Below, one piece after another: positions 1-64,000 of a stretch of DNA of 64,000 bases. The translations under genes and the position numbers were made by a program. The first letter of the stretch is position 1; each line of letters starts with the position of its first letter. The DNA is from an uncultured Gemmatimonadota bacterium (GTDB lineage Bacteria; Gemmatimonadota; Gemmatimonadetes; Palauibacterales; Palauibacteraceae). The stretch is taken from the NCBI GenBank assembly GCA_913043255.1, contig CAJWLK010000004.1, forward strand, positions 1 through 64,000. Direction: 5' to 3'. The notes under the pieces were generated by a model. That model saw only the letters and a program-made list of their open reading frames with translations. It had not been told where the DNA came from and did no database searches.

Positions 1-1049
1 TTCCGCAGCCAGCTTTCGTGGGCTTCTCGAGTCAGTGGCAGAATGCTGGTGCGATTGAAGCGGAGACACATGAGATCTCGCTCAGGTATTCAGCGATTGA
101 TACTCGCGACACGGGTTTGCAGTTCCGAGTTGGTTGGGACCGCACCCAGCAGATCATCACTCGTCTCGACGTGCCGCCCTACCGGGTCGGTAACTACTTC
201 GTCGCCGAGGGGCGCCCGTTGGGTGAGTTCTGGGGCTCGCCGCTTGCGACGACCTGTGCTGATTTAGCGCCAATTGGGATTAGTGCGGCGGACTGTGCAG
301 CAAACTTCGGCGTCAACGACGAAGGTAGGCTCGTTCCTGTGGGTGAAGGCAACGCCTACACAGAGGGTTTCTCGAAGAGCCTCTGGGGCACGTCAGTCAC
401 AGTTGCCACTTCTGATGGGACTAAGTCGTACGCTTGGGGTAACCCGATTGGGGTACAGGACTACTCGCCAGTATGTGTGGCGAAACACCCTGATCGTTTC
501 CAGAGTGAGTGTGACATCGTTCAACGGCTACCCATGGGGAATACGACCCCCGACTGGAGCGCATCGTTTTCGACGAACTTCCGTTACAAGGGCTTCTCTT
601 TGAATTCCTTGATCGATGCGACGGTGGGTCACCAGACGTGGAATGGTACGGCTCGCTGGGCGTGCCGAGAACTTCGCTGCGAAGATGCAGATCAGTTCCG
701 CAAGCCGAAGGAAACCCAGAAGCCGGTAGGCTATACGTCCTTCCTCTATGGGGTGGGTCTCAGTAACTCACATTGGATGGAACAGGGCGACTACATGAAG
801 CTGCGTGAGATCTCTCTCGGTTATACGCTGCCGGACAGCTTCATAGAAAGCCTATTCGGTGGTGCGATTGATCGCCTCACAGTTAATGCGATCGGCCGTA
901 ACCTGATCACTGTTACCAATTACCGAGGTTACGACCCTGAAGTCGGTAACGACGGAGGGGACTTAGGCTCCGCGACGATTAACCGAGTGGACAGCTTTGG
1001 ATATCCGAATTTCCGAACGTTCACATTCGCGGCCGAAATCGTTTTCTGA
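1..1049 (+). CDS. SusC/RagA-family TonB-linked outer membrane receptor, C-terminal part
   Basis: The reading frame is already open at the window edge, so only about the last 347 residues of the beta-barrel are present; the N-terminal signal, carboxypeptidase-like and plug domains lie upstream. The sequence shows alternating amphipathic strands, a segment LREISLGYTLPDS typical of late SusC barrel strands, and a final strand FRTFTFAAEIVF ending in phenylalanine, the usual outer-membrane insertion signal. A SusD-type lipoprotein follows after about 90 bases, which is the standard SusC-SusD order and supports the assignment. In this family the barrel and lipoprotein together import oligomeric nutrients (glycans, peptides) using TonB energy; the substrate cannot be told from this fragment. 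Confidence 0.88.
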   Translation, partial: PQPAFVGFSSQWQNAGAIEAETHEISLRYSAIDTRDTGLQFRVGWDRTQQIITRLDVPPYRVGNYFVAEGRPLGEFWGSPLATTCADLAPIGISAADCAANFGVNDEGRLVPVGEGNAYTEGFSKSLWGTSVTVATSDGTKSYAWGNPIGVQDYSPVCVAKHPDRFQSECDIVQRLPMGNTTPDWSASFSTNFRYKGFSLNSLIDATVGHQTWNGTARWACRELRCEDADQFRKPKETQKPVGYTSFLYGVGLSNSHWMEQGDYMKLREISLGYTLPDSFIESLFGGAIDRLTVNAIGRNLITVTNYRGYDPEVGNDGGDLGSATINRVDSFGYPNFRTFTFAAEIVF

Positions 1050-1137
1050 CCTCGCATCCGCTTGAGCGGCTGTCCTTAGGGGCGGCCGCTCTCGGGTGTG
1101 AATAGAGAAATTGCATATGAACCACGGAGACAAGATC

Positions 1138-2865
1138 ATGAACAGGAAGCTAACATTCCCGGCCTTTGCGCTGGCGCTCATGGTCGGCTTTTCGGGTTGC
1201 GATCTAGAGGTCACGAACCCGAATGAGCCTGACCGAGCGCGTGCATTGGCAGGTCCAGATGACGTAGAGACGCTGATTTCGAGCGCCTACCAACAGATCT
1301 GGGGTATACAACATCATTGGCGGACCGCGAATTTCGCGTTGAACCACATGTCGAGTCGTCATGCGGCATCGTGGGGTAATATGGGTATGAACGACCTCGG
1401 TCGTATGCCGAGAGAACCTTACCCGAACCAGAGTGCGTATGGGTCCTCATATGTGTTCGAGGTGGGTTGGACGGATAGTTATGCTGCGATTTCGGCGGCA
1501 TCGGATGGGCTTCGCGCTATAGAGGCGGGTCTTGAGATCGGTGCTGGCGGTGAGCGAAATGGCCGAGCTACCGTCTTCGCCAAGTTTAGTCAGGCGATGG
1601 CCTATTGTTACTTAGGGTTGCTATACGACCAGGCGTTTTACGTCGACGAGACGACCGATCTCGGTGGCGAACTGGAGACGGTGCCCTACACCTCCATGAT
1701 AACTCAGGCGTTGGCGAAGTTCGATGAGACTATTGCATTAGCTCGTGCCACATCCTTTACGCTTGAGACTGGCTGGATTAATGGGAACGCGCTGACTAAC
1801 ACCCAGCTGGCGGACCTTATGGTCACCATGAAGGCACGTTGCCGAGCGAACGCACCGCGTACCGGTGCGGAGGCTGCCACGGTTGATTGGGCGCAAGTCA
1901 TTAGTGACTCTCAGAACGGGCTGCAAGAACTCACAATCACAGGTGAGGACGCCTCGGGAGACCATCCTTGGTGGGATGGCATGAAGAGCCTAATGACAGA
2001 AAATGGCACTTGGCATCGGATGCATATGGATTGGGCTGGAATGGCTGACGTAACCGGTCAGTACCAGGCTTGGTTGCAGGTTCCGATGCAACAGCGAATG
2101 CCTGTAAAAATCTCGACGCCGGATCTGCGGTACCCGGCAACGAACGATAACGGTGTAGTGGGTGCGCGTACCGGGTTTACGGACGACGATCACCCACCTG
2201 GACTGCACCGTTACAATGGAACGATCATATTCCGTCCTGAACGCGGTACGTACCGGCAGTCGCATTACGGCGATATGCGCCATGACGCGTACATGTCGAG
2301 CTGTTCGTTCTGCTATTTCGGCGATATTCACGAGATTATCCCACGCGAACTCAGGTTGTACGAGGCCGAAGCGGCCTATCGCACGGGTAACTACGCGGAA
2401 ACAGCCCGAATCGTAAACCAAACGCGTACAGCGGCAGGTCTGCCGGACGCGCCGAGTAACGCGACTTCAGACGTGCCGGGTGGTGCCAATTGCGTACCAC
2501 GTATGCGGTACGATACACAGGGCCGCTGCGGGAAACTCCGAGATGCACTCATTTATGAACACTTTGAAGAGATCTACGGAGAGAGCGGGGGACTGGAGTT
2601 CTGGCATGGACGCCGGTTCGACATCCTCCCGGCAGGGACGGGGCTACACTTCCCGATCCCGGCTGTGGACCTTGAAGTGCTTCAGCGTTCAGTCTACACC
2701 TTTGGTGGTGGAGCTGGGACGGAGGCTGGTGATCCTACACCGCCGCTTATTGTTCCAGGAAGCCTCGACAATGCGATTGAACGAGCGACCTTCACAATGG
2801 GACAGCTTGAGCTGAAGCGCGAAGCCTTACAACGTGCGAAGCTGAGCCAACTAATCGTTCGTTAG
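1138..2865 (+). CDS. SusD/RagB-family outer membrane nutrient-binding lipoprotein
   Basis: A 575-residue protein that begins with a lipoprotein signal peptide ending in the lipobox GFSGC (Cys21), followed by DLEVTNPNEPD, the kind of N-terminus seen in SusD proteins. Internal SusD-like features include the helical TPR-type segments, YLGLLYDQAF and, near the end, a region matching LIYEHFEEIYGESGGLEFWHGRRFD. It should sit on the outer face of the outer membrane as the lid of the SusC barrel encoded just upstream. In-frame starts exist at 1111 and 1117, but the ATG at 1138 has GGAGA at 1126-1130 at ideal spacing and puts the signal peptide at the very N-terminus. A strong terminator follows. Substrate unknown. 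Confidence 0.9.
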   Translation: MNRKLTFPAFALALMVGFSGCDLEVTNPNEPDRARALAGPDDVETLISSAYQQIWGIQHHWRTANFALNHMSSRHAASWGNMGMNDLGRMPREPYPNQSAYGSSYVFEVGWTDSYAAISAASDGLRAIEAGLEIGAGGERNGRATVFAKFSQAMAYCYLGLLYDQAFYVDETTDLGGELETVPYTSMITQALAKFDETIALARATSFTLETGWINGNALTNTQLADLMVTMKARCRANAPRTGAEAATVDWAQVISDSQNGLQELTITGEDASGDHPWWDGMKSLMTENGTWHRMHMDWAGMADVTGQYQAWLQVPMQQRMPVKISTPDLRYPATNDNGVVGARTGFTDDDHPPGLHRYNGTIIFRPERGTYRQSHYGDMRHDAYMSSCSFCYFGDIHEIIPRELRLYEAEAAYRTGNYAETARIVNQTRTAAGLPDAPSNATSDVPGGANCVPRMRYDTQGRCGKLRDALIYEHFEEIYGESGGLEFWHGRRFDILPAGTGLHFPIPAVDLEVLQRSVYTFGGGAGTEAGDPTPPLIVPGSLDNAIERATFTMGQLELKREALQRAKLSQLIVR

Positions 2866-2911
2866 CCAGCGACTGAAGTTGAACGCAGGGCGTTAATCGC
2901 GTCTTGAAAGT

Positions 2912-2958
2912 AAAGAGAGGCCGTTGGGTAACCTTACCCGGCGGCCTCTCTTTCTGTT
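2912..2958 (+). terminator. Rho-independent terminator after the SusCD pair
   Basis: AAAGAGAGGCCG (2912-2923) pairs perfectly with CGGCCTCTCTTT (2942-2953). An inner stem GGGTA/TACCC extends the hairpin, and a T-containing tail follows. It lies 47 bases after the SusD stop and before the tRNA. Confidence 0.9.
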
Positions 2959-3011
2959 TGCAGTATTCGATTTGAAGCCCTAGACGGATAGTTTGTACAT
3001 ATATCAAAAAA

Positions 3012-3087
3012 GGGCGAATAGCTCAGCCTGGTTTAGAGCGCCTGCCTTACAAGCAGGAAGTCGGGGGTTCAAATCCCTCTTCGCCCA
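3012..3087 (+). tRNA. tRNA-Val (anticodon TAC)
   Basis: A 76-base cloverleaf. The acceptor stem GGGCGAA pairs with TTCGCCC, the D-arm contains AGCTCAGCCTGGTTTAGAGC, and the anticodon arm is CCTGC-CTTACAA-GCAGG with anticodon TAC. The T-arm loop has the canonical GTTCAAAT. The discriminator base is A at 3087 and the 3' CCA is not encoded. The GGGCGAA acceptor and TAC anticodon are typical of bacterial valine tRNA. Confidence 0.97.
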
Positions 3088-3154
3088 TTTAGATTTTGAT
3101 CGATAAACACATTGGGCAAGCATATGGACTTCTTGGCCAGAACCAATAGTCAGA

Positions 3155-4420
3155 ATGCCAAACACTCGAGTTCTCAACTCTGAATTACGAATCAACGGGG
3201 ATCGCCTTTGGGCGCGGCTTGAAGAGTTGGCTCTGATTGGAGCGACCCCGGCTGGTGGTGTTCACCGATTGGCTTTAAGTGCCACGGACAGTCGTGCAAG
3301 AGATTGGTTCCAAGGACAAGCGGAACAAATTGGCCTTGTGGTGTCGATCGACGGTATAGGAAACATGTTCGCCCGTCGTGAAGGAACCGATGCTAGGCTT
3401 CTTCCGGTTTTGCTCGGTAGTCATCTCGACAGCCAACCTACAGGCGGCAGGTTCGATGGTCCCCTCGGCGTTCTTGCTGCACTTGAAGCCGTTGAAACAT
3501 TGAATGATCATGAGGTAATAACTCCAGCCCCCATCGAAATCGTGAACTGGACCAATGAGGAAGGAGCCCGATTTCCTCCGGCCATGATGGGGTCAGGTGT
3601 GTTTTCGGGCCGGTTCAGCATCGAGGATGCAATGGCATCTGTCGATCCTGATGGCATTACTGTAGCGGATGCCATCGACGAGATTGGTTATCGGGGCCCA
3701 CATCCTATTGGAAAACATTGCTTGGGTGCAGCCCTTGAGTTGCATATTGAACAGGGCCCAATTCTGGAGGAACGTGGTTGTGACATTGGTGTCGTTACGG
3801 GTGTACAGGGGACCCGTTGGTTTGACCTGACCATTCGGGGAGAGGAGACTCACGCTGGGCCTACCCCTATGGCTCGGCGCACGGACCCGGTGGCGGTCTT
3901 AGGGTCTGCACTTGTCTCAATGTATCATCGTGTCGAAGGTGAGTTTTTGCCAGACGGGCGACTCACATTTGGCGTCATCTCAACCAAACCTGCTTCTCGA
4001 AACACTGTACCTGGTGAAGTCACACTTACGGTCGACATTCGACACCCGCGCAACGATGGGCTTGATGCGCTTGAGGCTTGCGTGAAAGAGGAAGTCGCTG
4101 CTGCTTGCGCATTGCGTAATGCCAAATGGGATCTCAAGACAGTTTGGGCATCTGTTCCGATCCAGTTTTCTGATCGGTGTCTTAGCGCGATTAGCGAAGC
4201 GGCTGACGGTCTAGGCTACTCGACGTTGGAACTTATGGCAGGAGCAGGGCATGATTCAGTACATACCGCTGATGTGGCGCCAACCGGGATGATCTTCGTG
4301 CCGTGTAAGAATGGTGTGAGCCACAATGAATCTGAGAGTATTACATTCGAGCAAGCGGAAGCGGGTGCAAATGTCTTGTTGCACGCGGCGCTGACGCTTG
4401 CGAATCCAAACGATCGGTAA
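3155..4420 (+). CDS. Zn-dependent N-carbamoyl-amino-acid hydrolase / beta-ureidopropionase family (M20)
   Basis: A 421-residue M20/M28-fold amidohydrolase of the allantoate amidohydrolase, N-carbamoyl-L-amino-acid hydrolase and beta-ureidopropionase group; 400-430 residues is normal. Metal-site motifs are complete: GSHLDSQPTGGRFDG (His90, Asp101), NEEGARF (Glu135/136), LHIEQGP (about residue 197) and a C-terminal GVSHNESE (His about 390). The dimerisation-domain motif GEETHAGPTPM is also present. The family removes carbamoyl groups from N-carbamoyl amino acids, releasing ammonia, CO2 and the amino acid. The next gene, 13 bases on, is a class III omega-aminotransferase, so a substrate such as N-carbamoyl-beta-alanine is plausible, but the exact specificity is inference. 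The ATG at 3155 has no clear ribosome-binding site. Confidence 0.87.
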   Translation: MPNTRVLNSELRINGDRLWARLEELALIGATPAGGVHRLALSATDSRARDWFQGQAEQIGLVVSIDGIGNMFARREGTDARLLPVLLGSHLDSQPTGGRFDGPLGVLAALEAVETLNDHEVITPAPIEIVNWTNEEGARFPPAMMGSGVFSGRFSIEDAMASVDPDGITVADAIDEIGYRGPHPIGKHCLGAALELHIEQGPILEERGCDIGVVTGVQGTRWFDLTIRGEETHAGPTPMARRTDPVAVLGSALVSMYHRVEGEFLPDGRLTFGVISTKPASRNTVPGEVTLTVDIRHPRNDGLDALEACVKEEVAAACALRNAKWDLKTVWASVPIQFSDRCLSAISEAADGLGYSTLELMAGAGHDSVHTADVAPTGMIFVPCKNGVSHNESESITFEQAEAGANVLLHAALTLANPNDR

Positions 4421-4433
4421 AGGAGCTCCACAA

Positions 4434-5837
4434 GTGAATTCTTCGTCCCCGACGATATCTGGTACGGGAAACACACCCCTTAGTACCGAAGAGTGGCAGG
4501 AACTTGATCGTAACCACCATGTGCACCCATTCGTGGACCCGCAGCAGGTAAAAGAGAAAGGGACCCGAGTAATCGTAGGCGCCGAAGGCCGATATCTCAT
4601 GGACTCAGATGGTCGCGAGATCCTCGATGCGATGGCTGGACTGTGGTGCGTGAACCTCGGCTACGGAAGAGAGGAACTTGCTAGGGCTGCCTACGATCAG
4701 ATGACGCGGCTTCCCTATTACAACACTTTTTTTCGTTCAGCTCCCGTTCCGACGATTGAACTAGCGAGCGTGCTGGCCAATCTGGCACCGGGGTCACTCG
4801 GACATGCGTTTTTCTCTAGTTCTGGCTCGGAAGCGAATGATACAATGGTGCGTTTGGTTAGGCGGTACTGGGACATAAAAGAGCGCCCAACTAAGAAGAC
4901 CTTCATTAGCCGCACGTATGCGTATCACGGTAGCACCATGGCGGCTGCTAGCCTGGGTGGGTTCGAGGGCATGCATGCAGTTGGCGATCTTCCACTGCCA
5001 GGCTTTGTACACGTGATGCCACCCTACTGGTACGCGATGGGAGAGCAGGGCGAGTCTCCGGAGGATATGGGACTTCGTGCCGCACGTGCGGTTGAAGATA
5101 AAATTCTCGAAATCGGTCCCGATAATGTTGCTGCGTTCGTGGGTGAACCCATCCAAGGTGCTGGTGGTGTGATCGTTCCACCAGACAACTATTGGCCAGA
5201 GATTCAACGCACCTGCCGAAAGTATGATGTGCTTCTCGTCTGCGATGAGGTCATCACTGGATTTGGTCGCACTGGAGAATGGTTTGGGGCGGAGAAGTTC
5301 AATATTGAGGCTGACTTTATGACTATCGCCAAGGGGTTGAGTTCCGCTTATGCCCCGATCTCAGGGATTCTCATGACAGATGAAGTCTATGGGGTCCTGT
5401 CTGAGGGAGGGGTGATCCCACACGGATATACTTATTCTGGCCACCCCGTATCGGCTGCTGTAGCTCTTGAAAACCTCCGTATAATGAAGGAAGAAGGGTT
5501 GATCGAGCGCGTGCGCGAAGACACTGGCCCCTACTTTCAGAAGCGTTTGCGGGATTTAGAGGATCACCCACTCGTGGGTGAGGTGCGGGGTGTGGGGCTC
5601 ATAGCTGCGATTGAACTAGTAAAGGATAAAGAGACCCGTGAACTATTCGACCCAATGGGTACAGTCGGGTCCCTTTGTCATGAAAATATGTACGATGAAG
5701 GTGTCATATTTCGGGCTATGCGAGACGTGTTGTGCACAAGCCCGCCATTATCGATTACACGTGGAGAAATTGACGAACTGGTAGATCGAGCGCGTGCCGG
5801 GATCGATCGGACGGCAAGCGAGCTCGAGATGATGTGA
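4434..5837 (+). CDS. Class III PLP aminotransferase (omega-amino acid:pyruvate type)
   Basis: A 467-residue fold-type I class III aminotransferase. Conserved elements are SSSGSEANDT (cofactor phosphate region), YAYHGST, VGEPIQGAGG, the cofactor-binding LLVCDEVITGFGRTG (Asp about 271) and the Schiff-base lysine in TIAKGLSS (about Lys300). The GTG at 4434 is chosen because AAGGAG at 4419-4424 precedes it at good spacing; an open frame extends to 4398, inside the previous gene, without a Shine-Dalgarno sequence. Enzymes of this group move amino groups from beta-alanine, GABA, taurine or aliphatic amines to pyruvate. Pairing with a carbamoyl-amino-acid hydrolase suggests beta-alanine or a related beta-amino acid as donor (inference). 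Confidence 0.88.
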   Translation: MNSSSPTISGTGNTPLSTEEWQELDRNHHVHPFVDPQQVKEKGTRVIVGAEGRYLMDSDGREILDAMAGLWCVNLGYGREELARAAYDQMTRLPYYNTFFRSAPVPTIELASVLANLAPGSLGHAFFSSSGSEANDTMVRLVRRYWDIKERPTKKTFISRTYAYHGSTMAAASLGGFEGMHAVGDLPLPGFVHVMPPYWYAMGEQGESPEDMGLRAARAVEDKILEIGPDNVAAFVGEPIQGAGGVIVPPDNYWPEIQRTCRKYDVLLVCDEVITGFGRTGEWFGAEKFNIEADFMTIAKGLSSAYAPISGILMTDEVYGVLSEGGVIPHGYTYSGHPVSAAVALENLRIMKEEGLIERVREDTGPYFQKRLRDLEDHPLVGEVRGVGLIAAIELVKDKETRELFDPMGTVGSLCHENMYDEGVIFRAMRDVLCTSPPLSITRGEIDELVDRARAGIDRTASELEMM

Positions 5838-5859
5838 TAGACACCTTAATTTATTTCTG

Positions 5860-6327
5860 ATGATCGATTTGCGGCCTCGGAGAGGGGAAGACAGGGGTTC
5901 TTCCATCATTCGTAAATATTTGAACTATGGCCTGGTCTGCAGAGCAATCGCACTAGTTATGGTTGCAGTGGGGAGCGCTTGTACTACAGCCCGGGTCGAC
6001 TTGACCTCGGAAGACCTTGGCCACGAATACCTTCACGAAGCAGTTTATTTTGTTTCCTGCAACATTAGTGATGAGTGTCGGGTGACGTATACCGATGATT
6101 TGGGTACGCTTCGGGCTAGGGACATCACGGGAGACTGGGATTATGAACTGGGAGTTGACCCAGGACGTCGCTTGTGGCTGAGGGCGACCGCTGCCGGTTG
6201 CCCTCCTCGCTCGGTACTCGTCGAAATTCAGATCGATGGCGTGACCATGGCTGAGCATCGTACTCCATCGCTAACTGGGACGCGGTGCGATTGGAGCCTT
6301 GCCGAAACTGAGTTTCGAGTCCCGTGA
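5860..6327 (+). CDS. Small exported lipoprotein of unknown function
   Basis: A 155-residue protein not recognised with certainty. A hydrophobic N-terminal segment (residues about 24-40) ends in VGSAC, a plausible lipobox with Cys41, so the mature part of about 115 residues is probably a membrane-anchored periplasmic domain. The mature part contains VTYTDDLG, a Trp-rich turn (DWDYELGVDPGRRLWLRATA) and paired cysteines, giving an all-beta look that loosely recalls MmpS-like immunoglobulin-fold domains. The start is uncertain: the ATG at 5860 gives an unusually long n-region and lacks a ribosome-binding site, and the TTG near 5920 would give a more normal signal peptide. It overlaps nothing upstream and is followed closely by the acyltransferase gene. 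Confidence 0.6.
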   Translation: MIDLRPRRGEDRGSSIIRKYLNYGLVCRAIALVMVAVGSACTTARVDLTSEDLGHEYLHEAVYFVSCNISDECRVTYTDDLGTLRARDITGDWDYELGVDPGRRLWLRATAAGCPPRSVLVEIQIDGVTMAEHRTPSLTGTRCDWSLAETEFRVP

Positions 6328-6340
6328 GGCTGTCACCGAC

Positions 6341-6913
6341 ATGAAGTTGATTTCTCGAGGGATTCTCAAACTGATTGGGTGGCGGATGGTGGGTGAGCTT
6401 CCTAGCCACAGAGCGGTTCTAATCGGTGCTCCTCATACGTCGAACTGGGACTTCCCGCTTGCACTCCTCGCATTTTGGAGCCTATCAATTCCGGCGCGAT
6501 GGGTTGGTAAGCATACGATTTTCCGTTGGCCGTTTGGTGGTCTTATGCGGCGTCTCGGTGGTATCTCCTTGGACCGAAATGAGACCCATGATTTCGTTGC
6601 ACAGACCGTGGAGTGGTTCAATCGTGAGCAAGAGCTTTCCATTGTGATCTCACCAGAGGGGACCCGCAGTCGAAAAGAGTTCTGGCGCAGCGGCTTTTAT
6701 TGGATCGCTTATGGCGCTGGAGTTCCTATCGTTCTTGGGTTTGTCGACTACCAGAGACGGGTGGGTGGTATTGGAGATTCGTTCATGCCTACCGGTGATA
6801 TTCACGCAGATATGGATCGGATTCGTGCTTTCTACGCGGGGAAAACGGTAGGAAAGAATCCAGAGCGGTCGAGTCCAATCAGAGTTCGTTCTGGAGAAAT
6901 AGAGGCAGGCTAG
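6341..6913 (+). CDS. Lysophospholipid acyltransferase family protein (PlsC-like)
   Basis: A 190-residue glycerolipid acyltransferase-fold protein. It shows the catalytic HX4D block as APHTSNWD (His32, Asp37), a substrate loop WVGKHTIFRWPFG and the PEGTRS motif (about residues 104-109). Members acylate lysophospholipids or related acceptors at the inner membrane. This one is shorter than typical PlsC (about 240) and resembles the compact subgroup carrying HTSNWD. The ATG at 6341 has GAGG upstream and starts the protein right at the amphipathic helix; the frame extends upstream to 6299 inside the preceding gene, which is less likely. Lipid acceptor unknown. Confidence 0.85.
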   Translation: MKLISRGILKLIGWRMVGELPSHRAVLIGAPHTSNWDFPLALLAFWSLSIPARWVGKHTIFRWPFGGLMRRLGGISLDRNETHDFVAQTVEWFNREQELSIVISPEGTRSRKEFWRSGFYWIAYGAGVPIVLGFVDYQRRVGGIGDSFMPTGDIHADMDRIRAFYAGKTVGKNPERSSPIRVRSGEIEAG

Positions 6914-7152
6914 TCTTTAGAACTGTCCGCATCACACCAGGTGATACTCTTCTCGTCAGGTGAAGTAGCTGAGATGGTATAGGTCTTATTTGGTGGGGCG
7001 GGCACTCTGCACCTTATCGATTGAAACTTGTCAGACTGCTTCCGCAGACATTTCATACTGAGATACACCTGTTGTTCGGCGAGAATTTGCTTACTTTCGG
7101 CGGTACTTTCGATGAACATTCGAGTTAGCCTAAATTGGCTCTTCAATTTCAC
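6910..7152 (-). CDS. Possible small hypothetical protein
   Basis: An 80-codon frame opposite to its neighbours, filling the otherwise empty space between the acyltransferase and the next membrane protein, starting with GTG. The C-terminal part (TYTISATSPDEKSITWCDADSSKD) has a protein-like composition and there are three cysteines. No ribosome-binding site, domain or relative is recognised, and its stop overlaps the acyltransferase stop. It may be only a chance frame. Confidence 0.22.
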   Translation of the reverse strand: MKLKSQFRLTRMFIESTAESKQILAEQQVYLSMKCLRKQSDKFQSIRCRVPAPPNKTYTISATSPDEKSITWCDADSSKD

Positions 7153-7178
7153 TTTTGGGATTATCGTACGGAGGCTTC

Positions 7179-7487
7179 ATGATCGAGTGGCTTGTTCCGA
7201 TCTCATTGTTCTGGATTGTTGCGGCGATATTCTTCGGTGGCATGTACGACGCTGAGGAAGGCTCGTCCGGCGGAAGGCAGTTTTTAGGGCTCCTCCTTAT
7301 CTTCGCCGTTTATGTGGGAGTCTTTGGAGTTTTGCGTATGGCACTCGGTGATTTCATGGGACCACTCGGCCGGTTCATAATTCCGACCGCATTGCCCACC
7401 ATGCTACTTGGTCGAATTGGGAAGATTGTGTTCGGTATGGTTGGCGTTAAAATGCACCGTGTCCAATTCGAAGCAGACGCACACTGA
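7179..7487 (+). CDS. Small integral membrane protein, function unknown
   Basis: About 102 residues. There are hydrophobic segments at roughly 2-19, 33-51 and 60-80 (IEWLVPISLFWIVAAIFFGG, FLGLLLIFAVYVGVFGVL, FIIPTALPTMLLGRIG), so two or three membrane helices, and a charged C-terminus ending EADAH. GGAGG at 7170-7174 lies just upstream of the ATG at 7179, making this start better than the upstream GTG at 7155. No family is recognised. It stands alone, downstream of the acyltransferase and upstream of a long non-coding stretch. Confidence 0.65.
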   Translation: MIEWLVPISLFWIVAAIFFGGMYDAEEGSSGGRQFLGLLLIFAVYVGVFGVLRMALGDFMGPLGRFIIPTALPTMLLGRIGKIVFGMVGVKMHRVQFEADAH

Positions 7488-7518
7488 GACTATAGACGAG
7501 TTCTGCTGGTTTTTCTGC

Positions 7519-7560
7519 GCCGGATCGGGTTATCTCTTGGGCTCGATCCGGCCAGTTCTT
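7519..7560 (+). terminator. Probable terminator after the small membrane protein
   Basis: GCCGGATCG (7519-7527) pairs perfectly with CGATCCGGC (7544-7552) across a 16-base loop and is followed by a moderately T-rich tail (cagttcttcatcgtttc). The loop is long and the T-run is broken, so the call is moderate. Confidence 0.5.
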
Positions 7561-7884
7561 CATCGTTTCATCGTTGTGGTTTCATCCGTTCACTTCAGCT
7601 TTTGACTCCGTCTGGGGAAGTTCTATGTCGACTCTTCAGATGTGTTCGCATGGTTGGTTTAGGGCGATCTGTCGTAGTGTCAAAATGCCGTAAAACCCAC
7701 GTAAAATGGGGCTGAGTGGCCGATAGGTCTCAGAACAACGTAGCATGCGATTCTCGCGTTAAATTGTATCTCAAACTCTATAACTTATTATTTAATAATA
7801 GTTTAGCTGTTTTATTGTTCCGTAGTATGGGGTGGAAAACTGCAGAATCCCGCGTGGTTCTTGGATAAACAGCGGTTTTGGGAC

Positions 7885-7913
7885 TTGCCTTCCTAGGGAC
7901 GGACTCAGATAAT
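7885..7913 (+). promoter_or_regulatory. Sigma-70-type promoter of the HU gene
   Basis: TTGCCT (7885-7890) and GATAAT (7908-7913) are separated by exactly 17 bases. Transcription would start near 7920, giving a leader of about 45 bases with GGGAGG at 7952-7957 before the ATG at 7965. Confidence 0.6.
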
Positions 7914-7964
7914 GGCTGCCATCGCATTAATTGTTCGTCTTACCATTGAACGGGAGGATCAAGG

Positions 7965-8258
7965 ATGACGAAGGATGACTTCGCGGCCAAGCTCGCAGAC
8001 AAGACAGGCATGAGCAAAGCCGGGGCGCGCGATGTAATCGATTGCATTTTCTCGACTGATGCTGGACATGGAATCATCGCAGGCGAGTTAGATGCGGGTC
8101 GTAGTTTCACGGTGACGGGGTTTGGTACGTTTGGCACGCGTGATCGTAAGGCGCGCATGGGGCGTAACCCACAGACCGGGCAAGCGATCCATATTTCAGC
8201 TATGACCGTCCCAACGTTCAAGGCTGGAAAAGGTCTTAAAGATCGGGTTCGCAACTAA
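7965..8258 (+). CDS. HU-family histone-like DNA-binding protein
   Basis: A 97-residue protein of normal HU length. The N-terminal helices (MTKDDFAAKLADKTGMSKAGARDVID) are followed by the hallmark GFGTFGTRDRKARMGRNPQTG, where the RNPQTG turn forms the tip of the DNA-binding beta-arm, and by the closing FKAGKGLKDRV helix. HU bends and compacts DNA in the nucleoid as a dimer; it could equally act as an IHF-like protein, since the family cannot be split from sequence alone here. The gene is monocistronic, with its own promoter, a strong ribosome-binding site (GGGAGG) and a terminator downstream, as expected for an abundant protein. Confidence 0.95.
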   Translation: MTKDDFAAKLADKTGMSKAGARDVIDCIFSTDAGHGIIAGELDAGRSFTVTGFGTFGTRDRKARMGRNPQTGQAIHISAMTVPTFKAGKGLKDRVRN

Positions 8259-8338
8259 GCAGAAGCAGGGATTTGTAAGATACAAAATGTAATCACCCTG
8301 TTATTGAAGTAGAATGATGAGCCCAAGAGTGGCGGTGT

Positions 8339-8382
8339 GGAGTCCATTCTAATGTCTTAGTTGGACTCTCCAGCGGGTTTTT
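8339..8382 (+). terminator. Rho-independent terminator after HU
   Basis: GGAGTCCA (8339-8346) pairs with TGGACTC(T)CC (8362-8371) and is followed shortly by GGGTTTTT. It lies about 80 bases after the HU stop. Confidence 0.65.
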
Positions 8383-8404
8383 GCCGCGTGGCTAGTTAGG
8401 CTAT

Positions 8405-8429
8405 GCCCGAGACCGGAAGGGTCTCGGGC
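8405..8429. terminator. Strong GC-rich hairpin between convergent HU and coxE
   Basis: GCCCGAGACC (8405-8414) and GGTCTCGGGC (8420-8429) form a perfect 10-bp stem with a five-base loop. There is no T-run on either side, so it may act as a bidirectional transcript end or a 3' stabilising structure rather than a classical terminator. Confidence 0.4.
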
Positions 8430-8514
8430 TACCGCCGCCACTAGCTGTGGATTTCTTCGAAGCTGCTCTTGAAATGCCCGTTTCCCAGCGGGTATAGGTC
8501 TTCTTTCCCCTAAT

Positions 8515-9645
8515 TCACAAGCGAAGTAGTCGTGGAAGCTTTTCTAGTGCTTGGAGACTGTGGCCGGGTTGGAAGGTGTCTATGAAGGGAAGGGCTGTTC
8601 TCATTCCTCGGGCTTCAGGTGCATAGCGAGAACTTTCAAGGAGTGGGTTTAGCCAGATCACTCGCCTCGTCCGTTTCTTAATTGTGCGCATGGCTGTCTC
8701 TAGTGGCTCCATCTCACCTTGGTCAAGTCCGTCAGAAAGTATGATTACGACGGTTCGCTTTCGAAGCATCCGTGTCCCGTATTGCTGAACGAATGTCGTG
8801 AGACAGTCTCCGATCCGCGTCCCACTCGACCAGCCTCGTGCCCGTAGTTCGGTGAGAGCTAGATCTACGTCAGTGTTCGCAAGCCATGGAGTCAGGTGGG
8901 TTAGTCGTGTGCTAAAGGCAAACGTTTGGATTTCTCGTGTTCGACCGCATCCAAGTAAGAACCGAAGGAGGAAACGGCTATAGCGTTCCATTGAACCGCT
9001 AACATCACACAGTGTCACGATATCGGGAGGATCCATGCGTCGTCGTCGCCTCTCGAGACGAAGCAATTCGCCATCGTAACGAGTGGAATTTTTGAGTGTG
9101 TGTCGAATGTCGATCGGTCCCCGTATACCGCCCCGCTCGAGGCGGCGACTCCTGCGCGCCGAAAGCGTGAACATTAACCGATCTATCCATGCGTCGATTT
9201 CGCGGAGATCCTCTTCGGCAAGAGTAGCAAACGATCTTTGTGCTAACTTGTCGACCGGACTGTATCCAGTCCCGGACAATTCGTTCTCTTGGCCTGATTC
9301 GGTTTCATCTAACTTTGTTTCAGCGTCCCAAGCTCTTGTGTCCGAAAGGAGGTTTGAGTGGATAGTATCGGCATCGGGCCACTCTGGGACATCAGGCATA
9401 AGGCTAGAAGGTTCGGTGTTTTCGTGCATTTCAGTCCACCAAGACCAGAAACAACTATCGAAGATGGTGAGTTCACCGTGTGAAGCACAGAATGTCCCAC
9501 GGAGACCAAGTCGAACTTCCTCGGGATCGTCAGTGTCTAGAAATGAGAGAGCTTCTAGCCCAGTCGTCGATTCGTGTAGAGCACAAGGTAGTCCAGCCGC
9601 CCGCAGCGACCTGCAAAGCAAGGCCACGCGTGACGGAGTGATCAT
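8515..9645 (-). CDS. coxE: CoxE-like VWA-domain protein
   Basis: A 376-residue protein whose second half is a von Willebrand A domain. The MIDAS motif DVSGS lies at about residues 211-215 in VTLCDVSGSMERYS, with the later TRIGDCLTTF and IILSDGLDQGE blocks. The basic stretch before it (RRSRRLERGG, LRLERRRRR) is usual in CoxE-like proteins. In aerobic CO dehydrogenase systems CoxE works with the AAA ATPase CoxD to insert sulfur and copper into the Mo cofactor. The ATG overlaps the stop of the MoxR-type ATPase gene by four bases (ATGA), so the pair is translationally coupled. As no coxMSL genes are in view, it could serve another molybdenum hydroxylase or a general MoxR/VWA chaperone role. Confidence 0.8.
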   Translation of the reverse strand: MITPSRVALLCRSLRAAGLPCALHESTTGLEALSFLDTDDPEEVRLGLRGTFCASHGELTIFDSCFWSWWTEMHENTEPSSLMPDVPEWPDADTIHSNLLSDTRAWDAETKLDETESGQENELSGTGYSPVDKLAQRSFATLAEEDLREIDAWIDRLMFTLSARRSRRLERGGIRGPIDIRHTLKNSTRYDGELLRLERRRRRMDPPDIVTLCDVSGSMERYSRFLLRFLLGCGRTREIQTFAFSTRLTHLTPWLANTDVDLALTELRARGWSSGTRIGDCLTTFVQQYGTRMLRKRTVVIILSDGLDQGEMEPLETAMRTIKKRTRRVIWLNPLLESSRYAPEARGMRTALPFIDTFQPGHSLQALEKLPRLLRL

Positions 9646-10541
9646 TTGGTGGGGGTCTCTCCCTCTAGGTCATCTCTTGGTGCGAGAATCTCTTCCAAAC
9701 GCTGGCCCGTAAGTTGAGCGAGGTCTTGAGCATCTTTTATTAGTGTTCCTAGAGCAGCTCGAGCTGTTTCTGGAACGAGTGCTCCATCGTCTAGAGTGTC
9801 AAGTGCTGCTGCAAAATCTATGGTTTCTGCAACCCCCGGTGGTTTGGAGAGTCGCTCCCCCCTCAGTCGCTGCGAGAGTTGAACCGCTTCGGCTGCTCGG
9901 GTTGCGACTATACCGGGCAATCGAAGGTTTAGGATAGCGAGTTCTTTTCCCGGGTCCGGGTAATCAATCCAGAGGTATAGACATCGTCTGCGAAGCGCGT
10001 CTGAAAGTTCGCGAGTTCCATTAGAAGTCAACACGATTACTGGTCGGTTCTTTGCTTGAAGTGTGCCTAGCTCGGGTATTGAAATCTGGAAGTCGGATAG
10101 CAACTCTAGAAGAAATGCTTCGAACTCCTCATCCGCACGGTCGATCTCATCAATGAGGAGTACAGGAGGTTCATCACTCCGTATGGCTCGTAATAATGGC
10201 CGTTCGAGCAGAAATTCGGGTCCGAAGATGGTTGCTTCCAATGTCTCATGGTCCACACCATTCTCTTGAAGTCGGATCCGAAGGAGTTGCTTCTGATAAT
10301 TCCACTCGTACACGGCAGTTGGTAGATCGAGCCCCTCATAGCATTGGAGCCGGATTAACTCCGCATCCAACCATTTTGATAAAGCCTTGGCAATTTCTGT
10401 TTTGCCGACACCTGCCGCACCTTCCACCAGCAACGGCTTCTCAAGTGCCAGTGCAAGATGGACCGCTGTAGCGATGGGCTGATCCGCAACATAGCCCACC
10501 TCCCTTAACCCCTCGACGATTTGTTGAATCTCGGTACGCAA
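9642..10541 (-). CDS. coxD: MoxR-family AAA+ ATPase (CoxD-like)
   Basis: A 299-residue single-domain AAA+ ATPase. Walker A is GAAGVGKT (residues 41-48), Walker B is VLLIDEID (about 127-134), sensor 1 is LTSNGTRE and the arginine-finger region is DALRRRCLY. The MoxR-type signature ELIRLQCYEGLD is clear and the length is typical. It should act as a metallo-chaperone ATPase with the coupled VWA partner downstream. The start is a TTG at 10541 that begins the conserved N-terminal helix. A TATAAT sequence on this strand lies just upstream, shared with the divergent region to the coxG-like gene. Confidence 0.85.
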   Translation of the reverse strand: MRTEIQQIVEGLREVGYVADQPIATAVHLALALEKPLLVEGAAGVGKTEIAKALSKWLDAELIRLQCYEGLDLPTAVYEWNYQKQLLRIRLQENGVDHETLEATIFGPEFLLERPLLRAIRSDEPPVLLIDEIDRADEEFEAFLLELLSDFQISIPELGTLQAKNRPVIVLTSNGTRELSDALRRRCLYLWIDYPDPGKELAILNLRLPGIVATRAAEAVQLSQRLRGERLSKPPGVAETIDFAAALDTLDDGALVPETARAALGTLIKDAQDLAQLTGQRLEEILAPRDDLEGETPTK

Positions 10542-10557
10542 CTCTAGGATCTCTCTC

Positions 10558-10567
10558 TATAATTATA
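10558..10567 (-). promoter_or_regulatory. Candidate -10 element for coxDE
   Basis: The palindrome TATAATTATA contains a perfect TATAAT reading toward coxD (10567 to 10562), which would start transcription about 14 bases before the coxD start codon. No good -35 box is seen at 16-18 bases, so the call rests on the -10 alone. Because of the palindrome a -10 also reads rightward, toward the coxG-like gene. Confidence 0.4.
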
Positions 10568-10754
10568 GTGTTAGACTGTCCCAGTCGGTCGAATACTGAA
10601 AGTGTGCTGTACAGGTTGCGACGGCTGCGCTTCAATCTCAGCTTCTGCTCAAACAAATACTCTTATTGGGTATCACGAACCTCAATATACTGTTCTCTGC
10701 GGGAATGTTAGTCGAGGGGCCCAAGGAGATCTCAACGGCTCCAGGAGAACTTAA

Positions 10755-11219
10755 TTGCCAATCGAGATCGAAAAGACGTTTACAGTACCTCAGCCTATTG
10801 CCAAGGTGTGGGACTTTCTTACTGATCCTGAATGCATTGTCCAATGCCTTCCTGGTGCTCGACTAATAACTGCCATCGATGATCGCACATTTCGTGGTGA
10901 AATTAACATGAAGCTGGGTCCGATTGGGACACTATTCCAGGGGGTAATCCATTTTGATGAACTGGATGCGGACCGATATCACGTTGTTATTTCGGGAGAA
11001 GGCAAAGATGATCGTGGCACCGGTCATGTAAAATTGATTATGATCAGTAATCTTACGGAGCTTAACGAAGGTGGGACCCGTGTGTCGGTATCCCAGACAG
11101 TCAGCCTCATGGGGAAACTCTCCTCATTTGGAAGGGGAGGGGTGATTCAATCGGTGGCTGATTTCGTGTTCGGGCGTTTCGTAGATTGCGTCCAAGGTAA
11201 GCTGGGGGCGGATACATGA
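10755..11219 (+). CDS. CoxG-like SRPBCC-family protein
   Basis: A 154-residue START/Bet v1-like (SRPBCC) domain. It begins PIEIEKTFTVPQPIAKVWDFLTDPE, continues with VQCLPGARL and includes GEINMKLGPIGTLFQG, all characteristic of the carbon-monoxide-dehydrogenase subunit G (CoxG) family. CoxG is thought to help recruit or stabilise CO dehydrogenase at the membrane, but the typical CoxG C-terminal membrane anchor is lacking here. The start is a TTG with AGGAG six bases ahead. It diverges from coxD/coxE, which strengthens the cox connection. A general lipid-binding role is the alternative. Confidence 0.78.
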   Translation: MPIEIEKTFTVPQPIAKVWDFLTDPECIVQCLPGARLITAIDDRTFRGEINMKLGPIGTLFQGVIHFDELDADRYHVVISGEGKDDRGTGHVKLIMISNLTELNEGGTRVSVSQTVSLMGKLSSFGRGGVIQSVADFVFGRFVDCVQGKLGADT

Positions 11220-11255
11220 TCATCATTTGTCGAGTGTGCCCGAGGTGACGAGGGA

Positions 11256-12083
11256 ATGAATAAAGACTCGTTTACAGTCCCCATTACAGACATCCACACC
11301 CATATAATGCCTGGAGTGGATGACGGTGCACAGAATTTAGGAGAAGCACTCACAGCTCTGCGAGTCTTGATCAAAGAAGGGGTAAGGCGGGTTGTTGCGA
11401 CGCCTCATTTTCAAGCCTCTCTCCTGGAACGATCAGCCCACGAAACAGACCAATTTGAACGGTTCGACCGGGCCTACGAAAAACTTGCAACGGCAGCATC
11501 CGAAGATTCTCTAGAGATTACGATCGAGCGCGGCTGCGAGTTTAAGCTAGATGCTCCCACGCTCGATCTGTCGGAACCGAGACTTCGCCTTGCGGGAAGC
11601 CGGTATGCGTTGGTTGAGTTTGCTTCATTTAGGGTCCCCCCCTTTGCTGAAAACCAGCTACTCGCGGTTCATGAAGCTGGTTGGATTCCGGTGCTCGCGC
11701 ACACCGAACGCTATGCCGGTGTATCGAGCGCATGGAACCGTGTAGAGGAATGGTTTCGGCAGGGTACGTTGTTGCAGGTTAATGCTCGATCGCTTTTCGG
11801 TTCGTATGGACCAGAGCCACAGTACGTGGCCCAAGAACTCCTTCGACTCGGGTGGGTCTCGTGTTTGGCCAGCGATTTCCATGCTCGCGGGAGGCCTGGA
11901 CTACTTTCCGCTCTGAATCTCATTGACCGTGGTGGAGAAGAAGAGCGAAGAGTCCTTCGAACGCTCATGAGTGAGAATCCTGAGCGGATTCTTAATGATG
12001 AAACTCCCACTATGGTGCCTCCGGTATACGTGGAGGTTCCTGAGTTGGATCGCAGGACGCCTAGCCGTCGCTGGTTTCGCTGA
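11256..12083 (+). CDS. PHP-domain phosphatase, CpsB/YwqE-type
   Basis: A 275-residue PHP-fold metallophosphatase. Metal-binding motifs are DIHTHIMPGVDDG (Asp12, His14, His16), VATPHFQ (His51), HTERY and ASDFHARG, matching the CpsB/CapC/YwqE tyrosine-phosphatase group that uses three metal ions. Such enzymes dephosphorylate bacterial tyrosine kinases that control polysaccharide chain length. No kinase or capsule genes are adjacent, so the physiological target is open; a histidinol-phosphatase-like role on small molecules is possible. It starts 36 bases after the coxG-like gene, so the two could share a transcript. Confidence 0.78.
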   Translation: MNKDSFTVPITDIHTHIMPGVDDGAQNLGEALTALRVLIKEGVRRVVATPHFQASLLERSAHETDQFERFDRAYEKLATAASEDSLEITIERGCEFKLDAPTLDLSEPRLRLAGSRYALVEFASFRVPPFAENQLLAVHEAGWIPVLAHTERYAGVSSAWNRVEEWFRQGTLLQVNARSLFGSYGPEPQYVAQELLRLGWVSCLASDFHARGRPGLLSALNLIDRGGEEERRVLRTLMSENPERILNDETPTMVPPVYVEVPELDRRTPSRRWFR

Positions 12084-12333
12084 ATCTGAATGATTAATGT
12101 CGCCAAAATGAGAACGGGTGTGATTTCACCCTTCGCTACATTTAGTCGTAAATTCACACTTGCTCCAGATGCATGTACAGACTTGTAGACGCTTTCTATC
12201 TTGCGTTGAGTGGCTCGTCACGTTAGACAAAACATTGCCCTCAACATGTGCAGACTGTTCCGAAGAGCTATGTTCGGGGGCGACAGTGCGTCCGAGAGAA
12301 ATTCTGAGTGGAAACAACGGTTCGAGGTAATCG

Positions 12334-14103
12334 ATGAGAAGATCACGCAACATCTTTTTGCTGACAGCGGCGATTGTGTTCGTCACGTCTTTATTCGGTT
12401 TTTCACCCGATCGGGTAGTGGCACAGGATGGTCTTACGATCCTAGTCGCACCTGTTTCGGTGGTGGAGCCACTCGATCGACGGTTTGGTGAACGGATTGC
12501 CGATGAAGTTCGAGATGCACTCCAGGTTTTTGCGGGATACTCAGCGCTCGACGAAGGTGATGTCGAGGATGCGCTTGATGACTATGATCTCGACGATGAA
12601 AATATGTCCCACATAGACTGGCGGCAGTTAGCCCAGGTATTAGGGGGTAGCTTAGTTATGGTTGGGACGGCGCAGCAGGATGGTGAGAGGGTTAATGTCG
12701 ACGTCGATTTCATCGACCCGCGGACCGGCGATGAACTCCCCATTGATCCTTTCACCGTAGCTGATGACCGTCAACACGAGGCGGCAGCGGAAGAAGTTAT
12801 GACTCAACTTGGGACGGGGGTCGAGTATGGGCGCTCGCTCGCGTTCTGCGCTGATTACCTCGCTTCCGAACTCGTGCAGGATGCGCTGAATAACTGTAAT
12901 AAGGCGCTTGAACTAAGTCCGGGCAGCAATCGAGCCTACTACCTCAGGGGTCGGACTCACATGGTAGCGGAATCGTGGGGTTCCGCATCTGAAGACCTCG
13001 AGCGAGTAGTCGCGACCGAAAATTCTAACACCGAAGCACTGCAGGCGGTTGCATATACGCACGCACAGATGGGCAATAAGGATGCATCTCTTGATTACTA
13101 CCGGCAATATTTAAATTTCCAACCAGACGATATTAGCGTTCGACTCAATATTGCTTACGAGCTAGCGGCGGCGGGTGGCCATGCTGAAGCCCTGCAGATC
13201 TTGGAAGATGGGGTAACTCGGGCACCAGACAACGTCGAACTGCTGAAATATCTTGGCGGGATAGCAATTGCCGCGGGTCAGACGGATGGTGAGGTCACAG
13301 ATGCTGAGGCGATTCGAACCGCTGTCGATGCATTGGAGAAAGTGGTCGCGCTAGAGGGTGCCAGCGTCGATCCTTCGGTTCTCTCGAATATCACGACAGG
13401 ATACCTGCTTATCGAAGACTATCCGGGCGCCTTAGCAGCCTCAGATCGTGCGATCGCATCGGTTGAAAACCCTTCAAGTAATGAAGGTGGCGAAGATTCT
13501 GAGGATTCGGGAGTTTCAAAAGAGTCGCTCCTCTCGGATCTTTATTCTGCGCGCTCCCAAGTGTACGGAAGGCTAGAACGTTACGATGAAGCAGCAGCCG
13601 AGTTTCAGCGTGCACTCGAGTATGATCCGAACATACAGAATGGATCTGAACGGCTCGCCCGGTTCAAATTGCTTGCCGGTGATACCGAAGGAGCCATTGC
13701 TGACTATCGGACAGCAGTCGCGAATGGTGGCGATACAAATGCAATTGCCGATCAGCTGTTTAGCCAAGCCTACAATGATCACTTCACATCTGGCCGTTAT
13801 ACTCAGGCTATCAGCGTGTTTACTGTCGCGGCTGAGTTCGCTGAGTCAACGGAGACCGCGAGTCGAATCCACTTTTTCATTGGGTATGGCTATTTTCAGC
13901 GGGCAACGGCGATCGACAGCGGTAACGAAGACGCAGAGGCCTGCGGGCCAGCACAAAGTGCCCTGAACGCATTCCAGGCCGTTGGGCCCCACTTGGCTCA
14001 AGCGGGGAGTTATGAAGCCGGTAGTCAAGGACAAATACGAGAAGCCGTCGATGTCCAACTCTACCGGCAAGAACAGATTATCGCGAAAGCCTGTCAAAGG
14101 TGA
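12334..14103 (+). CDS. Exported tetratricopeptide-repeat protein
   Basis: A 589-residue protein with a signal peptide (residues 1-31: basic start, hydrophobic core, cleavage near VVAQ-DG). It has an N-terminal alpha/beta domain (about 33-150: LTILVAPVSVV, RIADEVRDAL, DLDDENMSHIDWRQLAQVLGGSLVMVG) resembling the nucleotide-free TolB-N/CsgG-like fold that often precedes TPRs. Several TPR units follow from about residue 165 to the end (NCNKALELSPGSNRAYYLRGRT, SLDYYRQYLNFQPDD, AAAEFQRALEYDPN). An acidic serine-rich insert (NEGGEDSEDSG) lies near residue 383. It probably acts as a periplasmic scaffold. GAGG lies six bases before the ATG, and a strong terminator closes the gene. The partner is unknown. 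Confidence 0.8.
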   Translation: MRRSRNIFLLTAAIVFVTSLFGFSPDRVVAQDGLTILVAPVSVVEPLDRRFGERIADEVRDALQVFAGYSALDEGDVEDALDDYDLDDENMSHIDWRQLAQVLGGSLVMVGTAQQDGERVNVDVDFIDPRTGDELPIDPFTVADDRQHEAAAEEVMTQLGTGVEYGRSLAFCADYLASELVQDALNNCNKALELSPGSNRAYYLRGRTHMVAESWGSASEDLERVVATENSNTEALQAVAYTHAQMGNKDASLDYYRQYLNFQPDDISVRLNIAYELAAAGGHAEALQILEDGVTRAPDNVELLKYLGGIAIAAGQTDGEVTDAEAIRTAVDALEKVVALEGASVDPSVLSNITTGYLLIEDYPGALAASDRAIASVENPSSNEGGEDSEDSGVSKESLLSDLYSARSQVYGRLERYDEAAAEFQRALEYDPNIQNGSERLARFKLLAGDTEGAIADYRTAVANGGDTNAIADQLFSQAYNDHFTSGRYTQAISVFTVAAEFAESTETASRIHFFIGYGYFQRATAIDSGNEDAEACGPAQSALNAFQAVGPHLAQAGSYEAGSQGQIREAVDVQLYRQEQIIAKACQR

Positions 14104-14139
14104 ATGCGGTGATTTCCCTCCGTTAAGAGGGCGCAAAAT

Positions 14140-14175
14140 AAAAAAGGCCCGGTGTGAAACACCGGGCCTTTTTTA
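14140..14175 (+). terminator. Rho-independent terminator before the dcw cluster
   Basis: AAAAAA plus GGCCCGGTG (14146-14154), loop TGAAA, CACCGGGCC (14160-14168), then TTTTTT. The perfect 9-bp GC stem with flanking A/T tracts works in both directions and isolates the cell-division cluster from the TPR gene. Confidence 0.95.
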
Positions 14176-14235
14176 AGGATAGTCCCTTTTTCAACTCTCT
14201 CTGTCACTTAAAATCACCCCCTTTTTTTGTATAAA

Positions 14236-14313
14236 GTGGGGTAAAGTGGGGTTGACTCCCATCGATATTGGGCGTATTGTGGCAACGGTGGGTGGAATCG
14301 GGACGTTCTGGGA
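14236..14313 (+). promoter_or_regulatory. mraZ promoter with two groups of MraZ-box repeats
   Basis: The -35 element TTGACT (14252-14257) and -10 element TATTGT (14275-14280) are 17 bases apart. Flanking them are TGGGN-type direct repeats with a 10-base period: TGGGG at 14237 and 14247 upstream of the -35, and TGGGT (14289), CGGGA (14299) and TGGGA (14309) at and after the predicted start point near 14287. MraZ is known to bind TGGGN repeats spaced by five bases in its own promoter, so this is a likely autoregulatory operator for the whole cluster. Confidence 0.75.
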
Positions 14314-14342
14314 GGGGCAACCCGGACTAATGAACAAGGCAA

Positions 14343-14774
14343 ATGGCTGGCTTCCTAGGAAGTTATCGACATCAACTCGACCCCAAGGGTCGAGTAAGTC
14401 TGCCCGCGCCCTATCGCAGGGGGCGGGAAGGGGAATCGTTCGTCTTGATCCAGACGCAACCCGACGCTTTATCACTCTACCCGGACGAGGCTTGGGGTGA
14501 GGTTCAGGTCAAATTACGCGAGATGTCTGAACGTCGACCGGAACTTAGAAACCAGGTGCTCCGCGTCACGGCAAAAGCGGTTGAGGTTATACCGGACAAG
14601 CAGGGTCGAATCCTAATCTCGGAGAAGATGCGAAAGATCGTTTCGCTCGAGACAGAAGTGATGATGGTGGGGGCAATTAACCACATTGAGATCTGGGATC
14701 CACAGAGGTTTGAGGAGATGACGAAGTTGATCGACAACGAGTTTGATCAACTTATTGACGGCGTGTTTGCCTAA
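14343..14774 (+). CDS. mraZ: Transcriptional regulator MraZ
   Basis: A 143-residue protein with the two swapped AbrB-like halves of MraZ. The first carries GSYRHQLDPKGRVSLPAPYR and the second AKAVEVIPDKQGRILISEKMR; each holds the DxKGR/DKQGR signature loop. MraZ forms a ring-shaped oligomer that binds repeated TGGGN boxes and adjusts transcription of the dcw operon. Such boxes surround the promoter just upstream (14236-14313). The ATG at 14343 has only a weak AAGG ribosome-binding site. An alternative ATG at 14330 is in another frame and does not encode MraZ. It is the first gene of the cluster. Confidence 0.96.
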   Translation: MAGFLGSYRHQLDPKGRVSLPAPYRRGREGESFVLIQTQPDALSLYPDEAWGEVQVKLREMSERRPELRNQVLRVTAKAVEVIPDKQGRILISEKMRKIVSLETEVMMVGAINHIEIWDPQRFEEMTKLIDNEFDQLIDGVFA

Positions 14775-14821
14775 AAAAGTTCCGATCCCCGTGCGGTGGG
14801 GCAGGTGAGGCAGCCGATAGC

Positions 14822-15763
14822 GTGACAGAGGAGAGTTTTGAGCACACGCCAGCAATGCTGGATGAAGTGCTTCAGATGCTGCGTCTTAGACGCGGAGGAC
14901 TCTTCCTCGATGCGACGATCGGCGGTGCGGGGCATGCGGTCCGGCTTCTCGAAGCCGAACCGGCTGCGCGGGTGATCGGAATTGATCAGGATCCAGAGGC
15001 TATCGCGGCTGCGGCTGCAAAGCTGGACGCCTTTGGAGAGCGGGCTCGACTGATATTGGCAAATTTTAGAGACATCGGTCGTCTCGATGAGACGGACCAA
15101 ATACAGAATCTGGCAGGGGCGTTGTTCGACTTAGGTGTTTCCTCTCACCAGATAGATACACCGGCTCGCGGGTTTTCTTTCCGTTCGGGCACATCGTTGC
15201 GGATGCGTATGGGCGGGACAACCGACGATGGAGAACCCGCGGCCGATTTACTGAATACGAGCGATAAAAACGAGTTGGGCCGAGTCTTCCGCGAAGGGGA
15301 AGAGCGTAGATGGCGGGCGCTCTCGCGTGAGGTGGTGAGGAGGAGGAGGATTCGGCCCTTCCGTACCAGTGATGACCTCGTTGCCGCTTTAACAGCGGTG
15401 CTGGGGCGTCACGCTTCGGAGAAAGAGAAGGCCAGGCTTTTCCAAGCCGTCAGAATGACGGTTAATGACGAGCTCGCTGCTCTGAGTGAAGGACTTGTGC
15501 AGGTTCGGAATCGCTTAGGGCAGGGAGGGCGATTTGTTGTCCTCTCTTACCATTCACTTGAGGACAGGATAGTGAAACAGGCGTTCCGTGAATGGTCTGC
15601 GAGTTGTGTTTGTCCTCCGGGATTTCCGGAGTGTCGATGCAGAGGTGAGCCGCTAGGGCGGACCATAACACGAAAGCCCTTGCGCCCCACGAAAAATGAA
15701 GTGGCTCGGAATCCTCGGGCACGAAGTGCAAGGCTCAGAGTGTGGGAAAACTTAAAAAACTAG
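14822..15763 (+). CDS. rsmH: 16S rRNA (cytosine-1402 N4)-methyltransferase RsmH
   Basis: A 313-residue SAM-dependent methyltransferase that methylates N4 of C1402 in the ribosomal decoding centre. Signature blocks include EHTPAMLDEVLQML, the SAM-binding FLDATIGGAGHAVRLL, ALFDLGVSSHQIDTPARGFSFR, KARLFQAVRMTVNDEL, YHSLEDRIVK and the C-terminal zinc-like CVCPPGFPECRC. The length is typical. The start is a GTG at 14822. The 3' end overlaps the ftsL start by 22 bases. Confidence 0.97.
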   Translation: MTEESFEHTPAMLDEVLQMLRLRRGGLFLDATIGGAGHAVRLLEAEPAARVIGIDQDPEAIAAAAAKLDAFGERARLILANFRDIGRLDETDQIQNLAGALFDLGVSSHQIDTPARGFSFRSGTSLRMRMGGTTDDGEPAADLLNTSDKNELGRVFREGEERRWRALSREVVRRRRIRPFRTSDDLVAALTAVLGRHASEKEKARLFQAVRMTVNDELAALSEGLVQVRNRLGQGGRFVVLSYHSLEDRIVKQAFREWSASCVCPPGFPECRCRGEPLGRTITRKPLRPTKNEVARNPRARSARLRVWENLKN

Positions 15764-16122
15764 GCAGAGACGAAGGTCGGATTCGGAGGATCCGTAAGCG
15801 TACGCTCATTCGGTGGTTAGCGCCGGGCCTCTCGGTGGTGGCATTCACAGCCTCCTTGGTGGTCGTGGTTCGCCTGGATGAGGAAGGTCGTGGTTTGTCG
15901 AGTGAGCTTAAAATGCTTGGAGAGAATGCTCAGATATTCTCCGATCACATCGTGGCAGAGCGCGCACGAGTTGATTCGTTAACCGATTTGGCTCGGATGG
16001 AGGTTGTCGCGGCTACACTAGGACTTCGGCGAGCGGTAGACGCCGAGTTGGTGCGGGTTGAAGAGAACGTTGATTTCGATCGAAATGATAATGGAGCCTT
16101 AGAACTGAAGGGGCAGCGATGA
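15742..16122 (+). CDS. ftsL: FtsL-like cell division protein
   Basis: A 126-residue bitopic membrane protein: a short basic cytoplasmic tail (KLKKLGRDEGRIRRIRKRTLIRW), one transmembrane helix (about residues 29-47, LAPGLSVVAFTASLVVVV) and an extracytoplasmic segment with heptad-like spacing suited to a coiled coil (LSSELKMLGENAQIFSDHI onward). Sequence similarity to FtsL is always low; the position between rsmH and ftsI and the topology are the main evidence. FtsL forms a complex with FtsB and FtsQ that activates FtsWI. It overlaps rsmH upstream and ftsI downstream by four bases. Confidence 0.82.
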   Translation: MGKLKKLGRDEGRIRRIRKRTLIRWLAPGLSVVAFTASLVVVVRLDEEGRGLSSELKMLGENAQIFSDHIVAERARVDSLTDLARMEVVAATLGLRRAVDAELVRVEENVDFDRNDNGALELKGQR

Positions 16123-18113
16123 CGCGGTTTGGAATCCAAAATGGGGCAGGCCAGGAGTATGGAAAGGTCGAGGTTGTCTCATCGTCCTATGGTCGTCGTC
16201 ATCGCTTACTCACTATCAGTGTAACGGTTCTTGCATTGCTTTACGCCATTCGGCTTGGGCAGCTACAGATCGTCCACGGGGCAGAGTACGTCGCCGTTCG
16301 GGACGGACAAACTAGGGAATTCCAGGTCTTACCCGTCACCCGCGGTCGCATTATTGATCGCAACGGTAAAGTGCTCGTTGCACATGATACTCGCCACAAA
16401 GTTTACATGGATGTGGATGCGCTGGCCGTGGGGCGAGAAGAGGCGCTTGAAACAGTGGCCGGAGTTGTTGATGTTGCCCCTGCCCGTCACCGTGCCGCGC
16501 TCGCGGCAAAATCAGGTCAGTGGCCTCTCCTAGCTACTCGTATCAGCGACGAAGAACGTTTGACTCTTGAACGAAATCTCGGTGCGGGAGTTGGATTTGA
16601 TAGCCATTCGGCGCGAGTGTATCCCAATGGCCACCTAGCGAGACGGATGATTGGTAGTATCGATGCCGAAGGTCACGGCCGGACCGGCCTTGAGAGGGCT
16701 TTTAACAATCTGCTTGTTGGACAACCTGGACGAGTCGAGGTTCGACGCGACGGTCTTGGAAATCTCCACCAACTACCTCGTGGTCAAGTTATTGAAGCAC
16801 GTCCCGGTCACACTGTGGTTCTCACGATCGACAGTGACCTCCAGAGGATCGCGGAAAACGAACTCCAGCGAGCGATAGAGCAGACTGGTGCAAAGTCTGG
16901 CGATATTGTTTTACTTGACCCGCGCACTGGCGAGTTACTAGCAGTTGCTAGTGAACGCCACGAGACACCACCCGGCCAGATCCCCGCGTTTGTGGAGCCA
17001 TACGAACCAGGGTCTACCGTCAAACCGTTTCTTCTCGCATCACTTCTTAATGAAGGGCTAGTAGATCTCAACGAGATCATCGACGTTGAAGGGGGGGTCT
17101 TAACGACGGGACGACGCACGATCCGTGACGTCCATGGTTATGACACACTTTCAGTCCGCGAGGTCATCGCCCAGTCGAGCAACGTTGGTGCGGCGAAGCT
17201 CTCGCAGCGACTAAGTGCTGCTCTGCAGCACCGATATTTGCGGGACTTCGGTTTCGGTATGCGGACACAAATCGGACATCTCGCTGAATCTTCCGGTCGT
17301 CTTACTCGACCCGAATCCTGGACCTCTGTGAGTGCAGCCTCTCACGCAATCGGGTATGAAATTTCAACCTCGTCACTCCAACTTGTTGCTGCATATGGTG
17401 CTCTTGCTAACGATGGTGTGCTTATGCAACCCATGTTGGTGAAGGAAATTCAGGATGAAAGTGGCCAAGTTGTAGAACAGTTTGAACCTCGAGAGGTTCG
17501 TCGAGTGGTGTCAGCGGAGGTTGCTACGGCTCTGGTCGACGTACTCGCAGAAGTGGTAAGCGATGGAACCGGATCCCTGGCTCAGATGGCGAGTTTTGCA
17601 GTGGCAGGGAAGACTGGAACAGCACGACTCGCCGAGGGGGGCAGCTACGCGCTGGGAAGATACCGTGCCTTGTTTGTGGGGTTTGCCCCTGCGGACGATC
17701 CAAGTGTAGCGATCCTGACGCGGCTCGAAGATCCAAGCGGAGAGGCCTACTATGGGGGAGCGATTGCAGCCCCCACGAGTCAAGCAACCCTGCAGGCTGC
17801 TCTCGCAACACACGGAGTTGAGATCGATCCGGGGTTACTTGTATCGAATGCGCGTCCCTTCAAGTGGGATGGTCGTAAAGTTAGTGAAAACCATGAGCCT
17901 ACGGTCATCTTTGCAACAGATGTGAAAGACCAGATCAAAAAATTGCGTACGGTCCCCTTACCTGACCTGACCGGGCTGTCAGCACGGTCTGCAGTGGCGC
18001 GGTTACATGAGCTTGGTTTTCGTGTCGAGTGGAAGGGGAGTGAAGTGGTGACTGCACAGATTCCGTCAGCGGGGAGCTGGCTAACGGAAGGGGACAAGGT
18101 TGTGTTGAAGTAG
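16119..18113 (+). CDS. ftsI: Septal peptidoglycan transpeptidase FtsI (PBP3) with C-terminal PASTA domain
   Basis: A 664-residue class B penicillin-binding protein. It has one N-terminal membrane helix (about residues 28-45), the dimerisation domain motif RGRIIDRNGKVLV, and the transpeptidase domain with S299-TVK, SxN as S353SN and KTG at Lys498. A C-terminal PASTA module (about residues 610-664, LPDLTGLSARSAVARLHELGFRVEW) is present; proteobacterial FtsI usually lacks it, while PASTA-bearing versions occur in other phyla. It cross-links septal peptidoglycan together with FtsW, encoded further down. The ATG overlaps the ftsL stop. Confidence 0.95.
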   Translation: MTRFGIQNGAGQEYGKVEVVSSSYGRRHRLLTISVTVLALLYAIRLGQLQIVHGAEYVAVRDGQTREFQVLPVTRGRIIDRNGKVLVAHDTRHKVYMDVDALAVGREEALETVAGVVDVAPARHRAALAAKSGQWPLLATRISDEERLTLERNLGAGVGFDSHSARVYPNGHLARRMIGSIDAEGHGRTGLERAFNNLLVGQPGRVEVRRDGLGNLHQLPRGQVIEARPGHTVVLTIDSDLQRIAENELQRAIEQTGAKSGDIVLLDPRTGELLAVASERHETPPGQIPAFVEPYEPGSTVKPFLLASLLNEGLVDLNEIIDVEGGVLTTGRRTIRDVHGYDTLSVREVIAQSSNVGAAKLSQRLSAALQHRYLRDFGFGMRTQIGHLAESSGRLTRPESWTSVSAASHAIGYEISTSSLQLVAAYGALANDGVLMQPMLVKEIQDESGQVVEQFEPREVRRVVSAEVATALVDVLAEVVSDGTGSLAQMASFAVAGKTGTARLAEGGSYALGRYRALFVGFAPADDPSVAILTRLEDPSGEAYYGGAIAAPTSQATLQAALATHGVEIDPGLLVSNARPFKWDGRKVSENHEPTVIFATDVKDQIKKLRTVPLPDLTGLSARSAVARLHELGFRVEWKGSEVVTAQIPSAGSWLTEGDKVVLK

Positions 18114-18390
18114 CGGTTCGCGTATCCGACCGGTGACGGAAAGCTCCGGTTCGGAGTGACGAAAAACTCTAACGGAGGCGGGATTCCGGACTGCAAGGTC
18201 GAGACTACGTTATTGGCGGATGTAACCATTTGGGTGAGGGGTGGCGTGATGGCCCGTTTCCAGCCAAGTGCGGTTGCATTTCTTCTTCGGGCGTGTGAGG
18301 ATCGGTTACGCCAGTGCCAGGCCCGATCCCGTGCAGCGTTTGCCTGACCGTCAACGATCGATCCTGGAGTCGTCCCGGACAGGGCGGCCC
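18114..18390. other. Gap inside the dcw cluster between ftsI and murE
   Basis: This is by far the longest untranslated stretch in an otherwise back-to-back cluster. It contains a small hairpin (CTCCG-GTT-CGGAG around 18145-18157) and GC-rich sequence, but no terminator with a T-run and no riboswitch core that I recognise. The murE frame stays open back to 18268, so part of it might encode an N-terminal extension, although that peptide looks non-conserved. Confidence 0.5.
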
Positions 18391-19866
18391 GTGCCGCAGA
18401 AGATCATAACTAGCGAGCACGTCGAACAGCGGTTGGCCCATAGGGGTATGCGACCGCGCTGGCACGGTGCTCCTCCCTCGTGCTTCTCCACTTTGCAGTC
18501 GGATTCGAGAACCGTAGAGTCTGGGGATCTGTTTTGTGCAATCCCCGGCACAAAAGTTGATGGGCACACGTTTGTTGGTACCGCCAAACAGGCGGGAGCT
18601 GTGGCGGCAGTCGTTGAGCGTGTGGTGGATGTTCCCCTTCCTCAAATTGTTGTGACGGATGCGCATGTCAGTGTTGCCCACCTCGCTTCACTTTTCGTTG
18701 GGGACCCTAGCGACAACTTGCGACTGGTCGGAATTACCGGGACGAACGGAAAATCGACGACGGCTTGGTTGGTCCGTTGGATTCTATCCGACGAATCACC
18801 TACAGTCGCGCTTGGTACTTTGGGGACAGTCTCGATTGACGGCAAACTCGGTCCGACCACTCTCACAACCCCCGACCCGATCGAACTTGTAAATACGCTT
18901 GCGGCGCTGCGAGATAGTGGGGTCGTATCAGTCGCACTTGAAGTTTCTTCACACGCGCTCGACCAACACCGAACCGATGGTCTCCTTTTCGATGCGATAG
19001 CATATACGAGCTTCAGCCGTGAACACCTCGACTATCATTCAGATCTTGAATCTTACCGCGCTGCCAAGCTTCGTCTTACTAGCCTTTTAAAAACTGATGG
19101 CATATGCGTGGTCAACAACGATGAACCTGCATGGAGTGGTGTTGCTCCCGACAATGCAACCACTCTGCGGTATGGCCTCGAATCCAAGTCTGTTGTTAGC
19201 GTTTCTGATCTGTCGTTGTCGGCAGACAGCTCCACGTTTCGTCTCTGTGCCTTGGATGAAGATCTGACGCTTACCCTGCCATTTCCGGCCGAATTTAACG
19301 TTCAAAACGCCCTGGCTGCCGCAACCGTAGCAATCGGTCTAGGGATGCCCCTCGACCGTATTGTCGAGCGTTTATCATCGGCGCCGCCCGTCCCCGGACG
19401 TATGGAGGTTCTGACACGAGATCCGGTATTAGTAATTCGCGACTACGCGCACAATCCGGATTCCTGCGAACGGGCGCTTTCTACACTCCGTGAAATTGTC
19501 CCGGGACGAGTGATTGCTCTCCTTGGGTGTGGTGGAGATCGAGATGTTGGGAAACGACCAATCATGGGGCAGATTCTGACCCGCCTTTCCGATGTGGCAA
19601 TAGTTACCAGCGATAATCCACGCTCCGAAGATCCGGAGGAAATATGCTACCAGATGGTCACTGGCTTAGATCCCAGTTCCTACACGATCGTGCCAGATCG
19701 ATATGAGGCCATTGAGTATGCCGTGGGAGAAGCGGGCCACCTCGATGCCGTGGTTCTCCTCGGAAAAGGTCATGAGACTTATCAGATCGTCGGTGATGAG
19801 TATCGGCCTTTCGATGAGGGAAGGATAGTGGCAGAAATTCTAGGTGGTCCGGGGATGTCCGAATGA
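18391..19866 (+). CDS. murE: UDP-MurNAc-L-Ala-D-Glu:meso-diaminopimelate ligase MurE
   Basis: About 491 residues from the GTG at 18391. Mur ligase order is complete: the N-terminal domain with SDSRTVESGDLFCAIPG and DGHTF, the ATP-binding GITGTNGKST (117-123), central EVSSHALDQHR and YTSFSREHLDYH, and the C-terminal RDYAHNPDSCERAL. The substrate motif DNPR (about 408-411) in TSDNPRSEDPEEI marks the meso-diaminopimelate-adding type, so the peptidoglycan is probably of the DAP type. The frame is open upstream to 18268, but the extra 41 residues show no MurE similarity, so the later GTG is preferred. The 3' end overlaps murF in an ATGA. Confidence 0.95.
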   Translation: MPQKIITSEHVEQRLAHRGMRPRWHGAPPSCFSTLQSDSRTVESGDLFCAIPGTKVDGHTFVGTAKQAGAVAAVVERVVDVPLPQIVVTDAHVSVAHLASLFVGDPSDNLRLVGITGTNGKSTTAWLVRWILSDESPTVALGTLGTVSIDGKLGPTTLTTPDPIELVNTLAALRDSGVVSVALEVSSHALDQHRTDGLLFDAIAYTSFSREHLDYHSDLESYRAAKLRLTSLLKTDGICVVNNDEPAWSGVAPDNATTLRYGLESKSVVSVSDLSLSADSSTFRLCALDEDLTLTLPFPAEFNVQNALAAATVAIGLGMPLDRIVERLSSAPPVPGRMEVLTRDPVLVIRDYAHNPDSCERALSTLREIVPGRVIALLGCGGDRDVGKRPIMGQILTRLSDVAIVTSDNPRSEDPEEICYQMVTGLDPSSYTIVPDRYEAIEYAVGEAGHLDAVVLLGKGHETYQIVGDEYRPFDEGRIVAEILGGPGMSE

Positions 19867-21242
19867 TCCAAGTCGGGCCTCCTCGGGTTATGACCTCGAG
19901 TGTCATCCGTGCCACTCTCGAATTGCCCGAGTGCGACACAACCGATCGCGAATACAGAGGCGCGTCCTGCGATTCGCGCAGTCTTCAGCCCGGGGAACTT
20001 TTCGTGGCTCTCTCGGGTCAGAGATGTGAAGGGGTCGACTTCCTTGCACACGCCGCGAGTCAAGGTGCACCTGGCGCCATCGTTCGGGCTGGTCAAGAGG
20101 ATCCAAGCCTTCCGCTTGAATACTTCGGTGTGTCTGATCCACTGGAAGCCCTTCGAGCATTAGCCGCACATGTGCGGCGTGACACACCTGTCCACGTTGT
20201 GGCTATAACCGGAAGTTCTGGCAAGACGACAGTAAAAGAGATGGTGGCCTGTATCCTCGGAGAAATTTCTAGCGTATACCGAACTCCAGGCAATCTGAAC
20301 AGCCAGGTAGGCCTCCCTCTGACGATTCTTCGAGCACCCGAAAATGTTGATATCTGGGTGCTCGAGATTGGAGCAAGTGAACCGGGCGAGGTAAAGCGTC
20401 TTACGGGTATCGCCGCCCCAGACCATTCGATCATTACGACGGTAGGGGAGGCACACTTAGATGAATTTGGGGATGTGGAGGGAGTACTCAAGGAAAAGAT
20501 GGAGTTGGCTCGTGGCACATCAAAAGAGGGTGTTCTCGTTGTGGGCGATCAGCCTGGAATACTTGCTACTGCGGCCTCGTCCCTGCGCCCGGATGCCATT
20601 GTGGCTGGAATAGAAACACAGGCTACCTACCAACCTGATGAATACAACGTCACGGCGAATGAGGTTGAGTTCACGCGCAACGGACAAAATGTAACGCTTC
20701 CCGTAGGTGGTGAACATCACTTGCGAGACGCATTGATCGCTGCTGCACTTGCCGAGGCGTTAGGCACACCACTGAAAGTGGTGGCACACGCACTTGAGCA
20801 GTACAAACCACTCGGCATGCGTGGGTCGATGCGATCCATTGGTGGACTTGCGGTTCTTGCCGATTGCTACAATGCAAATCCTGATTCCTTTCGTGCTGCA
20901 ATTGCTCAGTGTCGGGAAGTATTCGATGGTCGGCGACGCGTTGTTTTTGCGGGATCAATGTTGGAACTGGGATGCTTTGAAGCATCTGCACACGAAGATA
21001 TTCTGCGCGAACTACTTCGAGCCGATTTTGAGGTGATTGCGGCGACTGGTCTTTTTGCGGCGGTCGAATATACCCACGCAGAACAGGTCCAAATCATTCA
21101 AGAGACTGATCCCTACGCTGCGTGGGAAAAATTTACTGAATCTCTTCAAGGAGATGAACTGGTGCTTGTAAAGGGATCACGTGGAGCCGGTCTCGAGTGG
21201 GTAATTGAAAGGCTCGAACTTCGCTTTGGGGGGGAGGCTTAG
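19863..21242 (+). CDS. murF: UDP-MurNAc-tripeptide:D-alanyl-D-alanine ligase MurF
   Basis: A 459-residue Mur ligase that adds the D-Ala-D-Ala dipeptide to complete the cytoplasmic pentapeptide precursor. It shows the MurF N-terminal CDSRSLQPGELFVALSGQRCEG, ATP loop AITGSSGKTTVKEM, the nucleotide-fold GNLNSQVGLPLT, the EIGASEPGEVKRL block and the C-terminal LADCYNANPDSFRAA. It starts with an ATG overlapping the murE stop and shares a single base with the mraY GTG (TAGTG). The D-Ala-D-Ala ligase (ddl) that makes its substrate is not in the window, whereas alanine racemase is at 61 kb. Confidence 0.96.
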   Translation: MIQVGPPRVMTSSVIRATLELPECDTTDREYRGASCDSRSLQPGELFVALSGQRCEGVDFLAHAASQGAPGAIVRAGQEDPSLPLEYFGVSDPLEALRALAAHVRRDTPVHVVAITGSSGKTTVKEMVACILGEISSVYRTPGNLNSQVGLPLTILRAPENVDIWVLEIGASEPGEVKRLTGIAAPDHSIITTVGEAHLDEFGDVEGVLKEKMELARGTSKEGVLVVGDQPGILATAASSLRPDAIVAGIETQATYQPDEYNVTANEVEFTRNGQNVTLPVGGEHHLRDALIAAALAEALGTPLKVVAHALEQYKPLGMRGSMRSIGGLAVLADCYNANPDSFRAAIAQCREVFDGRRRVVFAGSMLELGCFEASAHEDILRELLRADFEVIAATGLFAAVEYTHAEQVQIIQETDPYAAWEKFTESLQGDELVLVKGSRGAGLEWVIERLELRFGGEA

Positions 21243-22348
21243 TGCTTTATAACCTGCTGTTCCCGCTTGCGGACCACCACATCTTATTCAATGTCTTCCA
21301 ATACATTTCGTTCCGGGCAGCCAGTGCTATGGTTACTGCTCTTCTTGCTGCCTTTATAGTGGGTCCACGCGTTATTAGCTGGCTGACGCGACGCGGGTGG
21401 GGGCAAATAGTTCGTGCCGAAGGACCTGCCACCCACCTTAAGAAAGCCGGGACCCCCACGATGGGTGGTCTGATCATCCTGATTTCATGTCTAATACCAA
21501 CGTTGCTTTGGGCACGACTGGATAACACGTACATCTGGATCGCACTGATAGTCACTACTTGGATGGGCGCCATTGGGTATATGGACGATTATTTGAAGAT
21601 CGTCCGTCGAGAATCTCGCGGGCTCATCGCACGGTACAAGTTAATTTGGCAATTTGTTCTAGGCTTGGTACTGGGTATTTTTTTACTCTGGACGCCGCTC
21701 TCCCAGTATGAGCCAAGTCAGACGATGCTTCCCTTCTTTAAGGATTTGAGCATCGTCATCATCCCGGCCTTGTTTCCAATATTTGTTGCCATAGTTGTCG
21801 CGGGTAGCGCAAATACGGTGAATTTAACTGATGGATTGGATGGTCTTGCTACCGGACTCAGTGCAATCGCCGCCCTTACATTTGGGATTTTCGCGTACGC
21901 GATCGGACGCATTGATACGTCGGTATATTTAGGTTTGTTTTATCTTCCAGAAGCAGGTGAACTTGCTGTTTTCTGTGCTGCCCTCTCGGGTGCTGCCATC
22001 GGATTCCTTTGGTTCAACGCGCCACCGGCTCAGGTATTCATGGGGGATACCGGCTCATTGGCGCTAGGGGGTGCGATCGGTGCCGTCGCTGTTCTCCTAA
22101 AGGCGGAGTTTTTGCTCCTGATCGTGGGTGGGGTGTTCGTACTCGAGGGCCTATCGGTCATTGTTCAAACAAGCTGGTTCAAGTTCACGAGATGGCGATG
22201 GGGAGAAGGAAGACGCGTTTTTAGGATGGCGCCGCTCCACCACCATTTTGAAAAGCTTGGTTGGCCTGAGACTCGTGTCGTTATTCGGTTTTATATTATC
22301 GGAATAATCTTCGCGCTAGTTGGTCTTGCGACGCTCAAGGTGCGTTGA
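21242..22348 (+). CDS. mraY: Phospho-MurNAc-pentapeptide transferase MraY
   Basis: A 368-residue polytopic membrane enzyme with about ten hydrophobic segments that makes lipid I from UDP-MurNAc-pentapeptide and undecaprenyl phosphate. Conserved cytoplasmic motifs are KKAGTPTMGGL, GYMDDYLKI (catalytic aspartates), ANTVNLTDGLDGLATG, FMGDTGSLALGG and the terminal MAPLHHHFEKLGWPE with its histidine cluster. The length matches the family. It starts at a GTG that shares the last base of the murF stop. Confidence 0.97.
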   Translation: MLYNLLFPLADHHILFNVFQYISFRAASAMVTALLAAFIVGPRVISWLTRRGWGQIVRAEGPATHLKKAGTPTMGGLIILISCLIPTLLWARLDNTYIWIALIVTTWMGAIGYMDDYLKIVRRESRGLIARYKLIWQFVLGLVLGIFLLWTPLSQYEPSQTMLPFFKDLSIVIIPALFPIFVAIVVAGSANTVNLTDGLDGLATGLSAIAALTFGIFAYAIGRIDTSVYLGLFYLPEAGELAVFCAALSGAAIGFLWFNAPPAQVFMGDTGSLALGGAIGAVAVLLKAEFLLLIVGGVFVLEGLSVIVQTSWFKFTRWRWGEGRRVFRMAPLHHHFEKLGWPETRVVIRFYIIGIIFALVGLATLKVR

Positions 22349-23754
22349 TGAACACGGAGAATAGTCTCTCCCTATTTTCCTCGGGCGACCCAATCTCTGT
22401 CCTAGGTTTGGGCGTTTCAGGTGTCGCAGCCGCACGGCTAGCGTATGCCCATGGAGCCGAAGTGTATGCCAGTGACGCATCCGAGGGGCCGACTCAGCGC
22501 GATGCGGTCAAACGACTTACGGCTGAGGGTATTGATGCCGAAGCAGGCCACCATGATGTAGATCGGATTCTTGCTTCGCGACTGGTGATTACGAGCCCTG
22601 GGATTGCCCCAACTGCCGACATCCGGCGGGCTATTAAAGATGCGGCAGTACCAATCGTCGCAGAAATCGAGATAGCGTTCCGGTACCTGAAGTCACACGT
22701 CATAGGTATTACGGGGACGAACGGAAAGACTACTACTACAGCTCTTTGTGGCCACCTCTTGCAACGGGCTGGGGTCAATTCGATCACTGCAGGCAATATC
22801 GGCCGCCCTCTTTCTGAAGTTGCGATGTTCGAAAACCAACCGGATTGGGTTGTCGTCGAACTAAGCTCTTTCCAGCTTGCCGACGTCGAAAGCTTCCGGC
22901 CTACCATTGGTGTGTTGTTGAATCTTGCCACTGACCACCTCGATCGGTATCCGACCCTCGAGTGTTACCACGCAGATAAGGCGCGTCTGTTTTTAAATGC
23001 AGATGAAGACAGTCAATGGGTCCTTAACGGTAACGACGCTGAAGTGTTGGCCATGGCTGACGCGGTGCCTGGGCGAAAGTACGTGGCATCGATTGCAGTT
23101 CGTGAAGAATTGGGTGCGTTCGTCAATGACACGGGCCACTTGGTCCAGCGGCTCGATTTGGACACGGCCCCTGAGCCATGGATAAACGTTGACGAACTGC
23201 AACTTGTCGGGGAACACAATGTTATGAATGGCCTCCTCGCTGGGCTCGCGGCGGCACTCGCCGGTTGTGAAAGCGAAGCCGTTGGGGTTGGTCTAGCCTC
23301 GTTTGACGGTTTACCTCACCGCCTACAACGGGTGGGAGAGTATGACAGAGTTCTTTGGATTAATGACTCAAAAGGAACAAATGTATCGGCGGCCAAGTGT
23401 GCCATCGCTGCATTTCAACGACCTGTGGTGTCCGTATTAGGAGGTCGCCATAAGGGAGAAAGTTATGCGTCATTGGTGCCAGTTCTTCAGGAGCGAGCGC
23501 GTTCGGTCATCACGTTTGGCGAGGCGGCTCCTCAGATCGTTCGCGAGCTAAGTGGGGTGGTATCGATCGAAATTGCTCATGGAATGGAGCAGGTTGTTGA
23601 GTTGGCGCGAGAAGTAGCCCAAGCCGGTGACGTCGTCCTTTTTTCACCTGCCTGTTCAAGTTTTGACATGTTCTCAAATTACCAGGAACGGGGTCACAGT
23701 TTTGAGCGCTGCGTAAAATCAGCGTACGGCGAGAACTCGGAATACGAGGCATGA
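22348..23754 (+). CDS. murD: UDP-MurNAc-L-alanine:D-glutamate ligase MurD
   Basis: A 468-residue Mur ligase that adds D-Glu. The Rossmann-like N-terminus is VLGLGVSGVAAARLA, followed by VITSPGIAP, the ATP-binding GITGTNGKTTTTALCGH, GNIGRPLSE, VELSSFQL, NLATDHLDRY, and the C-terminal WINDSKGTNVSAAKCAI and FSPACSSFDMFSNYQERG. All are standard MurD blocks. The ATG at 22348 overlaps the mraY TGA (TGATG); an in-frame TTG at 22345 is the less likely start. Confidence 0.97.
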   Translation: MNTENSLSLFSSGDPISVLGLGVSGVAAARLAYAHGAEVYASDASEGPTQRDAVKRLTAEGIDAEAGHHDVDRILASRLVITSPGIAPTADIRRAIKDAAVPIVAEIEIAFRYLKSHVIGITGTNGKTTTTALCGHLLQRAGVNSITAGNIGRPLSEVAMFENQPDWVVVELSSFQLADVESFRPTIGVLLNLATDHLDRYPTLECYHADKARLFLNADEDSQWVLNGNDAEVLAMADAVPGRKYVASIAVREELGAFVNDTGHLVQRLDLDTAPEPWINVDELQLVGEHNVMNGLLAGLAAALAGCESEAVGVGLASFDGLPHRLQRVGEYDRVLWINDSKGTNVSAAKCAIAAFQRPVVSVLGGRHKGESYASLVPVLQERARSVITFGEAAPQIVRELSGVVSIEIAHGMEQVVELAREVAQAGDVVLFSPACSSFDMFSNYQERGHSFERCVKSAYGENSEYEA

Positions 23755-24917
23755 AGGACCTGGCCTTAGATTGGAATCGGTCCAGGGTTCAATCACGCCT
23801 TGTTCCGTCTTCGTGGGTTCCAAACCTGCTGTTAGGTGTCACACTTACCCTAGTCGTGTTTGGACTACTTTCAGTCTACTCTGCGAGTTCAGTCCTAGCC
23901 GAACAGAGAGGGATACCTGGGAGTTCTATCGCACTGAATCAACTCGGCCGTGCGCTAGTTGGTCTAGTAGCACTTTTTATCGCAACGTTTATCGACTATC
24001 GATTGTACCAGCGGATTTCCTGGGTGATTCTCGGACTTGTGGTAGTGCTCCTTCTTCTCCTCATTTCACCCTGGACCAACGAAATTGCGCCCGAGCGCAA
24101 CGGGTCACGTCGCTGGCTAATGCTAGGACCCATAACGTTTCAACCGTCTGAACTGGCTAAAATTGCTGTTGTTATGTGGACTGCAGCCTTTGCTGTTCGA
24201 AAGCAGGAGATGCTTCAGAGTTTTCGGGATGGGATGTTTCCGTTCTTGCTAGTAATCGGGCCAGTACTTTTTTTGATCGTAAGTGAGCCACACCTATCGG
24301 CCACTCTAATCACCGCAGCGCTCGCGATCCTCGTGCTATTCGCAGCCGGTTTTCCCCTCCGGCACTTTGCGGTGGTAGCAGGTGCTGCCATCCCGCTGCT
24401 TGGGAGCGCGCTCTGGCTCAACAGCTATCAGCGAGCTCGCATCATTACTTTTTGGAATGTTTTGTTCGGAAATCAAGATGGCAACGTCGTATCTGGCGCA
24501 AGCTATCAGGTCGAGCAAGCCGAGATCGCAATAGGGGCCGGAGGAATTTGGGGCGTCGGATATGGCGAGAGTGTTCAGAAGCACTTCTACCTACCTGAAG
24601 CACAAAACGACTTCATCTACCCGATCATCGCAGAAGAGTGGGGATTTTTGGGAGGAATCATCGTTATTGGACTTTTTCTCCTATGGACCCTGTTGGGATT
24701 TCGGATCGCACGCTCTGCTCCGGATTTATTCGGACGGCTATTGGCTATGGGGCTCACAGGAATTGTTGCGTTCGGAGCCTTTGCCCATATCGGGATTACG
24801 ATGGGTGTACTTCCGACGACGGGTGTTAGTCTTCCCTTTATCAGTGCGGGGGGGACGGGGCTAGTTATTGTGCTCGGAAGTACGGGGATTCTTTTGAACG
24901 TGGGGCGGGTGCGCTGA
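23751..24917 (+). CDS. ftsW: Septal peptidoglycan polymerase FtsW (SEDS family)
   Basis: A 388-residue SEDS glycosyltransferase with about ten membrane spans. Typical elements are LLSVYSASSVLA near the first helix, RRWLMLGPITFQPSELAKIA, the extracytoplasmic YQRARIITF and the strongly conserved LPEAQNDFIYPIIAEEWGFLGG followed by GVLPTTGVSLPFISAGGT. FtsW polymerises lipid II into glycan strands with FtsI. Position between murD and murG is classical. The start ATG overlaps the murD stop by four bases. Confidence 0.96.
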   Translation: MKDLALDWNRSRVQSRLVPSSWVPNLLLGVTLTLVVFGLLSVYSASSVLAEQRGIPGSSIALNQLGRALVGLVALFIATFIDYRLYQRISWVILGLVVVLLLLLISPWTNEIAPERNGSRRWLMLGPITFQPSELAKIAVVMWTAAFAVRKQEMLQSFRDGMFPFLLVIGPVLFLIVSEPHLSATLITAALAILVLFAAGFPLRHFAVVAGAAIPLLGSALWLNSYQRARIITFWNVLFGNQDGNVVSGASYQVEQAEIAIGAGGIWGVGYGESVQKHFYLPEAQNDFIYPIIAEEWGFLGGIIVIGLFLLWTLLGFRIARSAPDLFGRLLAMGLTGIVAFGAFAHIGITMGVLPTTGVSLPFISAGGTGLVIVLGSTGILLNVGRVR

Positions 24918-24920
24918 CTC

Positions 24921-26156
24921 ATGGACAATCTACGCATTCTTCTCGCTGGTGGGGGTACGGGTGGACACCTGTACCCCGCTCTGAACCTGGCCAACGCGCT
25001 GTGTAAAATCGAACCTATGGTCGAGTGTTTCTTCCTCGGCGCTCAACGAGGCATTGAAGCACGCGTGTTACCTAGCGTCGGATATGACTTTCGTCTGTTA
25101 CCCATGCAGCCGCTCTATCGAGAGAGACCGTGGCGAAACTGGAAACTGGCCGCGAGACTGCCTTCGATCTGCGCCGGGGTACAAAGGACGTTCCGCGATT
25201 TCAATCCGGACCTTGTAGTGGGTACGGGCGGATATGTTTCGGGGCCAGCGCTTGGGTGGGCTCGAGTAAGTGGTTGCAAGATGGTTCTTCAGGAGCAGAA
25301 TGCAGAGCCGGGACTGACCACTCGGATTTTTGCCCCTTATGTAGATCAAATTCATCTTGGGTATGTTGAGGCTGAACGGTCCCTTCGGGTGGGTAAGAAC
25401 ACCGAGGTGCATGTTTTTGGAAACCCAGTGGCGCTGGATCTCGCAGGATCAAAGGTTGATTCTTCTCCTAATACAAAAGAGATAGACTTTGACTGGCCTG
25501 CGGGTAAGGTCCTGTTGGTTGTTGGAGGAAGCCAGGGTGCCCGTGGCCTCAATCAGAAATTTCTTGTTGATCTTGAGCTGTTGGCGCGTGATTGCCGATC
25601 CGAGTCGAATGTAAGCCTAGAACTGCCGAGCGGACGAGATCGAGATTTTGAGATAGAGCCTACCTCCGGTGTGTCCCAAACACGGACTTGGCCTGACCGG
25701 TGCTCAATCGTTTGGGTCACTGGCCAGGATCATGCTGAGGATATCGGCGAACGGGTGCGCGCATTGCCTTGGGCTGATCGGATTACGGTTGTCCCCTACA
25801 TCCACAATTTAGGGCGTCAGCTTGACCGAGTCACACTCGCTCTAAGTCGGTCGGGGGCAATGTTCGTAGCCGAATTGTGCGGTGCGGGGCGACCGGCTGT
25901 TCTCGTACCGTTCCCAGCCGCAGCCGGCGCTCATCAAACAGCCAACGCCCGTGCGCTTGCGGATGCCGGAGCGGCTGAGATACGTGAGGAATCTGATCTG
26001 GCTCCCGGCGAACTATGGGATTTGTGCTGTGGGCTTCTGGCAGATGAGTCTCGACTACATCGGATGAGCGAAGCTGCGCGTGAGCGCGGGGCCCCCAATG
26101 CTTCGTTAGATATCGCAGAGACTTTGTTGACCCTCCTTGATCGGCAGATGGCATGA
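24921..26156 (+). CDS. murG: UDP-GlcNAc:lipid I N-acetylglucosaminyltransferase MurG
   Basis: A 411-residue GT-B glycosyltransferase making lipid II at the inner membrane face. Motifs are LAGGGTGGHLYPAL, VVGTGGYVSGPAL, LQEQNAEPGLTTRI, VVGGSQGARGLN, SRSGAMFVAELCGAGRPAVLVPFP and AAGAHQTANARAL. It is about 50 residues longer than the common 355-residue form: between GGSQGARG and the WVTGQ strand there is extra, charged sequence (about residues 220-260, LPSGRDRDFEIEPTSG). Insertion outside the active site should not affect catalysis. It starts three bases after the ftsW stop. Confidence 0.95.
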   Translation: MDNLRILLAGGGTGGHLYPALNLANALCKIEPMVECFFLGAQRGIEARVLPSVGYDFRLLPMQPLYRERPWRNWKLAARLPSICAGVQRTFRDFNPDLVVGTGGYVSGPALGWARVSGCKMVLQEQNAEPGLTTRIFAPYVDQIHLGYVEAERSLRVGKNTEVHVFGNPVALDLAGSKVDSSPNTKEIDFDWPAGKVLLVVGGSQGARGLNQKFLVDLELLARDCRSESNVSLELPSGRDRDFEIEPTSGVSQTRTWPDRCSIVWVTGQDHAEDIGERVRALPWADRITVVPYIHNLGRQLDRVTLALSRSGAMFVAELCGAGRPAVLVPFPAAAGAHQTANARALADAGAAEIREESDLAPGELWDLCCGLLADESRLHRMSEAARERGAPNASLDIAETLLTLLDRQMA

Positions 26157-27553
26157 GCGTAGCGATGACGGACGATCGAAGTCTCGCTGGCTCTTCGGAC
26201 CTTCCCAACACAGGTGGCCATATTCATCTAATGGGTATTGCCGGAGCCGGTATGCGTGGGTTAGGCGTGTTGTTACAGCACGCAGGTTTCGTAGTAAGCG
26301 GCTGTGATAGTGCCGGAACCACTGGACTCGCGGATCTAGCCGAGCGCGGGATCTCGGTCGAGACGGGACATGATCCGACACACATTCGAGTAGCAGATCT
26401 TCTTGTTCGGAGTTCTGCGGTCTCAATCGATGCGGATGAAGTTGTTGCAGCTAAAAAGCATCGTGTAGCGGTAATGCGGAGGGCCCGGGCGCTGGGTGCA
26501 TTGCTAAACAACCGTACGCTAGTTGGTGTCGCAGGGACACACGGAAAGACGACAATTACAGGTATGGCCGGCCAGGCGGCTGAGTCAGCCGGGATAGATC
26601 CAGTAGTCTTAGTTGGAGGAAACATGCCTGTGTGGGGTGGTTTTGCACGTACGGGTTCTGGTCCAGCCATAGTTGAGGCGGATGAATATGATCGTTCATT
26701 TCTTGAGCTTGATCCAACACTCGCGATCATTAGTTCATTGGAATCCGAGCACTTGGATATTTACGGAGATTTTGAGGGTGTCTACCGAGCGTTTGTCGAA
26801 TTCGCCGAGCGTTCTAAGGACGAGATGGGACTGGTGTATTGTGCGGATGACGAAGGTGCTTGTTCTCTCGCAACTTCCATTGGGTCTGGCCTGTCCTACG
26901 GATTTTCCGAAGACGCGTGGTGTCAGGTGAAACGGCTAGGATCCTCATCATGTCAGTTCATTTGGCCCGCTGGTTCCGTTCGAGTCAACCTGCGAGTTCC
27001 GGGCCGCCATAATCAACAGAATGCAGCCGCAGCATTCACCGCGGCGCTCATCCTTGGCGGAGACCCGGCCGCGATTGTTCGCGGTCTTGAAATGTTCACA
27101 GGCGCTGGCCGCAGGCTCGAGATTCTCGGAACGTGGGGGCATCTCACGGTTGTCGATGACTATGCACACCATCCGACTGAGGTTACAGCCTCGCTAATAG
27201 CTCTTCGAGATGAATTCCCGGATGCCCACCTACATGTGATTTTTCAGCCGCACTTGTTTACCCGGACTCGCGATTTTGCAGGTGAATTTGCTGTCGCACT
27301 TGGTGAGGCTGACGAATCATGGGTGCTTCCCGTCTACCCCGCGCGTGAGAAGCCTATAGATGGTGTCAGTGAAAAATTGATTGTGGACCTTGGGGGACCA
27401 AGTGTTGCGGCAATCGATCGAGAAAGCGCCGACAGGCTCAGTGATTCTCAACCGAACAGTCCTACGGTCCTAGTGTTCATGGGTGCGGGGGACGTGACTA
27501 CACTAGCACACGGAGTGGCAAAACGAGTGGCGGGCAATGCGATGGGAGAGTGA
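26153..27553 (+). CDS. murC: UDP-N-acetylmuramate:L-alanine ligase MurC
   Basis: A 466-residue Mur ligase. HLMGIAGAGMRGLGVLL replaces the usual GIGGxGM, and it carries SSAVS, the ATP loop GVAGTHGKTT, VEADEYDRSFL, SLESEHLDIYG, GRHNQQNAAAA and the C-terminal VDDYAHHPTEV and FQPHLFTRTRDF blocks. MurC adds the first amino acid, L-Ala, to UDP-MurNAc. The ATG overlaps the murG stop (ATGA), and its 3' end overlaps the murB start by 17 bases. Confidence 0.96.
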   Translation: MSVAMTDDRSLAGSSDLPNTGGHIHLMGIAGAGMRGLGVLLQHAGFVVSGCDSAGTTGLADLAERGISVETGHDPTHIRVADLLVRSSAVSIDADEVVAAKKHRVAVMRRARALGALLNNRTLVGVAGTHGKTTITGMAGQAAESAGIDPVVLVGGNMPVWGGFARTGSGPAIVEADEYDRSFLELDPTLAIISSLESEHLDIYGDFEGVYRAFVEFAERSKDEMGLVYCADDEGACSLATSIGSGLSYGFSEDAWCQVKRLGSSSCQFIWPAGSVRVNLRVPGRHNQQNAAAAFTAALILGGDPAAIVRGLEMFTGAGRRLEILGTWGHLTVVDDYAHHPTEVTASLIALRDEFPDAHLHVIFQPHLFTRTRDFAGEFAVALGEADESWVLPVYPAREKPIDGVSEKLIVDLGGPSVAAIDRESADRLSDSQPNSPTVLVFMGAGDVTTLAHGVAKRVAGNAMGE

Positions 27554-28430
27554 CGTTCCGTTGGACTCACTGGCCCGTTATCGGATCGGTGGCCCTGTCC
27601 AGCGACTTTGCAGACCCAAGTCTCTCGAAGCACTAAGAAAAGGGCTTCGAGAGGCAAGTGATGCGGGGTACAAAATCTTGGGTACAGGGGCAAATGTCCT
27701 GATCTCTGACCGAGGACTCGATTGCTCAGTTTTGGTTTTGAGGGGGGAACTGGATTACGTGCGTGTGGAAAATGGGGCGATTGAGGCTGGGGCAGCCGCG
27801 CGCTTGCCGGCACTGGCGGGTACGGCTAGACGGTTGGCCCTCCGCGGCTTCCACTTTCTCGAAGCTGTGCCAGGTACGATTGGTGGAGGGCTCCGAATGA
27901 ATGCAGGCTCTCGAGACGATTGGCTATGGCACTGTGTGGAGTGGGCCGAACTCATGACTCCCGAGGGTGAACTTGTTCGAATGAGTCCGGCCGAAGTAGC
28001 CCCTTCGTATAGACATGTCGATGTGCCTGATGACTGGGTGTTCGTGGCCGCGCGTTTTTCTGCTCCAAAAGGAGAAATCGCTGCGATCAAAGAGGCGCAT
28101 ATGAGTTTCCGCGAGCGTAAGGTTCGTGACCAGGTGTACGAACTCCCATCGATTGGGTCAACCTGGAAGAACCCACCCACACCTTACCCTTCGGCTTGGC
28201 TGATCGTGAATGAGGTTGGAATGAGGGGAGCTAAGATCGGTGGGGCTCAGATAGCGGAACGACACTCTAACTTCATTGTAAATCTTGGGGGTGCGCGAGC
28301 TGATGATGTGCTCGGGCTCATGGCGGAAACGCGACGACGTGCGCGCGAGCATTTTGGCCTCTGGCTTGAGCCGGAAATTCATTTCTGGGGGTTTGATCCT
28401 GAGTGTCTGGCCACAGTGGGTGCCATATGA
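27537..28430 (+). CDS. murB: UDP-N-acetylenolpyruvoylglucosamine reductase MurB
   Basis: A 297-residue FAD enzyme that reduces enolpyruvyl-UDP-GlcNAc to UDP-MurNAc. FAD-binding features are LARYRIGG, ILGTGANVLISD and EAVPGTIGGGLRMNAGS. The C-terminal active site has SIGSTWKNP, where most homologues have GSvFKNP, followed by AWLIVNEVGMRGAKIGGAQIAERHSNFIVN. The length and the lack of an extra loop fit the type II MurB group. It starts inside the 3' end of murC and overlaps ftsQ by four bases (ATGA). Confidence 0.94.
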   Translation: MRWESDVPLDSLARYRIGGPVQRLCRPKSLEALRKGLREASDAGYKILGTGANVLISDRGLDCSVLVLRGELDYVRVENGAIEAGAAARLPALAGTARRLALRGFHFLEAVPGTIGGGLRMNAGSRDDWLWHCVEWAELMTPEGELVRMSPAEVAPSYRHVDVPDDWVFVAARFSAPKGEIAAIKEAHMSFRERKVRDQVYELPSIGSTWKNPPTPYPSAWLIVNEVGMRGAKIGGAQIAERHSNFIVNLGGARADDVLGLMAETRRRAREHFGLWLEPEIHFWGFDPECLATVGAI

Positions 28431-29182
28431 TCCGCTTTCTTCAAGGAATCACTCGTCGCTCCCGTCGACGCATTTTCATAATAAGCACGCTTGGGGTAAT
28501 GGGGTTAACGGTTCCAGTCTGGGTGCCGCGATTGCTCAGCACCTTGCCCGCATTTCAAGTCGACAAAATGCATGTGCAAGGAACGAGATATGTTCCGACA
28601 GACGCAATCGAGAAGTTGGTCTCGCTCGAGCCAGGTGCCTCCGTATGGGATGATCCTACGACTTGGGAAAACCGAGTCCGGACCCACCCTATGGTCCGCG
28701 AAGTGACAATCCGACACAACCGGCGCGATGAAATTGAGGTCGTGGTTGTGGAAAAACGACCTGTGGCGCTGATTGCGACCCCTCAGCTCCGGCCCATTAA
28801 CGGCGAAGGACTCCTCCTGCCGTTGGACGCGACGAAGGCGCAACTTGATTTGCCAATTATTGGTGGGCTCATAGAAGTAGAGGGTGATCAGATCGTGGAT
28901 GGGGCTATTCGAAAACTCGCGTTTGTTCTCGATCAGTTAGATCGAGCTAACCCTGAATTCGTGTCACATGTATCTGAAGTGACGCACGCGGTAAACGGAG
29001 GATATCGATTTTTGATGCTTCCCAGTGCTGAGGTGGGAGTGGTGTTTCTCCCGCCTGGTAACACTGTTAACGCACTGCGGCGGGTCTCAATTGCTCTTGG
29101 TCAAATTGATGATCCGAAGGTTGCACGTGCGGATGCGCGCTTCGCAGGCCAAGTTGTAGTAGCTAGAGTGGAGGCGCGATGA
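28427..29182 (+). CDS. ftsQ: Cell division protein FtsQ
   Basis: A 251-residue bitopic protein. A basic cytoplasmic start (RFLQGITRRSRRRIF) precedes one membrane helix (about residues 16-36), then the POTRA domain (FQVDKMHVQGTRYVPTDAIEKLVSLEPGASVWDDP) and the FtsQ beta domain (VREVTIRHNRRDEIEVVVVEKRPVALI). FtsQ recruits FtsL/FtsB to the divisome. The ATG at 28427 that overlaps the murB stop is preferred over an upstream in-frame start at 28403, because it is coupled and puts the basic stretch at the N-terminus. The 3' end overlaps ftsA. Confidence 0.93.
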   Translation: MIRFLQGITRRSRRRIFIISTLGVMGLTVPVWVPRLLSTLPAFQVDKMHVQGTRYVPTDAIEKLVSLEPGASVWDDPTTWENRVRTHPMVREVTIRHNRRDEIEVVVVEKRPVALIATPQLRPINGEGLLLPLDATKAQLDLPIIGGLIEVEGDQIVDGAIRKLAFVLDQLDRANPEFVSHVSEVTHAVNGGYRFLMLPSAEVGVVFLPPGNTVNALRRVSIALGQIDDPKVARADARFAGQVVVARVEAR

Positions 29183-30408
29183 TACAGGGTGTGGGGGGGA
29201 TCGCTGGGGTGGACATTGGGTCGACCAAGACCTGTGCAGTCATCGCTGATACCCGTATCGGTCGAGAACCCGACGAGCCACTGACCCTCCTTGGGGTCGG
29301 ATCCGCACGCGCAGAGGGCATAAACAAGACCGCCGTCACAAACGTAGAAGCGGCTACCCAAGCCGTCCGTACCGCCGTTAGCCAAGCCGAAGCGATGGCG
29401 GGATGCGAAATCGAGACTGTCTACATTAGCATTCCAGGCGCATACACAAAGACCTCACGCTCTCGTGGTGTCGTCGCCGTGCCTGGCAATGAAGTCACCT
29501 CCGCACACGTCAAACGTGTTCAGGAGGTTGGGCAGGCGGTGCCGGCGCTTCCCGGGCGTGAAATGATCCATGCATGGTGTCAGGAATATTTAATAGATGG
29601 ACGAAACGGCATCGAGGATCCCGTGGGGATGGCGGGGACGCGACTCGAATCAGATATGTGTATTGTCACGGCAGATTCTGCGGCATCGAGGGATTTTTCC
29701 AAGATTGTCGACCGAAGTGGGTATAGGCCTGAGGCATTAGTGATGGCCCCGTATGCAACGGCACAAGCCGTGCTCAATGATGCTGAACGGGAAACAGGTG
29801 TCGCTTTGGTAGAGGTTGGGGGTGCGAGCACAGACGTTCTAGTGTATGAGAGGAACTGTTTGCTTCATGCTGCAACGCTCCCGTGGGGAGGCTCAGTGGT
29901 GACGCGTGATATTGCGAGAGGACTGGGAGTCACTGAGGAAAAGGCAGCACACCTCAAGCATCGTTTCGGAACTGCAAGACGTGATGCGGTCGATGCAAAG
30001 GAGCAGATCGATGTCTCGGGGCCGGGGCACAGGGTTGGTCGCCGTGTGTCGCGTGAGTTACTAGCACATATTATTGAGCAGCGTCTCGACGAGATTTTGG
30101 GTCTTGTGTACGAAGAACTAGAGGAAGCTGGCGTTCTCGACCGTTTGGGTGCGGGTGTCGTGCTCTCGGGAGGTGGTGTTTTGATGCCCGATACAGACGA
30201 GCTTGCCCGGGCAGTTTTCAATATGCCCGTGCGGATTGGAACTCCATCGTTAGGGATCGCTGGTGTTGTAGAAAGCGTTGCCACGCCCGCCCATGCTACG
30301 GCCGTAGGGTTAGCTTTGATTGGAGCGGCGCGAAGCCGCAGTGGTATGTTAGTGGGAGCAACTCGTGCAGTTGCTCGCTTGGGAGGTTGGCTGCGAGAGT
30401 TTTTCTAG
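29179..30408 (+). CDS. ftsA: Cell division protein FtsA
   Basis: A 409-residue actin-fold ATPase that tethers FtsZ to the membrane. Motifs are AGVDIGSTKTCAVIAD (phosphate 1), the SHS2-type insert (IETVYISIPGAYTKTSRSRGVVAV), VALVEVGGASTDVLVYE (phosphate 2) and GVVLSGGGVLMPD. The C-terminus LVGATRAVARLGGWLREFF is amphipathic and fits the FtsA membrane-targeting helix. It is coupled to ftsQ by ATGA. Confidence 0.96.
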   Translation: MIQGVGGIAGVDIGSTKTCAVIADTRIGREPDEPLTLLGVGSARAEGINKTAVTNVEAATQAVRTAVSQAEAMAGCEIETVYISIPGAYTKTSRSRGVVAVPGNEVTSAHVKRVQEVGQAVPALPGREMIHAWCQEYLIDGRNGIEDPVGMAGTRLESDMCIVTADSAASRDFSKIVDRSGYRPEALVMAPYATAQAVLNDAERETGVALVEVGGASTDVLVYERNCLLHAATLPWGGSVVTRDIARGLGVTEEKAAHLKHRFGTARRDAVDAKEQIDVSGPGHRVGRRVSRELLAHIIEQRLDEILGLVYEELEEAGVLDRLGAGVVLSGGGVLMPDTDELARAVFNMPVRIGTPSLGIAGVVESVATPAHATAVGLALIGAARSRSGMLVGATRAVARLGGWLREFF

Positions 30409-30481
30409 TAACTGATCGTTAGGAACGTTTAGTTTTCAAACGACTCGAACTATGAACGGGGAACTGGGAGCGGAGGTGGAA

Positions 30482-31693
30482 ATGGTATTCGAGTTCGACG
30501 ACAGTATCGGGCGCAATGCGCGTATGAAGGTGCTTGGTGTGGGAGGCGCCGGCAGTAACGCCGTGAATCGCATGATCGATGAGAAACTCGACAATGTTGA
30601 GTTCATAACTGTGAACACGGATCTCCAGGCACTCCAGGAGTCTAACTCACACATAAAAATTCAGATTGGAAAAGAACTCACCCGGGGTCTTGGCGCAGGT
30701 GCGCGTCCTGAGATTGGACGCCAGGCTATTGCGGAGAGCGAAGAGGAAATAAGGGCTGCAATCGACGGGGCAGATCTGGTTTTTGTGACAGCCGGGATGG
30801 GTGGTGGCACAGGTACTGGTGCCGCACCAGTTATTGGACAGATGGCCCGCGAGATGGGAGCGCTTTGCATCGCAATCGTAACACGGCCTTTCCACTTCGA
30901 GGGTAAGAAGCGAATGCGTCATGCGGAGATGGGTTTGCGCGAGCTTAGATCTTCCGTAGACACGATGATCGTTGTTCCAAATGAGCGGTTGTTGGCTGTT
31001 GTGGGGAGAGACACCACGTTCCGTGAAGCGCTAAAACAGGCCGATGAAGTTCTTCTACACGCGACCCAGGGAATTTCAGATCTGATCTCGGTGACGGGCG
31101 AAGTTAACGTAGACTTTGCCGATGTCCGAACCGTTATGTCGAATCGTGGTGCTGCATTGATGGGTACGGGAAGTGCGAGTGGGGAAGACCGGGCGGTGGA
31201 TGCGGCCCAGCAGGCCATTTGCTCACCCCTACTCGACAATATATCCATCAACGGAGCTGTAGGCGTGCTTGTGAATATCACAGGTGGGCTTGATTTGACG
31301 ATAGACGAGGTGATCACGATCAACTCAATCATCCAAGAGGCTGCTGGAGAAGAAGGGGAAATGATATTTGGTGTTGTTCATGAACCTCAACTCGAAGGAT
31401 TGGTTCGTGTGACAGTGATCGCGACAGGTTTTGGTGAGCCTGTCGAAGAGGATGAATCGACTCTGGCTTCCGCTTCGTTCGCTGAAGCGGCTCCGGAAGG
31501 AATAATAATTGGGTCTAGATACGAAGGTCCGAGACTAGTCGAAGAACAAGCGGATTCTGAAGAACAAGCGGATTCTGAAGAGGAAGTAGATTCTGAGATT
31601 TATGAGGATGGTTTTGGAGACGTGTGGGACGAGAGAGATGAGTCATCAGAAGATCTTGAGATCCCGACTTTCATTCGACGACAGATGGACTGA
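30482..31693 (+). CDS. ftsZ: Cell division GTPase FtsZ
   Basis: About 403 residues. The GTPase domain has [16 protein letters not shown], the tubulin signature [10 protein letters not shown], and the T7-loop-like region [16 protein letters not shown]. An acidic linker carries a tandem six-residue repeat EEQADS, and the C-terminus [12 protein letters not shown] is the conserved peptide that binds FtsA. The ATG at 30482 is chosen because GGAGGT (30472-30477) sits right before it; an in-frame ATG at 30452 would add ten residues. It is the last gene of the core dcw cluster, about 70 bases after ftsA. Confidence 0.97.
31541..31594 (+). repeat. 18-bp tandem repeat in the FtsZ linker
   Basis: Two identical 18-base units (31541-31558 and 31559-31576, each starting GAAGAACAAGCGGATTCT) and a third degenerate copy (31577-31594) encode [12 protein letters not shown] and EEEVDS in the disordered linker of FtsZ. 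The identical codons indicate recent duplication. Confidence 0.9.
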
Positions 31694-31746
31694 AATCGCC
31701 TGAAGCTCAAGAGGTAGTTAACAAAACGAGCCGCTTTGAGGGATAG

Positions 31747-33027
31747 ATGTTTCAAAGACGAAAACATGCGGCGGCGGTGGTGGGGATCGTCTTGGCGTTC
31801 GGCTGCGACGCTTCTGAGGAGATGAAGCTTGTAGAGGTGCCAACGCCTCCCGCGCCCCTTACGGTGGTTCATACGCTTGAGTCCGGTGAGACGCTCGCGG
31901 ATGTTTTCAGACGATATGGTCTTTCGGCCAACCAGATTGTCGAAATTGTCGAAGCCATTCGTAAGTACGAGAGCCCGCGCCGCATGCGACCTGGAATGGA
32001 AGTTCAGTTCGCCGCTCGTCCGAAGGGGCCACCGATCCGAATCACGCTCCAGCTTGATCGTGATCGGACGCTATTCCTCCTGCCGGAATCCAACGGAACA
32101 AGAATTTGGAACGCACGTCTCGACTCAGTCCAGGTCATCCGTGATACGATTCTTCTAGCTGGTCTTATCGATTCTAATCCGTATGACTCAGAACTGTCAG
32201 GTGACGTAGATAAGCTGGCCCCCGGCGAATTTCATGAAATCATATTTCGACTTTCACAGATCTTCGGATGGCAGATTGATTTTAGGCGTGATCTCCGAAA
32301 ACATGATGCCTATCGGCTTGTAGTCGCACGAGAGGTCCGTCCAGATAAATCAATTCGATCGTCAATGGTGTTAGCCGCAGAGTTCCGTAACAACGGTAGG
32401 GACCTTAGTGCTATTCGTTTTCAGCGATCAGATACGGCTCGAGTCGAATATTACGATGAAGATGGAGAGGCACTTCGAGGAGAGTTTTTACTGGCGCCAT
32501 TGGATCTGGCCCGCATGACTAGTGGATTCAATCTCAGGCGGTTCCATCCCGTGCTGAGGCAAACCCGTCCGCACTTGGGGGTCGACTACGGCGCAGCTCG
32601 TGGTGTTGAGGTTCGCGCTACAGGATCGGGAAGAGTGACTCGTGCAGGATCATGGGGTACCTACGGAACAATGGTTGAGATTCGTCATGCGAATGAACTC
32701 CGAACCCGATATGCACATTTAAGTGGAATTGCACGCGGTGTAAGGTCTGGTGCCCGTATCGAACAGGGACAGGTGATAGGCTATGTCGGGTCAACTGGTC
32801 TGGCTACAGGTCCTCACCTGCACTACGAGTTTCTCCAGAATGGGCGGCAGGTGAACCCAGCCAGGATGGATTGGCCCAAGGCAGATCCGGTGCCCGATGA
32901 GTTTCGGGAGTTGTTTATCGCAACTAGCGATTTTGCTTTGTTGCAGCTCGGGTCACTTTCTATGCCTACGGTGAAAACCACACCGATTGCCCAACCGGCC
33001 CAGAGCTATAAGGCTGCGCCAAGGTGA
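31747..33027 (+). CDS. M23-family metallopeptidase lipoprotein (LytM-like)
   Basis: A 426-residue protein with a lipoprotein signal ending in LAFGC (about Cys20). An N-terminal LysM/OapA-like region follows (about residues 35-100, HTLESGETLADVFRRYGLSANQIVEIVE), then a middle beta-rich domain and a C-terminal M23 domain from about residue 270. Peptidase zinc ligands are HLGVDYG (His, Asp) and HLHYEF, with TRYAHLSG between, so all catalytic residues appear present. It probably cuts peptidoglycan cross-links or activates amidases at division, which fits the position directly after ftsZ. The exact bond is not predictable. Confidence 0.88.
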   Translation: MFQRRKHAAAVVGIVLAFGCDASEEMKLVEVPTPPAPLTVVHTLESGETLADVFRRYGLSANQIVEIVEAIRKYESPRRMRPGMEVQFAARPKGPPIRITLQLDRDRTLFLLPESNGTRIWNARLDSVQVIRDTILLAGLIDSNPYDSELSGDVDKLAPGEFHEIIFRLSQIFGWQIDFRRDLRKHDAYRLVVAREVRPDKSIRSSMVLAAEFRNNGRDLSAIRFQRSDTARVEYYDEDGEALRGEFLLAPLDLARMTSGFNLRRFHPVLRQTRPHLGVDYGAARGVEVRATGSGRVTRAGSWGTYGTMVEIRHANELRTRYAHLSGIARGVRSGARIEQGQVIGYVGSTGLATGPHLHYEFLQNGRQVNPARMDWPKADPVPDEFRELFIATSDFALLQLGSLSMPTVKTTPIAQPAQSYKAAPR

Positions 33028-33058
33028 ATGAAATGGGGGACGGTCCCCTCGGTTCCCC

Positions 33059-35005
33059 ATGAACCCCAGTTTTTGGCTTCTGATCGGACTGTTCTCCGTC
33101 GCAATTGCCTTTTGGGCATATGGAACTCGCGAAGAACGAGTGCCTGGCCGATTGGGACCGGCCACAATCCGTGCCCTTATCGTGTTCCTAGTGCTGGGAG
33201 GGCTCGCACTACCTGCATTTCGTGACCGCGCGCTTGGTCCACCCGAACGGAGCGTACTTCTCGATATATCACGAAGCATGAGTCTTCCTGTCCGAGCCGG
33301 TAGTCCGATTGCGCTTTCGCGGTTGGATTCGGCACGGATTGCATTGGCCGCCTTACAGCCCGACCAAGTCTATCTCTTCGGAGACAATCCGATACCAATA
33401 CGACCAGACTCTATAACTCAGGTTGTCGCAAACCATGAGTCTAGCCTGCTCGAGCCAGCACTCCGGGCGGCTAAGTTAGGTGGGGCAGATAGCGTTTGGG
33501 TGGTCACCGATGGAGATTTGAGTGATCGGTCTATTGCCATGACGACTGCTCGAAGTCTTGGTCTCGGTTTACGAGAGGTTCGGATAGCTGCCCCCACCGC
33601 ACGTGTAGGACTCGCTGGTCTATCTATGCCGGGACGAGCTAGGTCAGGCGATACGGTGAGGGTAGTTGTAGACCTGCGAGCAGGAGGAGATGTCCTAACG
33701 CTCCCGGACACGGTTACGGTTGAGTTACGCAACAACGACGAGGTGCTTGCTACACAGGTGGCGCAACGGCCAGCCCCGGGCCGGACCGGCCGCATCGAGA
33801 TGTCGTTTGTACCGTATAATCCTACGAGTGATCCAGTCTGGGAGCGATATGAAGTAGTTCTTACTAAGCCAGGTGACCCCTTTGGCGTATCAGATCGTGT
33901 CAGCTCTTGGATGGAAATCTCTGAGTCGGCAGGTGGGGCGGTATTTGTATCCACAGTCTCCGATTGGGAGGGTCGTTTCCTCGTCCCAGTGCTAAGCAGA
34001 TTGGTTTTAGGTGGCGCGCGCGGCTTCTTGCGATTGTCTGACGGCCGCTACCTTGAGTTGAGCGCAAATCCACATATTGTCGATGAAGATGATGTAAGGC
34101 GCGCGTTGTTTGGATCCAAACTTTTGGTTGTTCAGGCAAAACTTGAAGGTGTGCCCGACTGGCTCACGTCGGCTCTCCGGTCGCACCCGCGTGTACTTTT
34201 CTTCGCAGCAGGGCCAGGTGATATTCCCGGCACGGATGTCCGTATTTCCGGTCCGCTTCCGGGAGAGTGGTATGCGATGTCCCCAATCCCCGCGAGTCCG
34301 GCAGCTCCTCTTCTCACGGATATTGACCTAGGAGTTCTTCCACCCGTGCGTGAATTTTACGTACTTGATCCACTTGGTGAAGGGGTGGTTCTGAACGCGA
34401 GCCGGAATCGCCGTGGAGAAAGGCGTCCACTCATTACGGCTCGTCAACGCGAAGACCGGCGGTGGGTGATATCCGCGACATCAGAATGGTGGCGGTGGAC
34501 ACTCCGTGGTGGTGCATCCGAAAGAGTATACGACGGAGTCTTTAGTGGAATGGTAGGGTGGTTGCTTGAAGATGCCACGCCGCAACTTGCAGTGCTCGTG
34601 GAACCTCCTACTGGAAACCGACCTGCAGTTTGGCGGGTTCGGCCGAGCGTTACTGATCTGAGCATCGAAGTTATAGATGAGAGTGGTTCCACGGTGTGGA
34701 GCCAGGTGTCGGTGGATCCTCCTGCACAGATTTCATCCCCGGTTCTCGACCTCGGCCGGTATGAAGTTCATCTTTCTGCGACTGCACCGGAGGGAAGCTT
34801 TAGGGAAGAGAGACCTGTCGAGGTTCTTCCTGATGCAATTGAACTTCTTCCTGGATCGATAGTCGACGTGGCAAACCTCACCGTCGATGCTCAGAGTCAA
34901 GGGTTTCTTAGTACAAAAGGACCGCGACCGGCGTGGCCCTTTGTTATTGCGATGTTGCTTCTTTGTAGCGAATGGGTTTGGCGCCACCGCATAGGGCTCA
35001 GGTAA
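33059..35005 (+). CDS. Membrane-anchored protein with VWA-like domain
   Basis: A 648-residue protein with two N-terminal membrane helices (about residues 5-20 and 36-54), a von Willebrand A-like domain starting SVLLDISRSMSL (MIDAS DISRS, residues 69-73), several beta-rich domains and a final helix (about 628-642, PFVIAMLLLCSEWVWRH) near the C-terminus. This layout resembles the uncharacterised double-transmembrane BatA/VWA-type proteins of the MoxR neighbourhoods, but no ATPase is next to it. It lies between an M23 peptidase and ftsY, so a cell-envelope role is likely by context only. Confidence 0.68.
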   Translation: MNPSFWLLIGLFSVAIAFWAYGTREERVPGRLGPATIRALIVFLVLGGLALPAFRDRALGPPERSVLLDISRSMSLPVRAGSPIALSRLDSARIALAALQPDQVYLFGDNPIPIRPDSITQVVANHESSLLEPALRAAKLGGADSVWVVTDGDLSDRSIAMTTARSLGLGLREVRIAAPTARVGLAGLSMPGRARSGDTVRVVVDLRAGGDVLTLPDTVTVELRNNDEVLATQVAQRPAPGRTGRIEMSFVPYNPTSDPVWERYEVVLTKPGDPFGVSDRVSSWMEISESAGGAVFVSTVSDWEGRFLVPVLSRLVLGGARGFLRLSDGRYLELSANPHIVDEDDVRRALFGSKLLVVQAKLEGVPDWLTSALRSHPRVLFFAAGPGDIPGTDVRISGPLPGEWYAMSPIPASPAAPLLTDIDLGVLPPVREFYVLDPLGEGVVLNASRNRRGERRPLITARQREDRRWVISATSEWWRWTLRGGASERVYDGVFSGMVGWLLEDATPQLAVLVEPPTGNRPAVWRVRPSVTDLSIEVIDESGSTVWSQVSVDPPAQISSPVLDLGRYEVHLSATAPEGSFREERPVEVLPDAIELLPGSIVDVANLTVDAQSQGFLSTKGPRPAWPFVIAMLLLCSEWVWRHRIGLR

Positions 35006-35016
35006 CTAGCCTTATC

Positions 35017-35955
35017 ATGTCGAGTTCGAAACAGGAATGGTCTAAACAGTCGTTATGGCATCGCATTGCCAATTTTTCCCTGAAGGATCTGAAGATTGGT
35101 GTCCAAAGCGGCTTGGGTGGCGGGTCGATCGAGCAGTTTGAGCAGCTATTGCTGGAGGCGGACTTCGGCGTCGACGTGACTACGGAACTTGTAGTTGGAC
35201 TCGAGCAAGCCGTAAAACGCGGAAAAATCAGATCTGATGAAGATTTTCGAAGGTTCTTGCAAGAACAAATTCGTTCATACATTGAAACGAATACAGTAGG
35301 TTTATCAAGGACTCTGGGTCTCCACCGTGATGGTGACTTGGGGATCGTTCTGGTTCTCGGGGTAAACGGTGTTGGGAAGACTACTACGGTTGCGAAGCTC
35401 GCCCATCAGTTGCAGGAGGAGGGGGACCAAGTGCTTCTTGCTGCAGCTGATACCTGGCGAGCAGGTGCCCAAAAGCAACTCCGGACATGGGCTGACAGGA
35501 TTGGAGCACAGTTCGTTGGAGGTAAGGAGGGTTCAGATCCAGCTTCAGTTGCTTTCGATGCGATTGAAGCAGCGACTAGCCGTGGTGTGGATTGGGTTCT
35601 GATAGACACGGCTGGACGACTCCACACACAGTCGAGTCTGATGGAGGAGCTAGTAAAGATCGATCGCGTCATAAACAGACGGGTCCAGGGTAGCCCATAC
35701 GAGCGGTTTCTCGTTGTTGATGCGACGTCTGGGCAAAACGTCTTGAACCAGGCTCGTCAGTTTAATGCTGCTATGCCACTGACCGGTTTAATACTCGCTA
35801 AATTTGACAGCAGTGCGAGAGCAGGCACGGTGGTTTCTGTAGTCCACGAATTATCTGTCCCCATTCGATACCTTGGGATTGGGGAGACACTTCTAGACCT
35901 CGAAGTTTTCTCGTCGACAAAATATTTGGGAAAGATTTTCTCAGAGGATCGATGA
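35017..35955 (+). CDS. ftsY: Signal recognition particle receptor FtsY
   Basis: About 312 residues: the SRP-receptor NG domain with little acidic A domain. The N domain (VQSGLGGGSIEQFEQLLLEADFGVDVT) is followed by G1 LGVNGVGKTTTVAKLA, AAADTWRAGAQKQL, G3 DTAGRLHTQSSLMEEL and G4-like LAKFDSSARAG where TKxDGTAKGG is usual. FtsY docks SRP-ribosome complexes at the membrane for co-translational insertion. The first candidate start (34972) overlaps the preceding gene; the ATG at 35017 begins the SSSKQEW sequence and is preferred. It is coupled to recG by ATGA. Confidence 0.94.
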   Translation: MSSSKQEWSKQSLWHRIANFSLKDLKIGVQSGLGGGSIEQFEQLLLEADFGVDVTTELVVGLEQAVKRGKIRSDEDFRRFLQEQIRSYIETNTVGLSRTLGLHRDGDLGIVLVLGVNGVGKTTTVAKLAHQLQEEGDQVLLAAADTWRAGAQKQLRTWADRIGAQFVGGKEGSDPASVAFDAIEAATSRGVDWVLIDTAGRLHTQSSLMEELVKIDRVINRRVQGSPYERFLVVDATSGQNVLNQARQFNAAMPLTGLILAKFDSSARAGTVVSVVHELSVPIRYLGIGETLLDLEVFSSTKYLGKIFSEDR

Positions 35956-38054
35956 CGCATACTCGCTCTCTTCTCACCGGTTCTGTCCAGTACCTCAAGG
36001 GTGTGGGGCCAAGGCGGGCGGAACGCTTTGCAAAGATGGGCGTGTATTCTGGCCGTGACCTCCTATATCACCTCCCACATCGTTATGAAGACGCGACAAC
36101 AGTTGATTCGATCAAGGATTTAGCCACAGGGGATCAAGCTACTGTGATCGGTACAGTAGTTTCCAAAGGGGTCATCCCGACCCGTCGTCGTCTACGCGTT
36201 TTCCGCGCAGTTATCAGAGATGAAACTGGCCATATTGAGTGTGCGTGGCCTGGGCGGCCATGGCTCGAGCGCTCAATTGACAAAGGCGATCTGTTGCTGG
36301 TCTCTGGTCCTGTTCGTTTCTACCACGGGCGTCAGATACAACCACGAGAGCATACAATTTTGGCTCGTGCGGATGACAACGTTGAGTCAGGCTCGGGTAA
36401 GGAGCGTCCGAGTAAAGGAAAGATCTTCCCCGTCTATCCGGCCAGCGAGGGTCTGACGCACCGCCAAGTACGGGCTATTGTTGATACCAACTTTGATCAG
36501 ATGCTTGCCGAGATTGAGGACAAAGATTCACTCCCGGAGGCTTGGCGACGTGACCTCAGGCTACCGCCACTCCGGAGGGCGCTGGAAACCTTGCATCGAC
36601 CTCCAACCCTAGACCTAGTCGAGCCTTCACGTCGTCGGTTGGCCTTTGAGGAGCTCTTTTTTCTTCAACTGCTCCACGCAAGAGCCCGGGCCCATCTTCG
36701 ATCGGAGATCAACGGCTTCGCTTTCAATGCCGAGCCAAAGCTCACGAGCGTATTTGAGGAAAATCTCCCCTTCAAACTCACTGGGGCACAGAAGCGTGTA
36801 TGGTCTGACATCCAAGAAGACATGGCAAAAGATGCACCAATGAATCGCTTGCTTCAGGGGGACGTCGGCAGTGGAAAAACGGTTGTTGCCGCACTCGCCA
36901 TGCTCAAGGCTGTTGAGGCAGGGCATCAGGCTGCAATCATGGCTCCAACGGAGCTATTAGCCGAACAACATGCCCGAACTCTCGGAAAACTTTTTCAGGT
37001 TCTCGACCTGCGACCGGTTCTCCTCACAGGATCGGTGACTGGCAAAGCCCGTCAAGATGCACTTCACCGTATTTCGAGTGGTGCCGCTTTGATCATCGTT
37101 GGTACTCACACCCTCATCCAGGGGGCTGTTGAATTCAACTCGCTCGGTCTGGTGGTAATCGACGAACAGCATCGATTTGGCGTCGAACAGCGTCAACAAC
37201 TTCGCGAGAGCGGTCAGACGCCAGATGCTCTCGTGATGTCAGCCACACCTATACCACGAAGTTTGGCACTAGTCCTATATGGTGATCTTGATCTATCGGT
37301 GATCGATGAATTGCCGCCGGGGCGCCAGCCAATTATTACCGCGGTCCGAGGTCCGGAGAGTAGGGAAGGGGCTTTTGATTTCTTAGGTGAACAGCTTTCC
37401 TACGGAAGGCAAGCTTATGTGGTTTATCCGTTAGTAGAGGAATCAGACACTCTTGAGGTGCGAGCTGCTACCGCAATGCATGAAAGTCTTACGGAAAGGT
37501 TCTGTGATTTTACTGTGGGTCTTTTGCATGGTCGCCTTTCGCGCTCCGAGAAAGATGAAATCATGCGGAAGTTTCTTGCGGCCGAAATAGACTTGCTCGT
37601 TACGACAACCGTTGTTGAGGTGGGTATTGATGTATCGAATGCGACGATAATGCTGATTGAAGATGCAGAGCGGTTTGGCCTCGCTCAACTGCACCAGCTT
37701 CGTGGCCGCGTGGGCCGGGGTTCCGAGCAGTCATATTGTGTGGCGTTCCACTCAAGTGAGACCCCTTCAGAGCGTTTAGAGGCATTTGCTAGCACGTCCG
37801 ATGGCTTTCGGCTTGCGGAGGAAGATCTTCGCATCCGAGGGCAAGGCGATATTTTTGGCAAAGAGCAACATGGTGTCACCCTCCTCCGATTCGCCGACCT
37901 CACACAAGACCGAGATCTATTAGAGGATGCTAGTCACCGGGCGACGTTAATCGTGGGAGATGATCCAACGTTGTCTAAGAAAATCCACTCGCGTCTTCGG
38001 AAAGAACTTGACTCTCGCTACGCGACACGCGAAGCGTTGTATCACGTTGGGTAA
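35952..38054 (+). CDS. recG: ATP-dependent DNA helicase RecG
   Basis: A 700-residue branch-migration helicase that remodels stalled forks and Holliday junctions. The N-terminal wedge domain has an OB fold (VRFYHGRQIQPREHTIL); helicase motifs are Walker A GDVGSGKT, APTELLAEQH, the RecG-type DEQHRFGVEQR, SATPIPRSLAL, TTTVVEVGIDVSNATIM and the C-terminal QLHQLRGRVGRG. The terminal TRG block RLAEEDLRIRGQGDIFG is complete. It is slightly longer than E. coli RecG (693). It overlaps ftsY by four bases. Confidence 0.97.
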   Translation: MTHTRSLLTGSVQYLKGVGPRRAERFAKMGVYSGRDLLYHLPHRYEDATTVDSIKDLATGDQATVIGTVVSKGVIPTRRRLRVFRAVIRDETGHIECAWPGRPWLERSIDKGDLLLVSGPVRFYHGRQIQPREHTILARADDNVESGSGKERPSKGKIFPVYPASEGLTHRQVRAIVDTNFDQMLAEIEDKDSLPEAWRRDLRLPPLRRALETLHRPPTLDLVEPSRRRLAFEELFFLQLLHARARAHLRSEINGFAFNAEPKLTSVFEENLPFKLTGAQKRVWSDIQEDMAKDAPMNRLLQGDVGSGKTVVAALAMLKAVEAGHQAAIMAPTELLAEQHARTLGKLFQVLDLRPVLLTGSVTGKARQDALHRISSGAALIIVGTHTLIQGAVEFNSLGLVVIDEQHRFGVEQRQQLRESGQTPDALVMSATPIPRSLALVLYGDLDLSVIDELPPGRQPIITAVRGPESREGAFDFLGEQLSYGRQAYVVYPLVEESDTLEVRAATAMHESLTERFCDFTVGLLHGRLSRSEKDEIMRKFLAAEIDLLVTTTVVEVGIDVSNATIMLIEDAERFGLAQLHQLRGRVGRGSEQSYCVAFHSSETPSERLEAFASTSDGFRLAEEDLRIRGQGDIFGKEQHGVTLLRFADLTQDRDLLEDASHRATLIVGDDPTLSKKIHSRLRKELDSRYATREALYHVG

Positions 38055-38331
38055 CACGGCAAATATGTCTTAGAGATTGTTAATCAAGTGCAGTTCAATC
38101 TAGTGTTAATCAACGCACAGGTCTCCAGAGAATACCACGTAGGTGTTGTGCGGAGGGGAAGACCCGATATTACTTCTCTATCTTCTAGATTGCCCTAGAC
38201 CTCAAGGAGCCCGCAATTTGTTGCTGGTCATTTTCACGTTGCCGTTTAATGGTGGACTTGATGTCGGGAAAATCCAAGAGAGCCTTTAATCGAAGGGCGC
38301 GCCCACAACGCCGGACTCGAAACGACATCCC
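38055..38331. other. Intergenic region before asnS
   Basis: No gene, T-box or attenuator that I can recognise. It has a few short inverted repeats and AT-rich runs and presumably contains the asnS promoter, but no convincing -35/-10 pair was found by eye. Confidence 0.5.
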
Positions 38332-39630
38332 ATGAGTCAATACACAACAATAAAACGTCTCCCATTAGTGACTGGTGAAGAAGTAAGGTTGCGTGGTTGG
38401 ATCCGCCGTGTGCGGTCTAGCGGCAAGATATCTTTCCTCGTACTGAGAGATGGAACCGGCGAAGTGCAGTGTGTCTTTGTGAAAAAAGATGTGTCACCGA
38501 AAGTGTGGACCACTGTTGACTCTGCATCCCACGAGATGTGTGTAGGAGTCACAGGTATTGTGCGATCGGATGATCGGGCCCCCTCGGGAGTTGAAGTTAC
38601 GGCAAGAGAGTTTGAAGTCCTTGGAGATGCAGATCAGTTTCCGATTCAGCCCAAAGAGCATGGGGTCGATTTCTTGCTCGAGAAGCGTCACCTATGGCTT
38701 CGTAGTCAGCGCCAGATCGCGATCATGAGAATTCGTGACGAGGTAGTTAGGGCGATCCGAGACTTTTTGCACGATGATGGGTTCACGCTAGTGGATACAC
38801 CGATCCTCACAGGTGCGATTGGAGAGTCCGCCGGCACTCTTTTCGAAACCGAGTATTTTGACCTAGGAACTGCTTATTTGGCTCAAACAGGGCAACTCTA
38901 CGTAGAGGCTGCGGCTGCAGCCTTGGGTAAGGTGTATTGTTTCGGTCCGACGTTCCGCGCCGAGAAGTCGAAAACGCGACGGCACCTCACGGAGTTTTGG
39001 ATGGTTGAGCCGGAGGCAGCCTGGATTGATTCCGACCAAAATATGGATCTCCAGGAGCGTTTTGTCGCGTACATCCTAGAGCGTGTGCTCGAGAGACAAC
39101 GTCCGGAGCTTGAAATTCTGGAGCGCGATCTTTCCAAACTTGAGGCTATTGTGCCTCCATTTGATCGCATCAGCTACACGGATGCGATCAAATGTCTAAG
39201 ATCGGGTGGTAGTGAAACGGAATGGGGTGAAGATCTTGGGGCTCCCGACGAAACGAAACTCGTCGAAGGTCGAGATAAACCACTATTCGTGTATGATTAC
39301 CCCAAAGGGGTAAAGGCTTTTTATATGAAGGAAAATCCAAAGGATCCACGGACTGTGAAGTGTAACGATCTTTTGGCACCGGAGGGGTATGGGGAGATCA
39401 TTGGTGGAAGTCAGCGCGAGGACGACCATGACAAACTTTTGGCGCGGATTCGAGAAGAGGGCTTGCCCGAAGCCTCTTATGATTGGTATTTGGACCTGAG
39501 GAAATACGGGACCTTCCCCCATAGTGGTTTCGGATTAGGTGTGGAACGAACCGTAACGTGGATCTGTGGGCTTGACCACTTGAGAGAGACGATTGCATTT
39601 CCTCGAATGATGACCCGCCTTACTCCATAG
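38332..39630 (+). CDS. asnS: Asparaginyl-tRNA synthetase
   Basis: A 432-residue class IIb synthetase. The N-terminal OB-fold anticodon domain (EVRLRGWIRRVRSSGKISFLVLRDGTGEVQCVF) precedes the catalytic core, with motif 2 FGPTFRAEKSKTRRHLTEFWMVEPE and motif 3 GFGLGVERTVTWICGL. The TFRAEKSKTRRHL form and YLAQTGQLYVEA agree with AsnRS; the bacterial-type AspRS insertion domain is absent, but an archaeal-type AspRS cannot be wholly excluded. It charges tRNA-Asn directly. A monocistronic gene is likely. Confidence 0.92.
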   Translation: MSQYTTIKRLPLVTGEEVRLRGWIRRVRSSGKISFLVLRDGTGEVQCVFVKKDVSPKVWTTVDSASHEMCVGVTGIVRSDDRAPSGVEVTAREFEVLGDADQFPIQPKEHGVDFLLEKRHLWLRSQRQIAIMRIRDEVVRAIRDFLHDDGFTLVDTPILTGAIGESAGTLFETEYFDLGTAYLAQTGQLYVEAAAAALGKVYCFGPTFRAEKSKTRRHLTEFWMVEPEAAWIDSDQNMDLQERFVAYILERVLERQRPELEILERDLSKLEAIVPPFDRISYTDAIKCLRSGGSETEWGEDLGAPDETKLVEGRDKPLFVYDYPKGVKAFYMKENPKDPRTVKCNDLLAPEGYGEIIGGSQREDDHDKLLARIREEGLPEASYDWYLDLRKYGTFPHSGFGLGVERTVTWICGLDHLRETIAFPRMMTRLTP

Positions 39631-39660
39631 TAGTTAGATACACTCAGGTAAGAGGCTACG

Positions 39661-40140
39661 ATGCTCTATAAATGCGTTTTCACATCTGTACTGTTTGCTG
39701 CGACTACGGTCACTTCGCTCCAAGGACAAGAGAGCATGGAGACCCATAAGCAGATGCATATGGTCGAATACTTAGGCGTGCGGCCAAGCAGTCCGTTTTC
39801 GGAGGCAGTTCGGGTTGGCAATACACTTTATTTGTCAGGAAAGCTTGGTACGGTCCCCGGCCAAGGGTTGGTCGAGGGTGGAATTGTGCCGGAGACTGAG
39901 CAGACGATGCGGAACATTGCAGCTGCACTAGAGCGACATGGATCATCAATGGATGAAGTGGTAAAGTGTACTGTGTTTCTTGCCGATATTGCTGATTTTC
40001 GGGAAATGAGCAGTACCTATGTCAATTTTTTCCCGAACAATAAACCGGCGCGTAGTGCAGTTGCCGTGGGCAGTCTGGTTCTTAATGCGCGGGTGGAGAT
40101 TGAGTGCATAGCGACGGTAGATCTATCCGGAAGAATGTAG
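39661..40140 (+). CDS. Exported RidA-family protein
   Basis: A 159-residue protein: a signal peptide of about 22 residues (MLYKCVFTSVLFAATTVTSLQG) followed by a full RidA/YjgF domain with YLSGKLGTVPG, the reactive-imine-site arginine in PARSAV and glutamate in NARVEIECIA. Cytosolic RidA hydrolyses 2-aminoacrylate and related imines; a secretion signal means this version would act in the periplasm, where its substrate is unclear. A ribosome-binding site AAGAGG lies just before the ATG. A cytosolic protein with a false signal is unlikely because the extension is outside the conserved fold. Confidence 0.85.
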   Translation: MLYKCVFTSVLFAATTVTSLQGQESMETHKQMHMVEYLGVRPSSPFSEAVRVGNTLYLSGKLGTVPGQGLVEGGIVPETEQTMRNIAAALERHGSSMDEVVKCTVFLADIADFREMSSTYVNFFPNNKPARSAVAVGSLVLNARVEIECIATVDLSGRM

Positions 40141-40201
40141 CGATCGACTTTGATCTAGGCCTGCAGGTCCGTCATTCCTCTAAGGCCCAACGGCTGTCGT
40201 T

Positions 40202-40417
40202 GTGATCCGGGCCACCGCCGTCGGGTTTATTGTAGGGGCTTTGATCTTCGCGGTCCTTGGGATGTGGATGAACACACAGATGGGTGCCCCATGGTTTTCG
40301 AACCCGGGTCCCGTCAGCATTTTAGCAGTTATTGGAGGTACTACGGCTGGCTTGGTATCGCCCATGTTTATATTTAAGCGGCAAACGCGACATAGTTCGC
40401 ACGACGCTGAGTCATAG
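40202..40417 (+). CDS. Small membrane protein with two predicted helices
   Basis: 71 residues from a GTG start. Hydrophobic segments are IRATAVGFIVGALIFAVLGMW (about 2-22) and VSILAVIGGTTAGLVSPMFIF (about 38-58), with a basic, polar tail RQTRHSSHDAES. No family is recognised. It lies between exported RidA and a convergent hydrolase gene. The lack of a good ribosome-binding site keeps confidence modest. Confidence 0.5.
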   Translation: MIRATAVGFIVGALIFAVLGMWMNTQMGAPWFSNPGPVSILAVIGGTTAGLVSPMFIFKRQTRHSSHDAES

Positions 40418-40418
40418 A

Positions 40419-41075
40419 TCAGTCTGATGCCAAGTGTCTCAACATCTCGCCATCAATGCGATGTCCTCCCCTGTACGAGTGTGATTTAAAAGGTATATCA
40501 GCCTCCATTAGCCGGTTTTTTTGCTTTTGAATCGCGTCTTCGCTGACGAATTGGTCTTCCTCCCCGTTGACAAGTTGCAAGTTGGCGATCGAGAGCCGGA
40601 GGTGGTGAGCAGCGAGATCAAGATCAGGGGGCGGCGTGCCACCCCAGAGGATGGTGCGATCGATTCGCGAAATCCCAAATGCAACCCAACGACAAAGTGT
40701 GTGCACGCCTTGTGAGAATCCTAATGCATGGACTGGGACATCAAATGGGAGATTTTGAGACTCGAAAACATGTGCGTACAAGCGGTCAAGGTAAGCAACA
40801 TAATCTTCTATGTCCGTGAGCCGGTCCTCACTTGTCATCCATGAAGCCCCAACCTTTCGAGTTCCATGATCCACATACTGACGGTGAAGGCCTTCCGCAG
40901 CGATGATCAATCGGCCCGTTTGATGAATCGGCTGGAAGTACCGTAAAAATCGGTGAGCTAACTGGTTGTATCCGTGAAGAGCGAACCATACCTCGGATAC
41001 GGGTCCTGAAGACGGTCCCAGAACAGCGTATCGTACGCGCCGCTCTATAGTTATGTGCTGTGGTTCAATATCCAT
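40419..41075 (-). CDS. Alpha/beta hydrolase (phospholipase/carboxylesterase type)
   Basis: 218 residues, with the oxyanion region WFALHGYNQLAHRFLRYF, nucleophile elbow GFSQG, acid in NGEEDQFVS and histidine in YRGGHRIDGEML, so a complete Ser-Asp-His triad. It is in the size range of carboxylesterases and acyl-protein-thioesterase-like enzymes. The ATG at 41075 has GGAG just upstream; the frame extends to 41132 but that part is not conserved. Physiological substrate unknown. It diverges from the thioesterase gene. Confidence 0.8.
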   Translation of the reverse strand: MDIEPQHITIERRVRYAVLGPSSGPVSEVWFALHGYNQLAHRFLRYFQPIHQTGRLIIAAEGLHRQYVDHGTRKVGASWMTSEDRLTDIEDYVAYLDRLYAHVFESQNLPFDVPVHALGFSQGVHTLCRWVAFGISRIDRTILWGGTPPPDLDLAAHHLRLSIANLQLVNGEEDQFVSEDAIQKQKNRLMEADIPFKSHSYRGGHRIDGEMLRHLASD

Positions 41076-41191
41076 GTTGGCTCCGGGTACAAAACATGTT
41101 TCAGCTTGACGTCTCCCAGTCGCATCCCGCAAGGTAATAAGAGTGAAGCATCCATGTTTTTAGCCAGGGGGAGGTTTGGTGTCGACTCAAA

Positions 41192-41638
41192 GTGAGTTCT
41201 GAGGCAATGGCATCAGATTTTACGTATTTTCGTCGGGTCGAGTTTTCGGACACAGACACTGCAGGTCTGATCCATTTTTCATCCATGCTACGGTATATGG
41301 AAGAGGCTGAGCACGCCTTCTATCGTTCGCTGGGCTTACCGGGATACGAGTGGACAGAAGACCAGGTTTTTGGGATACCACGCGTCTTGGTGACCTGTGA
41401 GTTTCTCGCCCCATTAAGGTACGGGGAAGAGGTTGAGGTATATCTTGTAGTGCGAGAGGTGCGCACAAAGGCGATCAGGTATGAAGCTCGCTTCACACGC
41501 GAGGATGAGTCGGGGCGGACACTCGTCGCACAGGGTTCAATGACGGTCGTATGTGCGACACGTAGGCATGGAGAGAGAGATTGGGTTGGAACCGAGATCC
41601 CCAAAGATCTCCGAAACCAGATTGACCCCGTCAGTTAA
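41192..41638 (+). CDS. Acyl-CoA thioesterase, hotdog fold (YbgC/4HBT-like)
   Basis: 148 residues. The hotdog-fold motif VEFSDTDTAGLIHFSSMLRYMEEAEHAFYR includes the catalytic aspartate in DTDTAG, and LVTCEFLAPLRYGEEVEVYL marks the second strand pair. This group hydrolyses acyl- or 4-hydroxybenzoyl-CoA type thioesters as a tetramer. The start could be the GTG at 41192 or the ATG at 41207; neither has an ideal ribosome-binding site. It ends 20 bases from the convergent oxidoreductase stop. Confidence 0.82.
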   Translation: MSSEAMASDFTYFRRVEFSDTDTAGLIHFSSMLRYMEEAEHAFYRSLGLPGYEWTEDQVFGIPRVLVTCEFLAPLRYGEEVEVYLVVREVRTKAIRYEARFTREDESGRTLVAQGSMTVVCATRRHGERDWVGTEIPKDLRNQIDPVS

Positions 41639-41645
41639 CTCTTTA

Positions 41646-41670
41646 TTCTGGCGTGTTTTATTCGCCAGAA
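41646..41670. terminator. Hairpin between convergent thioesterase and oxidoreductase genes
   Basis: TTCTGGCG (41646-41653) pairs with CGCCAGAA (41663-41670). The stem lies at the ends of both convergent genes and could end transcription from either side, but no long T-run follows. Confidence 0.4.
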
Positions 41671-44609
41671 ACATCCAGAACGGTTGCCACGTGCCGGGCA
41701 TCTCGATCCATAAGATCCGCGACTTGGTGCCGACAGCTTGTCCCATTGGCGACCAGCCACTCGTTTTCAGCCATATCACGCACTGCAGGTAGCAGGTCGA
41801 GTTCGGCGATTTGGCGGGAGACAGACGCGTGCTCGCTTTCGTACCCAAAAGAACCGGCCATTCCACAACATCCGGCGGGAATCGATTCTACCTCGAGGTC
41901 GGGGATCGATTGCAGGGCTTCGATAGTTGCACCATCGGCTCCAAACGCTTTCTCGTGACAATGTCCATGCACCCGTACTCGAGTCACGGGGAGGGGCTTT
42001 AGGTTAAGCGCGCCGAGTAGGTCTTTCTCTACAAGAAATTCTGTGAAGAGTTTGCTGCTCGTGGCGATCTGTGTGCTAAGATCGCTCGGGAACAGCGCAG
42101 GCAGTTCATCTCGTAAAGTCAGAAGGCACGACGGTTCCAAGCCGATTACTGGAGTCCCCGAAGCTATGAATGGTTCTAGTGCACTTGTTGTTCGCGCAAG
42201 TTCCGTGCGTGCTTTTTCTACCATCCCGACGTTGAGGAATGTTCGGCCGCAGCAAAGTGGACGCCCCTCGGTATGAGTGGGTCGGACTGAATAGCCTGTT
42301 CGTTCTAGCACGCGGATTGCTGCATACGCATTCTCGGGCTCGAAGTAGCGTGTGAAAGTGTCCACGAACAGTACAGCTTCACCTCGGCCCTGAGCGCTAC
42401 CGTCGGAAGGTTGTGAATTCGACGGCCCACTTATCTTCGGCCATTTGAATCGACGCGAAGCCCACGTAGGCAGCGCCCGATTGGCTGCGAGGCCCAGAAA
42501 CTTTTCTCCCAGATGAGCCAACGTGAGACTCCGGTTCCGAGCATTGAGCAGATACGGAACACGAGAGGCCCAAGGTGCAATAGAAGGGAGATTGGCGACC
42601 GCCCGCTCTCTGAGGGTTGGCGGGTGGTGCACTCGACGTCTATGAAGGTACTCAATCTTCATTCGTGCCATGTCGACTCCAGTTGGACACTCCCGTTTGC
42701 AACCCTTACAGCCGATACATAAATCCATCGCTTCATATAGTTCGGAAGAGTTCCAGGGATTGTCACCGAGTTGACCAGTGAGTGCTAGCCGAAGTGCGTT
42801 GGCGCGGCCACGCGTTGAATGGCGCTCGTCTTCAGTGGCCCGAAAAGATGGGCACATGATACCGGGGTCTTTTTTTCGACACGCGCCGTTTCGGTTACAC
42901 ATCTCGACAGCGCCTCCAAAGCCATACCAGCTAGACCAATCCAAGGCCGGCTCCGGACTGTGATCAATCGGTTCATAACGAGTTCGCATCAGCGACTCAT
43001 CATCCATGCGCGGAGGTTTAACGATCTTGCCTGGGTTGAGTCGGTCTTCGGGATCGAACTGTCTCTTGACGTCCTCAAACGCACGTGAGATACGGGGACC
43101 GAGTATCGTTTCTATAAATTCAGATCGAATCCAACCATCTCCGTGTTCTCCTGAGTGAGAGCCGCCGAGGGCGTGCACTAAAGCGAACGCCTCCTCTGCA
43201 ATTGCTCGCAAACGGCCCAAATCTTTGTTGACCCGAAGGTCCAAAGCTGGGCGGACATGTAAGCACCCTACGGAAGCGTGTGCGTACCAAATGGCTCGAG
43301 TGTCGTGCCGTTCAATTATTTCTGTCAGTCGCTCGTGCCACTCGGGTAGAAGCGGGAGTGGAACGACGCAGTCTTCAATAAACGCAAGAGGTTTTCTCGA
43401 TTCCCGCATCGAGGTTGAAATATTTAGGCCAGCTTTCCTCAGCCCCCAGATTTTACGTTGAAACTCGGGTGCTTCGGCCCGTATCATTTCCCCCCCGATT
43501 CCAGCGATTAGCTGGTCGAGTGCCGCAAGCGCTGCCCTGATCTCTGATCTGTCATCACTAGCAAACTCGACGATCAAGATGTCACTGCGGTCTCCGCCTA
43601 ACGTGGCAAGGGTATTTTGGAACGCAGGGATGTCACTCGCGAGTTGAAGAAGAGAGCGGTCCACGAGTTCAACAGCTGTCGGCTCGAGTTCAACGATGTC
43701 GTGAACCGCAGCGAGTGCAGCTTGGATCGAGTTGAATCGACATACGCCGAGGGCTTGTGTACGGGGGATCGGTTGGAGGTCGAGTTCAAGTGCGGTAAAA
43801 ACTGCCAGAGTCCCTTCGGAGCCTACCAAAAGATCCGAAAAACGCGGTTGTGACCTCCCCAACCGATGGAGGGCGTACCCAGCCACGTGCCTTGGTACTT
43901 TTGGGATCCTTTGCTCGAGTTCGGTGGCCTCTCGTTCGAAGATTGCTTGGACATCTGAAATCAAGTGGTCCGACGGAGGATTGGCTTCTGGGATCCAAGT
44001 CTTGTCGCTTGTCCGGATGCTTCCTTGCCGGTTCGCTCCGAACCACACCTTTTCCCCACTGGCTAAGACTGCCTCGATGCCGCGAACGTGCTCGACCATA
44101 TGGCCATATCGAATCGAGCGGGATCCCGCACTATTATTCCCGGCCATGCCTCCGAGCGTCGCCCGGCTTGATGTCGCAACATCGATAGGGAAGAAGAGTC
44201 CATATGGTTTCAGAAACGTGTTAAGCTGATCTAGCACCAGCCCTGGCCTAACCACTATTCGACGGGCGGCCGGGTCGAAATCAAGCACATCGTCCAGATA
44301 TCTACTGGTGTCAACGATCAGTCCCTTCCCAATTGACTGTCCGCTTTGAGACGTGCCCGCTCCCCGTGCGATTACGGAGATAGAGGCTTCTCCAGCCAAT
44401 TCAATAGTGCGCGTCACGTCTTCGCTGGAACGCGGAAAGACTACACCAGTTGGTTCGACCTGATAAATGGACGCATCTGTGCTATATAACCCTCGCGTAA
44501 AGCCATCGAACCGAACATCGCCGGATATTGCTTGGCGTAGACGGGTCTCAAGTTTAGAGGGCCGTTGCGCAGCCGCTACGGAGTGAGAGATTACATATGT
44601 CACGAGCAA
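41658..44609 (-). CDS. FAD-linked oxidase / Fe-S oxidoreductase fusion (YdiJ-like)
   Basis: A large 983-residue fusion protein. The N-terminal FAD-binding type 4 domain (PCMH) has VIARGAGTSQSGQSIGKG and LGGMAGNNSAGSRSIRYG. A substrate domain ends near ALVHALGGSHSGEHGDG. Fe-S sites are CNRNGACRKKDPGIMCPSF (about residue 576) and CIGCKGCKRECPTG (about 628-642), and the C-terminus has two CCG-type blocks (LCCGRTF, PAGCCGMAGSFG). This order matches YdiJ-type enzymes, which oxidise D-2-hydroxyacids such as D-2-hydroxyglutarate; glycolate or D-lactate are alternatives. The start is uncertain (TTG 44609 or GTG 44603). It diverges from the aminotransferase-TRAP operon. Confidence 0.85.
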   Translation of the reverse strand: MLVTYVISHSVAAAQRPSKLETRLRQAISGDVRFDGFTRGLYSTDASIYQVEPTGVVFPRSSEDVTRTIELAGEASISVIARGAGTSQSGQSIGKGLIVDTSRYLDDVLDFDPAARRIVVRPGLVLDQLNTFLKPYGLFFPIDVATSSRATLGGMAGNNSAGSRSIRYGHMVEHVRGIEAVLASGEKVWFGANRQGSIRTSDKTWIPEANPPSDHLISDVQAIFEREATELEQRIPKVPRHVAGYALHRLGRSQPRFSDLLVGSEGTLAVFTALELDLQPIPRTQALGVCRFNSIQAALAAVHDIVELEPTAVELVDRSLLQLASDIPAFQNTLATLGGDRSDILIVEFASDDRSEIRAALAALDQLIAGIGGEMIRAEAPEFQRKIWGLRKAGLNISTSMRESRKPLAFIEDCVVPLPLLPEWHERLTEIIERHDTRAIWYAHASVGCLHVRPALDLRVNKDLGRLRAIAEEAFALVHALGGSHSGEHGDGWIRSEFIETILGPRISRAFEDVKRQFDPEDRLNPGKIVKPPRMDDESLMRTRYEPIDHSPEPALDWSSWYGFGGAVEMCNRNGACRKKDPGIMCPSFRATEDERHSTRGRANALRLALTGQLGDNPWNSSELYEAMDLCIGCKGCKRECPTGVDMARMKIEYLHRRRVHHPPTLRERAVANLPSIAPWASRVPYLLNARNRSLTLAHLGEKFLGLAANRALPTWASRRFKWPKISGPSNSQPSDGSAQGRGEAVLFVDTFTRYFEPENAYAAIRVLERTGYSVRPTHTEGRPLCCGRTFLNVGMVEKARTELARTTSALEPFIASGTPVIGLEPSCLLTLRDELPALFPSDLSTQIATSSKLFTEFLVEKDLLGALNLKPLPVTRVRVHGHCHEKAFGADGATIEALQSIPDLEVESIPAGCCGMAGSFGYESEHASVSRQIAELDLLPAVRDMAENEWLVANGTSCRHQVADLMDRDARHVATVLDVSGE

Positions 44610-44698
44610 GTCTTATAGGGATGGCCTGGGGTCTGACAAGGCCCGAGGCACGCGACTCAGCCTGAACCCGTATTGAGATAGAGGAGAGATTAGCCCCC

Positions 44699-45865
44699 GT
44701 GCCACGTAAAAGCGGAAGACATTTCTTACAACTGCCCGGGCCTACCAATGTCCCAGATCGGGTTTTTCGGGCGATGAACCGAGCCGTTATCGACCACCGC
44801 GGTCCTGAGTTTTCGACAATGGTAACAAGGTTGTTAGAGGATCTCCGATGGATATTTGGCGCTCCCGAACACGTGTTTGTTTTCCCCTCGTCCGCAAGTG
44901 GTTGTTGGGAGGCTGCGCTCGTTAACACGCTTTCTCCCGGTGATCACGTTTTGGTATTTAACAATGGGTTTTTCGCCGGGAAATGGGGAGCGATTGCAGA
45001 ACGCCTTGGGTTTAATGTTGAGACCCTGGAGGGCGATTGGCGATATCCTGTCGACGCTCGAGCGATTCGCGACCGGCTAAAAGCCGACCAGGACCATTCC
45101 ATCCAAGCGGTTCTTGTAGTCCACAATGAAACCTCAACCGGTGTTACAAGTGACATTGCTGAGGTGCGAGCAGTACTTGATTCGGTGGAGCACCCTGCAT
45201 TGCTCATGGTCGACGCCGTGTCTTCACTTGGCGCCACTGAGTACCAACAGGGTGAGTGGCGGGTGGATGTCACGGTAAGTGGTTCGCAGAAGGGATTAAT
45301 GCTTCCCCCTGGGCTCGGTTTTTGTGCCGTGAGTTCAAAGGCTATCGAGTGGCATGAAAGGGCTACATCGAACCGTGGATACTGGGATTTCACCGATATG
45401 CTAGACGTGAACAGATTTGGGTTTTTCCCATATACTCCGGCAACCACACTCTTGTACGGACTTGAAGAGGCGTTAGTAATGCTCCGTGAGGAGGGGTTGG
45501 ACATGGTTTTCGCACGGCATGCCCGCTTGGCGGAGGCGACACGCCTTGCGGTGTCTGGGTGGGGGTTGGACAACTTCTGCGCGGATGCCATCGCCTACTC
45601 TAACTCGGGAACGACGGTCCAAATGCCTGACCGTTTTGACGCTGATGCCTTTCGAGGAGTGGTGCTCAAACGTTTTAATATGTCGCTTGGGAGCGGGCTT
45701 GGGCGACTTAAGGAAAAGGTCTTCCGAATCGGACACTTAGGCGATTTGAATGAACTCATGCTCATGGGCGCACTTTCTGGAGTTGAGATGGGGTTAAAGG
45801 TCGAAGGCATACCGCACGAGGATAGAGGCTTGAGAGCAGCGATCGAATTCTTGGTGGCATCATGA
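44699..45865 (+). CDS. Serine-glyoxylate / alanine-glyoxylate aminotransferase family protein
   Basis: A 388-residue class V fold-type I PLP enzyme. It has the N-terminal LPGPTNVPDRVFRAM with DHRGPEF, PSSASGCWEAAL near the phosphate site, LLMVDAVSSLGA with the cofactor-ring aspartate, and the Schiff-base lysine Lys198 in GSQKGLMLPPGL. The closest functional label is serine-glyoxylate aminotransferase, which makes hydroxypyruvate and glycine. The start is a GTG with a GGAGAG ribosome-binding site about 10 bases before. It is coupled to the TRAP binding protein by an ATGA overlap, which ties its job to the imported compound. Confidence 0.88.
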   Translation: MPRKSGRHFLQLPGPTNVPDRVFRAMNRAVIDHRGPEFSTMVTRLLEDLRWIFGAPEHVFVFPSSASGCWEAALVNTLSPGDHVLVFNNGFFAGKWGAIAERLGFNVETLEGDWRYPVDARAIRDRLKADQDHSIQAVLVVHNETSTGVTSDIAEVRAVLDSVEHPALLMVDAVSSLGATEYQQGEWRVDVTVSGSQKGLMLPPGLGFCAVSSKAIEWHERATSNRGYWDFTDMLDVNRFGFFPYTPATTLLYGLEEALVMLREEGLDMVFARHARLAEATRLAVSGWGLDNFCADAIAYSNSGTTVQMPDRFDADAFRGVVLKRFNMSLGSGLGRLKEKVFRIGHLGDLNELMLMGALSGVEMGLKVEGIPHEDRGLRAAIEFLVAS

Positions 45866-46860
45866 AATTTGTTTTTCAAGGTCTCAGAGATTCTTCCCTA
45901 GTCTGTTTAATCGTTCTTGGTGTTGGCTGTGGGGTGGGAGATGATGGGGGTATCGTTGAACTTAAACTTGGGCATGTTGGCTCTCCGGGTTCTCTCTACG
46001 ACGTGACCGCGACAGAATTTGCACGTCGTATCAACGAGCGCCTCGCAGGCCGTGCCACGCTGACGGTGTTCGGTGCAAGCCAACTCGGTGGCGACGAAAC
46101 GATGATCCAACGTCTTCGTCTAGGAACATTGGACCTTTCACTACCTTCCACATTTATGTCTTCGGTAGTTGATGCGTTTGGACTCTTCGAGATGCCCTAT
46201 CTGGTTCAGGATCGAGAGCATATGAAAAAGATTGAGGAGGCGGTTGTCTGGCCGGATCTCGTACCGCAAGCCGAGTCAGATGGCTATAAGATCCTGGCGG
46301 TGTGGGAAAATGGATTCCGACATATCACGAATAACGAACGCCCCATTGAGGGACCCGACGACCTTAAGGGTATAAAGCTACGTACACCACGCGGGATCTG
46401 GCGGGTCAAGCTTTTCCAGGCATTCGATGCTAACCCGACGCCGATGCCGTTTTCCGAAGTATTTATTGCCCTGCAGACGGGAGTTATTGATGGGCAGGAA
46501 AACCCTCTGACCCAAATCTCGAGCGCTAAACTCCACGAGGTTCAGGATTACCTATCACTTACGAGCCACGTGTATAGCCCATCGTTCGTGACCACTTTTG
46601 CTGAGGCATGGTCGAGGTACCCGGCGGACGTGCGTGCTGAAGTCGAGGCCATCGCTCGAGAGATGCAAGCTTTTGTGTATGAAACTGCTGCCCGCATGGA
46701 TGAGGAACTTCTAGCGGCGCTCGCGACCACACGCATTAAGATTAATCGTGCTGACCCGGAGCGATTTCGACAGGCGAGCCAGCCGATCTATCAAGAGTTT
46801 GCGGCCAACGTCGATGGTGGTCAAACATTGATTGAAAAAGCGATCAGGGCTGGTTCCTAG
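45862..46860 (+). CDS. dctP: TRAP transporter solute-binding protein (DctP family)
   Basis: A 332-residue periplasmic receptor with an N-terminal signal that holds a lipobox-like VLGVGC, so it is probably lipid-anchored. DctP signatures are LKLGHVGSPGSLYDVTATEFARRI, FGASQLGGDETMIQRLRLG, LKGIKLRTPRGIWR (with the arginine that pairs with the substrate carboxylate) and FIALQTGVIDGQENPLTQI. It delivers a carboxylate to the DctQM permease encoded next. The ATG overlaps the aminotransferase stop. Confidence 0.93.
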   Translation: MKFVFQGLRDSSLVCLIVLGVGCGVGDDGGIVELKLGHVGSPGSLYDVTATEFARRINERLAGRATLTVFGASQLGGDETMIQRLRLGTLDLSLPSTFMSSVVDAFGLFEMPYLVQDREHMKKIEEAVVWPDLVPQAESDGYKILAVWENGFRHITNNERPIEGPDDLKGIKLRTPRGIWRVKLFQAFDANPTPMPFSEVFIALQTGVIDGQENPLTQISSAKLHEVQDYLSLTSHVYSPSFVTTFAEAWSRYPADVRAEVEAIAREMQAFVYETAARMDEELLAALATTRIKINRADPERFRQASQPIYQEFAANVDGGQTLIEKAIRAGS

Positions 46861-46878
46861 GCGATTCGGGGGTATCTG

Positions 46879-47376
46879 GTGAAACGCATTGTAGGGCGGT
46901 TTCTCGAGTGGACTGTGCTTGTCCTAATGACTGTCCTTGCGACTATTGTGGTTCTCGGAGTTGTTTTCCGCAAAGCTGGTGCCGCACTAGTCTGGTATGA
47001 TGAAGTAGCCTCGATTCTACTTGCATGGCTCACGTACTATGGCGCTGCTCTCGCCGCGCTAAAACGGGCACACATAGGCGTTCCCACACTTATTGAGCGG
47101 CTCCATGGGCGTATTCGAGTCGGTGTTGTCCTCGGAGCAGAGGCTGTAGTCATTACGTTCTTTTTAGTGGCTGCTTGGGCTGGTTGGCGAGTTACGCAGG
47201 TTTTAGGCGAAATTACCCTGGTGAGCCTTCCCTCAGTATCAGCTGCTGTTGCGCAATCGGTGATCCCAATTGGAGCTCTACTTTTCATCATGGCGGAGCT
47301 AATAAGCCTTCGTGATGTCCTCGCAACAGTCCCGTCTAATCCGCCACAGACGGATACAAAAGCGCCTCAGCTATGA
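46879..47376 (+). CDS. dctQ: TRAP transporter small permease subunit (DctQ)
   Basis: A 165-residue membrane protein with four predicted helices, typical of the DctQ subunit, including VVFRKAGAALVWYDEVASILLAWLTYYGAALAALKRAHI, the conserved region with the tryptophan-acidic pair. It supports the large permease structurally. The start is a GTG at 46879, 18 bases after dctP, and the 3' end overlaps dctM. Confidence 0.92.
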   Translation: MKRIVGRFLEWTVLVLMTVLATIVVLGVVFRKAGAALVWYDEVASILLAWLTYYGAALAALKRAHIGVPTLIERLHGRIRVGVVLGAEAVVITFFLVAAWAGWRVTQVLGEITLVSLPSVSAAVAQSVIPIGALLFIMAELISLRDVLATVPSNPPQTDTKAPQL

Positions 47377-48656
47377 CGTTCATACTCCTCTTTCTTGGTC
47401 TCTTGGTACTCATTTTAGGGAGTGTCCCAATTGCGGTGGCACTCGGGATGGTCGCTTTGATAGCGATGCTTTCCACGGGTGGGATCTCTTCTCTTCCTAA
47501 TCTTGCCCTCGTTCTGTTCGATGGTGCGACCTCGTTTCCACTAATTGCAATTCCGCTCTTCATTTTGGCCGGCGCGATTATGAATGCTACTGGGATTTCG
47601 CGACGGCTGATTGCGTTTGCGTCTGCACTTGTGGGGTTCATCCGTGGCGGACTGGCCATGGTCAGTATCTCGGCATCGCTTTTTTTCGCAGAGATCTCGG
47701 GATCCGCTGTAGCAGATGTGGCGGCGTTAGGATCTATCCTAATCCCTGCTATGAAAAAGCGGGGTTATGAGACTCCGTTTGCCGCCGCCGTGATGTCCTC
47801 GTCGGCGACGCTCGCTGTGATTATCCCGCCCTCAATTCCGATGATTATCTATGGCGTCATGGCGGACGCTTCGGTAGTAGAGTTGTTCGTCGCCGGGATC
47901 ATTCCCGGTATCTTGGGTGGTCTTCTCCTCATGTTTGTCGCTTGGCTTTATGCGCGGCGTCACGACTTCCCGGTAGAAGGTGTTTTCGAACGTGCTCAAG
48001 TATGGACGACCTTCCGAGATGCTGGTTGGGCCCTGTGCCTGCCGGCTATAATTCTGGGTGGCATCTTCAGCGGGTGGGTCACTGCGACCGAAGGGGCCGG
48101 CCTAGCAGTTGTTGCTGCGCTCTTAATCGGTGGATTGGTGTATCGTGAACTCGATCTGAGACAGCTACGGGAAGCAATGCTCGAAGGTGGCATCCAGACG
48201 GCGGTCGTTATGCTGCTGGTTGCGACTTCGGCACTCCTCGGTGATTACCTTACCGAACAGCAACTTCCGCAGCAGGTTGCTTCGGGGATTATGGGGTTCA
48301 CGGATAGCAAGTGGGTAATCCTCGCACTACTAAATGTTTTCTTTCTTGTGATCGGACTCTTCCTCCACTCCGCGGCTGCGATCATTCTGGTTGTTCCTAT
48401 AGTGATGCCACTCGTACGAGCTGCAGGGATCGATCCAGTACATTTCGGACTGATCGTGACGCTTAACCTTGGGATTGGTCAGCAGACGCCACCAGTAGCG
48501 AGCGTCCTCGTCACAGCTTGTTCTGTCGCTAAAGCCGACATTTGGGAAGTTAGTAAGGTCAACCTTCGGTTTGTTGCCGTTCTTGTTGCCGTTCTTGTCG
48601 TCGTGACTTACCTGCCGGCGATACCGATGAGTCTTGTGAACTGGCTATACCGTTGA
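47373..48656 (+). CDS. dctM: TRAP transporter large permease subunit (DctM)
   Basis: A 427-residue protein with about twelve membrane segments, the Na+-coupled transport subunit of the TRAP system. Typical sequence includes LIAIPLFILAGAIMNATGISRRLIAFASALVG, FAEISGSAVADVAALGSILIPAM, PPSIPMIIYGV and LHSAAAIILVVPIVMPL. The ATG overlaps the dctQ stop. It ends five bases from the convergent metallohydrolase gene. Confidence 0.96.
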   Translation: MTFILLFLGLLVLILGSVPIAVALGMVALIAMLSTGGISSLPNLALVLFDGATSFPLIAIPLFILAGAIMNATGISRRLIAFASALVGFIRGGLAMVSISASLFFAEISGSAVADVAALGSILIPAMKKRGYETPFAAAVMSSSATLAVIIPPSIPMIIYGVMADASVVELFVAGIIPGILGGLLLMFVAWLYARRHDFPVEGVFERAQVWTTFRDAGWALCLPAIILGGIFSGWVTATEGAGLAVVAALLIGGLVYRELDLRQLREAMLEGGIQTAVVMLLVATSALLGDYLTEQQLPQQVASGIMGFTDSKWVILALLNVFFLVIGLFLHSAAAIILVVPIVMPLVRAAGIDPVHFGLIVTLNLGIGQQTPPVASVLVTACSVAKADIWEVSKVNLRFVAVLVAVLVVVTYLPAIPMSLVNWLYR

Positions 48657-48661
48657 TTCAG

Positions 48662-49393
48662 CTACTTGCTTGAGATGTTACGCACGGCATGGTCGAGATT
48701 ATCTAAGTACACGCCTAGGTCTCGCGCGGCTATCGGTGGGCCATGTATCGGGGCTACCCAACTGGCTTCGTGTCGATCGAATATTGCCCGTAGTGAGTCC
48801 ATAAGGCGGTCTGGGTCGGCGTAACGAACCCATGGTAGTGTTTGTTCATGAAAATCGGTCACGCCGTTTCCACGCCCCTCGGTCGGAAGCTCGCCCCAAG
48901 CTGTGTGACATTCTCCTGGTTGGTGGAGCGTCCCGAAGCCGTCAGCGACGAACAACACACTGGACTCTTCATCAAAAACCCATGTTGTGTGCGACCGGTC
49001 TGCTAATGGAGGATCAAGAATTGTGAACCGGCGACCTAGTACATCAACCGTTTCTCCAATCCGTACGCGACGTGCATAGGGCAGCCCTTGAATCTCCGGG
49101 TCCGCACAAGATGCCACAATCTCAAAATCCCCCCACTCTGTTCGAAAAGAGGGGATGTTGCCTGAATGGGGGTAGTCGGAGTGTGAGAGGATTAGTGCGC
49201 CGATCCCCTGACCTCTCGTAGCGTGATTGATACGATCAGCCAGGCTATCTCGATGATAGAAGGAGCCTGAATCAATCAGGATATGGCCCTGCGGCGTCTC
49301 AATGAGATAAACTGACACGTGTAAATGTCCATTGACTTCAGGGAAGCATTCGTGGACCCACGTCACACCGTTTCCTAAGTGCAACCCGCTCAC
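48662..49393 (-). CDS. Metallo-beta-lactamase-fold protein with variant metal motif
   Basis: 243 residues with the MBL fold: IDSGSFYHRDS, LSHSDYPHSGN (residues 70-79), His135 in SHTTWVF, Asp151 in FVADGFG and His217 in APIHG. The usual HxHxDH is here HxDxPH, so the second histidine is Asp73 and the aspartate is Pro75. The ligand set H, D, H, H, D, H resembles the oxygen-binding diiron domain of flavodiiron proteins, except for the loss of the DxH aspartate. A neighbouring gene encodes a relative with the same change. Whether it binds one or two metals, or is a hydrolase or oxygen sensor, cannot be told. Confidence 0.78.
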   Translation of the reverse strand: MSGLHLGNGVTWVHECFPEVNGHLHVSVYLIETPQGHILIDSGSFYHRDSLADRINHATRGQGIGALILSHSDYPHSGNIPSFRTEWGDFEIVASCADPEIQGLPYARRVRIGETVDVLGRRFTILDPPLADRSHTTWVFDEESSVLFVADGFGTLHQPGECHTAWGELPTEGRGNGVTDFHEQTLPWVRYADPDRLMDSLRAIFDRHEASWVAPIHGPPIAARDLGVYLDNLDHAVRNISSK

Positions 49394-49445
49394 CGGAACG
49401 CACTAGTGTGAGAGTGATAAACAAGATCCCAATACCCTGAGTTCC

Positions 49446-50258
49446 TCACAGGACTCCTCCTCTCCCTGCATCGGAGACACGCTCTACCACCTCGTTCATC
49501 ATTGCATAGAAGGGAGCTACATTCTGTCGGATAGGGAGTCCGTGAGCGGATGCTATCCCATAGCCATCGAATGCGAGGGCGAGGGCGTTGGTCGCCTCCT
49601 GGACCTTGCCTGGATCGACATATTGGAACCAGAACATGACCCGGCTATGGAACTCTTCAAGGCGGCTGACACAAATTTCGACGTCTAGCTCATCGACACA
49701 CGCTAGGCATTCATTTCCAAGATGTGGAAACCCCATCCAATCAACTGTGAAGAGTGTCTTCGACGTCTCCTCCGTCATCCAGGTGTGTACGGCAGCATCC
49801 AGGAATTTGGCTTCAGGAAAACGTAGCAGTAAACCCCCGAGGTCCAGTTCATCATCTGGCCCCACCTTGATCGCTTCATCAAGGTGATACAAGGCATGTG
49901 TCTCACCGGCCCGCGGCGCGACGAGCTGACATTCAGGGTATTTCCTGAGGATTGGAGATGTATTCCCGGCATGTGGCACATCTGGATGGGAAAGAGCAAG
50001 GTAGTCGAGTGGCCTGTTCCCCAGTACTTGATCTAGGCCCCGCAGGATCACATCGCTTGCTGCCGGCGACAGCGTATCGAAAAGGAACGTCCTGTCACCT
50101 ACAAGGAGATAAGCGTTTTGGGGCACATGGAGTTCGACACCTTCGGAATACCAAGGTACCTGCTTGGCAAGGACTGCTTTCGCGATACCTGCTCGATGTC
50201 CTCCACACTCCTGGATCATGTGGATTCCCGGTAGTACTTCTCGGTGCAATGGTTTCAT
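49446..50258 (-). CDS. Metallo-beta-lactamase-fold protein, second copy with the same variant motif
   Basis: 270 residues. The corresponding elements are LSHPDVPHAGN (residues 90-99: His91, Asp93, Pro95, His96), His158 in AVHTWMTEE, Asp173 in FTVDWMGFP and His239 in SAHG. As in the downstream gene, HxHxDH has become HxDxPH. It is about 27 residues longer at the N-terminus and differs widely outside the motifs, so the two are diverged paralogues encoded on the same strand 52 bases apart, probably one transcript. Substrate unknown; flavodiiron-like oxygen chemistry or a lactonase-like role are possibilities. Confidence 0.77.
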   Translation of the reverse strand: MKPLHREVLPGIHMIQECGGHRAGIAKAVLAKQVPWYSEGVELHVPQNAYLLVGDRTFLFDTLSPAASDVILRGLDQVLGNRPLDYLALSHPDVPHAGNTSPILRKYPECQLVAPRAGETHALYHLDEAIKVGPDDELDLGGLLLRFPEAKFLDAAVHTWMTEETSKTLFTVDWMGFPHLGNECLACVDELDVEICVSRLEEFHSRVMFWFQYVDPGKVQEATNALALAFDGYGIASAHGLPIRQNVAPFYAMMNEVVERVSDAGRGGVL

Positions 50259-50560
50259 AATGCCTAGATTGGGCTCATTGGTTCATATTCACCAGTGGGG
50301 TGGACAGCATGCTCAAGCCATCTGTGACCAACTGTGCTCTAATCTCTAATATGGAGAAACAACGCGCGAAAGCGAGGCGCTTCATTATAGAATCGAGATT
50401 GACTGTTTACCTCTTAAGCTTCTTTTACCTGTTTCGGGGCTTTAAGCGCAAGCTGGTGCAGTGAGTCTGAACTAAGATTGTGGCGCCAGTTGAAGTTGCT
50501 GCCGACATTCCATGACAATTAGAAATTTAACAGTGTACACAAATAATAAAGGTGGACAGG
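50259..50560. other. Intergenic region between the MBL pair and phosphohexomutase
   Basis: This divergent region of about 300 bases should hold promoters for both sides. A TTGACT occurs near 50398, but no matching -10 lies at 17 bases. A 37-codon frame at 50351-50464 has a basic-hydrophobic make-up but no ribosome-binding site. AAGGTGG at 50549-50555 serves the next gene. Confidence 0.5.
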
Positions 50561-51967
50561 ATGATCGTGAGGCCTGATCCTCTCATTTTCCGTGCGTACG
50601 ACATACGTGGCCTGCTCGGTACCGAGATAGATGAGAATGTAGCTCGGGATGTGGGTCGAGCGTTTGCCTCCCTCCGTCAGGCCGCAGTTGGTCGTTTTGC
50701 GCGACTTCTTATCGGACGCGACAATCGGCCGAGTTCGGAAGGCCTTGCTAGAAGGGTTATGGAGGGTGCCGTAGAAGCAGGGGCCCTCGTGGTTGATGCG
50801 GGCCTCGTTATGACTCCTATGGTTTACTTTGGGGTCGCAGACGGCGTATTCGATGGTGGTTTGATGGTTACCGGAAGTCACAATCCACCTGAGTATAACG
50901 GATTCAAAATGGTCGAAGGTGACGGAGTACCTATATCAACCGAGGCCATCCAGGAAATGTATAGACTCATTGAACAGGGTCAATTTTGGGTTGGCGAAGG
51001 GGATATTGAGGAAGGGTTCGAGGCTGAGTTGACGACTCGCTATCTTGACGCGATCGGTACTCGTATCGATCTCAAGTCTACTCCAAGGGTAGTTGTAGAC
51101 GCGGGTAATGCAGTCCCAGGCAAGTATGTTCCGTCGCTCCTTAAGCGAATTGGGTGCGATGTGACTGAGTTGTTTTGTGATCTGGACGGCTCTTTCCCAA
51201 ACCATCTTCCGGATCCAGAGATGGCGGATAACCTCAAAGACTTGCAGCGTGAAGTAATCCAGGTTTCAGCAGATATTGGTTTTGGTTTTGATGGCGACGG
51301 TGATCGCGTCGGATTCATCGATGAGACTGGGACACACCATGAGGCTGACATGCTGCTGCTTCTCTTATCGCGTCGGTTTCTAAATCGGCACCCTGGAGAG
51401 AAGATTTTGATTGATGTGAAATGTTCGATGTCCCTTATCGAGGGGATCGAGACCTTGGGAGGAGTCCCGATACTGACCGCCACTGGCCATACACTCATAA
51501 AACGTCGTATGCGAGAAGAAGGTGTTCTTTTGGGTGGAGAAGTTAGTGGGCACATGTTTATCAAAGACGATTGGTATGGTGTCGATGATGCGTTGCTTGC
51601 AGCCTGTCATCTTTTGGAACTCCTAGATTCCGAGGGATGTTCAGTATCAGAACTTCTAAAGAGCATGCCGCAGTATCCGTCGACACCTGAGATGAAACTC
51701 CCTTGTCCGGATGACCAGAAGTTTAAGGTTGTGTCGGATATGGTGACCCACTTCCACGAACTCTACCCGCAATCCCTTACGATTGATGGTATTCGCATCA
51801 TCACAGAAGATGGGTGGGCCTTGATTCGTTCATCGAATACGAGTCCATACGTGACCGTACGGGTAGAAGGTCGCACAGAAGAAGGGTTCGATCGCCTGCG
51901 CCGCATGGTTCGGTTAAAGATAATGGAGTATGACGCTGTCGAGGTCATAGATGCTCTCCTAGACTAG
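50561..51967 (+). CDS. Phosphomannomutase/phosphoglucomutase
   Basis: About 468 residues of the alpha-D-phosphohexomutase family, interconverting hexose 1- and 6-phosphates for exopolysaccharide, LPS or glycogen synthesis. Elements in order are FRAYDIRGLLG, the phosphoserine loop VTGSHNPPEYNGFKM, the Mg-binding FGFDGDGDRVGFID, the sugar-binding GGEVSGHMF and the phosphate-binding RSSNTSPYVTVRVEG. This fits the bifunctional AlgC/ManB-like type. The ATG at 50561 follows AAGGTGG; a GTG at 50552 is the alternative. Confidence 0.92.
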   Translation: MIVRPDPLIFRAYDIRGLLGTEIDENVARDVGRAFASLRQAAVGRFARLLIGRDNRPSSEGLARRVMEGAVEAGALVVDAGLVMTPMVYFGVADGVFDGGLMVTGSHNPPEYNGFKMVEGDGVPISTEAIQEMYRLIEQGQFWVGEGDIEEGFEAELTTRYLDAIGTRIDLKSTPRVVVDAGNAVPGKYVPSLLKRIGCDVTELFCDLDGSFPNHLPDPEMADNLKDLQREVIQVSADIGFGFDGDGDRVGFIDETGTHHEADMLLLLLSRRFLNRHPGEKILIDVKCSMSLIEGIETLGGVPILTATGHTLIKRRMREEGVLLGGEVSGHMFIKDDWYGVDDALLAACHLLELLDSEGCSVSELLKSMPQYPSTPEMKLPCPDDQKFKVVSDMVTHFHELYPQSLTIDGIRIITEDGWALIRSSNTSPYVTVRVEGRTEEGFDRLRRMVRLKIMEYDAVEVIDALLD

Positions 51968-52053
51968 TGCAGCATCATCTTGAGACTGCTCAACCTGAGT
52001 TGACCGGTTGCCACCAAAAAGGAGTGCCCCATCGTGCTCGGATACGGAATCAC

Positions 52054-52689
52054 ATGAGGCTGTTCAGTGGGCTGAGTTGTCTCACTCTAGTGTTGGTTCT
52101 TGGTCCGATTGGTTTGACACCTCTTATGGCACAAGGCCCGCAAGCGTGGCTCATAGCAGGCCAAGACGCGCGGGAATACGAGTTGAGCCGCGATGTCGAG
52201 GTTTTTCGCAGTGGTGGGGCTAGCATGCGGCTTAGGGCTCGGGGAAACCGACATAGGGATGACTGGGCGGTAAGCGTTCAGATGATTGATGCGACTTCGT
52301 ACCGAGACAAGCGCATACGATTGAGCGGATATGTCCGCAGTGAAGGTGTGGGGTCAGGAGGATTGTGGCTCCGTGTCGACGGTATCGTTGACGAAAACGC
52401 TGCGATGCTTGTGATGGACAATTTGGAGGGTGATCGGATAAAAGGTACGAAAGAGTGGACTAGGCAAAACATTGTCGTGGACATTCCGCCGGAGAGTGTG
52501 ACAATCCTCATAGGTGCAATGATTACCGGTGACGGGGACATTTGGCTGGATGACCTTAGCTTTGAGGAAGTGTCAACCACTGTTGAGCTAACAGCTAGTT
52601 CAGACCCTATTGTGACAAACGATCCCTACTCGCGTCCACCTGGGGTATTTCCGGTACCGACAAACCTCAGTTTTGAACACCCAGCCTAG
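52054..52689 (+). CDS. Exported protein with carbohydrate-binding-like beta domain
   Basis: About 211 residues from the ATG at 52054. A signal peptide (MRLFSGLSCLTLVLVLGPIGLTPLMA, cleaved near residue 26) is followed by a domain with FRSGGASMRLRARG, the buried strand RIRLSGYVRSE and the closing IWLDDLSFEEV, the hallmark of jelly-roll modules such as the CBM-like domain attached to many enzymes and regulators. No catalytic domain follows. The frame is open upstream to 51967 but that extension is not signal-like. Function unknown; a glycan-binding role is inferred from fold only. Confidence 0.62.
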   Translation: MRLFSGLSCLTLVLVLGPIGLTPLMAQGPQAWLIAGQDAREYELSRDVEVFRSGGASMRLRARGNRHRDDWAVSVQMIDATSYRDKRIRLSGYVRSEGVGSGGLWLRVDGIVDENAAMLVMDNLEGDRIKGTKEWTRQNIVVDIPPESVTILIGAMITGDGDIWLDDLSFEEVSTTVELTASSDPIVTNDPYSRPPGVFPVPTNLSFEHPA

Positions 52690-52701
52690 TGTGGTCTAGT
52701 G

Positions 52702-53232
52702 ATGAATAGGTTCTTCGGTGTTCTAGTTTTATTATGCTGTGTAAACGCGTGTCGGAGCGAAGAACAGGTTAGGAATAATGTGATTGGGGGATTGAGGGTT
52801 GGGGAACCACTGCCCGCCCTCGAGTTGCAAGATTTAGGTGGACAAACCGTCACTCTTGCCAGTTTTGAGGGTCGTGCCATTTTGCTCAACCTCTGGGCTA
52901 CATGGTGTGTCCCATGCCTCGATGAAATGCCCGAATTGGAAGAACTCCACATCCAGTATGATCCAACGGTATTATCGGTAGTTGGCATTTCTATTGATAA
53001 AATCTCACCTTTGTTGGTTCAGGCGTTTCTTGAGGAAAATTCGATCACCTATACGACGCTAATGGCGGATGGGGAGGCACTCCTCGATGCATTGCACCTG
53101 CCACCCGGTATACCCCACACTATTTTGTTAGACGACAATGGGCTTGTGAGTGGGTACTGGCGTGGTCGCTTCCACCCATTTGATCCGGATACTGAAGCAC
53201 TTATCACTTCGACTGTTTCTAAGCAGTCCTAA
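52702..53232 (+). CDS. TlpA-like thioredoxin-fold lipoprotein
   Basis: 176 residues. A lipoprotein signal ends in LLCCVNAC (about Cys17), followed by a TlpA/ResA-type thioredoxin domain: GEPLPALELQDLGGQTVTLASFEGRAILLNLWATWCVPC with the active-site WCVPC, and the cis-proline in GIPHTILLD. Such proteins sit in the periplasm and reduce disulfides, for example during cytochrome c maturation, which would fit the CxxCH proteins encoded 0.6-1.6 kb downstream. It could equally be a general oxidoreductase. Confidence 0.85.
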   Translation: MNRFFGVLVLLCCVNACRSEEQVRNNVIGGLRVGEPLPALELQDLGGQTVTLASFEGRAILLNLWATWCVPCLDEMPELEELHIQYDPTVLSVVGISIDKISPLLVQAFLEENSITYTTLMADGEALLDALHLPPGIPHTILLDDNGLVSGYWRGRFHPFDPDTEALITSTVSKQS

Positions 53233-53503
53233 AGTTGTTTGTAGAGTTGAAAGACTGCCCTTGACGAATGACTATTGGGTAGCAATCATTATGTCACATG
53301 CCCAAAATGTTTTAAATGTGGGCAATAGGACTGAGCAGGCAGGATCGTAGGATCGGGGGGCCTCTCAAGTGGCCACCCATTTTTTTTGTCTGTTTCGTGA
53401 CGAATGTCACGACCCGGGCGTGGGGGATCCGCGTCGTAATGGTCAGTGGTCGGCAGGTACGGGTTACCGGAACTCCGACAGTGACTTCACCAAGGAGTAG
53501 GTA
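53233..53503. other. Leader region upstream of the cold-shock gene
   Basis: No gene is seen. It holds a TTGACG (53261-53266) without a well-spaced -10, a terminator-like hairpin with an eight-T tail (53355-53387) and a second perfect hairpin TCGTGAC-GAAT-GTCACGA (53395-53412). Long structured leaders are characteristic of cold-shock mRNAs. Confidence 0.55.
53355..53388 (+). terminator. Terminator or attenuator ahead of the cold-shock gene
   Basis: GGGGGGCC (53355-53362) pairs with GGCCACCC (53371-53378) with one mismatch across an eight-base loop, followed by ATTTTTTTT. It can end the transcript of the TlpA-like gene or, if the cold-shock promoter lies upstream, work as an attenuator. Confidence 0.65.
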
Positions 53504-53722
53504 ATGCGTACGAGAGGTACCGTGAAGTGGTTCAATGATCAGAAGGGTTTCGGTTTCATAACGCCGGAGGATGGTAGCAAGGACTGCTTCGTGCACCACA
53601 CAGCTATTCAGGCCGATGGATTCCGAACCCTCAAGGAGGGTGAGGCCGTCGAGTTCGAGGTAACCGAGGGCAGTAAGGGCCCGGCTGCTGAGAACGTTAC
53701 ACGGTTGGAGGAAGCGGTCTAA
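53504..53722 (+). CDS. Cold-shock protein, CspA family
   Basis: A 72-residue single cold-shock domain. RNP1 is KGFGFIT and RNP2 is CFVHHTAI, with GTVKWFND at the start and [10 protein letters not shown] at the end. It binds single-stranded RNA and DNA and melts mRNA structure at low temperature or in growth transitions. AAGGAGTAGGT precedes the ATG. An isolated gene with its own leader and a strong terminator. Confidence 0.95.
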
Positions 53723-53746
53723 CACCGTAGTTATTTGTGGCAATTT

Positions 53747-53783
53747 AAAAGGGCCGCTCGGGTTTCCCGAGTGGCCCTTTTTG
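53747..53783 (+). terminator. Rho-independent terminator after the cold-shock gene
   Basis: AAAAGGGCC-G-CTCGGG, loop TTT, CCCGAG-T-GGCCCTTTTT: a long stem with a G-T pair, flanked by A and T tracts. Confidence 0.93.
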
Positions 53784-53829
53784 TGCTTTCTGTATTTGTT
53801 GTACCTGTAGAAAGGGTCTGCCCAACCAG

Positions 53830-54315
53830 TTGTTTCAGGAGGAATTTCGCGTTGGATATAGAAGAACGAATGTGATTGAGTGGATACGGGGTATTGGCCT
53901 GTTGTTCATCTCCCTTGTACACGTAGGCTGTGCGGGAAACGGGACTGGCTTGGATGAATTCGGACAACCCCTTACGCCTGAAGGACTTCCCCCGCTAGAG
54001 GCAACCCTGAGTTCAATCCAGGCAAATATTCTTACCGCGATATGCACTCAGTGCCATACCGGCGTGACACCTCCGTTAGGTTTAGCGTTAAATGCCGGCA
54101 TTTCTCGTCAAAATCTAGTCGGGGTGTCGAGCGTTGGGGTTCCAGAAGTCCAACGCATCAAGCCAGGAAACCCCGATGAGAGCTATATGGTCTGGAAAAT
54201 AGAAGGCCGATCGGGCATTGCGGGTGAACGTATGCCATTAGGATTGGAACCATTAAGGCCAGAAGAGATTGCTGCGATTCGAGGGTGGATTCAAGATGGC
54301 GCCCTAGATAATTAA
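53830..54315 (+). CDS. Monohaem c-type cytochrome lipoprotein
   Basis: 161 residues. An N-terminal hydrophobic segment (about 17-33) ends in HVGC (Cys34), a likely lipobox. The mature part has one haem site CTQCH (residues 72-76), a following THTG-like loop, NLVGVSS, KPGNPDESYMVWKIEG and the probable axial methionine in GERMPLG (Met135), ending in IAAIRGWIQDGALDN. This resembles the cytochrome domains often tied to outer-membrane or planctomycete-type cytochrome proteins. The gene after it carries another CxxCH. The exact start (53830 or an in-frame GTG near 53872) is uncertain. It probably transfers electrons in the periplasm. Confidence 0.82.
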   Translation: MFQEEFRVGYRRTNVIEWIRGIGLLFISLVHVGCAGNGTGLDEFGQPLTPEGLPPLEATLSSIQANILTAICTQCHTGVTPPLGLALNAGISRQNLVGVSSVGVPEVQRIKPGNPDESYMVWKIEGRSGIAGERMPLGLEPLRPEEIAAIRGWIQDGALDN

Positions 54316-54327
54316 AGTGAGAATCAG

Positions 54328-55440
54328 ATGCCCATAGTACAGTTTTTTCGTCTGGTGCCCGTTATCATCTGGCTGGTGGCCTTCACACCATCTGGCGGTT
54401 CGGCTTCTTCTGTGGATTTAAGACTAGAGGTTGTTGATGAACCGTACATGTCGATTTCTACCGGTCTGCGATGCTCGCAATGCCATGTGAACCGGACTGG
54501 AGGGGGGGCGCGTAACGATTTCGGTAGCAGGTTTGCCCAAACTCGATTGCCGCTCACCAACTTTACTTATGTGAATAGGAACGTGACCTCGTTTCTATCA
54601 TGGGGAGCGAATTTTCGGATGCGCGGGTCAGGGACGGTGAGTGACAGCAACGCGCCGACCGACATAGACATTCTTGAAGAGAGCCTACAACTCGAGGCGC
54701 GGGTGATACCCGATGTATTGGCTCTTTATGTTGACCAAATAGTTGGTCCCTCCGGTCTTAGGACACGAGAGGCGTTTGCGCTTCTAGAGACCCTCCCACT
54801 GAACGGCTACGTCAAAGCTGGGAGATTTATGTTGCCATATGGGTTGCGATTGGCTGATGATCAGGCCTTCATCCGGGAACGTACTCGTTTTAATCATCAA
54901 ACCCCTGACGAAGGTGTTGAGGTTGGGATAGAGCCGGGGAAACTCTCACTGTTCACCTCTTTCACAAATGGACCCCAACTGGCGGAGGGGTCCGATAGTG
55001 GGAAGCAAATTACAACGACAGCTGCACTCATCTATCGTCGGTTCCGAGTGGGAGCCTCTGCCTCTCGCAATAATGCCCCATTGGGGAAGAGAGACGTTGC
55101 CGGAGCGTTTGGAGGATTCAACGTCGGACGATTCACTTTTTTAGGTGAGTTAGACTATATATTCGACAAGCCCAATGATGGATTAGAGGTTAGGCAGCTT
55201 GCGGGATACGTTGAAGGCGACTTCCTGGCAACGCGGGGCTTCAATCTAAAGGCAACCTACGGATATCTTGATCCAAGACGTCAGATCGGTGAGAATGAAC
55301 GAGTGAGGGCTCGGTTTGGATTAGAAATGTTCCCGATCCAATTTCTGCAGTTCTCAATTTTCTACACACTTCTGCAAGATATTCCGCAAGCGACGACCGA
55401 CCTTGATCGCTTAAGTTTGGATTTCCACGTGTTTTTCTAG
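54328..55440 (+). CDS. Putative fused cytochrome-porin (Cyc2-like outer-membrane protein)
   Basis: 370 residues. A signal peptide (about residues 1-27) is followed at once by a haem-attachment site CSQCH (49-53) in LRCSQCHVNRTGGG, then NDFGSRFAQTRLPL, and after that about 300 residues of alternating amphipathic strands that end FHVFF, an outer-membrane beta-barrel signature. One N-terminal haem plugged into a barrel is the architecture of Cyc2-type iron oxidases. No distal methionine is evident. It starts 12 bases after the cytochrome lipoprotein stop, so the two are very likely one transcript. It could alternatively be a porin whose CxxCH binds a metal. Confidence 0.7.
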   Translation: MPIVQFFRLVPVIIWLVAFTPSGGSASSVDLRLEVVDEPYMSISTGLRCSQCHVNRTGGGARNDFGSRFAQTRLPLTNFTYVNRNVTSFLSWGANFRMRGSGTVSDSNAPTDIDILEESLQLEARVIPDVLALYVDQIVGPSGLRTREAFALLETLPLNGYVKAGRFMLPYGLRLADDQAFIRERTRFNHQTPDEGVEVGIEPGKLSLFTSFTNGPQLAEGSDSGKQITTTAALIYRRFRVGASASRNNAPLGKRDVAGAFGGFNVGRFTFLGELDYIFDKPNDGLEVRQLAGYVEGDFLATRGFNLKATYGYLDPRRQIGENERVRARFGLEMFPIQFLQFSIFYTLLQDIPQATTDLDRLSLDFHVFF

Positions 55441-55501
55441 GAATCAATCTTTGGTTGTTCAAGAGACCCTCATGTTGTTTTGAACTATCGCCGATTTTGG
55501 A

Positions 55502-55987
55502 ATGCACACCTATCATTGGCCTATGACCAGTCCTCCCTATTTCTTTCAGAAGTCAACGTCTCCATGCTGGTATGCCTTGCTAGTTGTACTTTCATCGATT
55601 CTCACCGCATGTGGGGATGCGACAGCACGGGCTGAGATTGAATCTGTAAGTCGCGTATGGGAAGCTTCTCTTCTTGCGGGGCAGCCATCGAAAGCTGTTT
55701 CGGAGGTTTTCACTAAAGATGCTCTGCGCCTACCGGCCGGTGAAGAAGCAGTCAGGGGGCAACCTGCTATTGTTGAAGCGCTGGCTGGATCTGCTCGGCT
55801 TACTGAGGCGAGATTCATCATAAAGGACCTTGAAGTTGAAGGGAATCTTGCGTTTGCGAATGGGACGTACCGAGTGCGTGCTGTGGGTGGAGAAGAGTTG
55901 ACGGGAAAGTTTCTCGAAGTATGGAAGAAATCGGATCAAGGTTGGCGAATCCATCGCGTGATGTGGGACCAGATGAGTGATCAATGA
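55502..55987 (+). CDS. SnoaL/DUF4440-like NTF2-fold lipoprotein
   Basis: 161 residues with a lipoprotein signal ending ILTAC (about Cys37). The mature part fits the NTF2-like fold: an AEIESVSRVWEASLLAGQPSKAVSEVFTKDALRLPAGEE helix pair and LEVWKKSDQGWRIHRVMWDQ at the end. Such domains act as small-molecule binders or isomerases; no catalytic residues are clear. Starts at 55502 or the ATG at 55523 are both possible. A 20-base tandem duplication lies across its stop and the next gene's start. Confidence 0.7.
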   Translation: MHTYHWPMTSPPYFFQKSTSPCWYALLVVLSSILTACGDATARAEIESVSRVWEASLLAGQPSKAVSEVFTKDALRLPAGEEAVRGQPAIVEALAGSARLTEARFIIKDLEVEGNLAFANGTYRVRAVGGEELTGKFLEVWKKSDQGWRIHRVMWDQMSDQ

Positions 55988-56007
55988 TGAAAGTGAGTGA
56001 TCAATGA
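55975..56007 (+). repeat. Short tandem duplication at a gene junction
   Basis: GAGTGATCAATGA occurs at 55975-55987 and again at 55995-56007, a period of 20. The first copy contains the stop of the NTF2-like gene and the second contains the start ATG of the transsulfuration enzyme gene. Confidence 0.8.
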
Positions 56008-57179
56008 CGAACCCTCCGCGGTCTCAATCTACAAATGCTATTCACGCGGGTGCTCAGAGACCCCGACCTCAAGGCGCAGTGGTAACACCGATATATCAAA
56101 CGAGCACCTACGAATATCATGGTGAAGGGTATGACGATATTGGATACATTCGGCTTAGTACCACACCGAATCATCGTGTGTTGGGCCGCCGTATTGCTGT
56201 TCTTGAAGGAACCGAAGATGCGCTAGTGTTGGCAAGTGGTATGGCGGCTATTGCTGGTTCGCTATTCTCAGTGTTATCGGCCGGAGATCATGTGCTTGTC
56301 CAAGACACCTTATACGGTGGGACTGCGAGTTTTATCGAAGACGATATGAAGCGGTTTAACATTGACCACTCGGTGATCAATCCACAGGACCCGTCTAGTT
56401 GGGTAGAAGCCCTCACGCCGAAAACCAAGGCGGTTTACGTAGAAACACTCACGAATCCCCTCGTACAACTTGCAGATTTGGAGGCAGTGGTAACGTTCGC
56501 GAAGGAGCACGGGCTAGTGTCCCTAATTGACAACACTTTCGCGAGTCCGATCAATTTCCGTCCGGCAGAATTCGGTTTCGATCTTGTTATTGAGAGTTGC
56601 ACGAAGTACATGAACGGTCACAGCGATATTGTTGCAGGCTCTGTCGCAGGGTCGGCATCTCTTGTAGCAAGTGTAAAGGGCTTCAACAACCACTTCGGTG
56701 GATCTTTAGATCCACATGCTGCTTTTCTGCTTGAGCGTGGACTTAAGACAATTGCTCTCAGGGTGAAAGAGCAGGGTAAGTCCGCAATTCGGATTGCTAA
56801 GGCCCTTGAGGATCACCCTGCCGTTTCAGTAGTGCATTATCCTGGCCTTGAGAGTCATGCGCAGCACGAACGAGCAACTCGCCTGCTTGATGGATTTGGT
56901 GGGATGCTATCGTTCGAATTGGTTGGAGATGTCTCGTATGCAGACGAATTTCTTTCTGCAATGACAGTTCCGACAGTAGCAGTGAGTCTGGGTGGTATCG
57001 AGTCACTTATTGTCAGACCAGCACAGTCAACACATGCGTCATTGTCTGTTGAACAACTTGAGAAGATTGGTTTGAGTGACAAGCTAATTCGTTTGTCGGT
57101 GGGTCTTGAGGATGTTCATGACTTGATCGCTGACCTCACATCCGCACTTGAAATTGCGAAAGGCAGGGTGTCCACCTGA
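56004..57179 (+). CDS. Cystathionine gamma-synthase / trans-sulfuration PLP enzyme
   Basis: A 391-residue Cys/Met metabolism PLP enzyme. Standard elements are TNAIHAGAQRP, VVTPIYQTSTYEY, ALVLASGMAAIAGSLFSVL, TLYGGT, the cofactor region LIDNTFASP and Schiff-base Lys201 in SCTKYMNGHSDIVAG, and the C-terminal VSLGGIESLIVRPAQSTH. Members include cystathionine gamma-synthase, cystathionine beta/gamma-lyase and O-acetylhomoserine sulfhydrylase; these cannot be separated by eye. Next to threonine dehydratase it probably handles sulfur or threonine-derived amino acids. Confidence 0.88.
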   Translation: MTNPPRSQSTNAIHAGAQRPRPQGAVVTPIYQTSTYEYHGEGYDDIGYIRLSTTPNHRVLGRRIAVLEGTEDALVLASGMAAIAGSLFSVLSAGDHVLVQDTLYGGTASFIEDDMKRFNIDHSVINPQDPSSWVEALTPKTKAVYVETLTNPLVQLADLEAVVTFAKEHGLVSLIDNTFASPINFRPAEFGFDLVIESCTKYMNGHSDIVAGSVAGSASLVASVKGFNNHFGGSLDPHAAFLLERGLKTIALRVKEQGKSAIRIAKALEDHPAVSVVHYPGLESHAQHERATRLLDGFGGMLSFELVGDVSYADEFLSAMTVPTVAVSLGGIESLIVRPAQSTHASLSVEQLEKIGLSDKLIRLSVGLEDVHDLIADLTSALEIAKGRVST

Positions 57180-57184
57180 AAGAG

Positions 57185-58141
57185 TTGACAATTCAGGCCC
57201 CAACTTTGGCCGACATCGAGGAAGCGAAAGAACGGGTTTATGCTGCCGCAATTCGAACTCCGCTTGTACGGCTTCATACGAATATAGGGCCTGAAATTTG
57301 GCTCAAGCTGGAAAACCTCCAGCCTATCGGTTCCTTCAAAATCCGCGGTTCGGCGAATGCGATCGGGCGTGTGGAACCCACTGAACTCGAAAGAGGAATT
57401 TGGACAGCTAGTGCCGGAAACATGGCACAGGGTGTGGCTTGGAATGCTCGTCAACTCGGGGTTCCATGCTCAGTTGTTGTTCCGGACACTGCACCGGATA
57501 ATAAGCTGGAAGCGATCCAACGGTTGGGTGGTCAAACTGTTAAAACCTCGGTCACATCTTGGTTTGAGGTTTTTAAGACACGCCACTTTGAAGGAGTCCA
57601 GGGACACTTTGTACACGCCTTCATGGATCGAGATGTGATGGCGGGCAATGGTACGATTGCGGTCGAGATTCTTGAGGATCTTCCGGACGTTAGCGCCGTC
57701 ATTGTTCCCTTCGGAGGAGGTGGGTTGGCATGTGGCATCGCGGCTGGGTTTAGGGAACTTGCCCCCTCGGTGCCCGTATATGCGTCAGAAGTGAAGGGAC
57801 AAGCTCCTCTCTCAGAATCGTTTCAGGCGGCTGGTCCTGTTGCCATCGATTATACGCCGACTTTTGTTGACGGTATCGGAGGCCCCCACATTGAGCCTGC
57901 CATGTGGGAACTCTCGTCAGACCTTCTTGCGGGATCACTTGAGGTGACGCTTGCAGAGGTTGCGGCGACAGTTCGACTGCTTGTGTCGAGTAACCAGATT
58001 GTAGCAGAGGGTGCCGGGGCATCATCGGTTGCTGCCGGACTATCGAGCGCAGAGAGCCGGGATAAGATTGTCTGCGTTGTTTCGGGTGGGAACCTGGATT
58101 CGGCAAAGCTCGCTACGATCTTGGCGGGTGGCATACCGTAG
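57185..58141 (+). CDS. Threonine/serine dehydratase
   Basis: A 318-residue fold-type II PLP enzyme without the ACT regulatory domain, similar to catabolic TdcB. It has TPLVRLH, the Schiff-base Lys52 in PIGSFKIRG, SAGNMAQGVAWNA, the phosphate-binding VPFGGGGLACGIAAG and the C-terminal VVSGGNLD. It deaminates threonine to 2-oxobutanoate and serine to pyruvate. The start is a TTG at 57185, six bases after the transsulfuration gene stop and behind a weak GAAAGAG, so it is co-transcribed. Confidence 0.88.
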   Translation: MTIQAPTLADIEEAKERVYAAAIRTPLVRLHTNIGPEIWLKLENLQPIGSFKIRGSANAIGRVEPTELERGIWTASAGNMAQGVAWNARQLGVPCSVVVPDTAPDNKLEAIQRLGGQTVKTSVTSWFEVFKTRHFEGVQGHFVHAFMDRDVMAGNGTIAVEILEDLPDVSAVIVPFGGGGLACGIAAGFRELAPSVPVYASEVKGQAPLSESFQAAGPVAIDYTPTFVDGIGGPHIEPAMWELSSDLLAGSLEVTLAEVAATVRLLVSSNQIVAEGAGASSVAAGLSSAESRDKIVCVVSGGNLDSAKLATILAGGIP

Positions 58142-58165
58142 GCAGGTTATCTATAGGAGTTATGT

Positions 58166-58615
58166 GTGGCTGATAAGGGTGAAGCACAGGTGGAGGCGAT
58201 CTGGCTCAAAATGGGCCGAGGTGGCGAGATGACCGGAGTCTCGGAAACACGTCTGGTCGAAGGTGTTGGGATCGAAGGAAATGCGGACCAAGGTGGTTAC
58301 CGTCAAGTGACTCTACTTGACGCAGATGCGTGGGAAGCGGCAACGGCCGAACTGGGGGTCGAATTGGACCCGGCGCGCCGGCGCGCCAACCTCCTGATTC
58401 GAGGTGTTAATCTCACAGAAACGAACGGACGCGTGTTACGTGTGGCTGGCTGCCAGATCCAGATTCACGGCGAGACGCTGCCTTGTGGCCTGATGGACGC
58501 AGCAGCACAGGGATTGAAAGAGGCTCTTACGCCAGAGTGGCGAGCCGGTGCCTATGGGATGGTTATTGAGGGCGGACCGGTGACTGTAGGTGATTCTGTA
58601 TACTGGGACTCTTAG
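58166..58615 (+). CDS. MOSC-domain protein
   Basis: 149 residues covering a compact MOSC domain: GVGIEGNAD near the start, the beta strands VTLLDADAWE, RRRANLLIRG and a conserved-type cysteine Cys107 in ETLPCGLMD. MOSC domains bind sulfur- or molybdenum-containing cofactors, as in molybdenum cofactor sulfurase and YiiM. The start is a GTG with GGAG upstream. It may be connected to molybdoenzyme biogenesis; note the cox accessory genes elsewhere in the window, but that link is speculative. Confidence 0.82.
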   Translation: MADKGEAQVEAIWLKMGRGGEMTGVSETRLVEGVGIEGNADQGGYRQVTLLDADAWEAATAELGVELDPARRRANLLIRGVNLTETNGRVLRVAGCQIQIHGETLPCGLMDAAAQGLKEALTPEWRAGAYGMVIEGGPVTVGDSVYWDS

Positions 58616-58636
58616 AAATAATTTAAGGCGTTCTCG

Positions 58637-59593
58637 TTGACCCATTTCCGTAGCTGCGCCTCTCTCACCGTAACTTTTGCGGTTTTTCTCCTTGGATGCG
58701 CTGAGGAGTCTGCCGACTTGTCACCCACTGTGACCGCTGGCACGCTATCAGTCTTTGAGGGGGAGTTATTCTATCAGAAGATCGGAGTTGGTCAGCCAGT
58801 TGTGGTTTTACATGGTGGGCCTGGTTTAGACCACACCTACCTTCGGCCATGGTTTGAGCCACTGACGGACACTCATCAGGTCGTTTTTTATGACCAGAGG
58901 GGTTTGGGAGGGTCGCGCGCACGACTCAATATGTCGAGCATTTCCATGAGTCGATATTTGACTGACCTTGATCGGATTCGAGAAAGGGTTGCACAACGTG
59001 AACGTATCATCGTTTTGACGCACTCTTGGGGTGCGATTCCAGCCCTATTGTACGCACTCCAAGTTCCGAATCGAGTTGAAGCGTTGATTCTTGTTAGTCC
59101 AGTTGAACCGGGGAGTCGCTTTTCAAGTTTGACAAGTGATCGTCAAGCAGCCAGGCGAACCCCAGCCGATCAACGTGCGTTGGATTCGTTGAGGGCTAGC
59201 CCTCAGTTCCGAGCCAGAGACCGTGAGACTATAAACAAGATGTTTTTCCACGTCTTCCGTGGGACATTTGCTAATCCGGATGTGGCGGATAGTCTCTTTG
59301 CGGTAAACCTACAGGCTAGGACAGTCGAGGAAGGTCAAGAGGTCGCTCGTCTTCTTATGACCCCGCTTGAAGGGCTCGATTTTTGGGATGAGCTCGATCA
59401 GCTAGCAGTGCCTGTTCTTATAGTCCACGGTGAGAGTGATCCGATACCCGTAGAGATGGTTGAAATGCTGCATGAGACGTTACCAGAAAGCAAACTGGCT
59501 CTCCTCAACAACACAGGTCACTTTCCATTTATAGAGAATCGCGTGGAGTTTTTCGGTGCTGTACGACAGTTTCTGTCGGAACTTAATCCATGA
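58637..59593 (+). CDS. Alpha/beta hydrolase lipoprotein (prolyl-aminopeptidase-like)
   Basis: 318 residues starting with TTG and a lipoprotein signal ending LLGC (Cys21). The alpha/beta hydrolase domain has the oxyanion motif VVVLHGGPGLDHTYLR (HGGPG 59-63), DQRGLGGS, the nucleophile Ser130 in LTHSWG (where proline iminopeptidases have GGSWG), the acid in HGESDPIP and the histidine in GHFPF. This pattern is that of S33-family peptidases; the lipid anchor places it in the periplasm or outer membrane. It overlaps the next gene by four bases. Confidence 0.83.
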   Translation: MTHFRSCASLTVTFAVFLLGCAEESADLSPTVTAGTLSVFEGELFYQKIGVGQPVVVLHGGPGLDHTYLRPWFEPLTDTHQVVFYDQRGLGGSRARLNMSSISMSRYLTDLDRIRERVAQRERIIVLTHSWGAIPALLYALQVPNRVEALILVSPVEPGSRFSSLTSDRQAARRTPADQRALDSLRASPQFRARDRETINKMFFHVFRGTFANPDVADSLFAVNLQARTVEEGQEVARLLMTPLEGLDFWDELDQLAVPVLIVHGESDPIPVEMVEMLHETLPESKLALLNNTGHFPFIENRVEFFGAVRQFLSELNP

Positions 59594-60246
59594 ACGATTA
59601 TTCGCCCTCGATAGTTCTTGGTATGGATCCAAGTCGATTGGCCTGTGCGCTTCAGATGATTAACACGGCGCGTCGAAATCCATTGGGGAGCTTGGATCGT
59701 CTCAGCAAACTAATAGGTGGATTTGAGGCGCTCTTGGAGACAGTGCCACAGCGACGGAGTCGAGAACTAGAAGGGTCACGCGCGCTCGACGAGCTAGACA
59801 CACTTCTTACATCACAGGGCGTTCAGGGTGGCACTGAATCGTTGCGGAGTTTTCTTGAGCCGATCATAGATCGTTTGATCGAAGCGCTGCTTGAGTTTCC
59901 AGAAAGACGATTGGCCGCGTATGGATCTCTTTTGCCAGGGCAAGAGAATCACCACCAGATTTCAGGGCTGGTGGGTGAGTGGATTGATGGCTATGTGGAA
60001 GGGATGCTCCAACTGGATGGGTTTGCTGAAGAGGAACGGTTCCCCAAGCTAGTGTGGGATTTGTCTGGAAACCCCGAGGCGGTTCGTGTCTTACACAGTG
60101 CTGCTTTGCCGGAATGCTGGGATCGGCTTGACCAATTTGAGAGAAGGTTTTCCTATCGGCGAAGTCTTGTTCCGGTGAGGACTGATCAGGGAACTTTGGT
60201 TTGTAATCTCTACGAGTTTGTTGAATCACAGGTGCACGTGGAGTGA
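59590..60246 (+). CDS. Gamma-glutamylcyclotransferase-fold protein with N-terminal extension
   Basis: 218 residues. The C-terminal half has LAAYGSLLPGQENH (111-124) and LDQFERRFSYRRSLVPV (180-196), the two conserved ends of the GGCT/AIG2-like fold, with a typical C-terminal CNLYEF strand. The first about 100 residues form a helical extension (ARRNPLGSLDRLSKLIGGFEALLE, LRSFLEPIIDRLIEALLEF) not seen in ordinary family members. The VxGELY-like position reads VRVLHS, so the usual catalytic glutamate may be missing and the activity is doubtful. It is coupled to the hydrolase gene (ATGA). Confidence 0.65.
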   Translation: MNDYSPSIVLGMDPSRLACALQMINTARRNPLGSLDRLSKLIGGFEALLETVPQRRSRELEGSRALDELDTLLTSQGVQGGTESLRSFLEPIIDRLIEALLEFPERRLAAYGSLLPGQENHHQISGLVGEWIDGYVEGMLQLDGFAEEERFPKLVWDLSGNPEAVRVLHSAALPECWDRLDQFERRFSYRRSLVPVRTDQGTLVCNLYEFVESQVHVE

Positions 60247-60286
60247 CGGTCTTCAGTTGACGGCAGCGCACCGTTGAAGGTGTATG

Positions 60287-61153
60287 CTATGCTTCCTCTT
60301 GCTTGACCTCATCCCATAGGCGATCCAAGGTTTCGAGCCCTACCGTCTCCCAATCTATACTCCGCATCTCGGCGAGCTCGATCATACGACGGCACCGGTT
60401 TTCAAACTTTGAGATCGACACTAGAAGAGCGTTGGCTGGGTGGGCTCCTGCGAGCCGAGCAGTATTCGCCGCCGCAAAGAGGAGGTCGCCAACTTCTTCT
60501 TCGACACGAGCACTTGCATCGCCAATATCAAAAACCAAATTCGTGTCGGCTACTTGCTGGAGTTCCTCAATCTCTTCACGAACCTTTGCGAGTGCTCCTT
60601 CAATACTTTCCCAGTCGAAATTGAAGGTGGCCATGCGCTTCTGAACTCGAGCTGCGCGGCTTAGAGGATCAAGTCCAGGGGGAATACCTTCGAATGGGTC
60701 GATACCAGTTTTCACGGGCTCGTTTTGCAAGGCAGCTTCGGACGTCCGCTCAGCGGCTTTCATTGTTTCCCAATCAGGGGGTGACTCCGAATCTCCGAAC
60801 ACATGTGGGTGTCGTGCCACCATTTTTTCTTCGAGCGCAGTGATGACGTCCTTTGTGCTAAATGCGCCTCGTTCTTCTGCAAGAATGACCTGAAAGGCAA
60901 CATTTAGAAGGAGGTCTCCGAGTTCCTTCTGAAGTAAGGCATCGTCTTCTACGTTGATTGCCTCGGCCACCTCATGGGCTTCTTCGAGAAGATACGGTCG
61001 TAGACTCTGGGCAGTCTGTTTTTTGTCCCAAGGGCAGCGATCGCGAAGCAGCCGCACCAACGCGAGTACGCGACCGAGAGTATCATCTTCTTCTCGCCTC
61101 TCGCGAAGGTGAAGAGTTTTAGGACCACCTGGGGTAGCAAGCTTGTCGTTCAT
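60287..61153 (-). CDS. mazG: Nucleoside triphosphate pyrophosphohydrolase MazG
   Basis: 288 residues with two MazG domains. The first has LLRDRCPWDKKQTAQSLRPYLLEEAHEVAEAI and the EExxE/ExxD acid motif in KELGDLLLNVAFQVILAEE, then KMVARHPHVFGD; the second is at about residues 195-260 (VREEIEELQQ, VEEEVGDLLFAAANTARL). MazG hydrolyses nucleoside triphosphates to monophosphates and, in E. coli, lowers ppGpp-linked stress. Length and two-domain layout match the E. coli type. Divergent to alr. Confidence 0.94.
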   Translation of the reverse strand: MNDKLATPGGPKTLHLRERREEDDTLGRVLALVRLLRDRCPWDKKQTAQSLRPYLLEEAHEVAEAINVEDDALLQKELGDLLLNVAFQVILAEERGAFSTKDVITALEEKMVARHPHVFGDSESPPDWETMKAAERTSEAALQNEPVKTGIDPFEGIPPGLDPLSRAARVQKRMATFNFDWESIEGALAKVREEIEELQQVADTNLVFDIGDASARVEEEVGDLLFAAANTARLAGAHPANALLVSISKFENRCRRMIELAEMRSIDWETVGLETLDRLWDEVKQEEA

Positions 61154-61221
61154 GGCGCGCGCAAGGTATGAGGGGTAGCGTCACAACTCCAACTTCGTGT
61201 AAGCGAGATCTTTTCACTTAG

Positions 61222-61257
61222 TTGTAAGTTCTAAAATAGTGCCACTCAATTACAACG
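61222..61257. promoter_or_regulatory. Inverted repeat upstream of alr
   Basis: GTTGTAA (61222-61228) and TTACAAC (61251-61257) face each other 22 bases apart, with TAAAAT (61233-61238) between, in the divergent region between mazG and alr. It could be an operator or a stem in the alr leader; no regulator is known. Confidence 0.25.
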
Positions 61258-61267
61258 GTCGATACAC

Positions 61268-62422
61268 TTGGACGAAAATTCTGCAGACCAATATACGAGA
61301 GCATGGCTCGAGGTAGACCTGGACGCACTCGTCCAAAATGCTCAGGAAGTAGCCAAACGCGTAGCCCCAGCTCGACTAATACCCATGGTAAAGGCTAATG
61401 GGTATGGTTTGGGGGCTGTTGAGGTGGCTGGTGCACTAACCCGACTTGAGCCCTATGCGCTCGGAGTAGCTACCCCTGGAGAAGGAATTGAACTTCGGGA
61501 TGCTGGGATAGAAGAGCGAATCATTGTGTTTGCACCAGGGGTTATTGGAGAGGCAGAAGCTCTGTTGGCTGGTCGACTGGATATTTCTGTATTCAGTCTT
61601 TCCTCACTTAGAGCCCTTGATTCAAGGGTGCGAGAGAACGGTGGTTCAGTAGGTATCCACCTCGAGATCGACACTGGGATGGGCCGTGCTGGTTTCATTG
61701 CTTCTGCTGCCGAAGAATGGGTTCCACAGGTTGCGAGGATAATTGAGCGGGGTGGAGTATGCGTTGAGAGTGCATTCACCCATTTTCATTCTGCTGCCGA
61801 GGATGGTGCTGTTACAGCTTTTCAGTTCAAACAGTTCGAGGCATCTCTAACGTTGCTTGAGTCAGCCGGTGTGACGGTTCCGCTGCGTCACGCGTCTAAC
61901 AGCGATGCGATTCTCCATGATCGGCAGTATCATTTAGATCTCGTGCGTCCGGGGATCTATATGTATGGAGGACGTCGGGGGACAGGGATCAATGGCCCGT
62001 TGCCGGACCCCAAAGTGGTTGCATCCGTGCGGGCTCGGATCCTAGAAGTACGCTCGCTCGCTGCGGGCGCAACATTAAGCTATGGCGCAAAGTATGTTAC
62101 GCGACGAGAAGAAAGCATTGCAACGCTTGGTATTGGATACGCTGATGGTATACCGTGGCGACCTGGGAGCCAGGGCCACGCTATCGTCCGTGGTACGCGA
62201 GTTCCCATCCGTGGGTCTGTATGTATGGATATGACGCTCTTAGACGTTTCGGCAGTGTCGAGTGTCGAACCTTGGTCAGTAGTAACATTGCTTGGGTCAG
62301 AGGGGGACGAGGAAATTACGCTGGCTGATCTCGCTGAGATCGGCCAGACCATCGAATACGAAATATTGACAGGATTTAGCCAACGGGTACCGCGGTACTA
62401 CTCGCCATACCTGGGAGCTTAA
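61268..62422 (+). CDS. alr: Alanine racemase
   Basis: A 384-residue fold-type III PLP enzyme producing D-alanine for the peptidoglycan pentapeptide. It carries the Schiff-base lysine Lys42 in PMVKANGYGLG, HLEIDTGMGRAGF, a C-terminal beta domain with LSYGAKYV (the second catalytic residue, a tyrosine) and GIGYADGIPWR and VCMDMTLLD. The start is a TTG at 61268, which fits the conserved N-terminus RAWLEVDLDALVQN. It feeds the missing ddl/murF step. mazG diverges upstream. Confidence 0.95.
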   Translation: MDENSADQYTRAWLEVDLDALVQNAQEVAKRVAPARLIPMVKANGYGLGAVEVAGALTRLEPYALGVATPGEGIELRDAGIEERIIVFAPGVIGEAEALLAGRLDISVFSLSSLRALDSRVRENGGSVGIHLEIDTGMGRAGFIASAAEEWVPQVARIIERGGVCVESAFTHFHSAAEDGAVTAFQFKQFEASLTLLESAGVTVPLRHASNSDAILHDRQYHLDLVRPGIYMYGGRRGTGINGPLPDPKVVASVRARILEVRSLAAGATLSYGAKYVTRREESIATLGIGYADGIPWRPGSQGHAIVRGTRVPIRGSVCMDMTLLDVSAVSSVEPWSVVTLLGSEGDEEITLADLAEIGQTIEYEILTGFSQRVPRYYSPYLGA

Positions 62423-62533
62423 TCGAACGGATATGATGATCGAGAAAAATAGGGAATACGGAGCTGGGTTTGGAAGGGATCTTGTGATGGCCGCAATGGT
62501 CCTCCTTCCTGAGGCTGACATCGGGAGCGGTTT

Positions 62534-63763
62534 GTGAACAAGTCTGCTGGGCATGGTAACCGAAAATTCGTCATCCTTGCGCTTGGTTTAGTTGGACTGT
62601 CGGTATCTTGTACGGAAGACCCGCTTGCACTTGGGAGTGATACGGCACCAGGAGCGACCAGCGAGATTCGAGATGTAACCTTGGAGGTAACAAGCCTCCC
62701 ACTTTGGCGAGACACCACTGTTTCGGGTTTCGCTCTTCCGTCAAATGCACCCTTCATGTTTCTTTCGAACGATTCGCAGATGTTAGCAAAAGGGCTCGCG
62801 CGTTTTAATGTTCCGGACACCCTGCGAACCCTTGCCGACACGTTGCCAGTGGGGCTGTTCGACAGCGTCACGGTCCAACTCACGGTCGATACGGTTCGGT
62901 CGGTCTTCTCTGACTTTCCAGTCACATTTCGGATGGTGACATTGGCTGAGTCCTTTGACGAAGATTCGGAGGTGATCGAAGTCAATGCGGGCATCGGGTC
63001 CGGTGCAGAGCTTGCGACAGGGCACTTTGACGGGATCTCGGATACTGTGAGGATGGATTTTGCAGTTTCAGTCGATTCTTTGCTTAAAAGCTGGCAAGAA
63101 ACGGATGGCGAACCTGGGTTTGCACTGCTCGTCGAGGGACCTAAATCTCGGGTTCGTATCCAGCAGATGCTCCTCCGATACCGCCCGCTGCTAGAGGGGC
63201 GAGTGGTGCCGTTGGTTCCCAAGACACAGTTTCCAACGTCGCGCACTTTTGTGACTGATCCGCCCCTGCCCCCGACAGGTCAAGAACTTCGACTTGGAGG
63301 TATTCCATCTTCCCGTCTGTACTTCGAATTCGTTCCTCCAGATACGGTCGCAGGCATTCCCTTGCGAGAGGCTACGATCAATCATGCAGAAATTATTCTG
63401 CACCCCTTAGCACCTCCTAAGGATCCATTCCCAGCTGAGTTAACCTTCGCTGCGAGACAAATCACCCTTTTGGGAGATCCTTTTGTCCTGGGTCCCAAGA
63501 CACCGATTGGCTCGGGGAATGCCGTAACGATTGCTCTAAACCCAGAGACGTTGGCAACAGGGAGGCCGCTAAGCTTGAATGTCACATTGCTACTGGCTCG
63601 AGCCACCGTCGAATCTGTGAGCAGCATACGGATGGGGCTGCGCTCCGATCCAGATGCCCAAACAATCGGGTTTTGGGAATTCGGATCGGCCGAAGGTGCG
63701 GAGGGATTTCTTCCCCAGCTTAGAATTATACTGAGCCCTAAACCCCCCTTTGATATCCCATGA
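62534..63763 (+). CDS. Exported lipoprotein of unknown function
   Basis: 409 residues with a lipoprotein signal ending LSVSC (Cys26). The remainder is mostly beta strand with repeated FNVPDTL, VTVQLTVDTV and RIQQMLLRYR type segments and no enzyme motif. Its size and composition recall surface or outer-membrane lipoproteins that partner with beta-barrel proteins in Bacteroidetes-related phyla (the DUF4270-like style), which fits the OMP gene that follows. The start is a GTG with weak signals. Confidence 0.62.
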   Translation: MNKSAGHGNRKFVILALGLVGLSVSCTEDPLALGSDTAPGATSEIRDVTLEVTSLPLWRDTTVSGFALPSNAPFMFLSNDSQMLAKGLARFNVPDTLRTLADTLPVGLFDSVTVQLTVDTVRSVFSDFPVTFRMVTLAESFDEDSEVIEVNAGIGSGAELATGHFDGISDTVRMDFAVSVDSLLKSWQETDGEPGFALLVEGPKSRVRIQQMLLRYRPLLEGRVVPLVPKTQFPTSRTFVTDPPLPPTGQELRLGGIPSSRLYFEFVPPDTVAGIPLREATINHAEIILHPLAPPKDPFPAELTFAARQITLLGDPFVLGPKTPIGSGNAVTIALNPETLATGRPLSLNVTLLLARATVESVSSIRMGLRSDPDAQTIGFWEFGSAEGAEGFLPQLRIILSPKPPFDIP

Positions 63764-64000
63764 TGCGTTGGGTCCATTTGTTTCTGACTCTGATGGTGGT
63801 TCCTATTGGTTTATCGGCCCAGCAACCGCTCACCTCCGTTGGGCTTGGATATCCGGTTGAGCCCATAGATGGAAGATCCGCAGCTCTGGGTGGTACTGGC
63901 ATTGGTCTTTTTGGAAGCACCTATAGCCTGCGCAATCCGGCGGATCTTCTGCATCACCCAGAAGCCGGCTTCAGCCTGTCCTTAGCAAGTGAAGCTGTGA
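63760..64000 (+). CDS. Outer membrane protein, N-terminal part (runs off window)
   Basis: The frame opens at an ATG at 63760 that overlaps the previous stop (ATGA) and stays open to the window end, giving 80 residues. A signal peptide (MMRWVHLFLTLMVVPIGLSA, cleaved before QQPL) is followed by GLGYPVEPIDGRSAALGGTGIGLFGSTYSLRNPADLL. The pattern ALGGTGIG...SLRNPA is typical of PorV/PorQ- and OmpP1-like barrel proteins. Most of the protein is outside the window, so the family cannot be fixed. The ATGA coupling suggests it works with the upstream lipoprotein. Confidence 0.7.
   Translation, partial: MMRWVHLFLTLMVVPIGLSAQQPLTSVGLGYPVEPIDGRSAALGGTGIGLFGSTYSLRNPADLLHHPEAGFSLSLASEAV

Follow-up and report, generated by a model that had tools for sequence, protein, structure and literature searches.

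Within the window, a 64-kb stretch of DNA taken here at its full length, two adjacent genes encode proteins with the haem-attachment motif CxxCH, a small c-type cytochrome lipoprotein and an outer-membrane barrel protein, here called the haem-porin. This arrangement raises the question of whether the two form a route for electrons across the outer membrane, and how such a route would relate to Cyc2, the porin-cytochrome of iron oxidizers. Among the plausible coding ORFs of at least 90 amino acids in the window, only these two carry CxxCH; the remaining matches are short ORFs without other support, and the 64 kb contain no multihaem cytochrome gene.

The gene pair and its conserved linkage

The lipoprotein stop codon (54315) and the haem-porin ATG are separated by 12 bases on the same strand (Table 1). 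In the haem-porin, CSQCH at residues 49–53 is followed by VNRTGGGARNDFG, and the last residue is F. The coordinates, residues and spacing given for both genes in an earlier note on this DNA agree with these readings, save for the start of the lipoprotein, which is probably the GTG at 53872 rather than the TTG at 53830, since relatives have about 20 residues ahead of the lipobox Cys. The lipobox itself, HVGC, is non-canonical. Positions 53838–53880 hold a good Shine-Dalgarno sequence (AGGAGG), and, after it, a tiny ORF (LDIEERM) with a stop codon that runs into this GTG; translational coupling to the lipoprotein is possible. The GC content of the pair (0.50–0.51) lies slightly below that of the window (0.53).

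Table 1. Positions of the gene pair, its parts and the preceding terminator in the window.
Feature	Position	Strand	Remarks
Strong intrinsic terminator closing upstream cspA	53747..53781	+	16-bp stem, T tail
Monohaem c-type cytochrome lipoprotein	53830..54315	+	161-aa ORF, TTG start 53830, CTQCH at residues 72–76; PSCyt1-like, weak
Probable lipoprotein signal peptide	53872..53931	+	Ends at Cys of LVHVGC; predicted from sequence and from the Cys at the equal place in relatives
Haem-porin: signal peptide, haem segment and 16-strand outer-membrane beta-barrel	54328..55440	+	370 aa, ATG 54328
Haem segment P39–G66 (conserved core)	54442..54525	+	P-x9-CSQCH-V-N-x2-GGG-x-R-x3-G
16 predicted beta-strands (residues 90–369), C-terminal Phe	54595..55437	+	AlphaFold2; strands include H367

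Because a strong terminator follows the upstream cspA, the pair probably forms its own transcription unit. A TlpA-like thioredoxin lipoprotein nearby had been suggested by the earlier note to serve haem-protein maturation. This link was rejected, as the TlpA gene belongs to a separate unit, parted from the pair by cspA and the terminator, and no TlpA gene was recognized beside the haem-porin relatives whose neighborhoods were read.

The pairing recurs well beyond this genome. Using an HMM built from five sequences of the lipoprotein family (window lipoprotein E=1.7e-64), the partner gene was found in 13 of the phylum's 14 loci, each time directly upstream of the haem-porin and in the same orientation (window, L007, L030–L032, L034–L041), L033 being the lone exception. 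Apart from L030, the gaps between the two genes measure 3–60 nt across the phylum loci. The closest Myxococcota relatives also have the lipoprotein gene ahead of the haem-porin; it carries the motif CAQPCH in L120–L123, and its tail lies upstream at the contig edge of L004. The dihaem porins described below adjoin or overlap haem proteins of the lipoprotein's general type in varied orientation (L128–L132). Judged by this conserved gene order, the pairing is genuine, in line with the functional coupling that the earlier note had proposed. The haem motif of the lipoprotein varies within the family, reading CxxCH, CX3CH (CAQPCH) or CX4CH (CAFSGCH; L007, L030–L041, L120–L123).

A conserved haem segment before a predicted 16-strand barrel

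Loss of CxxCH in close homologues, which the earlier note had named as an outcome that would speak against its reading, was not seen: the motif is invariant in alignments of both the close (17/17) and the wider relatives (41/41). The columns P39, C49, C52, H53, G58–G60, G66, G165, G172 and G196 never vary across the 41 sequences, which makes the haem segment the most conserved part of the haem-porin; R62, L74, G93, R97, R183, S244 and G331 are near-invariant, and N55 and R62 are also invariant in the alignment of the 17 close relatives. Identity to the window protein drops to 19–58% among the 41 relatives, while CxxCH-x4-GGG stays invariant throughout.

With the 41-sequence alignment, AlphaFold2 predicts 16 strands (pLDDT 85.5, pTM 0.82) and an ordered haem segment (pLDDT about 75–87 for residues 41–80) with short helices at residues 39–45, 49–52 and 64–73. 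The run with 17 sequences likewise gave 16 strands but left the haem segment disordered. One N-terminal haem motif before a single outer-membrane barrel, as the earlier note had described, is thus borne out by the models, and the strand number falls within the 14–18 that it had anticipated. Foldseek matched the models to 16-strand porins with a probability of 1.00 (Omp32, PorB, OmpT; OprP with a TM-score of 0.63), and OprO was also among the matches. OprO and OprP are the porin templates to which Cyc2 was also matched (PMC8406198). By analogy with the Cyc2 model, the haem segment would lie in the barrel lumen. Searches with the haem-porin matched no family in Pfam and NCBIfam and no sequence in the PDB.

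This overall fold, being that of general porins, would also suit an ordinary porin in which CxxCH had arisen by chance. Such a coincidence was rejected on the conservation in both alignments; the motif moreover sits inside the most conserved segment and is accompanied by a conserved partner cytochrome, so that an ordinary porin is extremely improbable.

Beyond CxxCH, no Met or His is strictly conserved in the 41 sequences as a second haem ligand. H367, three residues before the C-terminal residue and present in 36 of the 41, could be a candidate sixth ligand because the alternation of the strand could point it into the lumen at the periplasmic end. A single haem of this kind would also be compatible with a sensor or catalyst at the pore mouth, for example in the chemistry of NO, H2O2 or sulfide; the lipoprotein would then serve it as redox partner, and YceI and Rieske genes near some relatives point the same way. 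The existence of dihaem porin variants and the repeated linkage to several electron carriers are better suited to a wire, however, and we regard a sensor or catalyst as improbable. YceI-like genes were seen at or near the divergent haem-porins of L133, L135, L042 and L005 (the last by eye only), and the Rieske gene near that of L135.

Relation to Cyc2 and distribution

Published Cyc2 sequences are defined by AxPxFAR[QK][TY] upstream of CxxCH and by PxL four residues after it (Keffer, 2021, PMC8406198). Neither motif occurs in any of the 17 aligned members; the window protein has EPYMSISTG in place of the first and VNRTGGG after CxxCH, where GGG is invariant instead of PxL. On account of these missing motifs, the haem-porin is not filed as Cyc2, although it has a single CxxCH in the mature N-terminus and a 16-strand porin domain, according to both AlphaFold2 models and Foldseek, and with 370 residues is just longer than the FeGenie filter for Cyc2 (at least 365).

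A home-made profile of 22 sequences was built from Cyc2 homologues gathered by the published motif from the window's class, in which 41 of 295 genomes contain Cyc2-motif sites, mostly of the FARKY type; most of the loci that were read look like barrel-length proteins. In hhalign, the whole haem-porin matches this profile with P=98.4 and the haem segment with P=97.0, as opposed to controls of 22.1 (CBB3-type, three sequences only) and 5.0 (lipoprotein). The barrel matches with P=91.8 (monohaem members) or 92.0 (all members), against 1.3 and 0.5 for reversed Cyc2 and 0.2 for DUF3570; on this scale, the barrels of two Cyc2 subgroups match one another at 94.9. As the matches of both parts far exceed the controls, the haem-porin family is probably distantly homologous to Cyc2. 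Homology of the barrels is moderately supported, because the match to the window clade is gone when the small Cyc2 subgroup profiles are used (P 0.7–1.8). Dihaem porins alone gave no match to Cyc2 barrels.

A divergent Cyc2 from within the three published clusters would share the P-x9-CxxCH spacing, the 16 strands and a length above the 365-residue limit, and the relative L027 reads PRFAARTG, which is close to PxFAR[QK][TY]. Set against this are the motifs missing from every aligned member, the three-residue GGG insertion and the reach of the Cyc2 profile, which finds no hit in the genome of the window at E<=1 and, in the Myxococcota haem-porins, aligns with no more than some 38 residues at the N-terminus (E 1e-4 to 0.012). 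Membership in one of these clusters therefore seems improbable. Of the Cyc2-like build proposed in the earlier note, a distant relation to Cyc2 stands on the profile matches, whereas the protein falls outside Cyc2 as published. The further suggestion of a possibly undescribed branch is likewise supported; the motif P-x9-CxxCH-x4-GGG-x-R-x3-G differs from that of Cyc2. Nor are the two proteins alternatives to one another, since the haem-porin carriers G035 and G066 also have strong Cyc2 hits and G322 has two.

The window's phylum is Gemmatimonadota, to judge by gene content. When 395 of its genomes were searched with a five-sequence profile, 15 proved to carry the haem-porin, one of them as a divergent relative (L042); in the window's genus it was found only in this genome (17 genomes searched). 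A weak match in G033 (34% over 76 aa, three stops) was set aside. Among 237 Myxococcota genomes, the number with matches at E<=1e-5 is 73; many of these matches are distant forms, and they include a dihaem-porin clade. In the tree, the window haem-porin (P0001) is placed with L031 and L036, from genomes of two other families (f6 and f3), with a support of 99/94 and apart from L007 of its own order. This departure from kinship makes patchy inheritance or transfer likely as an explanation of the sequence tree; a plasmid search found no relative. The dihaem porins of the Myxococcota (L100–L109, L112, L114, L115) carry two CxxCH motifs before the same barrel and form a group of their own (98/96). 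Their pattern is C..CH-x-x-P...CTLDC..CHV-x-x-x-GGG, with the first motif in CxxCHxxP..W and the second in CxxCHVxxxGGG. The window protein would lie within a wider undescribed group of one- and two-haem porins, probably a distant sister of Cyc2. No description of the family was found in the open-access papers searched, whose silence does not prove novelty.

Proposed role and comparison with known systems

The case for an electron conduit rests mainly on the electron carriers that repeatedly neighbor the haem-porin. In L031, the order is a four-domain cupredoxin lipoprotein (Copper-bind 1.8e-17, SoxE 2e-13), a dihaem cytochrome c, the lipoprotein, the haem-porin, a CydA-like protein and a cytochrome c; L036 has a two-domain cupredoxin, a dihaem cytochrome c, the lipoprotein and the haem-porin, and L126 a cupredoxin, the haem-porin, a dihaem cytochrome c and a protein with five CxxCH motifs that weakly resembles MtrC/F. 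L120–L123 share a conserved cluster that has the look of an entire island for electron transfer, comprising a nine-haem cytochrome with FG-GAP-like repeats, a CX4CH lipoprotein (not seen in L121), a DUF3570 barrel, the lipoprotein, the haem-porin and a dihaem cytochrome c. Another haem-porin is preceded, at a distance of about 1.1 kb, by a 1371-residue protein in which the cytochrome domain of the lipoprotein type is repeated five times, each time with CxxCH (L125:2237-6352).

The motif, the barrel prediction, the pairing and the operon partners can be read from sequence, and together they lead us to consider it probable that the haem-porin is a new branch of haem-plugged porins working like Cyc2. 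With comparable confidence, the pair is taken to be an outer-membrane electron conduit of two monohaem proteins. The N-terminal segment, with covalently bound c-haem, would probably plug the periplasmic mouth of the 16-strand porin, and the lipoprotein cytochrome would sit beside it at a membrane face as an electron relay that links the porin haem with soluble carriers, which in close relatives would be the dihaem cytochrome c and the cupredoxin lipoprotein of the same operon. The most likely donor would be a small soluble reductant entering the pore, as in the model proposed for Cyc2 with Fe(II), and the electrons would then pass on to an aerobic terminal oxidase. For the Cyc2 of Mariprofundus, a potential of 208 mV is reported (PMC8406198). 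As to the substrate, the dehydrogenase of proline-catabolism type that follows the porin in five loci says nothing on iron and in this respect weighs against a Cyc2-like reading. By eye, these genes (L030, L032, L037, L038, L040) encode an aldehyde dehydrogenase resembling 1-pyrroline-5-carboxylate dehydrogenase.

The same conduit might also run in reverse, drawing electrons out of the respiratory chain and delivering them to an acceptor outside the cell such as Fe(III), Mn(IV) or humics, as in Mtr and Pcc systems. Some Myxococcota relatives adjoin a cytochrome with nine haems or a protein weakly similar to MtrC/F, both typical parts of outward transfer; yet the closest relatives have a cupredoxin, which is more typical of high-potential inward routes, and the genome of the window is that of an aerobe, which makes export unlikely. 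Two haem-copper oxidases and cytochromes c encoded in this genome could receive electrons from an inward conduit. The window locus has only the last two genes of the four-gene operon and lacks those for the cupredoxin and the dihaem cytochrome. A search of the genome with the L031 cupredoxin found no match. A dihaem relative (36% over 188 aa) is present on another contig, in a cluster with CydA-like, cytochrome c and COX genes, and possibly stands in for the missing operon gene. Contig C5 of the same genome has one cluster (L152:2084-12710) in which several cytochromes c lie together with a Radical-SAM/PCP_red protein, a CydA-like protein and a haem-copper oxidase; a further member is a dihaem cytochrome whose fusion partner is a haem domain of the ethylbenzene-dehydrogenase type.

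More tentatively, one- and two-haem porins with their haem lipoproteins may constitute a large undescribed superfamily and a third general outer-membrane electron route besides Cyc2 and the MtrAB type. If so, this route would occur across the window's phylum and the Myxococcota, in lineages not known as iron oxidizers. Cyc2 serves as a marker gene for microbial iron oxidation. Search rules built on its FAR motif and PxL overlook the haem-porin family, and if haem-porins carry electrons over the outer membrane, extracellular electron exchange is wider than current surveys show, and the one- and two-haem porins offer a natural series for testing the minimum number of haems needed to cross the membrane.

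Compared with known systems, the haem-porin shares with the Fe(II) oxidases Cyc2 and Cyt572 a predicted 16-strand porin preceded by a single c-haem motif. Its conserved Pro also stands at the same distance from CxxCH as in Cyc2 (P-x9-C), and the FG further on is likewise shared, though shifted by the GGG insertion after the haem; the haem-porin differs in this insertion, a shorter barrel, the fixed lipoprotein cytochrome partner and the dihaem sister group. The lipoprotein in turn resembles Planctomycete cytochrome C (PSCyt1, PF07635) weakly, with E=0.064 and 14.3 bits against a gathering cut-off of 22, but is small and has relatives in which the haem motif varies. In Acidithiobacillus ferrooxidans, electrons take a Cyc2-Cyc1-rusticyanin pathway. 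The dihaem cytochrome c and the cupredoxin encoded alongside the haem-porin in L031, L036 and L126 resemble this pathway, as putative counterparts of its carriers, whereas the extra haem lipoprotein, the lack of acidophile signs and a window locus with the last two genes only set the present system apart. MtrAB, PioAB/MtoAB and Pcc similarly combine a haem protein with an outer-membrane barrel, and some haem-porin relatives adjoin multihaem cytochromes. The 26-strand barrel with a separate multihaem cytochrome by which MtrB, PioB and MtoB are recognized is nevertheless a different build: in MtrAB-type systems, the multihaem cytochrome is threaded through the barrel, whereas in the haem-porin one haem motif is fused to a barrel of 16 strands.
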